Shown here one piece after another: positions 1-64,000 of a stretch of 64,000 bases of DNA. Within the stretch, counting starts at the first letter, position 1, and the number at the start of each line of letters is the position of its first letter. The translations under genes and the position numbers were made by a program. This stretch comes from an uncultured bacterium (GTDB lineage Bacteria > Hydrogenedentota > Hydrogenedentia > Hydrogenedentales > CAILVY01): assembly GCA_937951485.1 (NCBI GenBank), contig CALEDJ010000045.1:142310-206309 (forward strand). The letters are read 5' to 3'. The notes beneath the pieces were generated by a model, which made no database searches, was not told where the DNA came from, and saw only the letters and a program-made list of their open reading frames with translations.

Positions 1-401
1 CACATGCCTGCGGCCAGGAACGCCGCTGCGTCAATCCGGCGTCCCATACGGCGCAGCATGCGGTCAAACGTGTCCTGTTTGCGAAGCAGGGCCTGGCGGG
101 CTTTGCGCAGGAAATTGTGATCGGGCATGGCGCCTGTGGCGAGAAACAGGCCGGTTTCCTCAAACACTTCCCGCGCCGCCGTGAAGATGCGCTGCGCCAT
201 CGCCGGGTCCATGGCGCCATCCACCAGGTCCGGCGTGTCTTCTTTGTCCACCGCGCCGCCGGGGAACGCATGGTGCCCGCCCATGAATGTCAACCGTTCG
301 CTGCGCCGCACCATGAGCACCTTGCCGCTGTCGCGTCGAAACAGCACGCAGGCCGCGGCCTGGCGCGGGGGCAAGTGACTATGGGTGTCCCACGTGGTCA
401 T
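1..401 (-). CDS. NUDIX hydrolase, C-terminal part beyond window
   Basis: The minus strand is open from an ATG at 401 to the window edge, giving about 133 residues. It contains a NUDIX-like box: a GGAVD segment followed by REVFEETG, the glutamate-rich helix that binds Mg2+ in enzymes cleaving nucleoside diphosphate-linked compounds. In this copy the spacing between the GG and the REVxEETG part is longer than in the minimal 23-residue box, because an acidic/Ala-rich insert (DTPDLVDGAMDPAMAQ) lies between them. Such an insertion recalls NUDT7/NUDT19-type CoA diphosphatases, but that assignment is inference. No upstream in-frame start is close. The gene is divergent from the isomerase-like gene at 635. 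Substrate cannot be inferred because the C-terminus is missing. Confidence 0.72.
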   Translation of the reverse strand, partial: MTTWDTHSHLPPRQAAACVLFRRDSGKVLMVRRSERLTFMGGHHAFPGGAVDKEDTPDLVDGAMDPAMAQRIFTAAREVFEETGLFLATGAMPDHNFLRKARQALLRKQDTFDRMLRRMGRRIDAAAFLAAGM

Positions 402-634
402 GGCGTCATGGTGGCAATAATTGTCTGTCCAGTCAAGCCAGGCAAAGGACGCAAAGGACCAAAGCGACGGGAAGGACAGAGGGACGGCAGCAATGCCGCA
501 CACAGGGCGCGATTCTTGCGCAGCGGCTGATGAGAGACAGACGGTCCGGATTTGTTTATAATGCCTGTATCAGAAATCGCCGGCGGCGCGTTGTGCGGGA
601 AATCGAGCGTTGCCAAGACGGAGGGAAGATCATC

Positions 635-2095
635 ATGGACGCGCTGTTCAATCGCAGAACCTTTTTGAAGTCCACGGCGGCGTTGTCGGCCATCACTGCC
701 TGGCCGGGATTGGGCGCGGCCACGCTGGGAACGGCCCTGGCGCCGACATCCGCCGGGAAGAAACCGGGAATCGTGCGGGGGGCCTTTTTCTATCCACCGG
801 CGCAGGTGGTGCTTGACGGCAGGTGTGAAGACAACTGGAATGTCCACAATTGGTTCACGTGGCCGGGCAACCAGTTCAAGCCGGAGGAACAGCAGGGCAA
901 ATTCATGGCCGAATTGCAGCGCATGATCACGGGACTCAATCTCGAACTGGTCATGGATGACGCCGCGATCTACACCGACGCGGGCATTCAGGCGTTCATT
1001 GCGGACATTCAGGCATCCAAGCCCGACGCCCTCCTGCTTTTCAATTTCTGGAACAGTTTCAGCGCAAAAATCTATCCCATTCTTGACGCCTATGATGGCC
1101 CGATTATCCTGTACCATCCCCTCGGCGCCAGCCATCAACTGCCGCCGGAACGTTTCCGCACCGGGCCGCGCTTGTACTATATTCATTCCATTGAGCATTA
1201 TGCCGCGCTGGAAAACGGCCTGCGCGCCATCCATGCCAGGACGCGCATGGCGCAGAGCAGACTGTTGCGCGTATCCGGAAAACTTCAGGAAGAGTCGGAC
1301 GACATCGAGCCGTTTTTCAATACGGCTATCCACAGCGTGCCCGCCGCGCATTTCAACGACCTGTTCGATGAAACGGAACTGACGGCGGAGATGCGTCAGG
1401 TCGCGGACGCCGTCCGTGCGCACGCCGTCAGAGTTACCGATCTCGCGGATGAGGCGTTTCTGGATGCCGTGCGCGCGCATGCCGCCGTACAGAAACTTAT
1501 GGAGCGGCACCAGGCGGATGCCATCACCATTGAATGTCTTTTCCTGAAGCACCGCAAGCCCTGCCTGAGTTTCGCCATCAACAACGGCAGGCTCATTCCC
1601 TGCGGCTGTGAGAACGACCTGAACGCCACCCTGTCGCTGATGCTCGGCGCGCAACTTTTCGGCGTGGGCGGGTTCCAGCACAACCCGGAATTCGACACGA
1701 CGGAGAACCGCTATTTCGGCGCGCACTGCACCTGCACGCCGCAGATGCGCGGGGCCGGAAAAGAGGAAGCCCCCTACGAACTGCGTCCTTTCTTCCATCA
1801 ATTGCCCAAGACCCTGGCGCTCGACGTCAAATGGCCGCCGAATGAACCGGTGACCCTCTTCAAATATCAGACGGACGGTCCGCTCCTGCACGCCTGGAAC
1901 GGCGAGGTGGTCAATTCGCCGGACTGTCCCCCCACGGGCGGCTGCGCCACGCGCGTGCTGGTGAAAATGCACGACGTGAAAAACATCTGCGACATCTATC
2001 CCGGCACGCATCCATCATTGTTCTGCGGCAACTTCGCTCAGCGGGCCAAGGTCTTCGCAACACTCTATGGTCTCGACATCCGGACAAACGCGTAA
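635..2095 (+). CDS. Tat-exported L-fucose/arabinose isomerase-like protein
   Basis: The 486-residue protein starts at the ATG at 635, preceded by a purine-rich site (gagggaag, 621-628). The frame is open further upstream, but this start places a twin-arginine signal (NRRTFLKSTAALSAITAW) at the N-terminus, so export in a folded state is likely. The C-terminal third has the pattern of the L-fucose/L-arabinose isomerase fold: TIECL, then PCGCENDLNA, then a glycine-rich stretch with FGVGGFQHNPEFD, and later GAHCTC. The Glu, Asp and His residues sit where fucose isomerases hold their divalent metal. Export of such a protein is unusual for a catabolic isomerase. Possible roles are periplasmic sugar handling or a non-catalytic homologue. 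A -10-like TATAAT lies at 557-562. The substrate is unknown. Confidence 0.7.
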   Translation: MDALFNRRTFLKSTAALSAITAWPGLGAATLGTALAPTSAGKKPGIVRGAFFYPPAQVVLDGRCEDNWNVHNWFTWPGNQFKPEEQQGKFMAELQRMITGLNLELVMDDAAIYTDAGIQAFIADIQASKPDALLLFNFWNSFSAKIYPILDAYDGPIILYHPLGASHQLPPERFRTGPRLYYIHSIEHYAALENGLRAIHARTRMAQSRLLRVSGKLQEESDDIEPFFNTAIHSVPAAHFNDLFDETELTAEMRQVADAVRAHAVRVTDLADEAFLDAVRAHAAVQKLMERHQADAITIECLFLKHRKPCLSFAINNGRLIPCGCENDLNATLSLMLGAQLFGVGGFQHNPEFDTTENRYFGAHCTCTPQMRGAGKEEAPYELRPFFHQLPKTLALDVKWPPNEPVTLFKYQTDGPLLHAWNGEVVNSPDCPPTGGCATRVLVKMHDVKNICDIYPGTHPSLFCGNFAQRAKVFATLYGLDIRTNA

Positions 2096-2298
2096 AGCCC
2101 CCCCCGATCGGGGCTGTTCCGCCGCCGTCGGATGAACTGGTTCATCCTGGGCCGGGCGGATTCGTGCACTATGTATTGCGCCACGGAATACACGTGTATG
2201 GCGACACACCGGACTTGCCACAGCGCCCGCCGCGCAAATGACGGATTGTTCACTTCATGATGTGACACGCGGTATGCTGAGGATATGGGAGCATCGCA

Positions 2299-2613
2299 AT
2301 GAAGGTGCTATCAGAAAAAGATCGCAACGCCCTGCGCGCGTTTTGTGAGCGTTGGCGCATCCGGGAACTCGATCTTTTTGGGTCCGCGCTGCGGGAGGAT
2401 TTCAGCCCCGGCAGCGACCTCGATTTTTTGGTGCTGTATCCGCCTGACGCGAAGATCACCCTCATGGACGAGGTGATGATGCAGGAGGAATTGACGCAAC
2501 TTTGCGGAAGGCCCGTAGACCTGGCCAGTCGTCGCGCAGTCGAAGCATCCCACAACTGGATTCGCCGCCAGGCGATTCTGGAAAGTGCTGAGCCGATCTA
2601 TGTCGCGTCCTGA
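2299..2613 (+). CDS. MntA-like nucleotidyltransferase antitoxin
   Basis: This 104-residue protein is a minimal nucleotidyltransferase of the Pol-beta superfamily. It carries the signature LFGSALREDFSPGSDLDFLV, in which GS is followed ten residues later by DLD, the metal-binding motif. In characterised MntA/HepT pairs the MntA protein transfers AMP to a tyrosine of the HEPN toxin and neutralises it. The downstream partner overlaps by 14 nt (2600-2613), the same overlap as in the second pair at 14.4-15.0 kb. Here the partner is truncated, so this gene may be an orphan antitoxin. It could still act on the HepT at 14377-14721, but that is speculation. Confidence 0.8.
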   Translation: MKVLSEKDRNALRAFCERWRIRELDLFGSALREDFSPGSDLDFLVLYPPDAKITLMDEVMMQEELTQLCGRPVDLASRRAVEASHNWIRRQAILESAEPIYVAS

Positions 2614-2761
2614 CGACCTGGCTGCGTTAATTGATATTACTTGCGCGGCAAAGAATGTTGTTGTCTTGATTGAAGGCATGAATCGTTTCGAATTTCTGCG
2701 GGACAAGGAAACCCAAGCCGCCGTTCAGCATCAGAAAATAGAACCTTTATTGCGGACCTGA
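2600..2761 (+). pseudogene. Truncated HepT (HEPN) toxin remnant
   Basis: From the ATG at 2600, overlapping the mntA-like stop by 14 nt, the frame encodes 53 residues beginning MSRPDDLAALIDITCAAKNV. This matches the N-terminal helix of HepT/DUF86 proteins, which usually run 110-115 residues. The similarity stops after TQAAV, and the frame terminates before the RX4-6HXY catalytic motif. I saw no continuation in the other two frames, so the 3' half seems to be missing rather than shifted by one base. The product would lack RNase activity. The position between an intact mntA and a convergent oxidoreductase gene supports decay of a former toxin-antitoxin pair. Confidence 0.65.
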
Positions 2762-2830
2762 TGCACCCCGTGACCTCATAGCCACTCTTGAGCGCAATTT
2801 CCGCCATATCAAGAGGGATTGCCCTGTCCG

Positions 2831-4726
2831 CTATTTCAGCCCCAAAGCCTTTTGTTTTTTCTCGCGGGGCGCGCCGGTGGCGTCCCAGCCTCGGATGCGG
2901 TAGTAGGTTCCGAGCATCTTGCCGAGGGGGACGCGGGTGCGAGGGTCGCCGGGGATTTGGGGTTCGTCGGTGAGGCGTTTGGGCAGGGCGTCTTCTGCGG
3001 CGGTCAATCCCATGCGGATGTTGAGCAGGCGTTCGAGGGTGAAGCCGCGTTCTCCGATGCTTTTGAGCACGCCAACGTTCATTTTCATGCCGGTGACCGC
3101 GGCCAGCGCCTTCGTATAGGGGAAAAGCGGCAGGTGAATCGGCATCATGGACGCGGGCAGTCGGTCGAGCAGGCCGACCAGGCCGCCGGAAAGCGGCAAC
3201 ACGGCATTGACGAACTGGGCGATGGGGTTGCGCTGGTGGGTGATGAGCCAGCCGGGGTAGAAGGAGAACAGGGGGAAGAGGCAGCATCCGGCGGCGGAGA
3301 TGCCCTCCATGAGGTTCTGGTTCAGGATGGTCAGGGCGGCCTTGGCGCGGTGGGTGTATGGGTTCATGCCCAGCCCCAACCCCTCCATCAGCACCAGATA
3401 GCCCGCGTTGAGGTGGCAGCCGCCGCGATTTGCCGTGGCGTAGCCCAGCCCCTGGCCCACGGCACCGCGCGGTTCGTAAGCGGCGAGTTCCAGTCCCTTC
3501 GCGTGGATGGCGAAGTCTTTGCCGCCGAGGCGTTCCGACAGTCGCCGCGTGCCCTCCGCGAGCAGGTCGCCGATGCCCCGACGATACGCGATGCTTTCAA
3601 TCACCTCGGCGATATTGTCGGTCTTGCCGAAGTGCAGCCCGCAGTCCCAGAGTCCCTTTTCCTGCAGTTCCATCGCGAAGCCGATGACGCCGCCCGTGCT
3701 GATGGTGTCCATGCCGAGTTCATCGAGCAGATAATTCCACTCGATGATGCGCTCCATGCTGTTGTTTTCCAGGTTCGGCCCCAGGAGACCGAGCGTTTCC
3801 AGTTCCGGGCCTTTGATGCGCTTGCCGTTAAGTTCGACCTGTCGCCCGCAGTTGATGTGACACGTCGTGCAGCCGATGGTCTTGATGAGATGCTTCCCGG
3901 CGAGGGTCTGTCCGGAGAGCATGTCGTAATCTTTGAATGCGCCATGCTGGTAGTTGCGGGTGGCCAGCACCTTGTGCTCGTTCATGATCCGCAGCAGGAA
4001 GCCCGTGCCGTATTTGGGCAGTGCTTCGCCCGTGAGCGGATGGGCCTTGAGCATCTTGATCCAGCCCTTGAAAATGGCCCGCGCCTTTTCCGGATGGCGC
4101 ATCTCTGTTTTGCGCGTTCCCGTGGCGGTGATGGCCTTGAGGTTTTTCGACCCCATCACCGCGCCCAGACCTGCCCGGCCTGCCGTCCGGTCCCCGCTGA
4201 AGATGCAGGCATAGCGCACGAGGTGCTCCCCCGCCGGACCGATGACCATTTTGCCGACCTTCTCGCCCAGGGTCTCCTGGGTCTCGCCCGTGGTTTTGCC
4301 CCAGAGGTGGCCGGCATCATGGAATTGCACCGCGTCTTCGGTGATTTCGATCCACACCGGCGATGCCGACTTGCCGGTGATGACCAGTGCGTCATAGCCC
4401 GCCTTTTTCAATGCGAGACCGAAATCGCCCCCACAGTTCGATGATGCGCAGAAACCCGTGAGCGGGGACAGCGCGGAGACGTTGAACCGACTGGAGGACG
4501 GCGCGTTCGTGCCGGTCATTGGTCCGGTGGACACGACGAGCACATTGTCCGGTGAGAACGGGTCCGTGCCCGCCTGGAGATTGTCATAGAGGATTTTGGC
4601 GGCCATGATTTTGCCGCCCAGGTACATTTGGCGATCGGCATCCGTCCAAGGATATTCGCCGATCTCCCGGTCACTGAGGTTGATCTTCAGCACTTTCCCC
4701 GCATAGCCGCCGTATCTGGTGCTCAT
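2831..4726 (-). CDS. Aldehyde:ferredoxin oxidoreductase (tungstopterin)
   Basis: This 631-residue protein has the size and layout of the AOR family, which oxidises aldehydes to acids with ferredoxin as acceptor, using a tungsten bis-pyranopterin and one [4Fe-4S] cluster. The N-terminal domain opens with GGYAGKVLKINL, typical of the family. The cluster ligands are visible as C286-x2-C289-x3-C293 (TIGCTTCHINCGR). A fourth cysteine, C481 or C482 (AGCCLF), lies where P. furiosus AOR has Cys494. No signal peptide is present, so it is probably cytoplasmic. It stands alone, with no ferredoxin or cofactor gene beside it, and is divergent from the GH9 gene at 4950. Family members vary in substrate (formaldehyde, glyceraldehyde-3-phosphate, carboxylic acids); the sequence alone does not decide. 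Confidence 0.93.
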   Translation of the reverse strand: MSTRYGGYAGKVLKINLSDREIGEYPWTDADRQMYLGGKIMAAKILYDNLQAGTDPFSPDNVLVVSTGPMTGTNAPSSSRFNVSALSPLTGFCASSNCGGDFGLALKKAGYDALVITGKSASPVWIEITEDAVQFHDAGHLWGKTTGETQETLGEKVGKMVIGPAGEHLVRYACIFSGDRTAGRAGLGAVMGSKNLKAITATGTRKTEMRHPEKARAIFKGWIKMLKAHPLTGEALPKYGTGFLLRIMNEHKVLATRNYQHGAFKDYDMLSGQTLAGKHLIKTIGCTTCHINCGRQVELNGKRIKGPELETLGLLGPNLENNSMERIIEWNYLLDELGMDTISTGGVIGFAMELQEKGLWDCGLHFGKTDNIAEVIESIAYRRGIGDLLAEGTRRLSERLGGKDFAIHAKGLELAAYEPRGAVGQGLGYATANRGGCHLNAGYLVLMEGLGLGMNPYTHRAKAALTILNQNLMEGISAAGCCLFPLFSFYPGWLITHQRNPIAQFVNAVLPLSGGLVGLLDRLPASMMPIHLPLFPYTKALAAVTGMKMNVGVLKSIGERGFTLERLLNIRMGLTAAEDALPKRLTDEPQIPGDPRTRVPLGKMLGTYYRIRGWDATGAPREKKQKALGLK

Positions 4727-4949
4727 GGCATGACCCTTCCTCTGATTGGCACAACGAACCGCACATCCCCGGACAGCGTCCTATGCCGCCTTGCCCTCCA
4801 ATGTAGCACAACCCGGCGCAGCCGTCCAACATTCGGAAGACCCGTGCGGGCGAATGTCAGGGGCTTGTTTCGCGGCGCTGCACCATTTATTGTAATGCCT
4901 TTGGCGCTGATGTTCCGGGGTCGGAACGGCAAAGCAAGGAAATGGAAAA

Positions 4950-7900
4950 ATGCTGGGATTGATTGCGACAGGGTTGTTGGCATTTTCGGCGGCGGGCGCG
5001 GATGCGCCGCCGATGCAGTGGGCGCACATGCTGACTTCACCTCCCCATGTCGCGCCGCTGGCGGCGGATATGCACCCGAACCCGGGCAGGGAGATCGTCG
5101 TCGCGGACGCGGAGGCGGGGACGGTGTATTGCCTCAGCGGACAGGGTGCGGTCTTGTGGGAATTTCAGACCGGCGCGGATGCGCCGTTGCGGGGGACGAT
5201 GGCTTTGGGCCGGGGCAGGGACCGCGACACGCGGCTGTTGGCCGTGCCCGCGGGCGATACGGTGATCGTGCTGGACGCGGCGACGGGCGCGGAGCGCCAC
5301 CGAACGGAAGTCGGCCCGATGGGACTTGGCGGGGCATGCTGGGCTGATTTGCGCGACGACGAAATGGACGTGATGATTGTCAGCACGATGGAAAACGGCG
5401 TGGCGGCCTTCGATGCGGAGGGAACGCCCCTGTGGACATATACCGCCGAGGACCATGATGATCCTCTGCGGATGAACGGACCGCCGGCCGCCGCCGATGC
5501 GGATGAAGACCGCATCCCGGAACTTTTTTTTGTGGCGGAAACGGGACCATTCTGCCTGGATGCCGATGGCAGGCTGCGATGGCGCGGCGCATCGGGGGGG
5601 CGTTTTCTGGGCGCGGCGGCGGTTGCGCCGCCGGACCGGGATGGCGTGCCCCGGCTCTATTGCGTCTCGGCAGCACCGCCTGCGCTCCACGCCTGCGACG
5701 CCGCGACCGGCGACGCCTTGTGGCAGACGCCGCTCCAGGACGCCCCGGACGACGCCACGGCGAATGCTATCGCGCTGGCGGACCTCGATCACGATGGGCG
5801 CTATGAAGTGCTTGTCGGCGATGCCGCCGGTCGGGTCTATGCCATCGCCGATTCGGGGACGCTTCTGTGGACATTCCAGACGCAGCGGCCGGGTCCCGTG
5901 GCCATCGCGATCGGTGATGTCAGCGGCGACGGCGGCCTGGATGTGGTCATCGCCTCGGCGGACCACGGGCTCTATTGCCTGGACCGCACAGGCGCGCTCC
6001 AGTGGCGATACGAAGCGGGCGGCCCGCTGTTGCACGCGCCTGCACTGGCCGATGCGGACGGCGACGGCCGCACGCAAATCCTGTTCGGCGCGGGCGACAA
6101 GGCCATCCGCAGCATCGGGCCGGGCGGCCCCTTTGTGCCTGCGCTCATGCCGTGGCCCGGCGCGCGCGCCGATGCCGCGCGTCGCGGGCGACCGGCCATC
6201 CAGGAAGCCTTTGAACTCGATAAAGATGCACTGGAACCGATACCCGACGTCGCGCCGTTGCTCCTGACAGGCGGTTTTGAACTGCCCGCGCAGGACACCA
6301 CCGGGGCGGAGGTGTCTCGCCCGGTGGGTTGGACGCTCGAATCCGGCGACGGCGCATGGATTCTGGACGAAACGACCAGATTCGCGGGGAAATACGCGCT
6401 GAAGGTCCAACCCGAAAATGAACCCATCGTTGTCGTATCCGAAATCATCGCGATAACGCCCGACCTGCGCTGTGTCAATGCATCCGTGATGGCGTCCGGG
6501 GAGGGCATGCGCGCCGTGCTGCGATGGCGCAAACGCGACGGCGTGTCACGGGAAGATGCTTTCCTTGTGCGCGGCGCTGCGTCTGAACAGTGGCGACGCC
6601 ATGTGCTGCACCAGGCGCGTCCCCCGCTGGATGCGACGGGTTTCCAGGTGGTTCTGCGCGCGGAGGCGCCGGGCGAGGCCGCGTGGTGGGATGAAGTGCA
6701 CGCGGAAGGCAATTTCGAGCGCGTGCCGCAGGCGCGGGTTTTCATCAACCAGGCCGGATATGAAATCCAAGCCCCCAAACGTTTCACCGTCTGGACCAGT
6801 TTTCCTGCGCGCAACGGCCGTTTCGCGGTGACCACGGCATCGGGGCCGGTTTATGAGGGAAACCTTCATGGCGGCGAGCGCCTGATTGGCGCATTCAACA
6901 GCGATTGGGGCGGCTATTACTGGCAGGGTGATTTCACCGATTTTGATACCCGCGGTTCCTACACAATTGCCGTGGAATTGGAAGGTGCCAGGGCAAACAG
7001 CCCGTCGTTCGACGTCGGCCCGCATCTGCTGTGGTACAGGACCGTCCCGCAGGCGTTGCGGGCGTTCACCCTGCACCGTTGCGGCGCTGCCGCGCCCGGC
7101 AGGAACACCCCCTGTCATCTCGATGACGCCTGCGGAGAGCGCCTGCTCGACGGCGGCTGGCACGACGGCAGCGACTACGACAAGACCCACGCGCTGGAGT
7201 ATCTCTGGCATCTGGTCAACGCTTACGGCGTCGTGCGCTGGCGCATTGACGCCGCCGGGCCGGAAATGCAGCCCGGCGCAGCATGGCTGGAGGAAATTGA
7301 ATGGGGCATGGAATTGGCCCTGAAGGCCGTGAATGATGATGGCGCCGTCTGCCCCATGCCGGTCTCTGATCCGGAGTATTGGGGGCCGCCGGAGTCGGAA
7401 ACCGACAATGAACCCAATACGGGCGACGAGCGCCGGATCGCCGGGAACGAACAGGAGTCGGCGGCATGGTGCGCGGCGGCGCTCGCGCGTATGGCGCGGC
7501 TTTTTCCGGAAGACAACGGGCAATATGCAGCCGCCGCGCGGCGCATCGTAGAAAAGGCGCTCAAGGACGGCGCGACAGGGCCGCTGCTCTTCAGCGCCGC
7601 GATGGACCTCTATCTGATCTCACGGGATGAGACCCACGCGAAAATCGTGCATGGGTGGTATCCGGGGCCGGAACCCGCCTGTGCGGAGGCGGTGGCCGCC
7701 TACGACGCTCTCGATATCCACGCCAGTTTCAATCTCGCGATGGCGTTGCAGGCCCAAGCCGACGCCTGTCTCGCGCGCGCGAACAACCCCTTCGGCGTCT
7801 GCGCCCGCAACGAGGAGGACCGGGCCGACTTTTTCGGCATGGGCGCGTCCGACCCGGCCCACCTGATCGGCAACACTTTGTACCTCCTCGAAGCGGCGCA

Positions 7901-8258
7901 TATTGTCGCGCAGGCCTACCGATTCAAACCCACGCCGGAATACGCCGTGTTCATCTACGACCAGTTGAACTGGATTCTCGGCAACAATCCCTTCGGCATC
8001 AGCCTGATGGAGGGCATGGGGACCCACTTCGCGCCGAGTTATTTCCACCGCGCCGTCGCCGCCGGCGCGCCCCGCGCGGCCATCGCCGGCGTCATCGCGC
8101 ATGGTATCCGCGGCACCGCCCCCGGCGACGAGCGCCCCGCGTTTGACATGAGCGGCGATGAACGCCCCGACCCGCGTACCAACGCTTGTTCCCTTCGCGC
8201 CAACGCTCAGTGGATCAGTACCCTGGCGAATCTCAAGCGCCTGCGCATGGGCGAGTGA
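4950..8258 (+). CDS. Secreted beta-propeller/GH9-family protein
   Basis: The 1102-residue protein has a short signal peptide (MLGLIATGLLAFSAAGA). Residues about 30-400 contain repeated blades with PQQ/FG-GAP-like phrases (ALADLDHDGRYEVLVGD, IGDVSGDGGLDVVIAS) and Asp-rich calcium-type loops. Residues about 430-600 resemble a carbohydrate-binding beta-sandwich. Next come an N-terminal Ig-like GH9 domain (FINQAGYEIQAPKRFTVW) and an alpha/alpha barrel to the C-terminus. The barrel has GGWHDGSDYDK, where D739 and D742 match the two aspartates of the GH9 DAGD motif, and LNWILGNNPFG. Near the end, where GH9 cellulases have NE as general acid, this protein has N1078-A1079 (TNACSLRANA). It may therefore be a non-hydrolytic or altered enzyme. 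An aaggaaa site precedes the ATG. Confidence 0.82.
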   Translation: MLGLIATGLLAFSAAGADAPPMQWAHMLTSPPHVAPLAADMHPNPGREIVVADAEAGTVYCLSGQGAVLWEFQTGADAPLRGTMALGRGRDRDTRLLAVPAGDTVIVLDAATGAERHRTEVGPMGLGGACWADLRDDEMDVMIVSTMENGVAAFDAEGTPLWTYTAEDHDDPLRMNGPPAAADADEDRIPELFFVAETGPFCLDADGRLRWRGASGGRFLGAAAVAPPDRDGVPRLYCVSAAPPALHACDAATGDALWQTPLQDAPDDATANAIALADLDHDGRYEVLVGDAAGRVYAIADSGTLLWTFQTQRPGPVAIAIGDVSGDGGLDVVIASADHGLYCLDRTGALQWRYEAGGPLLHAPALADADGDGRTQILFGAGDKAIRSIGPGGPFVPALMPWPGARADAARRGRPAIQEAFELDKDALEPIPDVAPLLLTGGFELPAQDTTGAEVSRPVGWTLESGDGAWILDETTRFAGKYALKVQPENEPIVVVSEIIAITPDLRCVNASVMASGEGMRAVLRWRKRDGVSREDAFLVRGAASEQWRRHVLHQARPPLDATGFQVVLRAEAPGEAAWWDEVHAEGNFERVPQARVFINQAGYEIQAPKRFTVWTSFPARNGRFAVTTASGPVYEGNLHGGERLIGAFNSDWGGYYWQGDFTDFDTRGSYTIAVELEGARANSPSFDVGPHLLWYRTVPQALRAFTLHRCGAAAPGRNTPCHLDDACGERLLDGGWHDGSDYDKTHALEYLWHLVNAYGVVRWRIDAAGPEMQPGAAWLEEIEWGMELALKAVNDDGAVCPMPVSDPEYWGPPESETDNEPNTGDERRIAGNEQESAAWCAAALARMARLFPEDNGQYAAAARRIVEKALKDGATGPLLFSAAMDLYLISRDETHAKIVHGWYPGPEPACAEAVAAYDALDIHASFNLAMALQAQADACLARANNPFGVCARNEEDRADFFGMGASDPAHLIGNTLYLLEAAHIVAQAYRFKPTPEYAVFIYDQLNWILGNNPFGISLMEGMGTHFAPSYFHRAVAAGAPRAAIAGVIAHGIRGTAPGDERPAFDMSGDERPDPRTNACSLRANAQWISTLANLKRLRMGE

Positions 8259-8407
8259 ATCGTTTTCATTGCAGATGACCAAAAACATCTGATGCAACCG
8301 TTGCCTTTTGTCCGGTCGGAAAAAGACGGCGACAAGGCATTATAATCATGCCCATGCGACAACCAGCCCCTAGTGGCACAAAGGGACAGACAGAGGAGAC
8401 TGATTTC

Positions 8408-9799
8408 ATGGAGTATCGGGTGGAACGGGACACGATGGGCGAAATGCGGGTGCCGGCGGACCGGTATTACGGCTGCCAGACGGCGCGTTCCCTGCATTTT
8501 TTCAGGATTGGCGAGGAACGGATGCCGCGCGAACTGATCCGCGCCTTCGGCATCCTCAAGAAGGCGGCGGCGCTGGCCAACTGCGATATGGGCCTGTTGC
8601 CGCAAGACTTGTGCGCCGTTATCTGCCGGGCGGCAGACGAAGTGATCGCGGGAACGCTGGATGACCACTTCCCCTTGGTCGTGTGGCAGACCGGCAGCGG
8701 CACGCAGACGAACATGAACGCCAACGAGGTGATAGCGAACCGCGCCATCGAGATGCTCGGCGGAACGCTGGGCAGCAAGTCGCCCGTACATCCGAATGAC
8801 CACGTCAACATGTCGCAGTCCTCAAATGACACTTTTCCCACGGCGATGAGCATCGCGGCGGTGGAGCGCATCCGCGCGCGGCTCTTGCCCGCGCTGCGCG
8901 CGTTGCACGCGGTCCTCGCGGAAAAGGCGGCCGCCTTCCGCGACATCATCAAGATCGGGCGCACCCACCTGATGGACGCGACCCCGCTCACGCTCGGCCA
9001 GGAGTTTTCCGGCTACGCGCAGCAGGTCGCCAACGGCATCGAGCGGGTCGAGTCCGTGCTGCCGAAACTGGCCGAACTCGCCATCGGCGGCACGGCGGTC
9101 GGCACGGGCCTGAACACCAAAAAAGGCTACGCGGAACTGGTGGCCGCGAAGATTTCGGAAATCGCGGGCATGCCCTTCACGTCCGCGCCGAACAAGTTCG
9201 AGGCGCTCGCCGCGCACGATGCGATGGTCATGGCGCACGGCGCGTTGAAAACCGTGGCCTGCGCCTTCATGAAAATCGCCAACGACATCCGCTGGCTCGG
9301 CAGCGGCCCGCGCTGCGGCCTCGGCGAACTCGTGTTGCCGGAGAATGAACCGGGATCATCCATCATGCCCGGCAAGGTCAACCCGACACAGTGCGAGGCG
9401 ATGACGATGGTGGCGGGGCAGGTGCTGGGCAACGACGTGGCCGTGAACATCGGCGGCGCGTCCGGCAATTTTGAACTGAACGTCTTCAAGCCGCTCATCA
9501 TCTACAACGTGTTGCAATCCGTGCGCCTGCTCGCTGATGCCGCCGATTCTTTCCGCGAGCATTGCGTGGCGGGCATCGAGGCGAACACACGCGCCATCGC
9601 GGCGCACCTCTCCAATTCGCTGATGCTGGTGACCGCCCTGAACCGACGCATCGGCTACGACAACGCCGCGAAAATCGCCAAGGCCGCCCACGCCAACGGC
9701 ACCACGCTCAAGGAAGAGGCGGTCCGGCTCGGGCTGCTTACCGCAGAGGAATTTGACGCGGCGGTGGACCCGACCAAAATGATCGGACCGGCCGAATAA
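8408..9799 (+). CDS. fumC: Class II fumarate hydratase
   Basis: This 463-residue protein reversibly hydrates fumarate to malate in the TCA cycle. Its length matches class II fumarases. It begins with [21 protein letters not shown] and carries the superfamily signature [13 protein letters not shown] at about residue 316, which contributes to the mobile active-site loop. Other family motifs seen are [28 protein letters not shown] and [18 protein letters not shown]. The ATG at 8408 was chosen over an in-frame one 60 nt upstream because it directly follows an agaggaga ribosome-binding site and matches the usual fumarase N-terminus. Class II enzymes lack iron-sulfur clusters and are oxygen-stable. 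A TATAAT at 8341-8346 may be the -10 element. It is a single gene between GH9 and the convergent argS. Confidence 0.97.
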
Positions 9800-10049
9800 C
9801 AGGCCCAGGAACACAAACGAAATGCATGCTGATGCGTGAACAACATACTGCCTTGTATGGTGAGTGCAGCGGAGCGGAACGCAGCACAGTCATCCTTTGG
9901 AGGGGCACTGGTGTGATTCAGGCACAGAAAGCATGGTGGACTCCATGGCATTTCATGCCGTCACACCGGCCCTGTGGTCTTCTTGGACGGTATTGACGGG
10001 ATTCACAAGGCGGGTTCCAAGCAGTGTATTCTATTGTAGCACATTACCG

Positions 10050-11747
10050 CTACATGCGTTCGGGGGCTTGGATGCCGAGGATGTGCAGAGCATTGCGCAG
10101 GGTTTGCAGTGCGGCGCGACACAGGAGCAGGCGCGCCTCCATGATCGCGGGGTCGCCGGCCTGGAGCACGGGGCATTCGTGGTAGAAGGTGGTGAAGGCG
10201 CGGGCGAAGTCCAGCGCAAAGCCGGCGATGGGCGCGCAGGTGCGCTGGCGCAGGGCGGTGTCCACCACACCGGGGAATGCGGCCATGCGTGTCAACAGCG
10301 CCCACTCCGCGTCGGCGGCGAGGGGAAACGCATGGCCGGGCGTGTCGGGCAGGGGCTTGCCGTACTTGCGGAGGATGGAATTGATGCGCGCGCAGGAATA
10401 CTGCACATACGGCCCGGTGTCGCCCTGGAATGAGAGGGCGGCGTCCATGTCGAAGATGACGTTCTTGTTCGCGTTGACCCGGAGCACCGCGAAGCGGATG
10501 GCCGCTACAGCGACCTGCTCGGCGATGGTCCGCTGTTCTTCGGGAGTGATGTCGTGGCATTGCTCCGCGACGCGTTCTGCGGCGAGAGCGGCGGCCTGGT
10601 CAAGGAAATCGGAGAGCAGCACGACATTGCCCTGTCGCGTGGACATTTTCCCTTCCTTGAGCAAAATGTAGGAGTAATAGACCGCTTCCGGCGCCTTGTG
10701 GCCCGCCGCTTCGAGGATCATGGCGAGTTGCTGGGCGTAGAGTTTGTGGTCTTCGCCGAGCACGATGAGGTTTACGTCCGCGCCCTTCTCTTCCTTGGCG
10801 ATGGTATAGGCGAGATCGCGGCAGCCGTACATGGAACTGCCGTTGGCGCGCATGAGCACGAAATAGCGGCCTTCCTCCGCCGTATGGCCGAGTTTGGCCA
10901 AATCAACCACCAGCCGCGCTTCGTCGTCGGTGAACAGCGCGCCCCTGGCGCGGAGCGCCTCGAGCACGGCGTCGAGCCTTGGATCTTTGAGATATTCCGA
11001 CTCATGGTCGAAGACATCATAGGTTGCGCCGAGTCTGGCGAGCACCGCGAGTTGTCCCTGCAGGCAGAGGTCGGTGATCCGGCGGAACCGTTCCTGGGTT
11101 TCGGGGTCTCCCTCCTCCATTTTCGCCAGCAGCGCGTAGCCCTGCCCGGCAAAGGCGGAATCTTTCTCGGCGCGGGCGTTCGCCCGGACGTAAGCATCCA
11201 GAATGCCATCAAAACTCAGGTCTTCGAGTTCATCGGCGATCAACACCAGCAGGCCGATCTGGCGGCCCATATCGTTGACGTAATAGTGCACCTCCACGTC
11301 GTAACCCTCGAATCGGAACAGGCGCGCGAGCGCGTCGCCGATCATGGCGTTGCGAGCGCGGCCCACATGCGGGCTGGCGTTCGGGTTGATGCTGGTGTGC
11401 TCTATCAGCGCGCGCATGCCGCGCCCGGACCCATTGGACCCGTGGCGGTCGCCGTCCGCCAGCACCGCCGCGACGATGCGTTTCGCGAATGCGGGGCGGT
11501 CCAACTTGAGGTTGAGATAGGGTCCCGCCGCGGCGACGGAGATCACCTCGGGACCGAACGCCACCGACTCGGCCACTTCCTTCGCGAAGAGCACTGGCGC
11601 GGTCCCATGCTTCTTCGCGGCGAGAAACATGGGGACGGCCACATCGCCCAGTGCAAGGTTGGGCGGCGCGCTCAACGGCAGATCATCTTCCGCCAGTTTG
11701 GAATAGGCCTTGAGCATGGGCGCAAGGACGGATTCAAACGGTTGCAC
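10050..11747 (-). CDS. argS: Arginyl-tRNA synthetase
   Basis: This 565-residue protein attaches arginine to tRNA-Arg. The class I HIGH motif appears as HVGR (127-130) after the ArgRS-typical HTSINPNASPHVGR. The KMSKS region is KMSTRQGN, and the C-terminal DALR anticodon-binding domain runs through FPLAADAEWALLTRMAAFP to the end. The N-terminal ArgRS-specific additional domain is present at about residues 1-100. The start is a GTG at 11745-11747, preceded by ggaggg, which fits better than later codons. The gene is monocistronic and divergent from a small ORF at 11889. An AT-rich stretch with TATAAT around 11803-11816 lies between them and could serve either direction. Confidence 0.97.
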   Translation of the reverse strand: MQPFESVLAPMLKAYSKLAEDDLPLSAPPNLALGDVAVPMFLAAKKHGTAPVLFAKEVAESVAFGPEVISVAAAGPYLNLKLDRPAFAKRIVAAVLADGDRHGSNGSGRGMRALIEHTSINPNASPHVGRARNAMIGDALARLFRFEGYDVEVHYYVNDMGRQIGLLVLIADELEDLSFDGILDAYVRANARAEKDSAFAGQGYALLAKMEEGDPETQERFRRITDLCLQGQLAVLARLGATYDVFDHESEYLKDPRLDAVLEALRARGALFTDDEARLVVDLAKLGHTAEEGRYFVLMRANGSSMYGCRDLAYTIAKEEKGADVNLIVLGEDHKLYAQQLAMILEAAGHKAPEAVYYSYILLKEGKMSTRQGNVVLLSDFLDQAAALAAERVAEQCHDITPEEQRTIAEQVAVAAIRFAVLRVNANKNVIFDMDAALSFQGDTGPYVQYSCARINSILRKYGKPLPDTPGHAFPLAADAEWALLTRMAAFPGVVDTALRQRTCAPIAGFALDFARAFTTFYHECPVLQAGDPAIMEARLLLCRAALQTLRNALHILGIQAPERM

Positions 11748-11888
11748 GGGGACCCTCCGGGTTTGTATAACGGATTGCGATTGGGAGGCAATTCTCTCGG
11801 AAATATATTATAATCCGTGAAGGAAACCGGGGCAAACCCTGATGCGGGGGCCTTCAACGCCAAAGGACGAAGGAAGAAAGGTCGAGCA

Positions 11889-12053
11889 ATGAAACATATT
11901 CATGCGATTTCGCGGATGGTCGCGCCGCCGCGCGCGCAAGTCTCGCTGGTCGAGACAATCATTCTGTATCTGATCGCCATCTTCTTCAACACCTGGGACA
12001 ATTTCCCAACGGTCATTCAGAATCTCCAGAAATACTACGCGAAGACCCCGTAA
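11889..12053 (+). CDS. Small hypothetical protein with one hydrophobic helix
   Basis: A 54-residue frame starts at an ATG with gaaagg about 9 nt upstream. Residues about 18-32 (QVSLVETIILYLIAIFFN) form a hydrophobic helix long enough to cross a membrane, followed by a polar tail ending QNLQKYYAKTP. The N-terminal 15 residues are basic. I do not recognise the family. The reading frame opens 72 nt earlier, but that extension has low-complexity character and a poor start. It lies divergent from argS, with a TATAAT at 11809-11814 upstream. It could be a small membrane peptide or a chance frame. Confidence 0.4.
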   Translation: MKHIHAISRMVAPPRAQVSLVETIILYLIAIFFNTWDNFPTVIQNLQKYYAKTP

Positions 12054-12205
12054 GCATCCATTCCGCCGCTGAAGTGCTTCAAGAATGATGCCGCAGCGAC
12101 AGGGCCTGCGCCTGATGATTTCAAGGATTCTTCCTCCACGCAAATCTCCGCTTGGGAATGCCTGACACATCATTGCTCTCTTATTCGAGGTTTTTCCGTC
12201 TTGTT

Positions 12206-12477
12206 CCCCTCACCCCATCCCTCTCCCAGAGGGAGAGGGGGGAAGGGGGCTCAGTGGGGGAGGGGGTTAATGACAAAACCTGATGAGTGCTGTCTCCCCC
12301 TCTCCCTCTGGGAGAGGGATGGGGTGAGGGGTTGCCGGGCACCGCTTCATGCTTCTCTCAGTTCGATCCCCCTCTCCCTCTGGGAGAGGGATGGGGTGAG
12401 GGGGTGCCGGGCACCGCTTCATGCTTCTCTCAGTTCGATCCCCCTCTCCCTCTGGGAGAGGGATGGGGTGAGGGGGG
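12206..12477 (+). repeat. 72-bp tandem repeat with palindromic core, plus one inverted copy
   Basis: Three copies of a unit beginning ccccctctccctctgggag start at 12296, 12368 and 12440, exactly 72 bp apart. The third is cut after gtgagggg. Each holds the palindrome ctctccctctgggagag, then ggatggggtgagggg, then a linker gccgggcaccgcttcatgc. An inverted copy of the core lies at 12206-12240. The 540-bp interval 12054-12596 between the small ORF and the outer-membrane protein gene holds only this array and a short unique tail. The hairpins on either strand could act as a transcription or mRNA-stability element. Frames crossing it translate the repeat and are not genes. Confidence 0.85.
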
Positions 12478-12596
12478 GATCGACGGAATGGAAGACTTGC
12501 CACAGTGCCAGGAATGTATTCGACAGCACTGATTGGAGATATTGCGTCTATCCGGTCCGCCGTAAGGCGTGTCTGCTTAAGATAGACAAAACGCCG

Positions 12597-14090
12597 TCAA
12601 AATGAATAGCGTGCGCCGGCGTAGATGTTGGTGTTGCGCTGGAACTGGCCGAAGAAGGTGGTCTTTGATGTGCCCAGAAAGATGTTCGCGCCGCCCTCCA
12701 CCGTCCAGTGATCATTGATTTTGTACTGCACGTTGGGGCGGAGGTAGGCGTCGAGGTCGCTCGGGCTGAAGTAGGTGAACATGGACAGGATAAGGTTCTG
12801 GTTGAGCATGAGTCTGGTCAGGCGCGCGGTGATCACGTGGCGCGCCTGGTCCTTGGGCTTCACCCAGAACAGCAGGTTGCGCTTGTACTTGTCGTGGTGC
12901 ATCATCACTTCCACGTAGTACTGGACGCCGCCCGTGAAATCCTTCATCAATTCGCGCTCATAGCCCGCCAGAAACCGGAATTCGCTGTTGTTGATGATCA
13001 TGTTGTCGCCGGCGCGGTCCTGGCGCGAGTCGTAGTAACCGAGTTCGACATTCGCCATGCCCTTGCCGATGGGGCCGCGCAGGCTCGCGCCATACACGTT
13101 GAGCCGGGGGAAGCGCGCCTGCATGAACGGAATGATCCGCTGTCCGCCGGGGCTTTTCCAGAATCCGGTGTAGCCGTAGATCGCCGCTTCGTACTTGCCG
13201 AAACTGCGATAGGCGCGCAGCGCGATCTCGTGGTCCTTGAACCAGCCGTTGGGGGCGGCGTAGTCCAGTTCCCTGCGGCGGCCATCGTACCGCTTGAACA
13301 TCGGATTCCAGAAACTGATCCGGTCGCCGGTGATTATGCGGTCCGGATCGAAGAGCGGCGTGTACACCGCCTCGAAGTTCAGGAGATTGAAATACGCCCC
13401 CGCCTTGATCGCATTCGACGGCGCTTTGAGGTATTCCACGTCGCGTCCGATGAAGAACGAGTTCCAGTCTTTGGGGAACAGGTCGTTGATGAAGAGCAGG
13501 TCGCCCGTGCCCCAGGTCAGAATCTGCCGCCCGATGCGGAAATCCAGATGCCGCGTCGCGGTCCATGTCAACCGCGCCTGGCGGACGTCAATCCCGCTCT
13601 CATCGAAGACCACCCCGTCGAGATAGACGTCGGCGGTCGCCTCGGCCACCAGTTGCTTCCAGGCGTACTCGCTCTTCAACTGCACGCGCGTCTCCGCCAT
13701 CGTCGCGGCCACGCGCGCCGCCGGATCGCGCTGCGTGCGCACGCCCCCGCGCGCTTCCCAGAACCCGTGGAGCGGCGGCAGCCGATCCCGCAGGCGCAGT
13801 CCTTCCCTGTCATTCTCCGGGGGCGGCGCTACTCCGGGCGCGGTATCCAACCCGACAGGCAGGGCGGGTTCCTCGGACGGCGTCGGCGCGGCAGGCCCCA
13901 ACCCGGCGGGAAGTTCCGGCTCCGCCGGCGACGCCGGCGCTGTGGGCGCAAGCCCGGCGGGCAAATCAGGTTCTTCTTTCGCGGGCGGAGCAGCAGGCGC
14001 CAGTCCGGCGGGCAGCGGCGGCTCGGCAGCGTGCGCCGCCATGCCGAGCGCCACACTGAGCAGCGCCACAATCAAAAACCGTGCGGCCAT
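12597..14090 (-). CDS. Outer-membrane beta-barrel protein with Pro-rich repeats
   Basis: The 497-residue protein starts at the ATG at 14088-14090 (ggagcagga upstream), which gives a clear signal peptide (MAARFLIVALLSVALGMAAHAAEP). Residues about 25-95 form four near-repeats of a unit like LPAGLAPAAPPAKEEPD, a Pro/Ala-rich periplasmic linker. From about 110 on there are alternating amphipathic strands and a C-terminal aromatic residue (GARYSF), typical of outer-membrane barrels. Phrases such as DFRIGRQILTWGTGDLLFINDLFP resemble DUF1302-type porins. In other bacteria such proteins sit with MMPL transporters and LolA-like proteins, as they do here at 15.5-19.2 kb, suggesting the outer-membrane part of a lipid or hydrophobe export route. 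The substrate is unknown. Confidence 0.75.
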   Translation of the reverse strand: MAARFLIVALLSVALGMAAHAAEPPLPAGLAPAAPPAKEEPDLPAGLAPTAPASPAEPELPAGLGPAAPTPSEEPALPVGLDTAPGVAPPPENDREGLRLRDRLPPLHGFWEARGGVRTQRDPAARVAATMAETRVQLKSEYAWKQLVAEATADVYLDGVVFDESGIDVRQARLTWTATRHLDFRIGRQILTWGTGDLLFINDLFPKDWNSFFIGRDVEYLKAPSNAIKAGAYFNLLNFEAVYTPLFDPDRIITGDRISFWNPMFKRYDGRRRELDYAAPNGWFKDHEIALRAYRSFGKYEAAIYGYTGFWKSPGGQRIIPFMQARFPRLNVYGASLRGPIGKGMANVELGYYDSRQDRAGDNMIINNSEFRFLAGYERELMKDFTGGVQYYVEVMMHHDKYKRNLLFWVKPKDQARHVITARLTRLMLNQNLILSMFTYFSPSDLDAYLRPNVQYKINDHWTVEGGANIFLGTSKTTFFGQFQRNTNIYAGARYSF

Positions 14091-14218
14091 TCCTGCTCCC
14101 CTCTCACCCAACAACCTACACCCATCCATGACACAAAGCCAACTCCTCATCCCCGCCCTTTGCCGCATCGTTCATTGGACCGATCTGTCGGATCAGACCG
14201 ATCAGACCTGTCCCCCTC

Positions 14219-14242
14219 GGTACACCGCTCCTGCGGTGTAAC
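14219..14242 (-). repeat. Hairpin repeat copy 1 (inverted orientation)
   Basis: Read on the minus strand this is GTTACACC, an 8-nt loop GCAGGAGC, then GGTGTACC. It is the same hairpin family as at 14332-14355 and 15079-15102, in opposite orientation. The loop keeps the shared GGAGC, and the stem has one pairing lost at the end. It lies between the outer-membrane protein gene and hepT. Confidence 0.65.
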
Positions 14243-14331
14243 GCACTACGGCGACGCTCCCGCGTCGCGCCGTGCGGCAGCGGGCTTCACGGGAATACGT
14301 CAATCCCTGGCGCATAGCGCCTCAGTCATGC

Positions 14332-14364
14332 GTTGCACCGTGGGAGCGGTGCAACGAGGGGAAA
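14332..14364 (+). repeat. Hairpin repeat copy 2, left of mntA-hepT
   Basis: The sequence GTTGCACC, loop GTGGGAGC, GGTGCAAC forms a perfect 8-bp stem and is followed by gaggggaaaa. It has the same orientation as the copy at 15079-15112 on the far side of the mntA-hepT module. The G-C pair at stem position 4 is A-T in that copy, a compensatory change that preserves pairing. Confidence 0.75.
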
Positions 14365-14376
14365 ATGCCCTAGAAA

Positions 14377-14721
14377 TCAGACGTCTTGCCCAAGAATACG
14401 ATCCAGGGTATTCACCAGTTCTGGCAAACTGCCTACGATGGTATCCCACAGAATGTCATAATCCACAAAATCATATCCATGAATGAGGCGATGTCGCATA
14501 CTGATTACCTTCTGCCAGGGGATTTCCGTATAGCGCGCTTGGGTTTCCGCCGGGACCTGACTGGCCGCCTCTCCGACAAGTTCCACCAAGTGGGTCAGCG
14601 CCAGGCGCAGTTTCTCATCGGCAGCGAGGTCCTCCCGGACCTGTTCGGCGGCCATGGCGATGGCCTTTCGGGCATAGTCCCGCATGTGCAGCAGCCGCAC
14701 CTTGGGGTCACGTCTTGACAT
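14377..14721 (-). CDS. hepT: HepT-like HEPN toxin
   Basis: This 114-residue protein is a full-length HEPN/DUF86 member. It has the catalytic RX4-6HXY motif as RHRLIHGYDF near residue 77 and the family phrases LVELVGEAASQVP and PWQKVISM. HepT proteins are RNases or tRNA-targeting toxins in MntA/HepT pairs, held in check by AMPylation of the tyrosine in this motif. The tyrosine is present. The gene overlaps its mntA partner by 14 nt, so the two are translationally coupled. The module lies within the minus-strand envelope cluster, between the outer-membrane protein gene and the LolA-like gene, with hairpin repeats on both sides, which suggests insertion. Confidence 0.88.
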   Translation of the reverse strand: MSRRDPKVRLLHMRDYARKAIAMAAEQVREDLAADEKLRLALTHLVELVGEAASQVPAETQARYTEIPWQKVISMRHRLIHGYDFVDYDILWDTIVGSLPELVNTLDRILGQDV

Positions 14722-15013
14722 ACTGTGTCTCCGCCTCGGCGAGGACTTGGTCCCGGAAATACTTGCTCAGGCTTCGGGGGGTGTTGATCTCCACCGTCCG
14801 GCCCCCCATCATGCGCGAGAGTTCCTGCTCCATGTCGTAGAGTTCGAAAAGACCGACCCGCGCATCCGGTTCAAATTCAACCAACACGTCCACATCGCTG
14901 TCAGGGCTGAAATCATCCCGCAGCACTGAACCGAACAACGCCAACCGGTGAATCCGATGCCGGAGGCAAAATGCTGCGATTTCATCTTTTGGGATGTCAA
15001 TAGTCGCGTTCAT
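14708..15013 (-). CDS. mntA: MntA-like nucleotidyltransferase antitoxin
   Basis: This 101-residue protein starts at the ATG at 15011-15013; a frame extension of 13 codons upstream has no better site. It carries LFGSVLRDDFSPDSDVDVLVEF, the GS-x10-DVD motif of minimal nucleotidyltransferases that AMPylate HEPN toxins. Downstream helices (LYDMEQELSRMMGGRTVEI) match the family. It is the first gene of the pair and overlaps hepT by 14 nt. Both catalytic aspartates and the GS pair are intact, unlike the situation at 2.3-2.8 kb, where the toxin half is truncated. Function follows from the characterised Shewanella-type MntA/HepT systems. Confidence 0.88.
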   Translation of the reverse strand: MNATIDIPKDEIAAFCLRHRIHRLALFGSVLRDDFSPDSDVDVLVEFEPDARVGLFELYDMEQELSRMMGGRTVEINTPRSLSKYFRDQVLAEAETQYVKT

Positions 15014-15078
15014 CTCATCACATGCCTCATTAACGACTCCATTATACAGCATTCCCGGCGTGGCCGGTTTTCCCCCTC

Positions 15079-15112
15079 GTTACACCACGGGAGCGGTGTA
15101 ACGAGGGGGAAA
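15079..15112 (+). repeat. Hairpin repeat copy 3, right of mntA-hepT
   Basis: GTTACACC, loop ACGGGAGC, GGTGTAAC forms a perfect 8-bp stem followed by gagggggaaag. It is a direct repeat of the copy at 14332-14364, with compensatory stem substitutions. Together they bracket the mntA-hepT module. Confidence 0.75.
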
Positions 15113-15176
15113 GAATTGTGTATTTCTTGGAGACCTGCGGTCCCATTGTATGAGTGGCTCCCGTAATGCTGGTAAC

Positions 15177-15298
15177 GTAGACGCGGCATCTTGCCGCGTT
15201 GGTCTTATGCCGAAGCGGCGCGGCAAGATGCCGCGTCTACTTTATCCGGCGTGGCTCGGTTAGGTGATACAAGCAACGCGGCAAGATGCCGCGTCTCC
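15177..15298. repeat. GACGCGGCATCTTGCCGCG repeat, three copies
   Basis: The core GACGCGGCATCTTGCCGCG occurs at 15177-15198 in one orientation and at 15219-15240 and 15277-15298 in the other. Each copy is itself nearly palindromic (GCGGCA..TGCCGC). The first two form a long inverted repeat separated by 20 bp. The last two are followed by the same tail (tttatccgg), so they are a 58-bp tandem duplication. This belongs to the repeat-filled interval 15014-15472 between mntA and the LolA-like gene, in which I saw no coding sequence. Confidence 0.85.
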
Positions 15299-15305
15299 TT
15301 TATCC

Positions 15306-15456
15306 GGTGTGGCGCGGTCCCGCCTTCGCGAGACGCTACGGCGGACTCGCAGGAAACCGGCCACAATAGGAATTTTCTGGAGACCTTCGGTCGTAGGTGT
15401 GGCGTGGTCCCGCCTTCGCGAGACGCTACGGCGGACGAGCAGGAGACCGGCCACAA
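15306..15456 (+). repeat. Two 61-bp direct repeats, 90-bp period
   Basis: The segment beginning ggtgtggcgcggtcccgcc and ending ccggccacaa is present at 15306-15366 and again at 15396-15456 with a few substitutions. Between them lies ttctggagaccttcggtcg. A diverged copy on the opposite strand lies at 28976-29062, and short pieces (ggagacc-t/c-cggtc) occur at 15129, 24281 and 43319, so this is a dispersed intergenic family rather than a local duplication alone. Confidence 0.8.
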
Positions 15457-15472
15457 CAGAGAAATGGCGAAC

Positions 15473-16282
15473 TCAGCGCAGGTATTCGCGCGGGGCGTTG
15501 CGCAGGAAGCGTTCGGTGAAGATGTTGTCGGGCAGGCCGACCTCGTAGGTGACGGTGGTGTATTCCATCACGGTCTCGCCGCCGATGTTGATGTCTTCCA
15601 TCTTCGCCCGGGTGACGGTCTGGTAACCCTGGATTTCCTGCACCTCGAGCGCCTGGGCCGTGCGATAAACCTTGCCGCCTTTCTCGTATTCAATCTTGAC
15701 GGGCAGGAAGGTGCCTTTGTGCACATACACCTTGTAGGAGTCGAACTCGACCTGCCGGGGGTCCTTCGGGGTGTTCTTCACCACGTAGAAGTTCGCGGTG
15801 GTTTCCACGAGTTCGTGGTCGTCCTCGTCCAGCCCGCGCCCAGACACGTCTTCATAGAAGAAGTGCGAGCCGACGAAACTGGTGCGCTCGTCCGAAGCGG
15901 CGATGCGCCGCACCACGTCCAGCCCCGGCAGGTAGAGCCATCGGTCGTCATCGCGTCCGATGTGTTTGTGCACCATGAAGACCGTGCCGCGCACATCGGC
16001 GGGCGCGTGGAGATAGACGTAGAACTTCTGGCCCTCGTCGCGGTCGTCTGTGTTCAGGCGCAGGATGGTCAATTCGCGCTGGCGTTCGCGGCCCTGCGCG
16101 TCCCTGATGGTCATTTTGACCACGGCCTTGCCGTCCTTTCCCTGGTAATACGCGGCGTGGTTGGCGCGCTTGACGATCTCATTCACATCGGTCAGGTCCT
16201 GCGCCCGGGCGGTCACGCCCTGCGTCAAGGCCGTCACCAGCGTCGCCACCAGCGCCGCCCGAATCATCGCATGTTGTTTCAT
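15473..16282 (-). CDS. LolA-like outer-membrane lipoprotein-sorting protein
   Basis: The 269-residue protein has a signal peptide (MIRAALVATLVTALTQGVTARA) and is likely periplasmic. Its body, with GKAVVKMTIRDAQGRER, FYVYLHAPADVRGTVFMVHK, DRWLYLPGLDVVRRI and FVGSHFFYEDVSGR, matches the LolA/LppX-like superfamily of hydrophobic-cavity carriers that are regularly found beside MMPL transporters. It likely receives a lipid or hydrophobic molecule from the transporter encoded immediately upstream (61 nt gap) and carries it across the periplasm. A strong site (aaaggaggt) precedes the ATG. The outer-membrane protein gene that would complete the path is about 1.4 kb downstream, beyond the mntA-hepT module. 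Confidence 0.85.
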   Translation of the reverse strand: MKQHAMIRAALVATLVTALTQGVTARAQDLTDVNEIVKRANHAAYYQGKDGKAVVKMTIRDAQGRERQRELTILRLNTDDRDEGQKFYVYLHAPADVRGTVFMVHKHIGRDDDRWLYLPGLDVVRRIAASDERTSFVGSHFFYEDVSGRGLDEDDHELVETTANFYVVKNTPKDPRQVEFDSYKVYVHKGTFLPVKIEYEKGGKVYRTAQALEVQEIQGYQTVTRAKMEDINIGGETVMEYTTVTYEVGLPDNIFTERFLRNAPREYLR

Positions 16283-16343
16283 CGTGGTTACCTCCTTTGC
16301 TCACGAAGGCCGCTCCGGCCTTCGCCATGTTCAGTTTACTGCG

Positions 16344-19232
16344 TCAACACGAGGGTTTGTCGTCCGGCGGCGCGCATTGCGCGCGGCGCGACAGCAGCCA
16401 GCACGACGCCGCAATAAGGGGCAGCACCGCAAGGCTCACCCAACTCAGCGTGGTCCAGCCCAGGTGGAGGAACTGCTGCACATTCACCGCGACCACGGCC
16501 ACCGCCGCGAGGCCGGACACAATGCAGGTGCCGCAGTGGCAGGTCACTGTGCACACGCGGGTCTTCGGGAACAGCAGCGGTTCGAGCGTCTTGATCAGGG
16601 CGGGCAGCAGCACGAGCGTGGTCGCGCCCGACAAGAACAGGATCGCCGCCATGAAGAAGCCGACGGTGATGTAGGGCACCAGGGGCGCGAGCAGCAGCGG
16701 CAGGAAGCCCACCGCGACGACGATCACGTTGCGCATGATCGCGCGGGCCGGCTCGCCGAAGACCTCGCTGTGCGCTTCGGCCCAGGTGCCCTTTTCCGCG
16801 TAGATTTCGCGCGACCGCGCGAGGAAATGGATGGCGAAATCCACCGCCAGCCCCAGCGTCAGGGCGGACAGCACCGCGACCGGCATGTCGTAGTCTTTCC
16901 CCGCAAAGCCCATCACGCCATAGATGAGCGCAATGGTGAGGGAAAGCGGAATCATGCTCAGCAGGCCCCACAGGCCGGACCGGAACAACACGATCATCAT
17001 GAGCAGCACGATGAGGAATGCGCCCAGGAAAGACTGCGCCATGCCCCAGACCATCTTGTCCTGCCAGACGACGTTGATGTAGGTCAGGCCGAACCATTCC
17101 GGTTCCAGGCCGAAGGGCGGCGGATTCTCCGTCGTGAACGCCGCAATCGCGTTCACCACGCGGTTCATGTCCTGGTTGTCGCCGCTTTTCAACTGCACCC
17201 AGATGCTGCCTTCGCGGTAGTCCGGCGTGACGAAGTGATAGAGGTCGTTGGGGCGGTGACTGCTCTCGAACGTCAGCAGACATTGCGCCACAGCGCTGGC
17301 GGTGTCGGGGATGCGGTACGCCTCGTCCGCGCCCTCGAACAACTCGCGATGCACCGTTTTCACGAGGTCGGCGATGGAATTTGTCTTGCCCACGATCGCC
17401 GTGGCCTCCAGCGCCTGCTGCATTTGCTCCAGATAACGCAGCGTCTCCGGCTGCTTATACAATTCACCACGCTGGCGTTCCACGCCGATGAACCTTGCCA
17501 GGTCTTCCCATGCATACGCCGCGTCGCCCGCCGCCGCCGCCAGGCGTTCCTCGATGAAGTCCGCCGCTTCGGCCAGGAGCGCGTCCGCATCCGCGCCGCG
17601 CGCGCCGGCGGCGTCAGCGTTCTCGCGCAGGGCCGCCGCCGCTTCCACCAGGCCGGGACTCATTCCCTCGTGATCGCGCACGAACGCTTCGAGCCGCTCC
17701 CGCATGCCCGCCAGAAAATCTTCCGCGCTTTCCGCCGCGCCGGTGGGCCGCAGCGCAAGGTAGGCCATGTAGGTGCCGCCGAAATGCTCGTTCAGCACGG
17801 TATCCGCTACGCGGATCGGGTGCGACGCCTTGAACCACTTTGTCGGGTTGTCGTTGATGACGATGGTGCTCATGCCGTAGACCGACAAGACCGCCAGCAC
17901 CGCCGCGCCGGCGAAGATCAGTTTCACGCGCCGCCAGGTGAAGCGGTCCAGCCGGCCCAGGATGCGTTCCACCGGCGTATGCGCGGCGGGTTTTTCGTCC
18001 GCTCCCGCCGCATGCACCGCGCCGAAATTCTCCAGTTTCTTCTGCGGAATGAACATGATGTAGGCGGGGATGAAGCACATGGTCAAGAACCATGCCGCGG
18101 CGATGCCAATCGCGACGAAAATGCCGAAGACCTGCACCGGTGGAATCGGCGTCAGCGACAACGAAGTGAAGCCCGCCATGGAGGTCAGTGTTGTGTAAAG
18201 CATCGGCATGAACAACGTCCGCATCACATCCGTCAGGGTTTTTCGCCGATCCTTCGTCAACTGGTAGCGTTCAAAGAATTCCGAAAGGATATGGATCGAG
18301 TCCAGCACCGCAATCGGCATGATGAAAATGGGGATCATCGAACTCATGATGTGGACGGTGTTTCCCGTGATCACCAGCAGGCCCATCGTCCAGATCACCG
18401 ACAGTATCGCCACGATCATCGGTGAGACAATCAGCACCAGTTTTCGGAAGAACACCAGCATCAGGAGGAAGATGACGAGCATCGCCAGCGGCGCCGAGAT
18501 GGCCATCTGGATGAACATCTCCACGCCGAAGGTGTCGTTCGCCACCGGCAACCCCGTGATGTGGTATTGCTCGTCGCCGTCGTAGGTCGCGATTTCCCGG
18601 CGCAACGCGGAGTACACGCGGTAACTCTGGTCCTTCGCGGTGATCGGCAGGTACAGCGAGATCATCTTGCCGCTCTCCGACACCAGCGTGCCCTTGAGGA
18701 ACGGCAGGCGCATCGCCTTGTCGCGAATCGCCAGCGCCTCCTCGCGCGTCCGGGGCGGCTCCGGCATCAGCCATTCAAAACGCACCTCGCCCAGCCCGCC
18801 CTGCTCGATGTTGTCCACCGTGGACGGCGCCAGCAATTCGCTCACCACCACCCCGTCGTACTGGGTGGGGTCGTCCCTGCGCGGCCAGCGCAGGGTCTTG
18901 GCAAATTCCGTCAGCCGGTGAATCTTCTCCAGCGAGGCCGGATTGAAGACCCCGTCCGGGTCCTTGTCGTTGACGACGCCCACCACTACGATGTCATACA
19001 GCGTGAGCGCCTTTTTCATCTGGTTGTGGAAAACGCGCACCGGCTCGTCGCTGCTGAGCATATTCTCCGGGTCCGTGTCCACCCGCAACGGCGGCAGCAT
19101 GAAAAACACGCCGGGAAACAGCGTCGGCAATGCCGCGAGCAACAACAGGACCGCCGTCATCGCGATCATCACCCCCGTCACCAGGCGCGGACGGTTCATC
19201 GAAAACTCAACCATTCGCATGCCCCGATTCAT
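16344..19232 (-). CDS. MMPL/RND-family lipid-type transporter
   Basis: The 962-residue protein has an RND layout: a first membrane helix near residue 20, a large periplasmic loop, five helices around 230-420, a second helix near 440, a second loop, and a final helix block to the C-terminus. Helix phrases include FFRKLVLIVSPMIVAILSVIW, IFIMPIAVLDSIHILSEFFERY and LSALTLGLAVDFAIHFLARS, with charged residues inside membrane segments as in proton-driven RND pumps. The family includes HpnN and MmpL proteins that move hopanoids and other lipids. Translation is coupled to the thioredoxin-like gene upstream (ATGA overlap, 19229-19232). With the LolA-like and outer-membrane proteins it suggests an inner-to-outer membrane route. 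The cargo is not deducible. Confidence 0.9.
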   Translation of the reverse strand: MNRGMRMVEFSMNRPRLVTGVMIAMTAVLLLLAALPTLFPGVFFMLPPLRVDTDPENMLSSDEPVRVFHNQMKKALTLYDIVVVGVVNDKDPDGVFNPASLEKIHRLTEFAKTLRWPRRDDPTQYDGVVVSELLAPSTVDNIEQGGLGEVRFEWLMPEPPRTREEALAIRDKAMRLPFLKGTLVSESGKMISLYLPITAKDQSYRVYSALRREIATYDGDEQYHITGLPVANDTFGVEMFIQMAISAPLAMLVIFLLMLVFFRKLVLIVSPMIVAILSVIWTMGLLVITGNTVHIMSSMIPIFIMPIAVLDSIHILSEFFERYQLTKDRRKTLTDVMRTLFMPMLYTTLTSMAGFTSLSLTPIPPVQVFGIFVAIGIAAAWFLTMCFIPAYIMFIPQKKLENFGAVHAAGADEKPAAHTPVERILGRLDRFTWRRVKLIFAGAAVLAVLSVYGMSTIVINDNPTKWFKASHPIRVADTVLNEHFGGTYMAYLALRPTGAAESAEDFLAGMRERLEAFVRDHEGMSPGLVEAAAALRENADAAGARGADADALLAEAADFIEERLAAAAGDAAYAWEDLARFIGVERQRGELYKQPETLRYLEQMQQALEATAIVGKTNSIADLVKTVHRELFEGADEAYRIPDTASAVAQCLLTFESSHRPNDLYHFVTPDYREGSIWVQLKSGDNQDMNRVVNAIAAFTTENPPPFGLEPEWFGLTYINVVWQDKMVWGMAQSFLGAFLIVLLMMIVLFRSGLWGLLSMIPLSLTIALIYGVMGFAGKDYDMPVAVLSALTLGLAVDFAIHFLARSREIYAEKGTWAEAHSEVFGEPARAIMRNVIVVAVGFLPLLLAPLVPYITVGFFMAAILFLSGATTLVLLPALIKTLEPLLFPKTRVCTVTCHCGTCIVSGLAAVAVVAVNVQQFLHLGWTTLSWVSLAVLPLIAASCWLLSRRAQCAPPDDKPSC

Positions 19233-19600
19233 AATGCGCTCCTTCCTTGTGCAATGCTTGTTTCCGAAACCGATGCGGACTTGCTCCCGTTTTTCGAGAT
19301 CCGCGCCAAGCCCCGCGTAATCGCCGCCGCAATCACCTCCGGCGGCTGCACCCCCGCCAGCCGCGCCGCCTCCGCACCGTCCGCCAATACCACCAAGGTC
19401 GGTACTTCACCCACATCATAGCGCCAAAGCATTTCCTGCGCCACCTCCGCGTCCACCCGGCGCACCCGCACCCGCCCGCCGAAATCCGCCAGCGCCCGCT
19501 CCAGGTTGCGCCGCTGCATCTCGCACTGCACGCACCACCGCGTGAAAAAGTCCAGCAATTCCAGCCGTTTGGAGGGGTGTTCGGACGATGACTGCCGCAT
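19229..19600 (-). CDS. Thioredoxin-like protein
   Basis: This 123-residue protein has a thioredoxin fold pattern with the active-site C23-V-Q-C26 (FFTRWCVQCEM) and the cis-proline segment VGEVPTLVVL at about residues 67-76. No signal peptide is seen, so it should be cytoplasmic or loosely membrane-linked. The CVQC dipeptide differs from the usual CGPC, which would alter redox potential. The first codon follows ggagg by 7 nt, and the stop overlaps the MMPL start. Residues after 105 (KNGSKSASVSETSIAQG) look like a flexible tail. Its place between a YgaP-like gene and the transporter suggests a redox role for the cluster; this is inference. Confidence 0.85.
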   Translation of the reverse strand: MRQSSSEHPSKRLELLDFFTRWCVQCEMQRRNLERALADFGGRVRVRRVDAEVAQEMLWRYDVGEVPTLVVLADGAEAARLAGVQPPEVIAAAITRGLARISKNGSKSASVSETSIAQGRSAL

Positions 19601-19612
19601 CGGGACGCCTCC

Positions 19613-19816
19613 TCACCGGGACTCGCCGCAATGGCGCATCCCGGCTTTCTCCAGCACCCACATCATTGGACACCAGTTCGTGAAGCCCGACTGAAGCAGG
19701 TTCAAGCCCACAAAAGCCGTCAGCCCCAGCCAATACGGATGGTGCGCCAGCGACAGCCCCAGGCTGCCCAGCACCACCACCCCCGCTATTGTCCGCAATG
19801 TCCGCTCAATATCCAT
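19613..19816 (-). CDS. YgaP-like two-helix membrane protein (DUF2892)
   Basis: This 67-residue protein fits the DUF2892 pattern: a short N-terminal amphipathic segment (MDIERTLRTIAG), a first helix (VVVLGSLGLSLAHH), then WLGLTAFVGLNLLQSGFTNWCPMMWVLEKAG. The TNWCPM phrase with its cysteine is characteristic of this domain. In E. coli YgaP the same domain is fused to a rhodanese. Here it stands alone and is followed 12 nt later by the thioredoxin-like gene, an analogous thiol-chemistry pairing. It has an aaggaga site and is the first gene of the minus-strand envelope cluster, so the operon promoter should lie in 19817-20255. Confidence 0.85.
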   Translation of the reverse strand: MDIERTLRTIAGVVVLGSLGLSLAHHPYWLGLTAFVGLNLLQSGFTNWCPMMWVLEKAGMRHCGESR

Positions 19817-20255
19817 TGTTGTATTCTCCTTGGTTGTTGTGCCGAAGCGTTGTCAAGGAAATTGCAAGGATTGTGCCAACGAAAGGGGAAACGGGAATAA
19901 AATTATAAGTCTATTGAAAACAACAATTTAGGATGCAGGATGGACAGCAGGCCCTCGAAAATTCGTTGCAAGACAACGTTGCATTGCATAATTCTTTGCA
20001 TTGCAACGATTCCCTGTGATGTTGCAGAGACAACAATAATATCTCTTGCCTTTTTGCTTGATGCCTTCCCTGTGCTGACCCGGGTTTTTCCCCCGCCCGG
20101 CCTGTTAAAGCGTGAACATGATGTGCTACAACGTGCTTGCTCTTTGACAGTTGGTTTTCCACCCCGGCCCGGCATGTTAAAGCGTGAACAACGTACACGC
20201 TGCCCCCCTGTCCCTGCTATCCCTGTTGTCTCTTCCTGTGCTTCAGCGCTTGCGC
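19817..20255. other. Intergenic region with duplicated segment and AT-rich hairpin
   Basis: This 439-bp gap lies upstream of the YgaP-like gene and downstream of the repeat-protein gene. Two near-identical 35-bp segments (each with a gttaaagcgtgaaca end) occur at 20084-20118 and 20154-20190. An imperfect hairpin, cgttgcattgcat / ttgcattgcaacg, spans about 19977-20008. No convincing gene was seen; frames across it look like repeat translations. It may hold the promoter for the minus-strand cluster. Confidence 0.6.
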
Positions 20256-21062
20256 CTATCGTTGGTCTATGCGGTAGCCCGGCTGGGAGTAATCCCGGAC
20301 GTTGGTGCCGGGCCGCGTGGGATAGGCCATATTCCCTTCGATTTTGAGACTGGGTTTGGAATAATCGCGGGCATTGGTGCCGGGGCGGGTGGGGTGGATC
20401 ATGTTGCCGTCAATGCGCGCGCCGGGCTGGGAGTAATCCCGGACGTTGGTTCCGGGTCGGGTCGGATAGACCTTGTCGCCATCAATCCTGAGTCCGGGCT
20501 TGGAATAATCACGCACATTGGACCCGGGGCGCGTGGGATAGATCATGTTGCCGTCCATGCGGGCGCCGGGTTGTGACCAGTCACGCACGCCGGTTCCCGG
20601 CCGAGTGGGGAAGATGTTGTCCCCTTCGATGCGATACCCCGGTTTTGAGTAGTCGCGGACGCCGGTGCCGGGGCGGGTGGGATAGATCATGTTGCCGTCC
20701 ATGCGGGCGCCGGGTTGCGATCTGTCGGGGAGGGTCGTGCCCGGCAGGGTGGGGTAGATGTGGTCGCGAACGATTTTATATCCGGGCCGGGAATAGTCCC
20801 GAATGGTTGACCCCGGCAGGGTCGGATAGACGTTGTCGCGTTCGATGCGGTATCCGGGTTTGGACATATCCCGCACGCTGCTTCCCGGCAGGGTGGGATA
20901 AACCCTGTCCCGATCAATGACATAGCCGGGTTTGGAATAATCCCTGATGGCGCTTCCGGGATGCGTCGGAAATACCATGCCCCGCTGGGCAATCGCGCCG
21001 CCCGCCAGCCAGATCGCGACCGCCACCATGCATGCCGCCCGCACACCAGGCCGTCTTTTCAT
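20256..21062 (-). CDS. Secreted protein of ten 24-residue repeats
   Basis: The start is the ATG at 21060-21062 behind a perfect aggagg. The product has 268 residues with a signal peptide (ending WLAGGAIAQ). The whole mature part is ten consecutive 24-residue units of the form (V/I)YPT(L/R)PG(S/T)xVRDYSKPGYRI-(D/E)-x-(D/N)-x. Only the last unit is shortened (YRIDQR). The aromatic, PTxPG, RD and SxPG positions are nearly invariant. Some units alternate YRIE/ARMD endings, implying two-unit duplications. I do not recognise the family. A regular fold such as a beta-solenoid or an extended periplasmic/surface spacer would fit. There is no lipobox or sortase signal. The gene is alone, divergent from the ClC gene. 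Confidence 0.85.
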   Translation of the reverse strand: MKRRPGVRAACMVAVAIWLAGGAIAQRGMVFPTHPGSAIRDYSKPGYVIDRDRVYPTLPGSSVRDMSKPGYRIERDNVYPTLPGSTIRDYSRPGYKIVRDHIYPTLPGTTLPDRSQPGARMDGNMIYPTRPGTGVRDYSKPGYRIEGDNIFPTRPGTGVRDWSQPGARMDGNMIYPTRPGSNVRDYSKPGLRIDGDKVYPTRPGTNVRDYSQPGARIDGNMIHPTRPGTNARDYSKPSLKIEGNMAYPTRPGTNVRDYSQPGYRIDQR

Positions 21063-21376
21063 TGCAGTTTCCTCCTGTTTCCGATTTTCTTGCGGTTGTT
21101 TTCTCCCGTTTGTTGAATGATACCGGCTGAGAACATTTCGCATTCCATGGGGCCCGTGAGGCGCGGCCATCGCCGAAAGGTCGCATCGCCGTGCATACCG
21201 CACGTTCTGCATGCCCGGATTCACCCACATAATCAGACGAAAGAGAACAGAAAAAATTCATTGTTCCGATGGTGCTCCGGCCCCAGCCGTTCCGTGCGCC
21301 ATGAATAACGGGTTTGCATGGAGACCACGCGCGTGGCATCATGAGGCCGGACAGGGGGAACAAACGGTCGGCGAAA
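21063..21376. other. Divergent promoter region, no gene seen
   Basis: This 314-bp gap separates the repeat-protein gene (minus) from the ClC gene (plus). It should hold both promoters. I see no repeat, hairpin or coding frame with good support. Two in-frame ATG codons (21314, 21341) precede the chosen ClC start, so part of it may be ClC coding sequence. Confidence 0.4.
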
Positions 21377-23059
21377 ATGAAAGAACCTGATACAGAAGAT
21401 AAGCGTGTGGCGCAGGATGGGTTGGATTCGGATGGGACGGAAGCGACGCGGCCTCAATCTCCGCGCCGCGATCGCGGTGCATTGCGGCCGCCGACAGACC
21501 TTCATGCGTGGCGACTCCTCCAACAGCGGCGGCGGCTGCAATTCTGGCGCGCGGGGGTGGTGGGGCTGGTGGCGGGGGGCGTGGCGGTGTTTTTCGAGCG
21601 GTCGCTCAACTGGGCGGAGGGATTGCGTTTTGAACTGCTGAGGTACCTGTACGCGGCGCATCCCACGTGGGGTTGGGTGGTGCTCCCGGTGGTGACAGGG
21701 GGTATCGGGGCCTGCATCGGATGGCTGACGGCGCGGAGTTGCCCCGAAGCGGCAGGGAGCGGTATTCCGAACGTCAAGGGCGTTCTGGCACACACGGAAA
21801 CCATGTCCTGGAAGCGTCTGTTACCGGTGAAGTTTATCGGGGGCGTGTCCTGCATCGGCAGCGGATTTTCGCTGGGTCGCGAAGGCCCGACGGTGCAGAT
21901 GGGCGCGGCGGTGGGGCAGGCGGTGGGCGGGTTACTGCGCGTGCCTGCGCAGGCGCGCCCACATCTGATTGCCTGCGGCGCGGGGGCCGGTTTGTCCGCC
22001 GCATTCAATGCGCCCCTCGCGGGATTCATCTTCACCATCGAAGAATTGCAGCGGGAATTCTCGACGCTGACCTACGGGACAGCATTGATAGCGGCCGTTG
22101 TGGCGGATATTGTGATGCGCTCGATGATGGGACACGCCCCGGCTTTTTCGATTACCGGATACGCCACCCCGCCCCTGACGGAACTGCCGCTTTTTGGGCT
22201 GGTGGGGTTGGCGGCGGGATTGCTTGGCGTGGCGTTCAATATGGCGATCCTGTGGACCAAACGCCAGAGCGACAGGCATATCCGGCTGCGCCCCTGGCAG
22301 CGGGCCGGGCTGATTGGCGTGCTGGTGGGATTGGTCGGGTGGTTTCTCCCCGAGGTGCTTGGCACCGGGCACCGTGTCGCGGAACACGTACTTCGCGGCG
22401 ACTACGCTTCATATGACATGATCGGGTTTCTGGCGCTTCTTTTTGCCGGGAAATTCGCATTGACGGTCCTGAGTTATCTCGCGGGGGTGCCGGGCGGTAT
22501 TTTCGCGCCCATGCTGCTGCTTGGAGCGGTCATCGGGCTTGCTGTGGGGCAGATGGGCTTGTTTCTGTTTTCGGACCTTGCGCCGACGCCCGCCGCCTTC
22601 GCCGTGGCGGGGATGGCGGCTTATTTCTCGGCGGTGGTGCGCGCCCCCCTCACCGGCATCGTGCTGGTCCTGGAAATGACCCATAACTATGAGCAACTCC
22701 TGCCCCTGCTGGTCGCGTGCATGATTGCCTACCTTGTGGCGGATCGGATGAATATCCGGCCCATCTATGATGCGCTGCTGCACTATTCGCTCGAACGGCG
22801 GGGTCCGGCGGCGTTGACTGCCGCCGAGCCGACACTCCAGGAATTCGTGGTGGAGCCGGAATCCTTCATGGACGGCTGCGCCATCCGCGATCTGGGGCTG
22901 CCCGAGGGCTGCCTGCTGGTGACCATTACGCGCGCCCAACAGGAAATCATCCCCCACGGCGACACCATGCTTGCGGCGGGCGACCGCATCACGGTCGTGG
23001 TGTCGGGACGACAGGGCCGCGCCTATGAACAACTGCACATGCTCAGCCGCGCATCCTAG
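21377..23059 (+). CDS. ClC-family chloride transporter with TrkA-C domain
   Basis: The protein has 560 residues from 21377; in-frame ATGs at 21314 and 21341 are possible alternatives, and none has a strong ribosome site. The ClC signatures are GSGIPNVKG (about residue 128), GREGPTVQ (about 167) and GGIFAPMLLLG. The gating glutamate in GREGP is present, which in this family is needed for Cl-/H+ exchange, so an exchanger is more likely than a channel. Around ten hydrophobic helices lie between residues 50 and 470. The last 75 residues (EFVVEPESFMDGCAIRDLGL to the end) match the RCK/TrkA-C regulatory domain. The N-terminal 50 residues are charged and probably cytoplasmic. The role is anion homeostasis or acid resistance. 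Confidence 0.93.
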   Translation: MKEPDTEDKRVAQDGLDSDGTEATRPQSPRRDRGALRPPTDLHAWRLLQQRRRLQFWRAGVVGLVAGGVAVFFERSLNWAEGLRFELLRYLYAAHPTWGWVVLPVVTGGIGACIGWLTARSCPEAAGSGIPNVKGVLAHTETMSWKRLLPVKFIGGVSCIGSGFSLGREGPTVQMGAAVGQAVGGLLRVPAQARPHLIACGAGAGLSAAFNAPLAGFIFTIEELQREFSTLTYGTALIAAVVADIVMRSMMGHAPAFSITGYATPPLTELPLFGLVGLAAGLLGVAFNMAILWTKRQSDRHIRLRPWQRAGLIGVLVGLVGWFLPEVLGTGHRVAEHVLRGDYASYDMIGFLALLFAGKFALTVLSYLAGVPGGIFAPMLLLGAVIGLAVGQMGLFLFSDLAPTPAAFAVAGMAAYFSAVVRAPLTGIVLVLEMTHNYEQLLPLLVACMIAYLVADRMNIRPIYDALLHYSLERRGPAALTAAEPTLQEFVVEPESFMDGCAIRDLGLPEGCLLVTITRAQQEIIPHGDTMLAAGDRITVVVSGRQGRAYEQLHMLSRAS

Positions 23060-23304
23060 AAAACATGTCCCAATCACTTGCTGACATTTCTTCCGGGACT
23101 GAGGAAGATCACCTCGCGTCATCTGTTGTTCGCTTTCCCGGATATTGCGTTCAGATGCATGGACGGACCACTCCAGTACGGTCCTTTTCCCGGAGTCTGT
23201 CGCAGATGATGAAAACATTGCCGAAAAACCTGTCGTCGGGGCTTGCCGAAAGCCCGGATGTTCTGCTACGCTATGGAAGCGATGACTGGTTGCGGGGACT
23301 ATAC

Positions 23305-24240
23305 ATGCGGCTCGATATTGCAGCGCAGACGGATACGGGAAGACGCAAGACCAAGAACGAAGACTACTACGGCGTGTATCGAGAAGATACGCCGGGGCTG
23401 AAGTTGTTCAAGGAAGGCGCTTTACTGGTGGTGGCCGACGGACTTGGAGGGCATATCGGCGGCGACATCGCCAGCAAATTGGCGGTGTCCATTGTCCGTG
23501 ACATTCTCAAGGAAGATCCGCCGCCCGCGCCCACCATCCACGATGAGATTGACGAACGTGATGAAGGGCCGCTGCCGCTCATGCGCGCCGCATTCGCCAA
23601 GGCCAACGACAGTATCTATCAAACCAACAAGGACCTGGTCCAGGGAAAGCGTCCGATGGGCACCACCGTGCTCGCCGCCCAGATCGAACCCCGAAAGGTC
23701 TATGTGGCCAATATCGGCGATTCCCGGTGTTACCACATCCGGGACGGTGAAATCATCGCCCGCACCGAAGACCATTCCTGGGTGGATGAGCAGGTGAAGA
23801 TGGGGTTGATGTCCAAGGCCGAGGCCGAAACCGACCGCCGCAAGAATATTGTGACCCGCTGCGTCGGCACCCATCCCGACATCACCGTGGACACCTACCG
23901 GTGGCACATCGTGCCCGGCGACATGCTGTTGCTGTGCACCGACGGCCTCGTCAATATGGTCTCCGACTCGGAAATCAAGAAGGAATTCCGCAAAGACGGC
24001 ACCGCCGCCGACATCGCGCAGCGCCTGGTCCGCCTCGCCAATGAGAACGGCGGCAAAGACAACATCACCGTCGTCGTGGCGTGCATCAGCCCGAATCCGG
24101 TGCGGCAAATCTATCTGCGTGCGCGCTCCTTTTTTCGGCGAAACCGGATCACCATCGGGTGGCTGATCTTCCTGCTCGTTTATGGCGCTGTATGCGCCGC
24201 CGCCGGTTATTTCGCGGGGCTTCGTCGTTTGTTCTTCTGA
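23305..24240 (+). CDS. PP2C-family serine/threonine phosphatase
   Basis: The start at 23305 was chosen because the protein then begins MRLDIAAQTDTGRRKTKNED, the normal PP2C N-terminus; the frame opens 240 nt upstream with sequence unlike this family. The 311-residue protein carries the metal-binding motifs: RxxNED, VVADGLGGHIGGDIAS, MGTTVLAA, IGDSRCYHI, LLCTDGLVNMV and GKDNITVVV. PP2C phosphatases hydrolyse phospho-Ser/Thr using two Mn2+ or Mg2+ ions. After residue 275 there is a basic juxtamembrane stretch and one membrane helix (ITIGWLIFLLVYGAVCAAAG), so the domain is tethered with the catalytic part in the cytoplasm. No Ser/Thr kinase is encoded in the window. The 245-bp gap upstream holds no clear gene. 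Confidence 0.92.
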   Translation: MRLDIAAQTDTGRRKTKNEDYYGVYREDTPGLKLFKEGALLVVADGLGGHIGGDIASKLAVSIVRDILKEDPPPAPTIHDEIDERDEGPLPLMRAAFAKANDSIYQTNKDLVQGKRPMGTTVLAAQIEPRKVYVANIGDSRCYHIRDGEIIARTEDHSWVDEQVKMGLMSKAEAETDRRKNIVTRCVGTHPDITVDTYRWHIVPGDMLLLCTDGLVNMVSDSEIKKEFRKDGTAADIAQRLVRLANENGGKDNITVVVACISPNPVRQIYLRARSFFRRNRITIGWLIFLLVYGAVCAAAGYFAGLRRLFF

Positions 24241-24363
24241 GTGCCGTCGGGGGCAAAGGGCGAAAGGACAAAGCGGTTTTGGAGACCCTCGGTCGAGATA
24301 GCGGATCGGCAGGGAAAAGGGCCAAAACGAGAATGGGGATCAGGGTGGGGCGTCGTTGTTTTC

Positions 24364-25119
24364 TTAGGGCAATGCGGCAGCGTAAAAGGGCAGCAGGTTG
24401 TGTCGCAAGGCTTCCACAGCGCGGCTGGCGCATTGGTGCTGTTCTTCGAGAAAACCCCGGCATTGCATGAAAAAGACTTGCTCTTCCGTGGACACGTGCG
24501 GGGCGATTCCCCGCCTCGCATCATAGACACATCGGTGCGGCTGCCGCTCTTCCGAATGCCATATGACGTCAACCCGGCGCTGTTGTCGCGGCCAGGCACC
24601 CGACATGCGCAAGAAAATCATCAGCGAGAAGCCGTTGAAAAGCATCTCCGGCACGGCATTTTCAGCGCAGACCTGCTCGCGCGCTTCTTGCAGATCATCC
24701 GCATGCAGGCTGGTGGCCAGCATGTATCCTTTTTCCTGTAAGGCGCAATAGGCGCGCAGCGGTGCGCCCCAGAGATAGGCGAAATAAGGACCGGCCCCAA
24801 TCTCATGGCAGACAAAACACCGGCGACCGTCCGAGGGCGTCGCGCTTGCCTGACGCACGACCTCCGCTGTGGCAGCGACCAGTTCCATGTCCGGCGGAAC
24901 AAGGTTGAGCAAAGCGCACATGACGGTGGTTTTCCCCGCGCCGCCGGGCCGCGCACCCACCATGAATGACGCGCCCCGCGCGATGCGGACCATCAACCAC
25001 GCCGCCAGGTCGAGGTCCAGTGTTCCCGCGTCGATCAGGTCCAGCATGGAGAGCATGCGCCCGCCGCGCTGGTTGCAACGGTCGAGTTCCCGGCAATGCC
25101 GTCGTACGGCGGCGTCCAT
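24364..25119 (-). CDS. P-loop ATPase in dehydratase cluster, function unknown
   Basis: This 251-residue protein has a Walker A motif GARPGGAGKTT at about residues 55-65. The candidate Walker B strand is RCFVCHEIG, with His-Glu rather than Asp-Glu. The phrase KGYMLATSLHADDLQEAREQV recalls the switch region of secretion-type ATPases (compare LxTSLHxND in PilT/VirB11 proteins), but the protein is much shorter and lacks their N-terminal domain. It starts 3 nt after the stop of the dehydratase-like gene, so the two are probably co-transcribed. Such an ATPase is not part of characterised 2-hydroxyacyl-CoA dehydratase systems, where the activator itself hydrolyses ATP. I do not know its role. Confidence 0.7.
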   Translation of the reverse strand: MDAAVRRHCRELDRCNQRGGRMLSMLDLIDAGTLDLDLAAWLMVRIARGASFMVGARPGGAGKTTVMCALLNLVPPDMELVAATAEVVRQASATPSDGRRCFVCHEIGAGPYFAYLWGAPLRAYCALQEKGYMLATSLHADDLQEAREQVCAENAVPEMLFNGFSLMIFLRMSGAWPRQQRRVDVIWHSEERQPHRCVYDARRGIAPHVSTEEQVFFMQCRGFLEEQHQCASRAVEALRHNLLPFYAAALP

Positions 25120-25122
25120 GCG

Positions 25123-26376
25123 TCAATTCCTGCGCGCGGCAAGTGTCTCGATGAATGCCTCGATGCGTGTCTTCACCTGTTCATCGGACCAGGCGCGCGA
25201 ATCGTTCATGTCGGCTTCGATCATCAGCGTGGGGATGTCGTGCTTTTCCATAAGCGCCTTGGCCAGTTCGTACTGACCGAAGGAATAGGCGCGGCAACTG
25301 CGGTTGGAATGCATGACGAAGCCGTCCAAGTGGAATTGCTTCACCATGCGGAGAAGATCGCGCTCCCGGTAGTCCAGCCCGTGGTTGATGTAACCGCCCA
25401 TGTAGGTGGCGGCCATGGTGCGCAGGCGGTCGTTGGGATCGCGCAGATGCTCCGGCGCCTGGTAGCAGAATCCTTCGGGATAAGTGGAAACCACAAGCGC
25501 CGTCTTGTAGGCGGCGAATTTTTCGGAAAGTTCCTTGATCTTGTACCAGATGGCGAGGTTGTCCCAGCCGAGCCGGAATGTTTCGCCCGGCACCGAGGCG
25601 ATGCCGGCTTCGATGCGTTGGCGGATTTCATCGCGGAGCAGTTCGTAGTATTCGATGCAGAGTTCCGTGCCGCGCAGGGTGACGATGGGCGCGAGATGGA
25701 TGAAGGTGTCGAAGGAATTCATGGGGGCGGGGCGGTGCGCGAGCATGCCCTGGATTTCCCGCCAGAGCGCCGCGGCCCGCTCGGAGATTTCCAGGGTCTC
25801 GTCCAGTTTGTCGCGGTCAATCGGCCTGCCCACAATTTCGCCGACGGACTGTATCATCGCCTCCAGTTGCGCTTTGACATAGTCAATGGCTTCGGGGCGG
25901 TCGTCGCCATACTGGTACGGCGCGTCAATGTAGATGAGGGGCACGTCAAAAATGCGCTGCAATTCCTGGTACCACTTGGTCACGGTGTCGCAGATATTGT
26001 TGCAGCAGACCAGCAGGTCGGGCTTGGGCAGGCCGCCGGGCACGGGGCTTTTTTTGGTGTAGATGGACCCGAAGTCTGTGCGGGCATAAGAGCAGAGGTC
26101 ACGGGAAAAACCCCGTTCCTCGGCGGCGGCGCACAGTTCGTCGGCGATGCGCGTGGCCCCGCACATGGCGGCGTGGTTTTCCGGGTAGATGGGAATGATG
26201 CCCGCGGCATAGAGGATTTCCACCGGCCCCCCGCTGGTGATCCATGCAATCTTCTGGTCCGTCCCCTCCGACATCTTGGCGATGCCGTAGTAGGTGGTCA
26301 TGATTTCCTTCATGCGCTTGTACGCCTGAATGGGTACGCGTTCCTGTTCCGTCATAAGGCTCTGTCTTTCTTTCAT
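25123..26376 (-). CDS. 2-hydroxyacyl-CoA dehydratase-type subunit
   Basis: This 417-residue protein belongs to the family of BcrB/BadE, BcrC/BadD and HgdA/HgdB. It begins with YKRMKEIMTTYYGIAKMSEG and then IAWITSGGPVEILYAAGIIPIYPENHAAMCGA, the signature of the N-terminal domain. The cysteines of the expected [4Fe-4S] site are in AAMCGA, LLVCCNNICD and MHSNRSCRAYSFGQ. These proteins dehydrate 2-hydroxyacyl-CoA or reduce benzoyl-CoA by one-electron chemistry after activation. A gggag site lies 9 nt before the ATG. The specific substrate is unknown. An inverted-repeat element in the 339-bp gap upstream separates it from the activator gene, which may break or weaken the operon. Confidence 0.88.
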   Translation of the reverse strand: MKERQSLMTEQERVPIQAYKRMKEIMTTYYGIAKMSEGTDQKIAWITSGGPVEILYAAGIIPIYPENHAAMCGATRIADELCAAAEERGFSRDLCSYARTDFGSIYTKKSPVPGGLPKPDLLVCCNNICDTVTKWYQELQRIFDVPLIYIDAPYQYGDDRPEAIDYVKAQLEAMIQSVGEIVGRPIDRDKLDETLEISERAAALWREIQGMLAHRPAPMNSFDTFIHLAPIVTLRGTELCIEYYELLRDEIRQRIEAGIASVPGETFRLGWDNLAIWYKIKELSEKFAAYKTALVVSTYPEGFCYQAPEHLRDPNDRLRTMAATYMGGYINHGLDYRERDLLRMVKQFHLDGFVMHSNRSCRAYSFGQYELAKALMEKHDIPTLMIEADMNDSRAWSDEQVKTRIEAFIETLAARRN

Positions 26377-26504
26377 GAGTTGTTGCTCCCGGGCAGCGCT
26401 TCAGCCGAATCGCGTAATGTTTTCTTTATTGTTTGGACAACCATGTTTTCGTTTCCTGTTTCAGGAAATCAGTACAAGACATTCGTGGGCATTCATACAA
26501 ATAA

Positions 26505-26670
26505 CCTCCCCCGGCGCTTCGCGCCACCCCCTTCAAAGGGGGATTTTGTAGCGAGATCCCGGGCAATGCCATATGTCTATAACAGCGCAAATATCTTAAT
26601 GCATGCAAATCCCCTTTGGGATATGAGAATGAAATCCCCCGTTGCAGGGGGCGTGGCGCAGCGCCGGGGG
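26505..26670. repeat. MITE-like element with 40-bp imperfect inverted arms
   Basis: The left arm (26505-26545, starting cctcccccggcgcttcgcg) is the reverse complement, with few mismatches, of the right arm (26631-26670, ending cgcagcgccggggg). Both carry a ccccct..agggggattt motif at the inner end. The 85-bp centre is AT-richer and non-coding. No target-site duplication is clear. It fills most of the 339-bp gap between the activator and dehydratase genes, where I saw no gene. It could fold into a long hairpin in RNA. Confidence 0.75.
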
Positions 26671-26715
26671 ATGCAAAAAAACAAAGGGCGTGATTCGACA
26701 ATTTGTGCTATTCCG

Positions 26716-27522
26716 TTATTGTATTGTGTTTTTATTTTCCGCGGCGTCGCGGGCGTAGAGCGCCGCGCCCAGGGCGCCGACTGTCTGCGGCTCTTCGGGG
26801 ATGACCACCGGCATGCCGGCGGCCTGCTCGATGCCGCGCACGACGCCGGAATTTTTCGCGACGCCGCCGGTCATCATCAACACCGGGGCCATGCCGACCC
26901 GCGACGCCAGCGCATACACGCGCTGGGTGATCGCGGCGCACAACCCCGCCAGAATGCGCGGCACGCTTTCCCCTTTGGCCAGCAGCGAGATGACCTCGCT
27001 TTCCGCAAAGACGGTGCAGGTGGAGGAAATGCGGGCGGGGGCATCGGCGGTGAGGGCGAGGGGGCCGATGGCCGCGAGGTCCACATCCAGCGTGCGCGCC
27101 ATGACCTCCAGAAAACGTCCCGTTCCCGCTGCGCATTTGTCGTTCATCTCGAATTTTTTGACCATGCCCTTCGCGTCCAGCGCAATGGCCTTGGAATCCT
27201 GGCCGCCGATGTCAATGACGGCGCGGACGCCTGGGTTGAGGGCGTGTGCCCCCCGCGCATGGCAGGTAATCTCCGTGACCGCTTTGAGGCGGCCCGCCAC
27301 ATTCTCGCGGCCGTAGCCTGTGGAGATGAGCGCGGCGATGGCGTCACGCGCGAGCCCCGCGTCGGCAAGCGCCTTCGCCACGACCGCGTCGGCGGCGGCC
27401 GCCAGGTTGCCCCCGCTGGGCAGCAGGGCGTGCGCGAGCACCGCGCCGTCGGCATCCACCAGCACCGCCTTGGTGGTGGCCGATCCGACATCCACGCCCG
27501 CAAAACAAGGTTTCACGCCCAT
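26716..27522 (-). CDS. BadF/BadG/HgdC-type ATP-dependent activator
   Basis: This 268-residue protein is the one-electron activator of 2-hydroxyacyl-CoA dehydratases. It has the ASKHA ATPase layout: GVDVGSATTKAVLVD at the N-terminus, VIDIGGQDSKAI near residue 103 and TGGVAKNSGVVRGIE near 215. The two cysteines that hold the [4Fe-4S] cluster between subunits of the homodimer are C130 (KCAAGTGRF) and C169 (SSTCTVFAESEV), close to Cys127 and Cys166 of A. fermentans HgdC. It couples ATP hydrolysis to transfer of a low-potential electron onto the dehydratase. The start overlaps the end of the upstream subunit gene by 10 nt, indicating translational coupling. It should be oxygen-sensitive. Confidence 0.95.
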   Translation of the reverse strand: MGVKPCFAGVDVGSATTKAVLVDADGAVLAHALLPSGGNLAAAADAVVAKALADAGLARDAIAALISTGYGRENVAGRLKAVTEITCHARGAHALNPGVRAVIDIGGQDSKAIALDAKGMVKKFEMNDKCAAGTGRFLEVMARTLDVDLAAIGPLALTADAPARISSTCTVFAESEVISLLAKGESVPRILAGLCAAITQRVYALASRVGMAPVLMMTGGVAKNSGVVRGIEQAAGMPVVIPEEPQTVGALGAALYARDAAENKNTIQ

Positions 27523-28664
27523 GACGCGACTCTTCCCCGGAGCATCTCCGCAAAAGCCTCGACGCGCGTGCGCAGTTGCGCCGGCGCAGGCAAGTGCTGT
27601 TCCACCTCGAGCAACAGTGTCGGCATTTCCGCCGCTTCCAGCGTGCGACTGATATACGGATAGTCAAAGAACCACGGGTCGCAGAACTTCGTGAGCAAAA
27701 AGACCACGCCGTCGGCCTGGGCCGCGCGGGCGCGGTCCAGCATGTGCTGCGCCGCGTCGAATCCCGGTTTGTGAAAAGCCGGACAGGGCGTCCGCGCGAG
27801 ATAGATTTCCGCCAACGATTCCAGCGGGTCGCCATCCGGCGGGTCCGGCAGAGAGAAAGACCGGGAACCCATGCAAAGATCGTCATCCACCACGGCGCAG
27901 CCGGATTCCTCGATGGCCTTGATGAAATCTGCGTTTTGGCAGACGCTGCCCGCCACCAGCACGGCGGGACGCGGCCCGGGCGTGTCTTCCGGGCATGCCG
28001 CCACCGCATCCGCCAGCCGCGTTATCAACTCCAGGTGCGCCTGTTTCTCCATGAAAAACGACGCCGTCACCACGGCCAGCATTTCCGACCCCGAGATGAC
28101 GCCCGGATGCGTGCGCCGCACCTCATAAAGCCGCCGCATTGCGGCGCGGTGTTTCTGATAGAGGCGGATGCTGTCCCACAACGCGTCATCGGCGACAGGC
28201 CCCGCAAGCGCCTCCACCGCCTGGCGCACCCGCTGCAACTCGCGGCGGAAAAAGGTCCGCGCGGGCGCGCCCTCGGTCTGCGTGGGCACGGACACGACGA
28301 TCACCGCCATCTCCGGGCGGTTGCGCCGCCAGAGATCGGCCACGTTCTGCATTGTATCGCAGGTATGCGAGAAGACCGCCAGCCGAAGAAAGTCGAACTC
28401 ATTGGCGAGCGCGCTGTCCAGCGCGCTTCGCGCGAAACTGCACGCATAGGGCTGGATGATTTCATCCGCCAGGGTTGCGCCGCCCTCCCGGCCCAGAATG
28501 CGCACGGGGAGATAGCCCGCCGCGTGGAACAACTCCTGCGGCGCATAGGAACACATGAACCCGGCCACCTTGCGCCCCGCATTCGCCGCCGCGCGCGCCG
28601 CGCCGTAGCCTTCCGCCGCCGCCGCCTGACACGCCGCCACTTCCGAAAATCTCGTTGTCGTCAT
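27513..28664 (-). CDS. 2-hydroxyacyl-CoA dehydratase-type subunit (second paralogue)
   Basis: This 383-residue protein starts at the ATG at 28662-28664 with gaaggg upstream; an ATG 8 codons earlier has no good site. It is a second member of the HgdB/BcrC family: GRKVAGFMCSYAPQELFHAAGYLPVRIL, then SCAFARSALD-type text (YACSFARSALD), HTCDTMQNVADLW, AGSVCQNADFIKAIEESG and FLLTKFCDPWFFDYP. Cysteines in HTCD, YACS and KFCD are candidates for its iron-sulfur cluster. It probably pairs with the 417-residue subunit as the two halves of the catalytic component. It is the first gene of the minus-strand cluster, ahead of the activator it overlaps. Confidence 0.88.
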   Translation of the reverse strand: MTTTRFSEVAACQAAAAEGYGAARAAANAGRKVAGFMCSYAPQELFHAAGYLPVRILGREGGATLADEIIQPYACSFARSALDSALANEFDFLRLAVFSHTCDTMQNVADLWRRNRPEMAVIVVSVPTQTEGAPARTFFRRELQRVRQAVEALAGPVADDALWDSIRLYQKHRAAMRRLYEVRRTHPGVISGSEMLAVVTASFFMEKQAHLELITRLADAVAACPEDTPGPRPAVLVAGSVCQNADFIKAIEESGCAVVDDDLCMGSRSFSLPDPPDGDPLESLAEIYLARTPCPAFHKPGFDAAQHMLDRARAAQADGVVFLLTKFCDPWFFDYPYISRTLEAAEMPTLLLEVEQHLPAPAQLRTRVEAFAEMLRGRVASWA

Positions 28665-28975
28665 CAGCCCTTCTTTCTTTGGTTTCAACGATTCATTCCA
28701 GTGACGTGACCTTGGATGTTAACACGTCACCCCTTTTTGTGTCATTTCAGCAGATTGAAGAAAATATTGTTCCTGAACCCGTCGTTGCGAGTCCGTCACC
28801 GCCTTCGGCGGCAATCGGCTGAAGAAAGGAAACGCACTTTCTTGGCAATCCAACAATTTGAGCCTGCCCGCCAACCCTGAATCCTCGTCATTGTGAGCGA
28901 AACGAAGCAATCTCCGATATCATGAGGTCGCCGTTGTTTCAGATTGCGCCGCACCGCTCGCAATAATGACTTCCG

Positions 28976-29062
28976 CTGTGGCCGGTCTCCTGACCGCGCC
29001 ACACATCCGACCGCAGGTCTCCATCTTTCAGTTGTGGCACGGTCTGGAGACCGGCCACAACA
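28976..29062 (-). repeat. Dispersed GGAGACCGGCCACA repeat with inverted halves
   Basis: This segment holds tgtggccggtctcctgac at 28976-28993, ccgaccgcaggtctcc at 29007-29022 and ggtctggagaccggccaca at 29041-29059. It is a diverged, opposite-strand copy of the repeats at 15306-15456, and its two ends form an inverted repeat. It occupies the 438-bp gap 28665-29102 between the URO-D family gene and the dehydratase cluster; I saw no gene in the rest of that gap. Confidence 0.7.
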
Positions 29063-29102
29063 ACGATAAATATCGGGATTTCGCGCCGGGGTCCCCTGCA
29101 TG

Positions 29103-30188
29103 TTACGCCGTGAACCGGCGGCCTTCGTCCAACATTGTCAGGTAATTGTCCAGCGGGATGTAATTGGCCACGCTGTTGCCGGTGCCCAGCACGTAGCCGC
29201 CGCCGGGATGGCATGCTTCCAGGGTCTTCCGTACCCGTTTGCGGACCGCCGCTTCGTCTGCTCGACACAGGAAATCCACATCAATCCCGCCGAGGATGGC
29301 GATGCGGTCGCCATATTGACGTTTCGCCTCCACCACATCCTCAATAACGTCTTCAAAGGAGTGTTTTGCGTCAATGCGCACATCCTCGATCAGGTCTTCC
29401 ATGATGGCGCGCAGATTGCCGCAGGAATGCAGCAGGTACGGCCGGCCCGCCGCGTGCGCCATCGCCGCCATTTCCCTGTGGCCGGGCAGCACGAATTCCC
29501 GCATGTCCGCCGGGCTGATCAGCGTGCCGGTGCGGAATCCCATGTCGTCGCTGCCCCAGATAATACCGACCCGATCGAACTGCAGCAGCCGTTTCAGAAA
29601 TACACGGTAATACGCCTGAACGCGGTCCCTGATCGCGGCCACAAGGTCCCGGTTTTCGCACAACGCCACGCACAGGGTCTCGTAGCCCATCAACCAAGAG
29701 AGATGCTCCGCGAAGTGCGCGAAGCCGCCGCTGCCCATGATGCACATGTTCTCGGGGAGGTGTTCCGAGAGCCATTCCAGCCCGGCCGTCGAAGCCTTGG
29801 CGGCGTCCGGCCACGGATATGCCTCGAACGTCTCCCAGGAAGTGATTGGCCCCTGGTGAAGATTTACAAAACTGCGGCCCGGCTCCCGCGCCAGCGGCGC
29901 GGTATCCTGCGTTGTGGCGTAATGCAGCAACCATTCCTGGCCCTCCAGGCTGTAGCGGACATAATCGTAACCGAGGAAAGACTGGAGGATGATCTGCTTG
30001 CGCAGGGGGAAAAACCGGTCGCTGCGGTCCACCCCCTCGAGCAGGCCGAAACGTTCGCAGACCGCGTCCTGAACTTCGGGGTCAAGGAACAACTCTATGT
30101 GATACACGCGGTCTGGTTCGCCCTCGCGAAGAATGCAGCGCCGCAATCCATGCCAATCCGGCGTAACCGCGCGTGAAAACGTATTCAC
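29103..30188 (-). CDS. URO-D family protein (methyltransferase-type)
   Basis: This 361-residue protein starts at GTG 30186-30188, 7 nt after aaggg; a TTG codon sits just upstream. It resembles the uroporphyrinogen decarboxylase superfamily, which includes heme URO-D and corrinoid:CoM methyltransferases (MtaA/CmuA). The segment YLLHSCGNLRAIMEDLI, HxCG-type, matches two zinc ligands of the methyltransferase branch. The third ligand is usually a cysteine in a GxGC turn; here the equivalent appears to be VLGTGNSVANYIP with Asn. It also has GGIDVDFL and TGTLISPADMREFVLP. There are no neighbouring heme or corrinoid genes. It is better read as a methyltransferase-like homologue than as HemE, with substrate unknown. 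Confidence 0.8.
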   Translation of the reverse strand: MNTFSRAVTPDWHGLRRCILREGEPDRVYHIELFLDPEVQDAVCERFGLLEGVDRSDRFFPLRKQIILQSFLGYDYVRYSLEGQEWLLHYATTQDTAPLAREPGRSFVNLHQGPITSWETFEAYPWPDAAKASTAGLEWLSEHLPENMCIMGSGGFAHFAEHLSWLMGYETLCVALCENRDLVAAIRDRVQAYYRVFLKRLLQFDRVGIIWGSDDMGFRTGTLISPADMREFVLPGHREMAAMAHAAGRPYLLHSCGNLRAIMEDLIEDVRIDAKHSFEDVIEDVVEAKRQYGDRIAILGGIDVDFLCRADEAAVRKRVRKTLEACHPGGGYVLGTGNSVANYIPLDNYLTMLDEGRRFTA

Positions 30189-30448
30189 CAATCTGCCCTT
30201 ACCCGTCCTGCGTATGCCTCGCCTTTCGGCGTCCCCGGCCGCCCGAACGCAAAGAATCTATCAGACTGTACTGAAATGATCAAGTGTGACGGGAGGGATT
30301 TGCGCAATGTTCTTCTCTTCAAGGACTGTTGGCATCAAAACAACATGGGACTTTGATATGAAGACGCATTATAGGGATCATGTCGCGAATGCCTGCCTGG
30401 ATGGGAATAAAGTTGCAACAGGAAAGGTTGTGCTGGTAGGTTAAGTCT

Positions 30449-30859
30449 ATGTTCGAAAAGCGCAAAACAGGTATGCTCCTGATGGCGTTCTGGAGCGTGT
30501 TCAGTTGCAATCCCGCGATGCAGGGGATGGTGCTGTGCATTGCCGAAGAAGGTCATGTAGCACTCGAATTTCCCCCGCTCGGCGGGTGCAGCATGGCCGA
30601 AGAACAATCCGACGCCACGCCTGATTCGCCAGAGCGGAGCATGAAACAATGCGGCGCATGCACTGATGTCCCTCTTCCGGTTTCACAGGGCGACTTTCTG
30701 GGGACTGGGCCGCGTGCCGGTCATGACAAGGCACAATGGCCGATGATAAGTGTTGCGGAGGAACCAGAAAGCATTCATCTGCCGCCGATACTGTCTTTGC
30801 GTTTCCCCCCCAATCTGGAGACAAATGCGCTCCTGCGCGCCACCATTCTTATCATTTGA
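30449..30859 (+). CDS. Small exported Cys-rich protein ahead of metal-efflux operon
   Basis: The 136-residue frame lies 90 nt upstream of the TolC-like gene in the same direction. Its N-terminus (TGMLLMAFWSVFSCNPAMQG) looks like a signal peptide. Distinctive phrases are HVALEFPPLGGCSM and QCGACTDVPLP, and the C-terminus is hydrophobic. The two-cysteine CGAC motif and additional cysteines suggest metal binding. Small Cys-containing proteins of this type precede heavy-metal RND operons in some bacteria, but I cannot name the family. The start is uncertain: 30449 or the ATG at 30473 both fit. The 258-bp gap upstream holds no gene. Confidence 0.6.
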   Translation: MFEKRKTGMLLMAFWSVFSCNPAMQGMVLCIAEEGHVALEFPPLGGCSMAEEQSDATPDSPERSMKQCGACTDVPLPVSQGDFLGTGPRAGHDKAQWPMISVAEEPESIHLPPILSLRFPPNLETNALLRATILII

Positions 30860-30949
30860 TACCTTTCCTCCCTCCTTCGAAAAACGTTTGAAACCCGTCT
30901 CCCGTACGTTTTCATGTGAATGGCATGTGAATGCAGGAAATGTCCAACA

Positions 30950-32233
30950 ATGCTTCTTTCACCATTTTACTTGCTGGCGGTCTTTCTCGCATCGGGTTTG
31001 ACAGAAACCAGGCCATTGCCTGAGGAGCAATCTGTTTCGCTCTCATTGCGTGGGGCGCTGGGCCGCGCCCTGGAACATAGTCCGTCGCTCGCCGCTTTTG
31101 CCTGGGAACTCCGGGCGGCCGAGGCGCGGCTCCTCCAGGCCGGACTCCGGCCCAATCCGGAAATAGCGTTTGAATTCGAGGACATCGGCGCAGGAAGCGA
31201 GGATGCACAAGGCACGATTCTGGTGTCACAGAGGATTGAAATAAACGGTAAACGTGCGGCGCGCAAGCGGCTGGCGCAGTCCGAGCAAGATTTGAGCCGC
31301 TGGGATTACGAGCGGGTGCGCGCAGACGTGCTCGAGCAGACAGCGACCGCGTTTATCGAGACATTGGGCGCTCAGGAACGCCAGAATCTGGCTGTTGACC
31401 TGGTGCGGCTCTCGGAGGCGGTTGCGAAGACCATTGGTCTGCGGGTTTCGGCAGGTCGCGTTTCACCGCTGGAGGCAGACCGGGCCAGCATTTTGTTGTC
31501 GCTGGCGCAACTTGATGTTGAAGATGCCGCCGACGTTCTTTGGGCCGCCCGGCGCCGACTGGCGGCGAACTGGGGCGAAACAGCGCCGGATTTCGAGGTC
31601 GTGTCTGGCCGCTTTGACACTTTGCAACCATTGCCCTCGTACGAGTCGCTGCGCGCGAAGGCGGCAGAAACCCCGGACCTGGCGCGGTGGGACGCTGAAA
31701 TCCAGCGGAGCCATGCCGGCTTGGCATTGGCGCAATCAGAACGTGTGGCGGACCCCACCCTGAGATTTGGTTTCTGGAACATGGGGGTTGCCTCGCGGGC
31801 GCGCAAAAGCGGCCTGGTGCTGGGTTTCTCGATTCCTCTGCCGCTCTTCGACCGGAACCAAGGGCGAATCCGCGAAGCGGAGCACCTGGTTCGGAGAACA
31901 AACGAAGAACGCCGCGCGGCAGAGGTGGCGCACCAGACGGATTTGTTTGGCGCATATCAAGCGGCTCAAGTGGCTTATCGTCGCGCCATCCAGTTGAAAG
32001 AATCCATCCTGCCCGATGCGGAATCGCTCAGTGAACGTATTCGGGAAGGCTATTCCCACGGCAAGTTCGGCTACCTCGAGGTGCTGGACGCGGAGCGCGC
32101 CCTCTTTGAATTGCGCACGCAATACCTCGATGCCCTCATCCAATACCACGGCGCGGTGCTGCGCATGCAACGTTTGACGATGACGGGTTTTTTCCATCTG
32201 GAAAATGAAGAAGACAAGGGCTTATCCGAATGA
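30950..32233 (+). CDS. TolC-family outer-membrane efflux channel
   Basis: This 427-residue protein starts at ATG 30950 (aggaaa site), which gives a signal peptide (LLSPFYLLAVFLASGLTET). It has the internal duplication of TolC-family proteins: two long coiled-coil helices at about 125-215 and 320-410, each with the LxxAxxxxxxxL pattern (RLSEAVAKTIGLRVSAGRVS; SLSERIREGYSHGKFGYLEV) and a strand pair (PNPEIAFEFED; DPTLRFGF). In heavy-metal pumps it trimerises as the outer-membrane duct joined to the periplasmic adaptor and RND pump. Its stop overlaps the adaptor start (ATGA at 32230-32233), so the operon is translationally coupled. Confidence 0.93.
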   Translation: MLLSPFYLLAVFLASGLTETRPLPEEQSVSLSLRGALGRALEHSPSLAAFAWELRAAEARLLQAGLRPNPEIAFEFEDIGAGSEDAQGTILVSQRIEINGKRAARKRLAQSEQDLSRWDYERVRADVLEQTATAFIETLGAQERQNLAVDLVRLSEAVAKTIGLRVSAGRVSPLEADRASILLSLAQLDVEDAADVLWAARRRLAANWGETAPDFEVVSGRFDTLQPLPSYESLRAKAAETPDLARWDAEIQRSHAGLALAQSERVADPTLRFGFWNMGVASRARKSGLVLGFSIPLPLFDRNQGRIREAEHLVRRTNEERRAAEVAHQTDLFGAYQAAQVAYRRAIQLKESILPDAESLSERIREGYSHGKFGYLEVLDAERALFELRTQYLDALIQYHGAVLRMQRLTMTGFFHLENEEDKGLSE

Positions 32234-33630
32234 ATATGAAATTATGGTTGTTGTGCGTTTTGGCTGGGACAGCCGGCGCAATCCTTGCGCTTGGATTGCG
32301 CGAAGCGTCGTTCCGTCTTCAAAAAAGCGTCCTGCCGCCCGGAAATACGATTGATGAATCCTGTCTCCTGGCACAAGCGGGTGAGACCTGCGGGGATGTC
32401 CGTGAGGAACATGGGGGAGAGAATGGCATCCATTCCTACTGCGGCCCTGGAATGGGTCTAACCATGTCTCTTGACGAAGTCCTGGCGGTGCGCTGCGAAC
32501 ATGCCGTGCTTGCCTATCGCTGCGACCAGTGCCGGTATGAGATAGGTGTGGTCGCTGTGCCACCGGAAATATCGGGGGTTGCTGAAAACGAGCGATTGGT
32601 CGCCTTTGATGTCTTGAAGCGGCGGCGGCTGAGCTCCGTCCATAGCTTCACGGGGGAAGTAAAATTCAATGAGTTGCGCACTGTCCGGGTCAGTTCGCCG
32701 ATGCCGGGCATTCTGCGCGCGCTGAATGTTCAGCCGGGCGAGGCGGTTGCTCGGGACCAGGTGCTGTTTGAACTGGAGAGCGCGGAGATCAGTCAGTTGC
32801 TGGGGGAATACTTCGGAAATCGCACCCTGACGGAGATTGCCCGCAAGAATTACCTTCGTGAGAAGGACCTTCATGAGAAAGGTATTTCCGCCGAAAAAGA
32901 GATGCTCGATGCATGGATAGAATACGCGCAGTTTGAGGCGCGTCTCCGGACCGTCCGGCAGCAGTTGGCGGCCTTGGGGGTGGACGACGCTCAGATTCGA
33001 AATCATGACCAAGAGCCAGACGCGCCGTTTCGTATGGCGATCCGGGCGCCGCAGGAGGGGGTGGTAGTGTCGGTGCAGCGCACCGCCGGTCAGGTGACAG
33101 GGCCGGATGAACCTGTGTTAATCCTCTCCGATTTGGACACTTTGTGGGTACAGACGGACCTTTACGAACGGGATGTGCATCGTGTGTGGCCGCGGAACCT
33201 GTCTGGCGGCCAAGCGGCCGTGCGCACCGCGGCCTATCCGGATCATGTGTTTCAGGGCGTGGTGGGCTACCTTGACAACGTCATGGGTGAGACAACGCGG
33301 ACGGTGAAACTGCGCGTCGAGGTTGATAATACAAATCGGCTGCTGCGTCCGGGAATGTTCTGTTCGGTGGAACTCCCCGCGGAACCGGAGGACGAAGTGC
33401 TGGCCGCACCCCGAGAGGCCGTGCTTCAGGATGAGGGCATGACGTTTCTTTTTGCGCATCTTCAGGACCACTATTACGTGCGCCGCCCTGTCAAAACGGG
33501 GCGTATGTTCGGCGACTGGATCGAAATCCTTGAAGGTGCGGCGGCCGGACAGACGATCGTGACACAAGGAGCCTTTCTGCTGAAGTCCGATATCCTGCGC
33601 GAGAAACTGGGCGCCGGATGTGCGGATTGA
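32230..33630 (+). CDS. HlyD-type periplasmic adaptor of metal efflux pump (CzcB-like)
   Basis: This 466-residue membrane-fusion protein has an N-terminal anchor helix (LWLLCVLAGTAGAILALGL). A Cys/His-rich segment follows at about 45-110 with CGDVREEHGG, YCGPGMG, RCEHAVLAYRCDQCRYEIGVV, an extra putative metal site also found in CzcB-type adaptors. Then come the barrel-sandwich hybrid (FNELRTVRVSSPMPGILRAL), a helical hairpin (about 195-250), a beta-barrel domain (TLWVQTDLYERDVHRV) and a membrane-proximal domain. It links the RND pump to the outer-membrane channel and may hand metal ions over. The product overlaps neighbours at both ends, so all three pump genes should be produced together. Confidence 0.93.
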   Translation: MNMKLWLLCVLAGTAGAILALGLREASFRLQKSVLPPGNTIDESCLLAQAGETCGDVREEHGGENGIHSYCGPGMGLTMSLDEVLAVRCEHAVLAYRCDQCRYEIGVVAVPPEISGVAENERLVAFDVLKRRRLSSVHSFTGEVKFNELRTVRVSSPMPGILRALNVQPGEAVARDQVLFELESAEISQLLGEYFGNRTLTEIARKNYLREKDLHEKGISAEKEMLDAWIEYAQFEARLRTVRQQLAALGVDDAQIRNHDQEPDAPFRMAIRAPQEGVVVSVQRTAGQVTGPDEPVLILSDLDTLWVQTDLYERDVHRVWPRNLSGGQAAVRTAAYPDHVFQGVVGYLDNVMGETTRTVKLRVEVDNTNRLLRPGMFCSVELPAEPEDEVLAAPREAVLQDEGMTFLFAHLQDHYYVRRPVKTGRMFGDWIEILEGAAAGQTIVTQGAFLLKSDILREKLGAGCAD

Positions 33631-33652
33631 GCACTGTGGGGATCATATCGCT

Positions 33653-36600
33653 ATGGAAGCACTGATTCGTTTCATGCTTACACATAAACTGCTGGTCGTC
33701 CTGTTGACGGGCATTGTCGCGGTGGGCGGTATGCTGGCGTGGCGCCATCTTCCGATAGACGCATTCCCCGATGTCACTAATGTGCAAGTGATGATCTTGA
33801 CGGAGGCGGCGGGCCTCACTCCGGAAGATGTTGAGCAACAGATTACTTTCCCCATCGAAGTGGCCCTTCAGGGGCTGCCACGGGTGCGCGGTGTGCGTTC
33901 GGTATCGAAATCCGCGCTGTCCCAAGTGGTCGTCGTGTTTGAAGACGGGGTTGATATTTATTTTGCGCGGCAACTGGTGCTTGAACGCCTTCAGTCCGCC
34001 CGCGAGGAATTACCGGCGGGCGTTGCGCCGAAACTGGCGCCGATCAGCACGGGCCTCGGCGAGATATTTCAGTACACGATCGAAAGCGATCGCCATGATG
34101 CGATGGAACTGCGCACCATTCAGGATTGGGTGGTCGCTCCATACCTGAGGACCATTCCGGGGGTGAACGAGGTCAACAGTTTCGGCGGTTTTGTAAAACA
34201 ATATCAAGTTTTGGTGGAGCCGGACCGTTTGTTGCAGCATGGACTCTCGCTAGGAGAAATCACAGAGGTGCTGGCGCGGAACAACGCGAATGCCGGCGGC
34301 GGTTTTCTGACACAGGGCTGGGAACAGGCCTATGTTCGGGGAGTGGGCCTGATCGGAACAGTGGAAGACATTGGAAACATTGTGCTGCGCGCGGAGGACG
34401 GCATCCCGCTCTACGTGAAAGACGTGGCCGAAGTGGTCATTGGTGCGCAAACGCGACAAGGCGCCGTAACCCGAGACGGAAAGGGCGAAACCGTCGCAGG
34501 CATGGTCATCATGTTGCGCGGAGAAAATTCCAAGCAGGTGGTGGACCGTGTCAAAGCGGCATTACCCGTGATTCAGGCGTCGCTACCCGAAGGGGTCCGT
34601 CTCTCCCCCTTTTACGATCGCACCGACTTGCTTCAGTCGTGCGTGGCGACCGTACGCAATGCTCTGCTCGTCGGCGGACTTTTTGTCGTGCTGGTTCTGT
34701 TCCTGTTTCTGGGCAACCTGCGCATGGCGGCGGTGGTAGCGCTGTCGGTCCCGCTGACAGCCCTGATGAGCTTCCTGATGATGTATTTCAGTGCAGTCAC
34801 TGCAAACCTGATGAGTCTGGGCGGACTCGCCATCGCTATTGGCGTCATCGTTGATGCCTCGATCGTCGTTTCGGAAAACATTGCGCGGCGCCTGGCCGAA
34901 AGCGGAAGCCCAGGGCGCGATCGCGTGGAGATTGTTTCTGACGCGGTTTTGGAAGTGGCGCGGCCGGTGCTGTTTGCCATTGCGATCATCGTTATCACCA
35001 TGGTGCCTCTTTTCACGCTCGAAGCGATGGAAGGAAAGATGTTCAGGCCGCTGGCCCTGACGATGATTTTCGCCCTGATAGGATCGCCTGCAGTGGCGCT
35101 GAGCGTTGTGCCGGTGCTTAGCCTGGTTTTTTTCAAGACAAAAGGCGGTGGTGTGCGGCATCCCCTTGTGGCACTATTGCAGATCCCGTATTGCTCCGTA
35201 TTGGGGTTGGCTTTGCGCTGGAAACGATGGACTCTGGCGGCGGCGACGGCACTTGTGTGCGGCATGTCCGTGTTGGCTTTGGGGCTGGGCACAGAGTTTC
35301 TGCCGGTACTCGACGAGGGCGCATTGGCGGTCAATGTGGTACGCCTGCCGTCGGCGTCGCTGGAAGGGTCGGTGAAAACAGGGGAATACATAGAGCGGCT
35401 TCTGGCCTCATTTCCCGAAATACGCACGGTCGTAACCAAAACGGGCCGGGCGGAAATTTCGGAAGACCCGATGGGACCCGAGCAAAACGACATCATCATC
35501 ATGCTGCATCCGCGGAAAATGTGGCCGCCGGGCCAGACCCGCGAAACGCTGATTGCCCGGCTCCAGGAAGCCCTTGAAAAGATTCCGGGGGTGCGATTTT
35601 CCTTTTCCCAACCGATCGCGCTGCGCGTCAATGAACTGATTTCCGGGATCAAGAGCGATCTGGCAGTCAAAATATTCGGACCCGATTTGGACCTGTTGCG
35701 CGAAAAAGGAGCGCGGTTCGCCGCCATACTGAATACCCTGGAAGGGGCCGAGGATGTAAAGGTCGAACAAAGCGCCGGTTTCATGCAAATAGACATCCAC
35801 GCCAACCGGTCGGCCATGGCGAGGCACCAGATCAACGTCGAAGATATCAATGTCCTTATCGAAACAGCGGTCGGCGGCAAAGTGGTTTCGCGAATCATTG
35901 AAGGCCAGAGGCGCTTTGATTTGCTGATACGTTATGCGGAACATGCGCGTAACGACATGGAAGCCCTTGCGAATCTTCTGGTTTCCACACCGTCGGGTGC
36001 GCGCGTCCCCTTGTCGGCGCTGGCGCATATCCAAATGGTCGAAGCGCCAGCCCAGATCAGCCGCGAGAATGGACTGCGCCGCATTGTCGTCGAATGTAAT
36101 ATCAGAGGACGTGACATGGGGGGATTTGTAGCCGAGGCGAGCGAACGACTCGCTGGAATAATTGCCGCCCTGCCGCCGGGCTGTTTTGTCGAATACGGCG
36201 GACAGTTTGAGAACCAGCAGCGGGCCATGGCCCGCCTTGCGATAATTGTGCCCCTGGCGATTCTTCTGATTCTGGTGATGCTGTTTTCGGCCCTCGGCTC
36301 GATGCGCCATGCCCTGCTTGTATTGGTGAACCTTCCGTTCGCGCTGATCGGCGGTGCAGCGGTGTTGCACTGGACCGGCATCAACCTCAGTGTCTCCACG
36401 GTCATCGGTCTTATAGCGGTATTCGGCCTGGCTGTGGAGAACGGCGTAATCCTCATAACTTTTGTCAATCAACTCCGTACGCAAGGAATCGGCGTGGAAA
36501 CGGCGGTTCGAAAAGCCTGCGAACTGCGCTTCCGGCCCCTTCTCATGACCACCCTCACCACGCTCCTCGGCGTTCTCCCCATGGTGCTGACCCGGGGCGC

Positions 36601-36742
36601 CGGCGCTGAAATCCAGCGTCCGCTCGCTCTGGTTGTGCTGGGCGGCCTGGCGTCTGCCTTGGTGCTCACCCTTGTGGTGTTGCCGGCGCTTTATATCCTT
36701 GTCGAGTCTTACTTTGAAAAACCACAACCCGACAATAGTTGA
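33653..36742 (+). CDS. Heavy-metal RND efflux pump (CzcA/CusA-like)
   Basis: This 1029-residue protein is a heavy-metal-efflux RND transporter with 12 predicted membrane helices and two large periplasmic loops. It opens with RFMLTHKLLVVLLTG and HLPIDAFPDVTNVQVMILTEA, a strong family signature. In the proton-relay helix, GVIVDASIVVSEN, D401 and E408 match CzcA D408 and E415. The position of CzcA D402 is A395 (AIAIG), as in CusA-like and other subclasses, so a divalent Czc-type specificity should not be assumed. I chose ATG 33653 over 33620, which would lie inside the adaptor gene and gives an atypical N-terminus. The role is export of a metal ion from cytoplasm and periplasm. Confidence 0.94.
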   Translation: MEALIRFMLTHKLLVVLLTGIVAVGGMLAWRHLPIDAFPDVTNVQVMILTEAAGLTPEDVEQQITFPIEVALQGLPRVRGVRSVSKSALSQVVVVFEDGVDIYFARQLVLERLQSAREELPAGVAPKLAPISTGLGEIFQYTIESDRHDAMELRTIQDWVVAPYLRTIPGVNEVNSFGGFVKQYQVLVEPDRLLQHGLSLGEITEVLARNNANAGGGFLTQGWEQAYVRGVGLIGTVEDIGNIVLRAEDGIPLYVKDVAEVVIGAQTRQGAVTRDGKGETVAGMVIMLRGENSKQVVDRVKAALPVIQASLPEGVRLSPFYDRTDLLQSCVATVRNALLVGGLFVVLVLFLFLGNLRMAAVVALSVPLTALMSFLMMYFSAVTANLMSLGGLAIAIGVIVDASIVVSENIARRLAESGSPGRDRVEIVSDAVLEVARPVLFAIAIIVITMVPLFTLEAMEGKMFRPLALTMIFALIGSPAVALSVVPVLSLVFFKTKGGGVRHPLVALLQIPYCSVLGLALRWKRWTLAAATALVCGMSVLALGLGTEFLPVLDEGALAVNVVRLPSASLEGSVKTGEYIERLLASFPEIRTVVTKTGRAEISEDPMGPEQNDIIIMLHPRKMWPPGQTRETLIARLQEALEKIPGVRFSFSQPIALRVNELISGIKSDLAVKIFGPDLDLLREKGARFAAILNTLEGAEDVKVEQSAGFMQIDIHANRSAMARHQINVEDINVLIETAVGGKVVSRIIEGQRRFDLLIRYAEHARNDMEALANLLVSTPSGARVPLSALAHIQMVEAPAQISRENGLRRIVVECNIRGRDMGGFVAEASERLAGIIAALPPGCFVEYGGQFENQQRAMARLAIIVPLAILLILVMLFSALGSMRHALLVLVNLPFALIGGAAVLHWTGINLSVSTVIGLIAVFGLAVENGVILITFVNQLRTQGIGVETAVRKACELRFRPLLMTTLTTLLGVLPMVLTRGAGAEIQRPLALVVLGGLASALVLTLVVLPALYILVESYFEKPQPDNS

Positions 36743-37117
36743 GAATGATTATCTACGGCCCCCTTGTTTGAGCATCAACGTCCATGAAAACGTGTGCACC
36801 GTCGTGTCTTTCCCCATGCCATGTGCGCCCCATCTTTCCGCGTCTCTTTCCGCGTCTCTTTCCGCCCGTGCGTATGATCACTGTGCACGGGAGAAACCAA
36901 CATACACTCAGGGAAAACAGCAAGAAAGCGGCCCCCAAACGGGTCTGTTCCAAACGAGTCCGTCGCAGACGGACAAGCCGGGGCTGCCCCGTGTTTTTGC
37001 AAAACCAGCATAAAACCCTTGCAATACAATCTGATCGGTCGTGAACAGTTACCACGCATGAGCGTGGAGCATGTATCGGACGGTCCGGCAGCCTTCAAAC
37101 GCGAACAGGCACTGTTG
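36743..37117. other. Intergenic region after efflux operon, no gene seen
   Basis: This 375-bp stretch lies between the efflux operon and the arginine-gene promoter. It holds an imperfect 13-bp tandem (tctttccgcg) near 36832-36866, a perfect 7-bp hairpin (gtccgtcgcagacggac) at 36958-36974, and the terminator-like hairpin listed separately. I saw no coding frame with support. Confidence 0.5.
36979..36998 (+). terminator. Possible intrinsic terminator downstream of efflux operon
   Basis: CGGGG, loop ctg, CCCCG is followed directly by tgttttt. The stem is only 5 bp but GC-only, and the T-tract is close. It lies about 240 bp past the pump stop and 140 bp before the argC promoter, so it would separate the two units. 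Confidence 0.45.
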
Positions 37118-37146
37118 TTGCACCCGGCCGGACCGGGCGATATAAT
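37118..37146 (+). promoter_or_regulatory. Sigma-70-type promoter of the argCJB genes
   Basis: TTGCAC (37118-37123) and TATAAT (37141-37146) are separated by 17 bp. The -10 is perfect and the -35 matches four of six positions. Transcription would begin near 37153, giving a leader of about 142 nt before argC. This is the best promoter match I noticed in the window. Confidence 0.7.
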
Positions 37147-37188
37147 CCCCGGGTACGAATCACCGCGCAGGAGACCGGCGCGGCAGGG

Positions 37189-37206
37189 GGATTCCGGCCG
37201 GAATCC
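37189..37206. promoter_or_regulatory. 18-bp perfect palindrome in the argC leader
   Basis: GGATTCCGGCCGGAATCC is a perfect 18-bp palindrome, about 36-54 nt after the predicted start of transcription. It could be an operator for a dimeric regulator or a leader hairpin. It does not match the ArgR box (TNTGAATWWWWATTCANW). Confidence 0.5.
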
Positions 37207-37294
37207 GCTCCCAATTCCCGGTAGTATTGTTCATCCACCCAGGGATCGGACGCATCACAGGCGGGCGGTCCATTGCATCCAAGGAGATTGTTTA

Positions 37295-38305
37295 ATGATT
37301 CGCGTAGGCATGGTCGGCGCCATCGGTTACGGCGGGCGGGAGTTCATGCGGCTCCTGGCCGCGCATCCGTCGGCGAAATTGACGGCGGCGGTGGAGGTGG
37401 AAAGCGGTAAGCGACTGGACGAGGTGCTGCCGGCGTTCCGCAAGGTGCTGGATTTGACGCTGGATCCGTTTGACCCGGAAGTCCTGGCGAAGAAGTGCGA
37501 CGTGGTCTTCATCGCGGTGCCGGGCACGAAGTCCATGGCGTTGGGTGCGCAACTGCACGCGGCGGGCGTGCGCGTGATGGACCTGGGTTCCGATTTCCGT
37601 ATCAAGGACCCTATCGCTTACAAGCAGTATTACAAGACGGACTACTCGCATCCGGAACTGGCGGCCAGGGCCGTATATGGTCATGTGCCGTTCTATCGGG
37701 AACAAATCCGGGATGCGGCTATTGTGGCGGTGCCCGGGTGTTTTCCCATTTCCATAATCACGCCGTTGCGCCCGCTGGTGGAAGCGGCCGCCCCGGAAAC
37801 CCCGGTGGTGGTCAATTCGATCACCGGCGTGTCGGGCGCGGGCCGCGCCCTGAACGAGGTCTTTCATTTCCCGGCGATGAATGAGAACCTGCGCGCCTAC
37901 CGGCTGGCGACGCACCAGCACATTCCGGAGATCGAACAGGAGCTTGGCGGCAGGGTCATGGTGCAGTTCACGCCGCATGTGGCTCCGCTCACGCGCGGCA
38001 TTCTCAGCACCATCGTGCTGCGTCCCTCCAAGCCCATTGATGTGGCCGCGATCTACCGCCGCTACGACGACGAACCGTTCGTGCGCGTGCTGCCCGAAGG
38101 GCAGATTCCCGACATCAACCATGTGCGCGGATCGAATTTCTGCGACATCGGCTGGGTCCGCGACGAGCGCACCGGCAATCTTCTCATCGTCAGCGTCATT
38201 GACAATCTCGTCGGCGGGACCGCCGGGATGGGCGTCCAGTGCATGAACGTGGCCTTTGACCTGGATGAGCGGGCCGGCCTCAACTTTCCGGGGATGGCGC
38301 CATGA
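37295..38305 (+). CDS. argC: N-acetyl-gamma-glutamyl-phosphate reductase
   Basis: The 336-residue protein reduces N-acetyl-glutamyl-5-phosphate to the semialdehyde with NADPH, third step of arginine biosynthesis. Features are the nucleotide-binding start GMVGAIGYGGREFMRLLAAHP, the active-site C149 (AVPGCFPIS; the usual form is GNPGCYPT), GVSGAGR, and HQHIPEIEQEL. The start at 37295 follows aaggag. An in-frame extension of 92 codons upstream covers the promoter and leader and is not credible. It overlaps argJ by 4 nt (ATGA). The promoter at 37118-37146 and the palindrome at 37189-37206 precede it. Confidence 0.96.
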   Translation: MIRVGMVGAIGYGGREFMRLLAAHPSAKLTAAVEVESGKRLDEVLPAFRKVLDLTLDPFDPEVLAKKCDVVFIAVPGTKSMALGAQLHAAGVRVMDLGSDFRIKDPIAYKQYYKTDYSHPELAARAVYGHVPFYREQIRDAAIVAVPGCFPISIITPLRPLVEAAAPETPVVVNSITGVSGAGRALNEVFHFPAMNENLRAYRLATHQHIPEIEQELGGRVMVQFTPHVAPLTRGILSTIVLRPSKPIDVAAIYRRYDDEPFVRVLPEGQIPDINHVRGSNFCDIGWVRDERTGNLLIVSVIDNLVGGTAGMGVQCMNVAFDLDERAGLNFPGMAP

Positions 38306-39510
38306 ACGCGATAGACGGCGGCGTCGCCGCGCCGCAGGGTTTCCGGGCGGCGGGTGTTGCGGCGAGGATCAAGAACCTGAAGTCCACCAAAAAGGACTGC
38401 GCTCTGCTGGTCAGCGATACGCCGGCTGCGATCGCCGGGGTATTTACCACAAATCTTGTGAAAGCCGCGCCGGTGCTGTGGACCCGCGACGTGTGCGCGC
38501 GGGGGCGCGCCCGCGCCGTCTTCGCCAACAGCGGCAACGCAAATGCCTGCACCGGCGATCGGGGTCTGGCGGACGCGCGTGCGACCGCCGCGCATGCGGC
38601 GGCGGCGCTTGGTGTCGCTGCCGACGAAATAGCGGTGCTCAGCACGGGCGTCATCGGCGTGCCGATGCCTATGGACCGCATCCTGCAGGGGGTGGACGCC
38701 TGCCTTGCGGCGCTGTCGCCGGACGGCGGCGCGGATGCCGCACAGGCCATCATGACCACCGACACGGTACCGAAATCCATGGCCGTCGAGGTGAACATCG
38801 GCGGGTGCCCTGTCCGCATCGGCGCGATGGCCAAGGGCGCAGGCATGATCTCGCCGAAGATGGCCACCATGCTCTGCGTCATCAGCACCGACGCGCCCAT
38901 CACGGCCCAATCCCTGCAGTTGGCGCTGACGGATGCCGTCGATCAGTCCTTCAACCGCATCTGCGTGGACAATGACATGAGCACCAACGACACGGTGATT
39001 TGCCTCGCCAACGGTCTCGCCGGCGATGATCCCATCGTGCCCGGCTCACCGGAATTCACGGTTTTTTCGGAAGCGCTTCAAGAGATATGTACGGCACTGG
39101 CCCAGGCGCTGGTGCGTGATGGCGAAGGCGCAACCAAATTCGTCACCATCGCCGTCGAAGGCGCGGCGTCCGACACGGATGCGGAACGCATCGCACGGGC
39201 CGTCGCGACCTCGCAACTCTGCAAGACGGCCTTTTTCGGTCAGGACCCCAATTGGGGCCGCATCGCCTGCGCCGCCGGATACAGCGGCGCGGCGTTTGAC
39301 CCTGCACGCCTCAGCGTGTGGATTGGAGCGGTACAGGTGCTCGACAGCGGCCTGCCCGCGCCATATGAAGAGGCGGATGCGGCCGCTGCCATGCGCGGGC
39401 GTGACATCGTCATCCGTATCCGGGTGGGTGATGGTCCGGGCCGGTGCCGTTTCTGGACCTCCGACCTCAGTCACGATTATGTTAGGATCAACGCCGACTA
39501 CCGAACCTGA
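38302..39510 (+). CDS. argJ: Bifunctional glutamate N-acetyltransferase/amino-acid acetyltransferase
   Basis: The 402-residue protein transfers the acetyl group of N-acetylornithine to glutamate, allowing the cyclic arginine pathway. It has AGVFTTNLVKAAPVLW, VFANSGNANACTG and the self-cleavage segment KGAGMISPKMATML. T189 (MAT-ML) should be the nucleophile released by autoproteolysis into alpha and beta chains. The C-terminal DPNWGRIACAAGYSG and CSDLS-like DLSHDYVRINADY phrases are typical. Some ArgJ proteins also acetylate glutamate with acetyl-CoA; sequence alone cannot separate mono- from bifunctional types. There is a 4-nt overlap with argC and a 15-bp gap to argB. Confidence 0.96.
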   Translation: MNAIDGGVAAPQGFRAAGVAARIKNLKSTKKDCALLVSDTPAAIAGVFTTNLVKAAPVLWTRDVCARGRARAVFANSGNANACTGDRGLADARATAAHAAAALGVAADEIAVLSTGVIGVPMPMDRILQGVDACLAALSPDGGADAAQAIMTTDTVPKSMAVEVNIGGCPVRIGAMAKGAGMISPKMATMLCVISTDAPITAQSLQLALTDAVDQSFNRICVDNDMSTNDTVICLANGLAGDDPIVPGSPEFTVFSEALQEICTALAQALVRDGEGATKFVTIAVEGAASDTDAERIARAVATSQLCKTAFFGQDPNWGRIACAAGYSGAAFDPARLSVWIGAVQVLDSGLPAPYEEADAAAAMRGRDIVIRIRVGDGPGRCRFWTSDLSHDYVRINADYRT

Positions 39511-39525
39511 GGAGGCGCGGGGACC

Positions 39526-40407
39526 ATGGAAGAAAGCATCCAGAAAGCGGCGGTGTTGACCGAGGCGCTCCCCTACATCCGCGAATTCGAGGGAAAAACC
39601 GTCGTGATCAAATACGGCGGTGCGGCGATGCTTGACCCGGCGTTGCGCAGCAGCACCGCCGAGGACATCGTGCTGATGAAATACGTCGGCATGAACCCCG
39701 TCGTGGTGCATGGCGGCGGCCCCGCCATCAACCGCACCCTCAACCGGCTCGGCGTCAAGAGCGTCTTCAACGCGCAGGGATTGCGCATCACCGACGACGC
39801 CACCATCGAAGTGGTGGAGATGGTGCTTGCGGGGTCGGTGAACAAAGACATCGTCCGGCTTATCAACCTGGCCGGCGGCGACGCCGTGGGTCTGTGCGGC
39901 AAGGACGGGAACCTTCTGCACGCCCGCCGGATAGAAACGGAAGACGGCAGCGACATTGGGCATGTCGGGCGCGTCGTCCATGTGCGGACGAAGGTGATTG
40001 AGGTCTTGTGTCACGCGGGCATGATCCCTGTGATTGCCCCCCTCGCCACCGACCCGCAGGGCGGCACGTGGAACATCAACGCCGATACCGCCGCCGGCGA
40101 AATCGCCGCGGCGCTCCAGGCGGAAAAACTGGTCTTTCTCACCGACACGCCCGGTCTGCTGCAGGACAAGGACAATCCCGAATCGCTGATTCATCAACTG
40201 AAATCGGAGGATGTGGAACGATTGAAGCGGGAAGGCGTAATCGCCGGAGGCATGGTCCCGAAAATCGAGGCATGCCTCAAGGCCCTGGACTACGGGGTCC
40301 GCAAGACCCACATCATTGACGGCCGCGTCTCCCACAGCCTCCTGTTGGAAATATTCACAAAAAAAGGACTGGGCACGCTGGTCAGCCACGGCCGCGCCGC
40401 GGGTTGA
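39526..40407 (+). CDS. argB: Acetylglutamate kinase
   Basis: The 293-residue protein phosphorylates N-acetylglutamate with ATP, the second step of arginine biosynthesis. It has the amino-acid kinase motifs: VVIKYGGAAM near the N-terminus, VVHGGGPAINR, AGGDAVGLCGKDGNLL and NINADTAAGEIAAAL, with LVFLTDTPGLLQD before EGVIAGGMVPKIEACL. The N-terminal helix (EESIQKAAVLTEALPYIREF) is of the type that mediates hexamerisation and arginine feedback inhibition in related enzymes, so feedback control is plausible. It follows argJ by 15 bp with a ggaggc site. The downstream exbB-like gene begins 91 bp later and may be read through. Confidence 0.97.
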   Translation: MEESIQKAAVLTEALPYIREFEGKTVVIKYGGAAMLDPALRSSTAEDIVLMKYVGMNPVVVHGGGPAINRTLNRLGVKSVFNAQGLRITDDATIEVVEMVLAGSVNKDIVRLINLAGGDAVGLCGKDGNLLHARRIETEDGSDIGHVGRVVHVRTKVIEVLCHAGMIPVIAPLATDPQGGTWNINADTAAGEIAAALQAEKLVFLTDTPGLLQDKDNPESLIHQLKSEDVERLKREGVIAGGMVPKIEACLKALDYGVRKTHIIDGRVSHSLLLEIFTKKGLGTLVSHGRAAG

Positions 40408-40498
40408 CTTGCCCGCAATGGAGAGGGCATTGTTTCAATAAACAGTGTGCGCACACCGGTGCGCACACAAGCGCAGAAGCAGGAGTGAACCCGACATC

Positions 40499-41140
40499 GT
40501 GTTTGATATTTTCAATCCTTTCGAATTGATGATGCGCGGCGGCATTTTCATGTGGCCTATCCTCCTGTGCTCCATCATCGGCCTCGCCATCACCATCGAA
40601 CGTTTCATCTCGCTGCACCGGGCGGATATTGACACCCGCGAATTCATGGACACCATGCGCCAGGTGCTCCGCCAGAACCGCATCCAGGAGGCCATCCGCC
40701 TCTGCGACGCCACCAACGCCCCCGTCGCCCGCATCATGAAAGCGGGTATCATGCGCCACCGGGCATCCAAAGAGGACATCCGGGAAGCGATGGAGGACGC
40801 CAGCCATCTGGAAATCCCCCGCTTGGAACGCTATCTTTCCGGACTGGCCACCTGCTCGAACATTTCGCCCCTGCTCGGTCTGCTGGGCACCGTGCAGGGC
40901 ATGATCATCTGTTTCGCCCAAATCCAGACCAAGGGCGGCCAGGTCAACCCCTCGGATTTGGCCGGGGGCATCAGCACCGCCCTCCTTACCACCGCCTTCG
41001 GGCTGAGCGTGGCCATCCCCCTGCTGGTGCTCTACAACTATTTCACCTCGCAAATCAGCACCCTGATTGCGGAAATGGAGATCAGCGCCGCGGAATTGCT
41101 CGAACTGCTCACCAGACACCGCGGCGACCGCGAGATTTAG
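40499..41140 (+). CDS. exbB: MotA/TolQ/ExbB-family proton channel
   Basis: The 213-residue protein begins at GTG 40499, 11 nt after aggag; the ATG 54 nt upstream (giving MCAHRCAHKRRSR) is less likely. It has the family layout: helix 1 (GGIFMWPILLCSIIGLAITIERF), a cytoplasmic loop, and two helices near 125-190 with TCSNISPLLGLLGTVQGMI and AGGISTALLTTAFGLSVAIPLLV. The proton channel formed with ExbD energises outer-membrane transport or other processes. The exbD-like gene follows by 4 bp. No TonB or TonB-dependent receptor gene is in the window. Confidence 0.92.
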   Translation: MFDIFNPFELMMRGGIFMWPILLCSIIGLAITIERFISLHRADIDTREFMDTMRQVLRQNRIQEAIRLCDATNAPVARIMKAGIMRHRASKEDIREAMEDASHLEIPRLERYLSGLATCSNISPLLGLLGTVQGMIICFAQIQTKGGQVNPSDLAGGISTALLTTAFGLSVAIPLLVLYNYFTSQISTLIAEMEISAAELLELLTRHRGDREI

Positions 41141-41144
41141 GGCG

Positions 41145-41600
41145 ATGAAATTTCCCCGAAATGAAAAACACAAGGTCAAGGCCACCCTCGACCTGACCCC
41201 CCTGATTGACGTCGTCTTCCAACTCATCCTCTTCTTTCTGCTCACCTCGACCTTCGTCGTCCAATCGTCCATCCCCGTCGAACTGCCTGAAGTCCAGGCG
41301 GAACTGCCCGCCCAGGAAAAACACCTCACTATCACCCTGGGACTCGGCGACGGCGGCCCCGAAAACCAGGGGCCGGTCAGCATCTCCGACGGCGAAACCG
41401 AAATCCTCATCGCCGAATGGGCTGAATTGCACGCCAAACTGCTCGAAATCCATGAACAGGACCCGGAAGCCACTGTCCTCATCTCCGCCGACCGGGGCGT
41501 CACCACCGGCCGGCTGATCACCGTCATGGACTATGCCAACCGCGCCGGAATCACCAAATACGGCATCGCCGCCCAGCAGGTCGAAGAAGGCGGGTCATAG
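41145..41600 (+). CDS. exbD: ExbD/TolR-family biopolymer transport protein
   Basis: The 151-residue protein starts at ATG 41145, 4 bp after the exbB-like stop. After a short basic N-terminus (MKFPRNEKHKVKA) it has the single helix LDLTPLIDVVFQLILFFLLTST. The aspartate of TPLIDVV is the conserved proton-carrying residue. The periplasmic domain ends with VLISADRGVTTGRLITVMDYANRAGITKYGI, matching ExbD and TolR. It partners the ExbB-like pore to convert proton motive force. The ExbB/ExbD pair can serve TonB, Tol or gliding systems; the window does not say which. Confidence 0.93.
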   Translation: MKFPRNEKHKVKATLDLTPLIDVVFQLILFFLLTSTFVVQSSIPVELPEVQAELPAQEKHLTITLGLGDGGPENQGPVSISDGETEILIAEWAELHAKLLEIHEQDPEATVLISADRGVTTGRLITVMDYANRAGITKYGIAAQQVEEGGS

Positions 41601-41746
41601 GTTGCGGACAGCAAGGACAGCAAGGATGACAAGGCCCCTCGGGAACAGCGCCGTTGGGTGACGAGAGATGGTTGGCGCGGCCTGTCAAAATACGCTTACT
41701 GTTTTTCCCAATAAAACCACAAAGTACCATTTTTCGCAGATTCGTT

Positions 41747-41776
41747 TTGGCGAAGCCGCACACGTTCTGCTATACT
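41747..41776 (+). promoter_or_regulatory. Possible sigma-70 promoter of ECF sigma operon
   Basis: TTGGCG (41747-41752) and TATACT (41771-41776) are separated by 18 bp, about 90 bp before the sigma-factor gene. Both hexamers are partial matches, so this is a candidate only. Confidence 0.4.
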
Positions 41777-41864
41777 TATCCCACAAGCAACGGGAACCTT
41801 TTCGCCGAAGGCGGAATAACAGGTTGCAGCGGAAGATTGTTTTCGCAGCAATGATGGTCACGGC

Positions 41865-42554
41865 ATGGATGAGCAGCGATTACAAAAAGCGCCGGCGCAC
41901 GGGGAAACGCGCTTCCGGGTGATTGATCCGGCGGGGCAGCCGCTCCGTGAGTGGAGCGACGAGGCGCTGATGCTGAAGCACGGCGAGGGCGACGAGGAAG
42001 CCTTTGCGGAGTTGGTGCGGCGGCATCAGCGTGGGGTCCTGAACTACATCTTCCGGATGGTGCACAACCGGCATGTGGCGGAGGAATTGGCGCAGGAGGT
42101 GTTCATGGCGCTGGTGAAGAACGCGGGGCGCTATGAACCCACCGCGAAGTTCACCACCTACCTCTACACCATCGCGTCGAATATTGTGGCGAAGGAATGG
42201 ACCCGCCAGAAGCGGCGCCCAAAACTCTTCAGCCTCTCCTCGTGGTTCTCCGGCCGCGACGAAGAGGACATCTTTGACCCGCTCGAGCACAGCGGCGACG
42301 AACGCGCGAACGTGCTTGCGGCGTTTCAGCGGGGCGAGATCAGCGAGGCGGTGAACGCGGCCCTGAACCATCTGCCGGAACATCAGCGCGAAGCCTTTGT
42401 ATTGCGTCGTTTTCAGGACATTCCCTACGAAGAAATGGCCGAGATTCTCGATGTTCCCGTCGGCACGGTGAAATCGCGCGTGGTGCGCGCGGAGCGGGCG
42501 CTCCGCCCCTACTTGGAACGTTTCCGCGAATATGTGCAGGGGGTGGACGCATGA
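41865..42554 (+). CDS. ECF-type RNA polymerase sigma factor
   Basis: The 229-residue protein has region 2 (ALMLKHGEGDEEAFAELVRR to RYEPTAKFTTYLYTIASNIV) and region 4 (LPEHQREAFVLRRFQDIPYEEMAEILDVPVGTVKSRVVRAERAL). The middle linker includes RPKLFSLSSWFSGRDEED, longer than in minimal ECF factors. Extracytoplasmic-function sigma factors direct polymerase to stress-type promoters and are usually held by a cotranscribed anti-sigma factor. The next gene overlaps by 4 nt and carries a putative zinc-binding anti-sigma motif, as expected. The promoter specificity is unknown. The first codon has no strong ribosome site. Confidence 0.93.
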   Translation: MDEQRLQKAPAHGETRFRVIDPAGQPLREWSDEALMLKHGEGDEEAFAELVRRHQRGVLNYIFRMVHNRHVAEELAQEVFMALVKNAGRYEPTAKFTTYLYTIASNIVAKEWTRQKRRPKLFSLSSWFSGRDEEDIFDPLEHSGDERANVLAAFQRGEISEAVNAALNHLPEHQREAFVLRRFQDIPYEEMAEILDVPVGTVKSRVVRAERALRPYLERFREYVQGVDA

Positions 42555-43240
42555 GCATGGACCACAAGGTCATCCTGCACCCAACGCGGCGGCAACTGGT
42601 GGCCTATGCCGAGTCGCTGGTGGACCGGCGCGCGCCGATTTCGGCGGCGCTTGGAGCGCACATCATGGCGTGCCCCGCCTGCGCGGCGGAAGTGAAGGCC
42701 ATTCGCGCCTCCCTGGAATTCACGGCGTCCGCGCCCGGCATCGAGCCGTCGCAGGATTTGACGAGCCAGATTCTGCGGCGCGCCCAACAGGAACGGAACG
42801 GGCAAGGCCCGTCCCGCCGGCGGGTGTCGGTATTTGGAGCGCTGGCGCGCGCCGTGGTCTTTGCCGGGGCGATGGCCGCCGTGGCAACGCTGGTTTTCGG
42901 GGCGGCGCTGAACGCCGCGCCGTCACCCCAGGGCGTCGCGCCCGCGAATACAGCGCTGCACCCCGCCGTTGTCTCCGCGTCCAGTCAGGAGGCATTGCAG
43001 CGCGCGGCTGAGGAAGTACGCACGCTTGCGGCAGCGGTGCGCAGCGTGTCGGACCGCCCGCAAACCCCGCGCGAACGCGAACACCGCCACGCAGCGGCCC
43101 TTCTGGATGCCGACATCGCAGCGGCGCGCCAGGCCCTGCAGCGCAACCCCGGCTGCGAACGCGCCGAGGCCATCGTCAACGCCAACCTTCAGCGCCAGGC
43201 CGAAACGTTGCGCGCGCTGTACCTCGAACGCAGCCTTTAG
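42551..43240 (+). CDS. Anti-sigma factor with zinc-finger motif and membrane helix
   Basis: The 229-residue protein begins four bases before the sigma stop. Its N-terminal domain contains ALGAHIMACPACAAEVKAI. The H-x3-C-x2-C arrangement is the ZAS motif that binds zinc and clamps an ECF sigma factor. A central membrane helix (ALARAVVFAGAMAAVATLVFGAALN) separates it from a C-terminal part of coiled-coil character (LQRAAEEVRTLAAAVRSV), probably periplasmic. The family is recognised mainly from motif and context; sequence similarity elsewhere is low. The signal it senses is unknown. Confidence 0.85.
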   Translation: MSMDHKVILHPTRRQLVAYAESLVDRRAPISAALGAHIMACPACAAEVKAIRASLEFTASAPGIEPSQDLTSQILRRAQQERNGQGPSRRRVSVFGALARAVVFAGAMAAVATLVFGAALNAAPSPQGVAPANTALHPAVVSASSQEALQRAAEEVRTLAAAVRSVSDRPQTPREREHRHAAALLDADIAAARQALQRNPGCERAEAIVNANLQRQAETLRALYLERSL

Positions 43241-43382
43241 GCGACACCAACCGTTTTCTCGGTCCCCCGCGCAAACAGGCCGCAAAAAAGCCAGTGTCCC
43301 TCTTTTCCGAAAATGTAGTGGAGACTTTCGGCCTCCGGCCCAATAAAAACGATCATTTACGAAAATAACTGTGGAAGTCGGG

Positions 43383-44852
43383 CTAGGAATCCTGCAAGTC
43401 TTTGGTCAGCCCCTGCATCTCGCGGTTGAATTCCGCCGTGACCTGATGGAAGACCTTGCTGGTGATGCGGGGGATGGTGTCCTGTACATCGGCATCGAGC
43501 GTGCTTTCACAGGTTTCGACGAGCAGCCGGTTGAAGAGTTTCGCGGCATAGCGGGGCATGCGCGTCTTGCTCAATTCCGCGACAATTTCCGCCCGCGAGA
43601 TTTCGGGGGCAAAGAGGTCTTGCAGGTCAAAATCCCGCCCATCCTGGTCCGCTTTGCACACGGTGGCGCGCTCGATCAGCATTTCATAGAGGTGTTCGCC
43701 GGACCACTCCAGATGGATCATGTTCGCCTTGTCGGGCCGCGCCAGCAATATCAATTCCGGGTCGCCCTTGCGGATCGGCTCATAGAGTTGCTCGGGCAGC
43801 AGCATCTTGAAGTGGATGCCGGTGGTCTGGAGCATTTTGTTGTTCCACATCGGGCGGATGAACTCCGACATGTGCGCGTAACTGCCCGCAAGCATGGTCG
43901 GTTCGTCCACCTTGTCAATCACGACGGCCACGCGCGCATAGCCCGCCTGCTTGCACACGGCCACGGCCTTGCCCAGCAGGTCGTAACGCGCGGACTCGCT
44001 CAGCGGGTCCGTGCCCTTCATCGCCAGCGGCTGGCTCTTGAGATACTGTGAAGGAATCAGACGGAGCGCCCAGTCCAAATCGGGCAGATCGCGGTCAATC
44101 ACCTGCACCGCGGCATGCAGCCGCCGCGCCAGCGCGCGGGTGAGCAGTTTCCGGTAAATCCAATAGCCGCCGAGCGTGCCGATGCACATCAGCGCCGTCC
44201 CCAGTTTGTCGCCGAAGCGCGCCGCGCCCGAAAATAGCCGGTGACGCAGAAGCGTCAGGGTGCGCCGGTATTCATGCGACCGGCTTGGCAGAAACAGCGC
44301 CGCCAGGAACAGCGCATCGTATTTGCTGTGCTCATTCCACGCGCGGGGTCTGCATTCTTTGGAGGACAGCATTTCCTCGAAGTGTCGCACGGTTTCCGCG
44401 AGGATGGCGTCAATGTGATGGGTAAGTTTCCAGTGTTCTTTGAGATCAGGGTGCGGCGCGTCTTTCCCGCGCATCTTCGACCACATGCCCCGCGTATGCC
44501 GCAGTATCTCTGCCATGCGCCGCTCCCATGCAGAGAGATAGGCGTTGAAATCGTCATAATTGATGAGCAGCGTTTTGCCGTCGCGTGTTGCCTGATCGCT
44601 TGCGTTGAACGCCTTCAGCGCGCTGTCCAGCGCGAGTCGCATGGCGGTTTTGCCGCTGCCTTTGAGGCCGAAGACCACTGAAGTCTGGTTTCCCGGCGGC
44701 GACCCGTAAAACTTCGGCCACTGCGGATGGCCGAAATGAAAGTCCCGCTTTTCCAGCAGCCGCAACAAGACCTCGTCGCCCTGCGCTTCTTCCGCGTTGG
44801 CGAAGGGATTCATCGTCAACCCGTGTTTCTCCAGAAACCGTTCAATTCTCAT
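43383..44852 (-). CDS. P-loop ATPase of unknown role
   Basis: The 489-residue protein starts at ATG 44850-44852 with agaggaag upstream; a further 77 in-frame codons look unlike protein. It opens MRIERFLEKHGLTMNPFAN and has Walker A FGLKGSGKTAM and a probable Walker B strand RVAVVIDKVDEP. A long middle section (about 205-300) is helical, with hydrophobic stretches (YDALFLAALFL; ALMCIGTLGGYWIYRKLLTRALAR) that may be membrane-associated. The C-terminus holds LEWSGEHLYEMLIERATV, seen in KAP/AAA-type STAND ATPases. I do not recognise a specific function. It lies just downstream of the PAS histidine kinase, in the same direction. Confidence 0.7.
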   Translation of the reverse strand: MRIERFLEKHGLTMNPFANAEEAQGDEVLLRLLEKRDFHFGHPQWPKFYGSPPGNQTSVVFGLKGSGKTAMRLALDSALKAFNASDQATRDGKTLLINYDDFNAYLSAWERRMAEILRHTRGMWSKMRGKDAPHPDLKEHWKLTHHIDAILAETVRHFEEMLSSKECRPRAWNEHSKYDALFLAALFLPSRSHEYRRTLTLLRHRLFSGAARFGDKLGTALMCIGTLGGYWIYRKLLTRALARRLHAAVQVIDRDLPDLDWALRLIPSQYLKSQPLAMKGTDPLSESARYDLLGKAVAVCKQAGYARVAVVIDKVDEPTMLAGSYAHMSEFIRPMWNNKMLQTTGIHFKMLLPEQLYEPIRKGDPELILLARPDKANMIHLEWSGEHLYEMLIERATVCKADQDGRDFDLQDLFAPEISRAEIVAELSKTRMPRYAAKLFNRLLVETCESTLDADVQDTIPRITSKVFHQVTAEFNREMQGLTKDLQDS

Positions 44853-45101
44853 GGCGCTTCCTCTCTTGCAACGAACAGTGCCGCACAGCATACGGCATGA
44901 ACCCGCCCCGGCACAAGCCCCATGCCATGCCCCGTGCCATGCCGGGTATTGATGGTGGAAAGCATGGGGTTCGTGCTTCAGCATGCTGGGGTGGCATTGA
45001 CGCTTCGGGCTGTGTCGGCCCCACGCACGCGAAAGCGCAAACACCATGCCGGATGCAGGCACAAGAATTGATTGAGACGGCAATGGTCATCGGATATCTT
45101 T

Positions 45102-46874
45102 TCAGTGAGGGTCCGATGACGGCTGTGTTTTCGGGATGCGCACAAGCAGACAGGTATTGGGACAGGATGAATCCACCTCGATCGCGCCGTGGTGCGCTTC
45201 GACAATGTCCCGGGAAATACTCAATCCCAAACCGATCCCGCGCCCTTCTTTTTTCGTGGTGAAGAACGGCGTGAAGACCAAATTGCAGTGGTCGGGGGGA
45301 ATGCCTGAACCGCTATCCATAACGGCAAATACAACGGCGTCGGCTTCCGCTTTCGCCGTCAGGTTTACCCACTTCTCGGGAAGATTTTCCACGGCGTCGT
45401 AGGCGTTGTTGAGCAGATTCAGGAGCACCTGCGACAATTGCGAAGGCCGGCATTGCAGTTCGGCGTCGCAGATTTCGCCGAGATTAAGCGCAATGTTCCC
45501 CTTCTTGAAACGGTAATGGCACAATTCCACGGCATCGTCCACTATGCGCCGTACAGACGCGCTTCGGAAAGGGTCCGCCGCAGCCTCCCGGGAAATGCTC
45601 TGCAAGGCGCGCACGATATCGTCCATGCGATCCACATTGCGCACAATGCTTGCCGCGATACGGGGGTATTGCTGTTCGAGTGGTTCGTGAAGGGAAAAAT
45701 ACTCATGAAGATGCTGGGCGCCCGCGGAAATGACCGCCAGCGGATTCTTGATTTCGTGCGCGATGCCGCCCGCCATCGCCCCCAGCGTGGCCAGTCGCGC
45801 CGCATTCTCCATCTTGAAGCGCTGCTCCATGATCAGGGTTTCATTGCGGACCCGCTCGGTGATGTCCTCGGCCAGGCACAGCAGGTGTTTCTGATCACCC
45901 GCGTGAACACGCGCCAGATGATACTGGAACCAGACATTCTTGCCAAATCCCGTCACCAGATGCACTGCGCCGGACGAAGGTTCGCCCGTGGAAAGAACCG
46001 CCTCCGCCATCTGCAGTATGCCGAATTCACGCCAGGACGCAATCTCGCGAAAATTCTGCCGGAGAAGGTCTTCCTGCGTCGCTCCCAAGGATGCCGCTAT
46101 TGTCGCGTTGGCCACCATGCATTCGCCGGAATCTTTGTACACCAGAATGCCCACCGGCGACGCCGCAATCAAGGTCTGATTGAAATTCAGCGCATCGATC
46201 AAATGCGCCTCGGCCCGTTGGCGCTCTTCTATCTCCTCCTGCAACTGCCGGTTGGACAACGTCAATGCTTTTGTGCGCTCCTCCACGCGCTGCTCCAATT
46301 CCGCGTTCAACAGGCGTAATTCCTGCTGCGCCTGCTCGCGTTCTTTCATTTCGTGCGTCAGCCGCTCATGCTTGCGTTTTGTTTTAAGATTGGATTGGTG
46401 CACCTCAAAAAGCGACAGGTAAAACCCCATGAACAGCAACGCAAACCCCCCGACAAAAAGGCCCTCTTCGAAAACGATGCCGGTGGGGTCCAAGCGCGCC
46501 AGTATGCGGGCGGGCAGAAGAGTTTCATAGTCTTTTATAAGACTTATTAACTGTGAGAATACAAGAAACAAGGCGCCAATAGAAACGGTGCGTCGAATCC
46601 ACGGCGTGATACGCAGCCGCCGTATCACATAAACGGATACGCCCGCCCACGCGCAAATGGCCAGAAGCGTCAGCGTGCCGGTTACCGCATAGGGCGCCGC
46701 ATAATACTGATAGAGGAAGCGCCCCAGGAGTTCGAATCCGGCGGCAAACACCACGCCGATTCCCAGGATTCCGGCCAAGTGCCCCGCGCGAACAGGATAG
46801 TCCTCCTGTCGGCGTGTTCCGGCATCCCTATCATCGGGCGTCACAGCAGGGTCACGGAATAGATTCGTCGCCAT
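45102..46874 (-). CDS. Membrane PAS-domain sensor histidine kinase
   Basis: The 590-residue protein starts at ATG 46872-46874 (gggg upstream). Residues about 30-160 contain four or five hydrophobic helices forming a membrane sensor of unrecognised type. A coiled-coil (RKHERLTHEMKEREQAQQEL to RQRAEAH) leads into a PAS domain (FNQTLIAASPVGILVYKDSGECMVAN). The kinase core has H-box GAMAGGIAHEIKNPLAVIS, N-box LLNLLNNAYDAVEN, G1 DSGSGIPPDHCNLVFTPFFTTK and G2 RGIGLGLSISRDIV. It autophosphorylates on His and passes phosphate to a response regulator, but none is encoded next to it. The 18-bp gap to the P-loop ATPase suggests co-transcription unless the hairpin region between has a terminator, which I did not see. 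Confidence 0.93.
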   Translation of the reverse strand: MATNLFRDPAVTPDDRDAGTRRQEDYPVRAGHLAGILGIGVVFAAGFELLGRFLYQYYAAPYAVTGTLTLLAICAWAGVSVYVIRRLRITPWIRRTVSIGALFLVFSQLISLIKDYETLLPARILARLDPTGIVFEEGLFVGGFALLFMGFYLSLFEVHQSNLKTKRKHERLTHEMKEREQAQQELRLLNAELEQRVEERTKALTLSNRQLQEEIEERQRAEAHLIDALNFNQTLIAASPVGILVYKDSGECMVANATIAASLGATQEDLLRQNFREIASWREFGILQMAEAVLSTGEPSSGAVHLVTGFGKNVWFQYHLARVHAGDQKHLLCLAEDITERVRNETLIMEQRFKMENAARLATLGAMAGGIAHEIKNPLAVISAGAQHLHEYFSLHEPLEQQYPRIAASIVRNVDRMDDIVRALQSISREAAADPFRSASVRRIVDDAVELCHYRFKKGNIALNLGEICDAELQCRPSQLSQVLLNLLNNAYDAVENLPEKWVNLTAKAEADAVVFAVMDSGSGIPPDHCNLVFTPFFTTKKEGRGIGLGLSISRDIVEAHHGAIEVDSSCPNTCLLVRIPKTQPSSDPH

Positions 46875-47335
46875 TTTAACCCCATACACCCACGCCACGG
46901 GCAACCATGCAGAAATACAAATGCGCTTGCGCCAAATGCCTTTCAGAGAGGTTCATGTCTGTTCCCCAGAATAAACCCGACCGGCGTGCGCCTTCCGCGC
47001 CTCGCAACATGCTCCCGGCGTAACGCGCCTTACCGGATAGAGTTGGCAACTCGTTCCTTCCGTGCTCATTCTAGCGCGTCGCATGGTTGAGGTCAATAGG
47101 CAGGACAAGAAAGTATGACCTGCGGCGTTGGCATTGAACGCGCCTTTTTCATGGCGGCGCGTCATGCCGCCCGGTGGAAAGCGGTGGCAAGGCACCGCTG
47201 TCCAAAAAAAACATTGACTTTGCATCCGTTTCCTCATGCTGAAATGTTACGCACATTTTAAGTGACGGGTTTCGGCGACATGTGCTAGGATCAGTCAGGC
47301 GATTGGAAACCGCGGTACAAGGAGACCTCCATATC
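46875..47335. other. Divergent intergenic region, no gene seen
   Basis: This 461-bp stretch separates the minus-strand histidine kinase from the plus-strand nitrilase-family gene. It should hold both promoters. Frames present are short and poor. I noticed no hairpin, repeat or RNA gene. A weak promoter-like pair (gtgacg, 18 bp, taggat) lies near 47262-47291. Confidence 0.4.
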
Positions 47336-48070
47336 ATGGCGATGATACGAATCACGGGCGTGCAAATGATCGTGTCCCCCACCAAAAGCGAAAACCTGCC
47401 GAAAATACTGAAGTACATTCAGGAAAGCGATTGCGACTTCATTGTATTTCCGGAGATGAGCCTGACAGGCTACAACAACGATTTCAGTGATGCGCGCACC
47501 CAGGAGGCGTGGCGGCAGATCGCGACCGCATGCCGCCAGCATTATGTCACGGCGATTATCGGCACCGGCGCGCGCGCGGACGGTGTCACCTATATCCAGT
47601 CACGGATTTACACGGGCAAGGGCGAACTGCTTGGCACCCACGAGAAACTGGTGCCGACGGAGGGCGACCGGAAATGGTGCCGACCGGGCGAAGAACTGCG
47701 GGTCTTCTCGCATATGGGCATCACCTTTGGCTGCCTGATCTGCAATGACCTTTGGGTGACGCCCGGCTGTGGCCCCTATCCCGATCCCCGTCTCACGTAT
47801 CAACTGGGCCAGCGCGGCGCCCAGGTGATTTTTCACAGCGCCAACACAGGCGGCCATTCGGCCCGGGACAAACGCCATTTCGCCTACCACGACGCCAATC
47901 TCCGCCTGCGCGCCCTGGAAAGCAATCTTTATATCGTCACCGTCAATGCCGCACTGCCCGACAAGCCCATCAACGCGCCGTCAGGCGTGGTTTCGCCCAA
48001 AGGCGAATGGCTCGTGCAGTGTCCGCTGATCGGAGAACAGGTGTTTTCCTACGATCTCGAAATTGAATAG
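47336..48070 (+). CDS. Nitrilase-superfamily C-N hydrolase
   Basis: The 244-residue protein starts at ATG 47336 with aaggaga upstream. It has the nitrilase-fold catalytic triad: E40 (FPEMSLTGY), K104 (HEKLVP) and C136 (CLICNDLWV). These hydrolyse or transfer amide and nitrile groups. The absence of additional domains fits the stand-alone aliphatic amidase, carbamoylputrescine or deaminated-glutathione amidase branches. A WVTPGCGPYPDPRLTYQLGQRGAQVIF insert and VNAALPDKPINAPSG near the end are unusual and do not point to a known subgroup. It is a single gene, followed by 455 bp without a clear gene, then the QueD-like gene. The substrate is unknown. Confidence 0.88.
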   Translation: MAMIRITGVQMIVSPTKSENLPKILKYIQESDCDFIVFPEMSLTGYNNDFSDARTQEAWRQIATACRQHYVTAIIGTGARADGVTYIQSRIYTGKGELLGTHEKLVPTEGDRKWCRPGEELRVFSHMGITFGCLICNDLWVTPGCGPYPDPRLTYQLGQRGAQVIFHSANTGGHSARDKRHFAYHDANLRLRALESNLYIVTVNAALPDKPINAPSGVVSPKGEWLVQCPLIGEQVFSYDLEIE

Positions 48071-48120
48071 CGACGGCCGCAGGCCGCCCGGGAGGCAACC
48101 ATGTTGAATCCAGGCGTGGC

Positions 48121-48198
48121 GGCAGGTGGAGCCCTGCCGGCGGACGGGGCAGCAGCGCTGCTGTCGGCATGGCACAGGGACAAGGGCCACCCTGTGCC
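48121..48198. other. Cluster of three hairpins in intergenic region
   Basis: Within 78 bp there are ggcagg/cctgcc (48121-48138), the 14-bp palindrome cagcagcgctgctg (48150-48163), and ggcacaggg/ccctgtgcc (48171-48198, perfect 9-bp stem). A 66-residue frame with a good ggagg site (ATG 48101) covers it, so this could be a short gene or a structured RNA. The whole gap 48071-48525 has no other candidate; the rest, to the QueD-like gene, is unremarkable. No T-tract follows the hairpins. Confidence 0.45.
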
Positions 48199-48525
48199 AG
48201 GCGTCTCCGTGGCGCGGACCGCGAGGTTGGCGATGGGGCACACTTCCGGAAAGCAGCGAGGAAGCGGCTCAAAAACAGAACTGACCTCCGCGAGGCCATG
48301 ACGTTCTTGATTGGAGCAACAGCGTCATGCGAGTGAAGTGGCATTTGATCGCATAGGGACAATTATCAGGCGGCGGTATCGCAGGAAGAGAACAGGCCCT
48401 GCCGGAAATGAAAATTTCTGACGGAGGCCTCATCGGGAATCCTGTACATTCCAAGTGAGCATTTTCCCATGTCAGATAAAATATTTCGTTTCGCAGGTGC
48501 ATCGTGAAGGGGCCAGGCAGGTATA

Positions 48526-49239
48526 ATGGAAAATACAATGATCGCGCATTTGACCAAGACGGTGTTTGTGGAAGCGGCGCATTACAACCCACAAGGCGAT
48601 CCGGCGCAACAACGGCTGCATGGCCACAGTTTCCGGATTGACATTCAGGCCAGAGGGACGGTGGACCCCGCCGTGGGCTGGGTGGTGGACTACGCGGAGA
48701 TCAAGGAGACCTTTGCGCCGTTGATTCGACTGCTGGACCACGGGTATCTGAACGAGATTCACGGCCTGGAGGATGTGCCGACGCTTGAAGGGTTGCGGCG
48801 GTGGCTGGAAGCCGGCATTGCGCCGCGTCCCGATTGGCTGCTGGGGATGCGTGTATCCATCGCGGGCGATTTGTGTTTTCGCCCGGTGCGGTTCCCCGCC
48901 GACCAGCAAGCGGAACTCCCCGAACGCATCGGTTTCAGTTTCGAGGCGGCGCAATCGCTGCCGCAGTTGCCGGAGGGTCATCCCTGCCGCCGCATTCACG
49001 GGCACAGTTACCGCATGGAAGCGGCCGCGCCGGACCTTGCCGGACTTCAGCCGCACCTTGCGGACATCTATGACGCGCTGGACCATCGTTTCCTCAATGA
49101 TGTGGATGGGCTGGAGCAGGCGACCTGCGAGCGTATCGCCCAATGGGTCTGGGGCCGCCTCAAGTCGCGCGGCGTCCCGATCACGTTTGTCGGCATCCGG
49201 GAAACCCCCAGCGCCCAGTGCCGGTATTACGGCGAATGA
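48526..49239 (+). CDS. Tandem QueD-like (6-carboxytetrahydropterin synthase) fusion
   Basis: QueD converts dihydroneopterin triphosphate to 6-carboxytetrahydropterin in queuosine synthesis; a single domain is about 120 residues, but this protein has 237 and contains two. Domain 1 (about 1-115) has the zinc site H32-G-H34 (RLHGHSF), the third ligand region VFVEAAHYNP and LLDHGYLNEI (H72). It lacks the catalytic cysteine: the position is Q28. Domain 2 (about 130-237) has C154-x3-H158-G-H160 (HPCRRIHGHSY), H187 (LDHRFLN) and E226 (RETPSAQC), a full set. So only the second half should be catalytic, unless the two share a site. It lies 143 bp before queF, supporting a queuosine role. Confidence 0.82.
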   Translation: MENTMIAHLTKTVFVEAAHYNPQGDPAQQRLHGHSFRIDIQARGTVDPAVGWVVDYAEIKETFAPLIRLLDHGYLNEIHGLEDVPTLEGLRRWLEAGIAPRPDWLLGMRVSIAGDLCFRPVRFPADQQAELPERIGFSFEAAQSLPQLPEGHPCRRIHGHSYRMEAAAPDLAGLQPHLADIYDALDHRFLNDVDGLEQATCERIAQWVWGRLKSRGVPITFVGIRETPSAQCRYYGE

Positions 49240-49382
49240 ACCTGCTATAATGCGGGTGCAGCCGTATCCATCGCGTCATGTCTGCGCTATCGGGAATCCG
49301 GAAAAACTTTGGGCGTCCCCTGAGAAGCGGAAAAATTCGCCCATGAGGCAGCGTCGGGATGCGGCGCAATGGAAGAGGGCAC

Positions 49383-49856
49383 ATGGATATGCCACCGATT
49401 CGAGACCAGTTCCAGGCGCAGGACCGGACCCTGCCATTCCAGGGGCCTGAAGCCATTGACGCCTCGTGCCTGGCGTGTTTCGCCTACGAATATCACGACA
49501 CGCCGCACGGCGAAGCCATGGAAATCGTCACCACCACGAGCGAATTTACGTCGGTTTGCCCGTTTTCCGGGCTGCCCGACTTCGCCACCGTGACGATTCG
49601 TTATGTGCCGGACCGGCATTGCATCGAACTGCGTTCGCTCAAGTACTATCTCCTGTCCTATCGCAATGTCGGCATCTGGTACGAACATCTGGTCAACAGG
49701 ATGCTGGAAGACCTCGTATTCGCCTGCCGGCCCCGCCGCATGCGCATCGAAATCGTCTGCGCCCCGCGCGGCGGCCTGGCCAGCACCGTCGCCGCAGCCT
49801 ACGACCGCGACACAATGGGGCCTGCTGAAATGTTGCGGGAGCGAACGGCAACCTGA
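49383..49856 (+). CDS. queF: NADPH-dependent 7-cyano-7-deazaguanine reductase
   Basis: The 157-residue protein reduces preQ0 to preQ1, a committed step of queuosine tRNA modification. The start at ATG 49383 follows agaggg; the frame opens 8 codons earlier. It is the short (type I, YkvM-like) form. Catalytic C59 (FTSVCPFSGLPDFATV) forms a thioimide with the nitrile, and the aspartate of GLPDF is the proton donor. The E-L-x-S-x-K-x-Y motif reads IELRSLKYYLLSYRN, in the usual NADPH-binding place. The queD-like gene is immediately upstream; queC and queE are not in this window. It converges on the histidine kinase with no gap. Confidence 0.94.
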   Translation: MDMPPIRDQFQAQDRTLPFQGPEAIDASCLACFAYEYHDTPHGEAMEIVTTTSEFTSVCPFSGLPDFATVTIRYVPDRHCIELRSLKYYLLSYRNVGIWYEHLVNRMLEDLVFACRPRRMRIEIVCAPRGGLASTVAAAYDRDTMGPAEMLRERTAT

Positions 49857-51872
49857 TTATCCCGCCGGGGCAAGCGCCGCGTGGCGCGGCAGAGAGATGA
49901 TGAAGGTGGCGCCGGTCGGTCCCATGCGGGAATCCGTGTTCGATTCGACGCGGATGTCGCCGGAATGCATTTTCACAATGCCGTAAGTGATCGCGAGACC
50001 GAGTCCGGTGCCTTTGCCGTAGGGTTTGGTGGTGAAGAACGGCTCGAAAATTTTATCGGCGTGTTCCTTGGGAATGCCCGGCCCGGTGTCGCGCACGCGC
50101 AATTCCACGCGATTGTTGTTGCCCACCGTCTGAATGTCCAGGCGGCCGCCGTTGGGCATGGCGGCGCATGCATTGCCGATCAGGTTACCCAGGGCCTGCA
50201 TGATCTGGTCCTCGTCGAGGTCCGCCACCGGATCGTCCACATTGTGTTCCACCTTCACGGTGATATTATCGGGAATCACGACGGCCTTCAGGCTGCGGTC
50301 TATCAGTTCCCGCAGGTCCGTTCCCCTGCGCGACACCTTGTTCTGACGCGCAAAATGGAGCAGGCCCGACACGATTTTTTTGCATCGGTCCGCCTGTTCC
50401 TTGATCATTTTCAAATCTTCCATCAGTTCGGGGTTGTTCTCCTGCTCCTGCTCCAGAATGTGCGCGTACATCAGGACCACGCCCAGCGGGTTATTCAATT
50501 CATGGGCGATGCCGGCGGCGAGTTGCCCCATGCTCGCCAGTTTCTCCGCCTGCATCAGGGTTTCCTGGGTCTTTGTCAGGGCTTCGTTGGATATGGCGAG
50601 GTTCTCAATGGTTTCCCGGAGCCGTTCGATGGTATGGGGAAGGCACATCTCGCTTTCCGCCAGTCCCTTGTAGATTGCGATACCGTGTTCCCGACAGGTC
50701 TCATAGCCGCACGCCCCGCAGTTCAGTTCATCTTCAGGCACATACTTGCCCATCCGTTCCAGGATGGCGGCCAGTTCGCGCGGCGACGGCTCGGCCACGC
50801 GCTGGTCATCCGGTTGGTAGGCGCGGCCAAGGTCAAGGTCCGCGAACTCGGCCATCCACCGCCGCCAACGGGGATAGTCCAGACGTTCCAGGCGCCGGCG
50901 CACGAACTGGCTGACGCGTGTGCGGCGACGAAAGAGCGGTTCGCAACTCGTTGTGCCCGGCCCCATGATGCACCCTTCGCAGGCAAGCACTTCGAGCAGG
51001 CGCAGGCCGCTGTGATCGGTTTGAAACGCCTTGATGGCGTCCACAAAGCCGCTGCGCCCCCCCGCCACCACCACGTCGCATGCGGCGAGGTCTTCGGAAA
51101 TTTCCGCCGCCTGAAGCAACCCGTGGCTAATCGGGAAAAGCGCCCCCGGTCCCGCGTGCGGCGGGTCAAAGTCGCTCGGCTCCACGCAATGCCGCGACAA
51201 ATCGCGCTCGCCCGCCATCTGCCGCAACTCCACGAAAGTCAGCACCGCGTCCACTTCATCGGCGAGCGTGGGGCTTATCGCTTCATTCTTCTTCGCGATG
51301 CATGGCCCCACGAAAACCGTTTTCAGATGCTGCCCGTGAAGGCGCCGCAAGGCGCGCGCCGTCGCCACCATCGGCGACACCACCGGCGCCAGAAACCGGG
51401 TCAATTCGGGAAAATACCGCTCTACATACGCCACAATGGCGGGGCAGGTTGTTGCGATATGACTCCGTCCGTCATCCTGCTGCATCAGGCGGCGGTAACG
51501 GTCTGCCACCAGGTCCGCTCCAAAGGCCACCTCGACCACATAATCGAAGCCGATCGCGCGGAGAATGCCCGTCAGGTCACGGTAGTCCCAGTCCGTGAAC
51601 TCCGCCGGAAAACTCGGCGCGACCATCGCCGCCACCTTGGCATTGCCCGCCAGCAGCCGCCGCACATCCACCGTGGAATCATAGACCTGTTTGGCGTGCT
51701 GTCCGCAGACCCGCACGCAGTTGCCGCAGCCGATGCAGCGCCCGCTGATCACCTCGGCCTGCCCGTCCACGATGCGAATCGCCTTGGCCGGGCATTCCCG
51801 CACGCAGGTGTAGCACACCCGGCACCGTTCCCGGATCGTGCTGACCAAAGGTATTCTGGACGAATTCTTCAT
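49857..51872 (-). CDS. [FeFe]-hydrogenase-like domain fused to histidine kinase
   Basis: The 671-residue protein has four parts. Residues 17-56 are a two-cluster ferredoxin (CRVCYTCVREC and CIGCGNCVRVC). About 80-345 are a hydrogenase large-subunit domain with three motifs: TTCPAIVAYV, FVGPCIAKKNEA and VLACEGCIMGPG. An Fe-S domain follows with LNCGACGYETCREHGIAIYKG. A kinase core has MGQLAAGIAHELNNPLGV (H-box), ALGNLIGNACAAMPNGG and GIPKEHADKIFEPFFTTKPYGKGTGLGL. Compared with catalytic enzymes, the first motif (usually TSCCP) has a single Cys, and the third has C-x2-C where C-x3-C is usual, so an H-cluster may be altered or absent. It looks like a redox or H2 sensor. No cognate response regulator is adjacent. 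Confidence 0.88.
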   Translation of the reverse strand: MKNSSRIPLVSTIRERCRVCYTCVRECPAKAIRIVDGQAEVISGRCIGCGNCVRVCGQHAKQVYDSTVDVRRLLAGNAKVAAMVAPSFPAEFTDWDYRDLTGILRAIGFDYVVEVAFGADLVADRYRRLMQQDDGRSHIATTCPAIVAYVERYFPELTRFLAPVVSPMVATARALRRLHGQHLKTVFVGPCIAKKNEAISPTLADEVDAVLTFVELRQMAGERDLSRHCVEPSDFDPPHAGPGALFPISHGLLQAAEISEDLAACDVVVAGGRSGFVDAIKAFQTDHSGLRLLEVLACEGCIMGPGTTSCEPLFRRRTRVSQFVRRRLERLDYPRWRRWMAEFADLDLGRAYQPDDQRVAEPSPRELAAILERMGKYVPEDELNCGACGYETCREHGIAIYKGLAESEMCLPHTIERLRETIENLAISNEALTKTQETLMQAEKLASMGQLAAGIAHELNNPLGVVLMYAHILEQEQENNPELMEDLKMIKEQADRCKKIVSGLLHFARQNKVSRRGTDLRELIDRSLKAVVIPDNITVKVEHNVDDPVADLDEDQIMQALGNLIGNACAAMPNGGRLDIQTVGNNNRVELRVRDTGPGIPKEHADKIFEPFFTTKPYGKGTGLGLAITYGIVKMHSGDIRVESNTDSRMGPTGATFIISLPRHAALAPAG

Positions 51873-51944
51873 GCTTTCCTCTGCGTCCGACTTTTCACCA
51901 GTGTACCATCATTCCCGACATCCCCGCATCCAGATCATCAGAAA

Positions 51945-52028
51945 CGCACTGCGCCTTCCGCACTCCGCATTCCGCATTCCGCATTCCGCACTGCGCACTG
52001 CGCACTGCGCATTCCGCACTCCGCATGG
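51945..52028. repeat. Heptanucleotide tandem repeat (12 units)
   Basis: Twelve consecutive 7-bp units of the form CGC-A-(C/T)-T-(G/C), with variants CGCCTTC and CGCATGG, run without interruption. Three adjacent CGCATTC and three adjacent CGCACTG units are identical runs. The array lies between the divergent histidine kinase (start 51872) and the aminotransferase (start 52144). Slippage could change promoter spacing, but no promoter has been located. Confidence 0.9.
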
Positions 52029-52143
52029 CGCGCAATTGAATTGCCCATCCACGGCGGGGTATGCTTTTCTTCAATGATGCGGTGCATCTCCGGGCCGGGC
52101 GCGCCGGCGTTTTTCTGGAACCAATCTGCAAAGGAGCAGTGTT

Positions 52144-53457
52144 ATGGCGAAACTTGCAATTTGTGGCGGTAAATCGCTCTGCGGCAGGAACAAGAAATGG
52201 GCGACGTGGCCCATCAGCGACGAAAAGGACGCGGAACTGGTCGCAAAAATCACGCGGTCGAACCGGTGGTCTTTCGACGGGCCGGTCGAGTGGCGCTTTG
52301 CGGAGGCCTTCACGAAATATCAGACGGCGAAGTACGGGCTGTGCTGCGCCAACGGCACCGTCGGCATCCAGATCGCGCTGGAGGCTCTGGGCATCGGCGC
52401 GTATGACGAGGTGATTGTGCCGGGCATGACCTGGCAGGCGACCGCCGCAGCCTGTATTGACGTGAATGCCGTGCCCGTGCTCGTGGATGTGGAACCGGAT
52501 ACCTGGAATCTGGACCTCGACGCCGTGGAGGCCGCCATCACGAAGCGCACGAAAGCGATTATCGTTGTGCATCTCTACGGCTGCATGACCGACCTGGACC
52601 GCCTGCAGCGCATCTGCCGGAAGCACAATCTGTATCTGATTGAGGATTGCGCGCATCAGCACGGTTCCTTCTGGAGGGGCAGGGGCGTCGGATCCTTCGG
52701 CGATGTCAGTTCGTGGAGTTTCCAGGAATCCAAGGTGCTCTCCAGCGGCGAGGGCGGCTTCAACATGTGCAAAACGAAGGAACTTTTCTACAAGATTTAC
52801 AGCCTGCGCAACTGCGGCCGTTCCTATCCCGCCGACCCGCCGGTCTTCGGCCTGAACAAGGCGGTGGGCATGGAGACCACGCTGCAATCCGGCAACTACC
52901 GCCTGACGGAATGGCAGGCGGCCCTGCTGCTCGGCGGTCTGGGCCGACTCGACAAGCAGGTGAAACTGCGCGACGCCAACGCGCAATACCTTAATGCGCA
53001 ATTGGCGGAGATTCCCGGCATTCTGCCGATGCGCCGACGCAAGGAGGTGACCCAACAGAGTTACTTTAATTTCACCTTCCGCCTGGACCCGAAAGAACTG
53101 GGTATCATCAACACGCAGTTCTGCGCCGCGCTCAACGCCGAACTGAATACCGGCGATGCGTGGGAAATCCCCTATGACCCGCTCAACAACTGCGGCTTGT
53201 ACAAGCCGCTGACAAAAGCGCGCCACAGGTTGAACGGCGAGTACTGGAAGGCAATCAATCCCCGGCGCTTCAAGTTGCCGGTCTGCGAAGACGCCAACGA
53301 GCGGTCGGGCGTTGCGGTGCACCATGTCGCGCTGATGAACACCAAAGAAGACATGGACCTGATTGCGGCCGCGGTGAAGAAAATCGTGGACAACATCCAG
53401 GAAGTGCGCAGCCTGAACATCGGACCGCAGAAGAAATACCAGGCGCTTTCGCGCTGA
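52144..53457 (+). CDS. DegT/DnrJ/EryC1/StrS-family aminotransferase
   Basis: The 437-residue protein is a PLP-dependent sugar-type aminotransferase. Motifs are CCANGTVGIQIALEALGIG, DEVIVPGMTWQATAAACIDVNAVPVLVDV and the lysine that binds PLP, K197 in SWSFQESKVLSSGEGG. The usual D-x-A-H segment reads YLIEDCAHQHGS. Members transfer an amino group from glutamate or glutamine to a keto-sugar or keto-inositol. The next gene is a paralogue of the same family, 102 bp on. The extra stretch NCGRSYPADPPVFGLNK and the acceptor loop give no clear substrate. An ATG with gcaaaggagcag upstream is a good start. Confidence 0.93.
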   Translation: MAKLAICGGKSLCGRNKKWATWPISDEKDAELVAKITRSNRWSFDGPVEWRFAEAFTKYQTAKYGLCCANGTVGIQIALEALGIGAYDEVIVPGMTWQATAAACIDVNAVPVLVDVEPDTWNLDLDAVEAAITKRTKAIIVVHLYGCMTDLDRLQRICRKHNLYLIEDCAHQHGSFWRGRGVGSFGDVSSWSFQESKVLSSGEGGFNMCKTKELFYKIYSLRNCGRSYPADPPVFGLNKAVGMETTLQSGNYRLTEWQAALLLGGLGRLDKQVKLRDANAQYLNAQLAEIPGILPMRRRKEVTQQSYFNFTFRLDPKELGIINTQFCAALNAELNTGDAWEIPYDPLNNCGLYKPLTKARHRLNGEYWKAINPRRFKLPVCEDANERSGVAVHHVALMNTKEDMDLIAAAVKKIVDNIQEVRSLNIGPQKKYQALSR

Positions 53458-53559
53458 ATACCGCCATCTTCGCGGCCGTCGGCCGCGTGTGCTATGCTGT
53501 GCATCGGGGACGGAATGCCGCCCCCGATGCTGTCTTTTCAGGCAGGAGGGAGGCGCGCC

Positions 53560-54768
53560 ATGATCGAGGCGGATACCCGCAAAAAGATTCTCGCACGGGG
53601 TCAAACGGAAGTGCCATGGCAGGGCGAGCCGCTGCTCGGCAGCATTTACGGGGAGGAGGAAATCGAGGCGGCCGTGGCGGCTATCCGCGATTCCATGCCC
53701 GTGCACAAGGGTTTCGGCTTCACCTGTCAGCAAATCCTGGATTTCGAGGCGGCATTCGCCCGGTATGTGGGCGTGAAGCACGCCATTGCCGTCAACAGCG
53801 CGGGGCCGGGCCTCGATATGGCCATGCGTTATCTCCAACTCAAACCCGGAGACGAGGTCATTGTGCCCGCCATCAATTTCATGGCTGCGCCGCTGGCCGT
53901 GATGGGCGCGGGCGGGCAGGTGGTATGGGCCGAAGTGAATCCCGACACCCTGCAACTAGACCCGGAAGACGTGGAGCGCCGCATCACCCCGCGTACCCGC
54001 GCCATCTTCCCCGTGCATATGAACGGCCTCAGCGCCCCGATGGACCCGCTTCTGGAAGTCGCTGCGCGGCATCCCCATTCCGAACACGGTCCGATCCCTG
54101 TTATCGGCGATGCCGCCCGCGCCTGCGGCGGCGGCTATCGCGGCGAAAAGATCGGCAAGAAGGGGCTGTGCACCGTCTTCTCCTTCCATACCATGAAGAA
54201 CATGGTTACCCTCGGCGAAGGCGGCATGGTTACCACCGACGACGACGCCCTCGCCGCCTATTGCCGTTCCACCCGATTCTATGGCATCGCCACGGAGGAT
54301 TGGGGCACTTCCAACGTCATGACCAAGGTGCAAGCCGCCGTCGGGCTGGTTCAACTGGCCAAACTGGACGGATTCATCGCGGCGCGCCGCCGCGTGGCGA
54401 AGCAGCGCGATGAAATGTTGGCCGGACTGGATGGCGTGGCGCTGCCCTGCGAGCCACCGGACTGTTACCATTCTTACTATCTGTACACCTGTCTGGTCTG
54501 CGATGCGTGGGCGGGTGACAAGCGGGACGCCATCATGCGGCGCATGGAAGAGGAATTCCATGTGAAATGCCTCGTCGCCAATCCCCCCGCCTACGAAAGC
54601 CGCCGGCTTCTCCGCGAGCACACGGCAGGCCGGCGCCTGCCGCGTTCAGAAAATATCGGACAGCGCATCATTTGCCTGCCCATCCATCCCGCCATGTCCG
54701 ACGCCGACAACGAATACATCTGCGCCGCGTTTATCGCGTGCGTGGAGTCTTTCCGCGCCCATCGCTGA
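53560..54768 (+). CDS. DegT/DnrJ/EryC1/StrS-family aminotransferase (second)
   Basis: The 402-residue protein starts at ATG 53560 after aggaggga. It is a second, diverged PLP aminotransferase: VNSAGPGLDMAMRYLQLKPGDEVIVPAINFMAAPLAVM, with K213 in FSFHTMKNMVTLGEGGMV as the PLP lysine, and VIGDAARACGGGYRG as the aspartate segment. It lacks the N-terminal sequence common to 52144-53457, and the two are similar only in the family motifs. The genes sit in the same direction, so they may act in one pathway of amino-sugar or amino-cyclitol synthesis; no sugar nucleotidyltransferase or glycosyltransferase gene adjoins them. Confidence 0.92.
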   Translation: MIEADTRKKILARGQTEVPWQGEPLLGSIYGEEEIEAAVAAIRDSMPVHKGFGFTCQQILDFEAAFARYVGVKHAIAVNSAGPGLDMAMRYLQLKPGDEVIVPAINFMAAPLAVMGAGGQVVWAEVNPDTLQLDPEDVERRITPRTRAIFPVHMNGLSAPMDPLLEVAARHPHSEHGPIPVIGDAARACGGGYRGEKIGKKGLCTVFSFHTMKNMVTLGEGGMVTTDDDALAAYCRSTRFYGIATEDWGTSNVMTKVQAAVGLVQLAKLDGFIAARRRVAKQRDEMLAGLDGVALPCEPPDCYHSYYLYTCLVCDAWAGDKRDAIMRRMEEEFHVKCLVANPPAYESRRLLREHTAGRRLPRSENIGQRIICLPIHPAMSDADNEYICAAFIACVESFRAHR

Positions 54769-54797
54769 CGCTGCATCTTGCCGCCGGGGTCAAGGGT

Positions 54798-54832
54798 AAA
54801 AAAAGAGCGGCGGCGAGGTGCGCCCCGCCGCC
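54798..54832 (-). terminator. Intrinsic terminator of the prepilin gene
   Basis: On the minus strand GGCGGCG (54832-54826), loop of 10 nt, CGCCGCC (54815-54809) is followed by gctc and a run of seven T (54804-54798). It lies 24 bp past the prepilin stop. Stem and T-tract are both strong. Confidence 0.85.
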
Positions 54833-54856
54833 GATCCCTTGCCTCCGCAGAGTGGA

Positions 54857-55306
54857 TTATGAACCCGCCTGGCCAATCGGTGTGCTGTTCTCATCCGCGG
54901 CGGCACCCACGGCATAGCGAATCACGCCGCTGGCATCCAGGAAATACCCCTTGCTGCCGGTCTGGTTCATTGCCTCCGGGTCCGCGTTGACCTGGAAATT
55001 CGAACCGTCTCCCGTCATGGTGAATACATATCCGGACTTCACCTGCCCTTCCCATTCGCCATCCAGGAAAGGCGGCGCGTCACCCACGGGGGTCGTCAAC
55101 TCATCGAAAGTGGTGGCATATCGGTAATTCGCGGAATGGAAGGCGACCTGTGCGCCGTTAATCGTCCGCAGATTACCGATTGCCGCCGATTCATTCGATT
55201 GCATGCGCGAACGCAGCAGGTTCGGTATCGCGATTGCCGCGATAATGGCGATGATCGCCACCACAATCATCAGTTCGATCAAGGTGAAACCAGCGTTCTT
55301 CTTCAT
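54857..55306 (-). CDS. Type IV prepilin / type II secretion pseudopilin
   Basis: The 149-residue protein starts at ATG 55304-55306 behind aggagga. The short leader MKKNAG ends in glycine before FTLIELMIVVAIIAIIAAIAIP, the class III signal cut and N-methylated by prepilin peptidase; the mature chain begins with Phe and has the conserved Glu5. The hydrophobic helix drives membrane insertion and assembly. The globular part has two regions with conserved-looking GDAPPFLDGEWEGQVKSGYVFTMTGDGSNFQV and a GYFLDASGVIRY motif of pilin-type, and no lectin-like addition. It may be a major pilin or a pseudopilin. No assembly genes are adjacent. A sigma-54 promoter precedes it and a strong terminator follows. 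Confidence 0.94.
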   Translation of the reverse strand: MKKNAGFTLIELMIVVAIIAIIAAIAIPNLLRSRMQSNESAAIGNLRTINGAQVAFHSANYRYATTFDELTTPVGDAPPFLDGEWEGQVKSGYVFTMTGDGSNFQVNADPEAMNQTGSKGYFLDASGVIRYAVGAAADENSTPIGQAGS

Positions 55307-55395
55307 AGTCAATCCTCCTGTCGTCGTTCCCTTGTTTTCAGCGCACCGGCGCATGCCGGCCACGCCACACTTCGCTTCAACTTTCATCTCGCATA

Positions 55396-55413
55396 GTGCA
55401 ACCTGCGTGCCAA
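55396..55413 (-). promoter_or_regulatory. Sigma-54 promoter of the prepilin gene
   Basis: Read on the minus strand: TTGGCACGCAGGTTGCAC. This contains TGGCACG-N4-TTGCA, a full match to the -24/-12 consensus TGGCACR-N4-TTGCW. The -12 element lies about 92 bp before the start codon, a normal leader length. Sigma-54 control with a PilR-type activator is known for pilin genes. Confidence 0.8.
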
Positions 55414-55609
55414 GGCAGTTGCTTTCGAAAATCTCCAGAAATTCAATTAAATGTCCCTGTATTTGGCCTGTGTAGACCCTGGTCCGCCCCTTATCCTGCC
55501 CATTTTTGTCCATCATCGCTGTCCATAAATGACATTTTTTGTCACAGCGACCTGTGTTTTTTCCCCGAATTGGGCCGTGGTGCGGGATGCCGAGAGGCCA
55601 TTAATCTGA

Positions 55610-55627
55610 GGCATTTGAGAAATGATC
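55610..55627. repeat. Solo copy of mobile-element terminal sequence
   Basis: gaggcatttgagaaatga differs by one base from the inverted ends of the element at 59931-60029. No opposing end is found nearby, so it may be a relic or chance match. Confidence 0.5.
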
Positions 55628-55962
55628 CCGGCTTATCTCACGATAGATACGACTGTTGCCGGCGACATCGGCTTTCCGATCGTGAATTCCCCATGCCTGC
55701 TGTATTATTCGCCGGGCGAGGGATTATCGTGCTATGATCATGATGCCGGCAGGGTGGCGGGCGTTGCGTTTTTCGCCATATTTCAGCCAAGGGGGTCGGT
55801 ATTCATTGCGGGAGAATCGGGCGATTGATGTATATGAAAACAAAGGGAACAGCGGAAAGGGTGAGACGGAGGGGAATGGCGGAATGCGCAGACTTCTGCC
55901 GTTCACCAATATATCGCACGTTTCGGCTGTTTCCGGAATACTCAAGGTAGCGGGCGGCGTAT

Positions 55963-57843
55963 ATGGCGGCACGGGATTTTGAGGTCATCATCGTCGGGGC
56001 GGGTCATGCGGGCATCGAGGCCGCGCTGGCGTGTGCGCGCATGGGCCGGCGCGTGCTGATGTTCGCCATGCAGTTGGATACCATCGGCAAGATGTCGTGC
56101 AATCCCGCCATCGGAGGCGTGGCGAAGGGCCAGTTGGTGCGGGAAATTGACGCGCTGGGCGGCGAGATGGGCCGCTGCATTGACCGCACGGGCATCCAGT
56201 TCCGCATGCTGAACCGGTCCAAAGGCCCGGCGGTGCATTCCCCGCGGGCGCAGGCGGACCGGGTCGCGTACCAGCACGACATGAAGCGGGTCTGTGAAAA
56301 TGAACCGAACCTGACGCTGAAGCAGGCGGAGGTGACGGATATTCTTGTGCATCAGGGGGCAGTGTGCGGCGTGCGGACCGCGCTGGGCGCGGAGTTCACG
56401 GCGCGCGCGGTGATCGTATGTACCGGCACCTTCCTGCGCGGGTTGCTGCATTTCGGCATGACCAGCGTGGAGGGCGGCCGCAGCGGCGATCCGCCCGCGC
56501 GGGGGTTGACGGACGCCTTCCGGCGGCTGGGTTTCGAGGTGGGCCGCCTCAAGACCGGCACCTGTGCGCGGGTGCATCGGCGCAGCATCAACACGGATGT
56601 ATTGCAGGAACAGCCGGGCGACCCCGACCCGCGCCCCTTCTCGTTCAGTACGCCCATCGAGGGTTTCAATCCAAACCGGATTGTGTGCTGGATTACGTAC
56701 ACCAATGAGCGGACGCACGAGGTGATCCGGCGCAGCCTGGACCGGTCGCCGCTCTACAGCGGTCGCATCGAGGGGATCGGTACGCGGTATTGTCCGAGCA
56801 TCGAGGACAAGGTGGTGAAGTTCCCGGAGAAGAACCGGCACCACATTTTCCTGGAGCCGGAGGGCTTGAATACGCAGGAGGTGTATGTGAACGGCATGTC
56901 CACCAGCCTGCCGGAAGATGTGCAATGGGCGATGCTGCGCACATTGCCGGGGCTTGAGGAGGTGGAAATCCTCCGGCCCGGCTACGCGGTGGAATATGAC
57001 TTTGTGCCGCCGACGCAACTGAAGCCGTCGCTGGAAACCAAACGGGTGCGGGGATTGTTTCATGCGGGGCAGATCAACGGCACCTCGGGGTATGAAGAAG
57101 CGGCAGGCCAGGGGATTTATGCGGCGCTGAACGCCATGCGTTATCTCGACGGCGCGCCGCCGGTCTATATCGGGCGCAACGAGGCCTATCTCGGTGTCAT
57201 GGTGGACGACATCGTTACGCGCGGTGTGATGGAGCCGTACCGGCTGTTCACCTCGCGCGCGGAATACCGCATCCATCTGCGGCACGACAACGCCGACGCG
57301 CGGATCGCGAAGTACGGTTTTGGGAACGACGCGCTTCTGGAACGGGTGCGTCAACGCGAAGAAGCCGTGGCGCTGGAGATTGCGCGGCTGGAGGAAACGC
57401 TGATCCCGCCGTCGGAGGCGCTGAATGCGTTGCTGCGGACCCGCGGCCATGCGCCGGTGAACACCCCGGTGGCCGCGAACCAGTTGCTGCGACGGCCCGC
57501 GATCGGGCTGGAAGATGTCTGGCGCTTCGCGCCGCCGCCCCGGCATTTTGATTTGGAAACCTGCGAGCAGGTGGAAATCCGGGTGAAATACCAGGGTTAT
57601 CTTGACCGGCAGGAAAAGACCATCGAGAAATTCCGCCGCGCGGAGCGCGTGCCGATACCGGAAGACCTGGATTACGACGCCATTCCCGGGCTTCCGCGGG
57701 AGAGCCGGCAACGCCTCAAGGAAGTCCGCCCCGTCAATTTCGGGCAGGCGGCCAGAGTGCCCGGGGTGCGTTCCGCGGACATCGCGGTGCTGCATGTGTT
57801 TGTGGAAAAGCGGCGGCGAACGGCGCAGCGGGATTCCGCATGA
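55963..57843 (+). CDS. mnmG: tRNA uridine-5-carboxymethylaminomethyl modification enzyme
   Basis: The 626-residue FAD protein, with MnmE, adds the carboxymethylaminomethyl or aminomethyl group to U34 of certain tRNAs. It opens with the dinucleotide-binding [21 protein letters not shown]. Typical phrases are [38 protein letters not shown]-type text ([18 protein letters not shown]), [27 protein letters not shown] and, at the C-terminus, [19 protein letters not shown]. Length and order match GidA. The mnmE gene is not in the window. The first codon lacks a strong ribosome site. Confidence 0.97.
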
Positions 57844-57941
57844 TGGGGATATCGGCACAGGCAACACGGACCGACACGGACTGACACCGGCAAACGCAGA
57901 GATTGAAAAGGCTTCGTTGAGCAAATAACCTTGGGAAGCAT

Positions 57942-59810
57942 ATGGGCGGCATGGTTTGGAAATTTTTCCTTACGGGAATGCTGGTCTGCTGGGTGGTGTG
58001 CGCAGCGGCGTCCGCGCAACCGGCCGACGGCTGGGTGACGGCGGCGGCCTATTCCGAGATGCACATCGTTGTGCCCGACGATGCGTCGGCAATTGTCCGG
58101 GAAGCGGGGGAATTGTTTCAGCGTTATTGGCAGGTATGCACGGGCCGCGAACTGAAGATAAGCGCTTTCAATGAAGGGCGAATCAATGTGTGGATTGGTC
58201 CCGATTTGATCGCGGGGGATTTGCTGGACGCCCCGGCGCTGGAGGGTCTGGGCGCGGAAGGCTGCCTGATTCAAACTTTCAGGCCCAGCCGCCGCCATGC
58301 CCGGTTGGGCGCGGCGAAACAACTGATTATCGCCGGCCAAACGGATGTGGGGACACGCAACGGGGTCTTCGAGTTTTTCAAGCGCTTTGCCGGCGTGCAG
58401 TGGCTGTGCGAAGGCGCGACGGCGCCCGAGCGATTGCGGTTCACGTTTCCGGAGATTGATTTCCGCCATGCGCCCCATTTCACATACCGGGAAGCAGGGC
58501 GCTATGGACCGCATGTGCTGCTGGATTCGGAATATCGGCGCGCGCATCACTTCCCGGATCATTACGCCCCCGGTCCTTTTGGCGTGGAGACCCTGCACGA
58601 CCTCCTGCCTCCGGAAATCCATTTTCAGCAGCACCCCGAATACTACGCGCTGATTGGCGGCACACGCGTGGCAAAGGACTCCGACGGTCGCCCTGCGCAA
58701 TTGTGTTTCGGCAACCCGGATGTTGCCGATGCCATGATCAAGGTCATCGCCGAAATGGCCCGCGTGGACGAGAAGATGGCCGACCCCGGTCTTGTCGCCC
58801 GGCGCGACCGCGTCGCGCGCGCCCCGGACCGCAAGACATGGAGTATCGCGCCCATGGCGGGGGGGAAGTGCGAATGCGCGGCCTGCCGCGCACTGGAGGA
58901 TGCTGAGGGGTCCCCGGCGGGGGCGCTGATTGCTCTGGTGAACCGCGTGGCTGAGGGACTGGAGGATGCCTTTCCCAGTGCGGGTTATCGGGTGCATACG
59001 CTGGTGCGGGGCGTGTGGCGCAAGCCGCCCGCGTCCATCCGCCCGCGCGAAAACGTGACGGTGCAGGTCAGCACTGCGGACTGTGATTTCCGCCGTCCGT
59101 TTTCCGACCGCACTTCCGCCGTCAATGCGTCTTTTGTTGATGACCTGCGGGGCTGGGCGGCCATTGCGCGCGCCCTGTACGTGTGGGATTACGGCGCGAA
59201 TTGCAGCCATCCGTTCGAACCCCATCCGAATCTGCACACAATGCAGGAAAACATACAGTTATATGATCAATATCAGGTGACCGGCGTCTATATGGAACTT
59301 GCGGACGCACCCGGCGCGGAGTGGGCCGAACTCAACGCGTTGCGTTCATTCCTCTGTGCAGCGCTGCTCTGGGACCCCGATCTGTTCGTGGACGAACTTG
59401 CCGAGCGCTTTTTGGCGGCCTATTACGGCCCCGCCGCACGGCAGGTGCGGGCCTACATGGCGCTTTGCGAAGAAAAGGCATCCACCGTGCAACGCCTTGA
59501 TCCCTTGTCGCCTGCGATATGGTTCGAGGCGGAAGCCGCCGCGTGGGCGGATGGGCTGTTTCAGGAGGCGCTGGCCTTGCGGCTGTCTGATGATCAGCGC
59601 CGGCGCGTGATCATCGCGAGGCTGCCCGCATTATGGGTATTGGCTGGACGGCCGGAAAGCGAAGTGGCGGCCAAGGCCATGTCGGAAGCGGCGGAAAGAT
59701 CCGCCGCCGATATTCTCCTGAACATTGCACCAGCGGATGCCCTGTCACGCTATGCCGCCGCATTGGCCCTCTATGGCGGGCATGTGCGCGCCGCAACGCC
59801 TGCCTCATAG
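57942..59810 (+). CDS. Secreted DUF4838-family protein
   Basis: The 622-residue protein has a signal peptide (VWKFFLTGMLVCWVVCAAASAQ) and is exported. It matches the DUF4838 pattern common in polysaccharide-degrading Bacteroidota and Planctomycetota: a GH20-like N-terminal domain (IVVPDDASAIVREAGELFQRYW; VWIGPDL), HPEYYALIGGTR, QLCFGNPDVADAMI, and an alpha/beta-barrel-like middle with KCECAACRALEDAEG and VWDYGANCSHPFEPHPNL. The C-terminal 150 residues are helical. Hydrolase activity is suspected for the family but not established. It is 98 bp after mnmG, without other carbohydrate genes nearby. Confidence 0.88.
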   Translation: MGGMVWKFFLTGMLVCWVVCAAASAQPADGWVTAAAYSEMHIVVPDDASAIVREAGELFQRYWQVCTGRELKISAFNEGRINVWIGPDLIAGDLLDAPALEGLGAEGCLIQTFRPSRRHARLGAAKQLIIAGQTDVGTRNGVFEFFKRFAGVQWLCEGATAPERLRFTFPEIDFRHAPHFTYREAGRYGPHVLLDSEYRRAHHFPDHYAPGPFGVETLHDLLPPEIHFQQHPEYYALIGGTRVAKDSDGRPAQLCFGNPDVADAMIKVIAEMARVDEKMADPGLVARRDRVARAPDRKTWSIAPMAGGKCECAACRALEDAEGSPAGALIALVNRVAEGLEDAFPSAGYRVHTLVRGVWRKPPASIRPRENVTVQVSTADCDFRRPFSDRTSAVNASFVDDLRGWAAIARALYVWDYGANCSHPFEPHPNLHTMQENIQLYDQYQVTGVYMELADAPGAEWAELNALRSFLCAALLWDPDLFVDELAERFLAAYYGPAARQVRAYMALCEEKASTVQRLDPLSPAIWFEAEAAAWADGLFQEALALRLSDDQRRRVIIARLPALWVLAGRPESEVAAKAMSEAAERSAADILLNIAPADALSRYAAALALYGGHVRAATPAS

Positions 59811-59925
59811 CAGGTCGTTCCCATTGGCGCTGAAGGCCTTTCTCCCGCCCCGCAAGTTTGTGGATCATGATAATCTCCGATTTAAGTGTTTTTTCAGAAT
59901 GACAAAGTCGAGTAATGCGATGAAT

Positions 59926-60034
59926 TGAATGAGGCATTTGCGAAATGACTGTTTTTGCGTTTAAGAACACGAAATCTCTTCGATTTTTGATGGAACTGAG
60001 GTCCGAAACGCCCATTTCGCAAATGCCTCTGAAT
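59926..60034. mobile_element. Short MITE with 17-bp inverted ends and 5-bp duplication
   Basis: gaggcatttgcgaaatg (59931-59947) and its exact reverse complement catttcgcaaatgcctc (60013-60029) bound a 99-bp element. It is flanked on both sides by tgaat (59926-59930 and 60030-60034), a 5-bp target-site duplication. The 65-bp centre is AT-rich and non-coding, so a transposase would have to come from elsewhere. It lies in the 464-bp gap 59811-60274, where I saw no gene. Confidence 0.85.
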
Positions 60035-60274
60035 GAATAACTATTGACTTTTTCGCCATTATCGGATATGCTTGATATGGTGAATGGCACCAGCAAGGGG
60101 AGTAGTACCAACAACGGAGGGGTCATAGCCGATCGGCGTAAAGGGGCGTCGGTAATTCGTATCAGTCAGAACGGATGAGTGAAGGGGTGTTGCTTTTGAA
60201 GGAGGAGGGGGCGCATTTGCCCATCGCCGTGACGAAGCGGGAGTGTGGCATCCTCGGTAAGATGAAAGGCGGGC

Positions 60275-61441
60275 ATGGAACAGGGGAATGAGACAGCGGT
60301 GAAAATGGGGCTTACAGGGGACCGAGTACCGGGTGATGAGTTGGAGAAAACCCTTCACGTCGGCCTGACGGCTTTCCTGGACCTCAATCCGAAGAGCACC
60401 AATGCCCAGCGCTACCGGACGGTGGTGCGCGGATGGGAGCGGGCGAAATACCTGATGCTGGACCGCCCGAACATCGTGGGGGGGTTGGCGTTCCGGACCA
60501 GACACCCGGCGGCGGTGCGCTTCATGCGGGAAGGGGTGGTATGGGGGTTCTACGCGCTGATCAACCAGTATCTGTCGGAACGGTCTGACCGGCTGATCTG
60601 GGTGTCCTGGCCGGATGAGGTGTCGCGCGTGCGCCTGCGGCGTCATGACCGGATTCGGATTTCCGCGCCATGTGAGATTTATCTCGAAAACGGGGGCCCG
60701 TTTCGGGGGGTGGTTCAGGATTTGAGCGGCGGCGGTTGCTGCCTGAGAACCAACGTGGCGATGATTGTGTCCACGCGCTGCGAGGTGAGTTTCACGTTGC
60801 CGGATGGCATGCAGGTGGACCGCCTGCCGGTCATGGTGCGCCGGGTGCAGCCGGCGGGCGCGGCGGAATACGAGTATGGCTGCATGTTTCTGGACACGGC
60901 GGAATGCGAGCGCAACGGCATTGGCCTTTTCGTGGTGCGCATGCTTTCGTCGGACCGACAGCCGGAGGAGAATATGGGGCGCATCCTGCTCTTTTCGCCC
61001 CGTGCGGAAGACGGCGAAGCCATGCAGGCGCTTGCCCAAAGCAGCGAGTATCGCGTGTCTGTGACGACGCGGCTGGTGGATTTTTTTCATCATGTGGCGG
61101 CCTACGCCCCGCGCGCCGTCATTCTCAGCGCGGCGCAACAGGAACTCCCGCCGCATGAAATCTGCCGCATCATCAAAGGCACGCCGGGATTGGAAACGCT
61201 GCCCGTCATCATTTTCGGCGGCGAGCCGGTCGAGGGCCGGCAACAGGCCGCGACCGCCGGCGCCTCGCTCTATCTCAAGGGCTTCCCCAACTTGAACACC
61301 CTCCTGCCGATTCTCAGCAAAGCGGCGCCTGTCCGGCGCGCTTCCCACGCGTTCTTGCCGCAAGACGCGGAGGAAGATGGGGAAGCGGACCAGGACGGCG
61401 CCCCCCCGATACCGGTTGTATCGGAAGGCGCCGGCGGATAG
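60275..61441 (+). CDS. PilZ-domain c-di-GMP effector with receiver-like domain
   Basis: The 388-residue protein starts at ATG 60275 (aaaggcggg upstream). Residues about 18-110 look like the N-terminal YcgR-type flagellar-brake domain (LHVGLTAFLDLNPKSTN; RPNIVGGLAF). The PilZ domain at about 118-205 shows the c-di-GMP motifs R122-R123-xxx-R (RRHDRIRISAPCEI) and D149-x-S151-x2-G154 (QDLSGGGCCLRT). After a linker, residues about 235-345 (RILLFSPRAEDGEAMQAL to ILSKAAP) resemble a response-regulator receiver with LPVIIFGG and YLKGFPN in strands 4-5, though the phospho-accepting Asp is not certain. The tail is acidic. It may couple c-di-GMP to motility or envelope functions. Confidence 0.82.
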   Translation: MEQGNETAVKMGLTGDRVPGDELEKTLHVGLTAFLDLNPKSTNAQRYRTVVRGWERAKYLMLDRPNIVGGLAFRTRHPAAVRFMREGVVWGFYALINQYLSERSDRLIWVSWPDEVSRVRLRRHDRIRISAPCEIYLENGGPFRGVVQDLSGGGCCLRTNVAMIVSTRCEVSFTLPDGMQVDRLPVMVRRVQPAGAAEYEYGCMFLDTAECERNGIGLFVVRMLSSDRQPEENMGRILLFSPRAEDGEAMQALAQSSEYRVSVTTRLVDFFHHVAAYAPRAVILSAAQQELPPHEICRIIKGTPGLETLPVIIFGGEPVEGRQQAATAGASLYLKGFPNLNTLLPILSKAAPVRRASHAFLPQDAEEDGEADQDGAPPIPVVSEGAGG

Positions 61442-61471
61442 CCGCCGACCGCTTTCCTCTTCTCCTGTAAG

Positions 61472-62944
61472 TTACCGTCCGGGCTGCCTTTGGTTCGCGG
61501 CCCATTCCACGACACGACAGGCGCCGTTGTAAATGCCCAGGCTGTTCAGTTTTCTGATGTTGTCACAATAGAGGCCGAGGAGGTCGTCCTCGTCCAGCAG
61601 CATATCGAGGGTTTGCAGGATAAAGGGAAGTCCCTGGCATTCGACGGTGCCGTCGCCGAGTTCCGCCGCGCGAATTGCGCCCCACGCCTCATGCCCGCCG
61701 ACGCGCTCGATCAGCAGTTTCGGGATCGGATAGAAAGCCAGTTCGCTGGGTTTCGTAAGGAGGATATCACTGACGCGCATGAGCAGATTGGTCGCATACA
61801 CGGCGCAAAAGACATCATCATGCAGAAACGCATGCGCCCCGGGCGCGTCCGCCCGGCCCACGTCGTTCACAAAACGGTTGCTGTCGGTCCAGTCGCTGTG
61901 CATCTGAACGACCTTTTGAAATTCGGGGACATTTCTGCAGAAGCACTCCCATGCGTTGCGGTGGTCGCCGAAGTTGATGAACAGCGTCATGCGTCCGTCG
62001 CGTATCCGCGGCATCAGCGCGCACACGATGGCCGCAAGCAACTGCTGTTGCGCGCCGGCGCCGCCGATGGAAATCAGCAATCGGCGGGGGGCTTTGGCGG
62101 CCATGCGCCGCAGGCGCGCCGCGCAGTCGGCCTCGATGTTCGCCACCAGTTCATGATCAATGTAATGGCCTGCGATACGGATGGCCTGCGCCGGAATGCT
62201 CTGGAGTTTCCCGCCCTTGCGGTCCATGTCCTTTAGCGTGCGGAACAGAAAATAGGCGGAGGGCGACTGGACCGTCTGCAGAGCGCCATCGGCCAGGTGA
62301 AACCCCAGGGGGCAGTTGTCGGGAATCATGTTGACGACATTCGTCATGCCGGCATGGATGGCGCCGAGCGCGTTGAACGGGTGCGTGGCAAGGAGCGGCA
62401 TGTCTTTCGGGAAGTCTCGATAGACATTGGAGAAGACCTTGGCGGCCTGCATAATGGGGTAGTTCTTTTCCAATCGCTTGTACCATTTCCCCATGAGCGG
62501 GTCCCAGAGAAGACGATTGAAGAGTTTCGACTGCTGCGAGAGACGGGACCCCAGTGAATACCACTTGTCGAGGTCGCGGATCATGCGCGCTCCAGCGCTG
62601 TCGAAGCCCAGCAAATCAAGCCAATAGGGCGTGTAACCCAGCGCCCGTGCCGCCGAGGCGACCGCCATCCCGATGCGATAGTGACCGTAGCCCATGCGGA
62701 TCGTGCCGATCACAACGCCGCGATCATAATCAATCGCCTCGCCCGGGCCGCCGGAGAAAACGTCTTTCACGCCCAGCGCGGGACCCAGGATTGGGTTGTC
62801 TCGCGCCACCAGGGGATAGTGGGCGTCGGGATCGTAGTGGTATTTGCGCGCGAAGCGCCGGAACATGGCAGCGCCTTTGCGCCGCGCCGATGCCGATACG
62901 GGATTGCCGAACAACGTTGCGCCTTTGTGGGTTTCCGATGGCAT
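61472..62944 (-). CDS. GT28/MGDG-synthase-like glycosyltransferase family protein
   Basis: The 490-residue protein starts at ATG 62942-62944, preceded by aaaaggag. It has a Rossmann-type N-terminal domain (VVIGTIRMGYGHYRIGMAVASAARALGYTPYWLDLLG) and a second domain with RRLLISIGGAGAQQQLLAAIV and LLTKPSELAFYPIPKLLIERVGGHE, the donor-side glycine and Pro/Glu pattern of GT-B enzymes. The MGYGHYRIG phrase resembles the GxGHxxA motif of MurG and MGDG synthases. The overall match is weak, so glycolipid synthesis is only a suggestion. No signal peptide is seen; membrane association is possible. The gene is alone, with a GntR regulator divergent in function but same strand 112 bp upstream. Confidence 0.68.
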   Translation of the reverse strand: MPSETHKGATLFGNPVSASARRKGAAMFRRFARKYHYDPDAHYPLVARDNPILGPALGVKDVFSGGPGEAIDYDRGVVIGTIRMGYGHYRIGMAVASAARALGYTPYWLDLLGFDSAGARMIRDLDKWYSLGSRLSQQSKLFNRLLWDPLMGKWYKRLEKNYPIMQAAKVFSNVYRDFPKDMPLLATHPFNALGAIHAGMTNVVNMIPDNCPLGFHLADGALQTVQSPSAYFLFRTLKDMDRKGGKLQSIPAQAIRIAGHYIDHELVANIEADCAARLRRMAAKAPRRLLISIGGAGAQQQLLAAIVCALMPRIRDGRMTLFINFGDHRNAWECFCRNVPEFQKVVQMHSDWTDSNRFVNDVGRADAPGAHAFLHDDVFCAVYATNLLMRVSDILLTKPSELAFYPIPKLLIERVGGHEAWGAIRAAELGDGTVECQGLPFILQTLDMLLDEDDLLGLYCDNIRKLNSLGIYNGACRVVEWAANQRQPGR

Positions 62945-63055
62945 GGGTGCTCCTTTTTGCGTGTGTGAACGAAACGACACCACTCTCATCCGAGCATGCG
63001 ATTCGGCTGAGGGAAAAACACCTCTATACTTGTTGCATTCGGGTCGGAGATACGC

Positions 63056-63757
63056 TCACGTCGCAGCGGACAGCCAGGTCTCCAGGTTATGCTGCATACG
63101 TTCCATGTAGCGGACTACCAGCAAATCCGCCATTTCTCCGTCTTTTTGTTCAAACGCCTCCACCAACCGCGACAAGAAAACGAAACCTTGTTCCTGGCCC
63201 ATCACCGGGATGTCTATCATGGCCCGCAACTGAAGGAATATCCGTTCCAGCGTGTTAAAGACAAGTTCATAGACGCCGTTATGAGTCGCCAGCACGATCA
63301 GCCGGAACAACCGTTGGGCGGTATGTTCCCCTTGGCGATCGCCTGGGGTTGCTCCCCGAAGTTCCTCGAAGACCTGACGGATTTCGCGCATCTCCGCTTC
63401 TGTTCGGCGCTGCGCCGCCAGCCGGACCACGCAGCGCGCGATATCGGCGCGGAATTCCAGAATCTCCTGCAAGACTTGCAGGTTCACGGACCCGTCGTCC
63501 CGTCTGAGCAGGATTTCAAACAATTCAATCCCGCCCGTCAGTTTCAGGTTTTCCACATGAATGCCCGAACCCTGTCGTATGCGCACAAGCCCCACCGCCT
63601 CCAGCCGTTTCAGCGCTTCCCGCACCACATGCCGCGTGACCTCAAACTCCGATGCCAGTTCCCGTTCCGTCGGCAGTTTATCGCCTGAACGGTAATTGTT
63701 GTTAAGAATCCGGCGGGTCAGTTTGGCGGTTATTTCTTGCGACAAGGTGTGTGTCAT
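63056..63757 (-). CDS. GntR/FadR-family transcriptional regulator
   Basis: The 233-residue protein has an N-terminal winged helix (TRRILNNNYRSGDKLPTERELASEFEVTRHVVREALKRLEAVGLVRIRQGSGIHV), the GntR signature, and a C-terminal all-helical FCD or FadR-type ligand domain (about 80-230). The residues HNGVYELVFN and LSRLVEAFEQKDGEMADLLVVRYMERM resemble FadR and FCD proteins. It is probably a repressor that responds to a small organic acid or acyl-CoA. The only nearby targets are the GT28-like gene downstream and a partial gene upstream. The ATG at 63755-63757 has an acaaggtg site. The 122-bp gap upstream holds no gene. Confidence 0.9.
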   Translation of the reverse strand: MTHTLSQEITAKLTRRILNNNYRSGDKLPTERELASEFEVTRHVVREALKRLEAVGLVRIRQGSGIHVENLKLTGGIELFEILLRRDDGSVNLQVLQEILEFRADIARCVVRLAAQRRTEAEMREIRQVFEELRGATPGDRQGEHTAQRLFRLIVLATHNGVYELVFNTLERIFLQLRAMIDIPVMGQEQGFVFLSRLVEAFEQKDGEMADLLVVRYMERMQHNLETWLSAAT

Positions 63758-63879
63758 ACGGCGTCAGTACTCCGCTTTTCAGGGATTCCGGGTGAAATCG
63801 GTTTTCTGGGCCTATTGTACCACGCCTGGGACATCGAACCACGAGCCTCCGGCAAAAAACCCCTCAGTGCTCCCCGGTT

Positions 63880-64000
63880 TTATGCAGGCAACGCCTGTAA
63901 TGCGGCGAATGCGTCCTTGAGCGAAGATCGGTGCAATTGCAGGAAGTCGTTCCCAATCCGCGCCCGGTTCATGAGCCGCTCGGCCCTGGTATTGGCGTGA
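63880..64000 (-). CDS. C-terminal end of a gene cut by the window edge
   Basis: The last 120 bases on the minus strand read as a coding tail ending ...NTRAERLMNRARIGNDFLQ and LHRSSLKDAFAALQALPA, with the stop at 63880-63882. The helical, charged pattern is protein-like. The final LKDAFxxL phrase recalls the C-terminus of CBS/nucleotidyltransferase (DUF294) proteins, but the piece is too short to identify. It runs in the same direction as the GntR-family gene. Confidence 0.5.
   Translation of the reverse strand, partial: HANTRAERLMNRARIGNDFLQLHRSSLKDAFAALQALPA

Follow-up and report, generated by a model that had tools for sequence, protein, structure and literature searches.

The window analysed here, a stretch of 64,000 nucleotides from a Hydrogenedentota MAG (4.55 Mb, 94% complete; hereafter the host), carries an intact gene in which an [FeFe]-hydrogenase-like module is fused to a histidine kinase. 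We consider, with a probability of about 70%, that its product is a soluble one-chain H2- or redox-sensing histidine kinase with an H-cluster matured by HydEFG, most likely acting in the cytoplasm. The protein falls in a group of bacterial sensors that is widespread and has been described before: HydDB defines a kinase-linked group C1 (PMC5037454), and PMC11406978 presents BfuT (sub-type V), a kinase-domain group C3 protein encoded beside bfuABC in Hydrogenedentota, so that proteins of this kind are already published. The kinase type is filed as C3 in PMC11406978 and as kinase-linked C1 in HydDB.

The reading frame lies on the minus strand, and its coordinates, 51872 to 49857, are exactly those of the first-pass annotation (Table 1). 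Its description of a 671-residue multi-domain chain is borne out by a Pfam profile search, which found five domains in order, each exceeding its own curated cut-off: a 2×[4Fe-4S] ferredoxin (Fer4_10, E 2e-8), an [FeFe]-hydrogenase H-domain (Fe_hyd_lg_C, full profile, E 1.6e-44), a Cx2Cx4Cx16C Fe-S domain (FeS, PF04060, E 3.4e-7), HisKA (E 8e-16) and HATPase_c (E 8e-25). The ferredoxin and kinase parts are thus as clear as had been claimed. HisKA with its phospho-histidine and HATPase_c, both features of two-component sensor histidine kinases, make up the C-terminus, and Pfam detected no PAS domain in the protein. The start codon matches the N-termini of the paralogues, and an AGAGGA stretch lies 5' of it. 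Its divergence from the nearest relative amounts to 0.20, 0.14 and 0.56 at the first, second and third codon positions, and the branch (0.202, versus 0.297-0.304 in operonic orthologues) shows no acceleration; the gene is thus under purifying selection. A chance open reading frame or an annotation artefact is excluded by the 671 codons, the five ordered domains and the codon-position divergence; the plus strand of the same stretch yields no stop-free known protein.

Table 1. Features of the sensor gene, in window positions
Feature	Residues	Position	Strand	Basis
Complete gene, 671-aa [FeFe]-hydrogenase-like sensor histidine kinase		49857..51872	-	stop codon 49857-49859
N-terminal two-[4Fe-4S] ferredoxin domain	13-60	51693..51836	-	Fer4_10
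H-domain, Fe_hyd_lg_C	79-305	50958..51638	-	Pfam and AlphaFold model
L1 motif ATTCP	140-144	51441..51455	-	CpI alignment
L2 motif GPCIAKKNE	189-197	51282..51308	-	CpI alignment
L3 motif EVLACEGCIMGPG	294-306	50955..50993	-	CpI alignment
C-terminal Fe-S domain, Cx2Cx4Cx16C	383-412	50637..50726	-	PF04060
HisKA dimerisation/phosphoacceptor domain	448-510	50343..50531	-	Pfam
Phospho-His H457	457	50502-50504	-	within HisKA
HATPase_c kinase catalytic domain	553-663	49884..50216	-	Pfam

Upstream of the sensor gene, in the intergenic region that separates it from a divergent aminotransferase gene, a 14-bp tandem repeat (CGCACTCCGCATTC, 5.9 copies) occupies 51945-52026. No structured RNA was found between window positions 44000 and 56000. 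A second, unrelated sensor histidine kinase is encoded at 45102-46904 on the minus strand, with no adjacent response regulator detected.

Ligands of the H-cluster were assigned by alignment with C. pasteurianum CpI, and their conservation was followed over 110 kinase-fused sequences. The first-pass annotation had listed three differences from working hydrogenases, all of which are in place (ATTCP, GPCIAKKNE and LACEGC), and had proposed an altered or empty H-cluster site; it called for an alignment with group A-D [FeFe] hydrogenases, and named a complete ligand set as the result that would speak against an empty site. None of the four H-cluster cysteines is missing. C143 of ATTCP is ligand C300, so that of the usual TSCCP only the first cysteine, the proton-relay C299, is lost, with T142 in its place. 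In the second motif C191 is ligand C355, K194 and E197 correspond to K358 and E361, and G189 replaces M353. Within the third, C298 and C301 of LACEGC (residues 296-301) are ligands C499 and C503, with one fewer intervening residue (CxGC). The four cysteines are invariant in 110/110 relatives together with Lys194 and Glu197, as are the eight cysteines of the ferredoxin domain (17, 20, 23, 27, 46, 49, 52 and 56) and the four of the C-terminal Fe-S domain (385, 388, 393 and 410), that is, all 16 cluster cysteines. An empty or degenerate site is not supported in view of this invariance, and we reject that reading.

Position 142 is Thr, Ser, Ala, Pro or Asn in 109/110 sequences and Cys in one, and position 189 is Gly in all 110. 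At the level of sequence, loss of C299 and Gly at 353 are ordinary for known sensory hydrogenases, only 17% of which have Cys at position 299 and about 51% Gly at position 353 (PMC10055695). Two of the three motif differences are thus standard for sensory enzymes that carry functional H-clusters, TmHydS and TamHydS among them (PMC8163306, PMC10055695), and the CxGC spacing alone is peculiar. The lost C299, the small residue in place of M353 (T142, G189) and the C-terminal Cx2Cx4Cx16C motif are traits of sensory groups C and D.

The classical L3/P3 signature with CxxxC is absent from the window protein and from 110/110 kinase-fused sequences, all of which have CxGC. Catalytic HydA proteins of the same phylum read CPGGC, PAS-type sensors of the phylum CSQGC, CAQGC, CEGGC or CAGGC, and the sensors of R. 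albus, Monoglobus and Acetoanaerobium keep CxxxC. As the kinase-fused proteins form one clade (102/102, support 0.998, FastTree) with every PAS-type protein outside, and as CxGC occurs in all of them, the shortened loop is a clade-defining change and not the decay of a single copy. The whole branch would bind its metal site through a ligand loop one residue shorter than in any other hydrogenase of the comparison. We found no report of a CxxC variant in sensory hydrogenases in the open-access literature.

Two other proteins may be recorded here. In the host, P0009 (L021:8254-9900) combines HATPase_c, a ferredoxin, a degenerate H-domain and a Cys-rich domain; the PCxxK motif is missing, ACEQGC is retained, and the protein resembles the 'group C1' proteins with scarcely detectable H-cluster motifs in PMC11406978. 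A different hydrogenase-kinase design is found in the sister-genus genome G001 (L141:3108-6566), where a hybrid kinase of 1153 aa contains a divergent H-domain (SPCVAKKRE, CLNCEMGC) and ends in a receiver domain.

An AlphaFold2 model of residues 1-426, built on an alignment of 49 sequences, has a mean pLDDT of 92.1 and a pTM of 0.91. Foldseek and VIA-align matched it to CbA5H, CpI and other [FeFe] hydrogenases, the best CpI and CbA5H chains giving Z 38-41 and an rmsd of about 2.7-3.0 A over about 350 residues; for CpI by itself, Z is 38-40 and the rmsd about 2.7 A. By homology and by predicted fold, the protein is a member of the [FeFe]-hydrogenase H-domain superfamily; the modelled fold is no proof of a particular cofactor. 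A85, P86, S166, P167 and M168, which align with the CpI pocket residues A230, P231, S323, P324 and Q325, are invariant in the 49-sequence alignment.

How does the protein compare with characterized sensors? In the plasmid collection, its nearest named hydrogenase is WP_013483411.1 of Ruminococcus albus 7, on pRUMAL01 (34.6% identity over 94%, E 8e-62), which from its rex-adhE-SpoIIE neighbours we take to be RaHydS. This RaHydS-type sensor shares the 2x[4Fe-4S] ferredoxin, the H-domain with GPC and the Cx2Cx4Cx16C motif, but its C-terminus is PAS-like, a separate SpoIIE phosphatase takes the place of the kinase fusion, and the ligand pair reads CNGSC (CxxxC), not CxGC. TmHydS (Thermotoga maritima, group C, M2f; PMC10055695) likewise has C299 replaced (by Ala), Gly for M353 and a C-terminal Fe-S cluster; it differs by its PAS domain, the absence of a kinase and Ser for M497, which is Leu in the window protein. 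TamHydS (Thermoanaerobacter mathranii, group D, M2e; PMC8163306) shares the loss of C299, Cx2Cx4Cx16C and Leu for M497, whereas it has no output domain and Ser, not Gly, for M353. The C-terminal PAS domain of group C M2f (PAS-type, TmHydS/RaHydS) is absent from the window protein, and Gly at 353 in 110/110 sequences and the fused kinase set it apart from group D M2e, which has Ser or Thr for M353 and lacks an output domain. BfuT (PMC11406978) is from the same phylum, likewise unites an [FeFe]-hydrogenase and a histidine kinase domain in one protein and has a comparable setting, since relatives of the window protein and the host paralogue P0004 also adjoin group A hydCBA. The window copy differs in being an orphan, away from bfuABC/hydABC. 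Neither the CxGC spacing, nor the cross-phylum context of REC and maturase genes, nor genomes with a sensor alone are mentioned in the accessible part of that paper, and we found none of the three, the last being sensor-only genomes with hydEFG, in the open-access literature. Loci L053 and L106 come from the genome illustrated in the same paper.

One scan of 84,980 species returned 490 relatives, the best 80 of which come from Hydrogenedentota, Planctomycetota, Acidobacteria, Neomarinimicrobiota, Spirochaetae, Latescibacteria, Armatimonadetes, KSB1, Lentisphaerae and others. HydA lies directly upstream of the sensor in 42/70 relatives with DNA, and REC or REC-HK directly downstream in 66/72. 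Of the 57 loci that span at least 10 kb, 49 contain HydA, 55 REC and 31 maturases, with rex-hydC-hydB-hydA-sensor-REC-REC/HK-hydE-hydG-aspA-hydF as the recurring order. The role of sensor kinase, which the first-pass annotation had put forward, is supported by this operon context, by the domain order and by the missing proton-relay cysteine.

The maturases bear on the nature of the cofactor. In G116, a genome of the spirochaete class, the one Fe_hyd_lg_C protein is a kinase-fused CxGC sensor, encoded between hydG-hydE and hydF (L195:5395-11169) inside a 575-kb contig, and HydG, HydE and HydF all exceed the NCBIfam cut-offs. G068 (HGW-Spirochaetae-5) has two kinase-fused sensors and no other Fe_hyd_lg_C protein; the first adjoins a HoxEFUYH-like [NiFe] cluster and, at the edge of the contig, a HydG fragment, and the contig of the second also encodes HydE and a HydF-like protein that narrowly misses the cut-off. 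Within the spirochaete class, HydF is found in 0/27 genomes without Fe_hyd_lg_C versus 2/4 sensor-only genomes (Fisher p 0.013); it was not found in the sensor-only genomes G110 and G111. Maturase genes next to the sole Fe_hyd_lg_C proteins of G116 and G068 suggest that HydE, HydF and HydG probably mature the sensor; a HydA could be hidden by the incompleteness of the two genomes. In the Hydrogenedentota, neither HydF nor HydG was detectable in G039 and G040 (96% complete, L149; L024/L026), where sensors are present and, in G039, HydA lies beside one of them. Either the maturase genes were left unbinned or another maturation route exists there.

Nar1/NARF relatives of hydrogenases, which have a role in Fe-S assembly, hold a [4Fe-4S] cluster without the diiron subcluster. 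The conserved cysteines of the window protein could likewise hold a cubane only, the kinase then reading the ferredoxin or redox state and not H2. CxGC is a common [4Fe-4S] spacing and departs from the CxxxC of all compared hydrogenases with a known H-cluster, which counts against our proposal; moreover, C299 and M353 are both lost, HydF escapes detection in some sensor-bearing genomes, and H-cluster motifs are hardly found in the Hydrogenedentota group C1, a HATPase-domain type (PMC11406978). However, the maturase genes adjoining the sole Fe_hyd_lg_C proteins of G116 and G068, and the invariance (49/49) of the residues at the diiron pocket of CpI (A85, P86, S166, P167, K194, E197), make this explanation unlikely.

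The host encodes seven Fe_hyd_lg_C proteins, among them three group A HydA (P0005, P0007, P0008) and three kinase-fused sensors (the window copy, P0003 and P0004), with P0009 as the seventh, and its HydE, HydG and HydF are all over the cut-offs, HydE by TIGR03956. P0004 comes after rex-hydC-hydB-hydA and is itself followed by REC, REC-HK and REC genes. A REC-HK lies directly downstream of P0003, which diverges from a HoxEFU/HoxH-like [NiFe] hydrogenase cluster; after this cluster come HydG, AspA, HydF and HydE. Thus both paralogues, as well as the 66 of 72 informative relatives, have REC proteins alongside, and the window copy, flanked by queF and a DegT-type aminotransferase gene (assigned by eye), is the sole orphan of the three. 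The first-pass annotation was right that it lacks an adjacent response regulator: tblastn of three REC proteins over the whole window gave kinase-domain matches only. A search of about 0.5 Mb of the 4.5-Mb genome for a cognate REC returned only those of the paralogue clusters and weak matches. Beside the phospho-His, all three paralogues have almost the same DHp residues, so that they may share REC partners, and the REC proteins of the other two are perhaps the partners of the orphan.

As to its origin, the window protein clusters with operonic sensors from two sister-genus genomes, G001 (74% identity) and G002 (73%), where the orthologues adjoin HydA. The nearest proteins found to the HydA, HydB and HydC of the host are also those of G001 (81, 74 and 81%), whereas the host operon carries P0004, which together with its REC genes is nearest to another family's. 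We infer that the operon exchanged its regulatory part for another, while the ancestral sensor survives elsewhere.

Such a history, with P0004, a sensor of another clade, now in the hydCBA operon and no REC neighbour left beside the window copy, would also fit a redundant or decaying orphan that lost operon and partner and ceased to signal. We hold this to be improbable, as the reading frame is intact, every motif is kept, the branch is shorter than those of the operonic orthologues and codon differences are concentrated at third positions. That the protein is a working catalytic hydrogenase with an incidental kinase fusion, for which the full ligand set, the hydrogenase fold and the slow turnover by TmHydS and TamHydS (PMC8163306) may be quoted, is highly improbable given a proton-relay cysteine missing in 109/110 sequences, three dedicated group A HydA in the host, the HisKA/HATPase fusion and the linkage to REC genes.

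In the H2- or redox-sensing kinase that we favour, the H-domain would hold an H-cluster that the cell's own HydEFG mature and that C143, C191, C298 and C301 bind through the CxGC ligand pair, and turnover would be throttled because the proton-relay cysteine is gone. The input would be H2 binding or the redox state of the H-cluster, coupled to the ferredoxin clusters and to the Cx2Cx4Cx16C domain, which would abut the kinase helix; the signal would alter autophosphorylation at H457, and the phosphate would pass to REC or REC-HK proteins like those in the operons of relatives and paralogues, tuning the expression of [FeFe] and [NiFe] hydrogenases. The diiron subcluster, H2 as the signal, the phosphotransfer, and the targets and direction of regulation are what we infer. 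The signalling path is uncertain, since in a 2026 study the C-terminal cluster of TamHydS did not respond to H2 (PMC13104023). No biochemical study of any member of the kinase-fused clade was found in the open-access literature.

For the clade as a whole, we would give even odds that its members hold a true H-cluster in the CxGC loop and pass an H2 signal to their own kinase, and that in some spirochaetes the sensor is the only client of HydEFG, the pathway being kept for sensing alongside [NiFe] hydrogenases. If this is true, genomes with hydEFG and a sensor only would offer nature's clearest example of an H-cluster built to signal and not to catalyse. The invariant CxGC raises the question of whether a shorter ligand loop can hold the H-cluster, and with what effect on its redox tuning. 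H2 sensing by group C hydrogenases is still called 'putative' (PMC8924675), in part because proteins of the PAS type lack an output domain. In the window protein, sensor and kinase reside in one soluble chain, so that H2-dependent autophosphorylation can be assayed directly, and an old guess on how bacteria sense H2 becomes directly testable.
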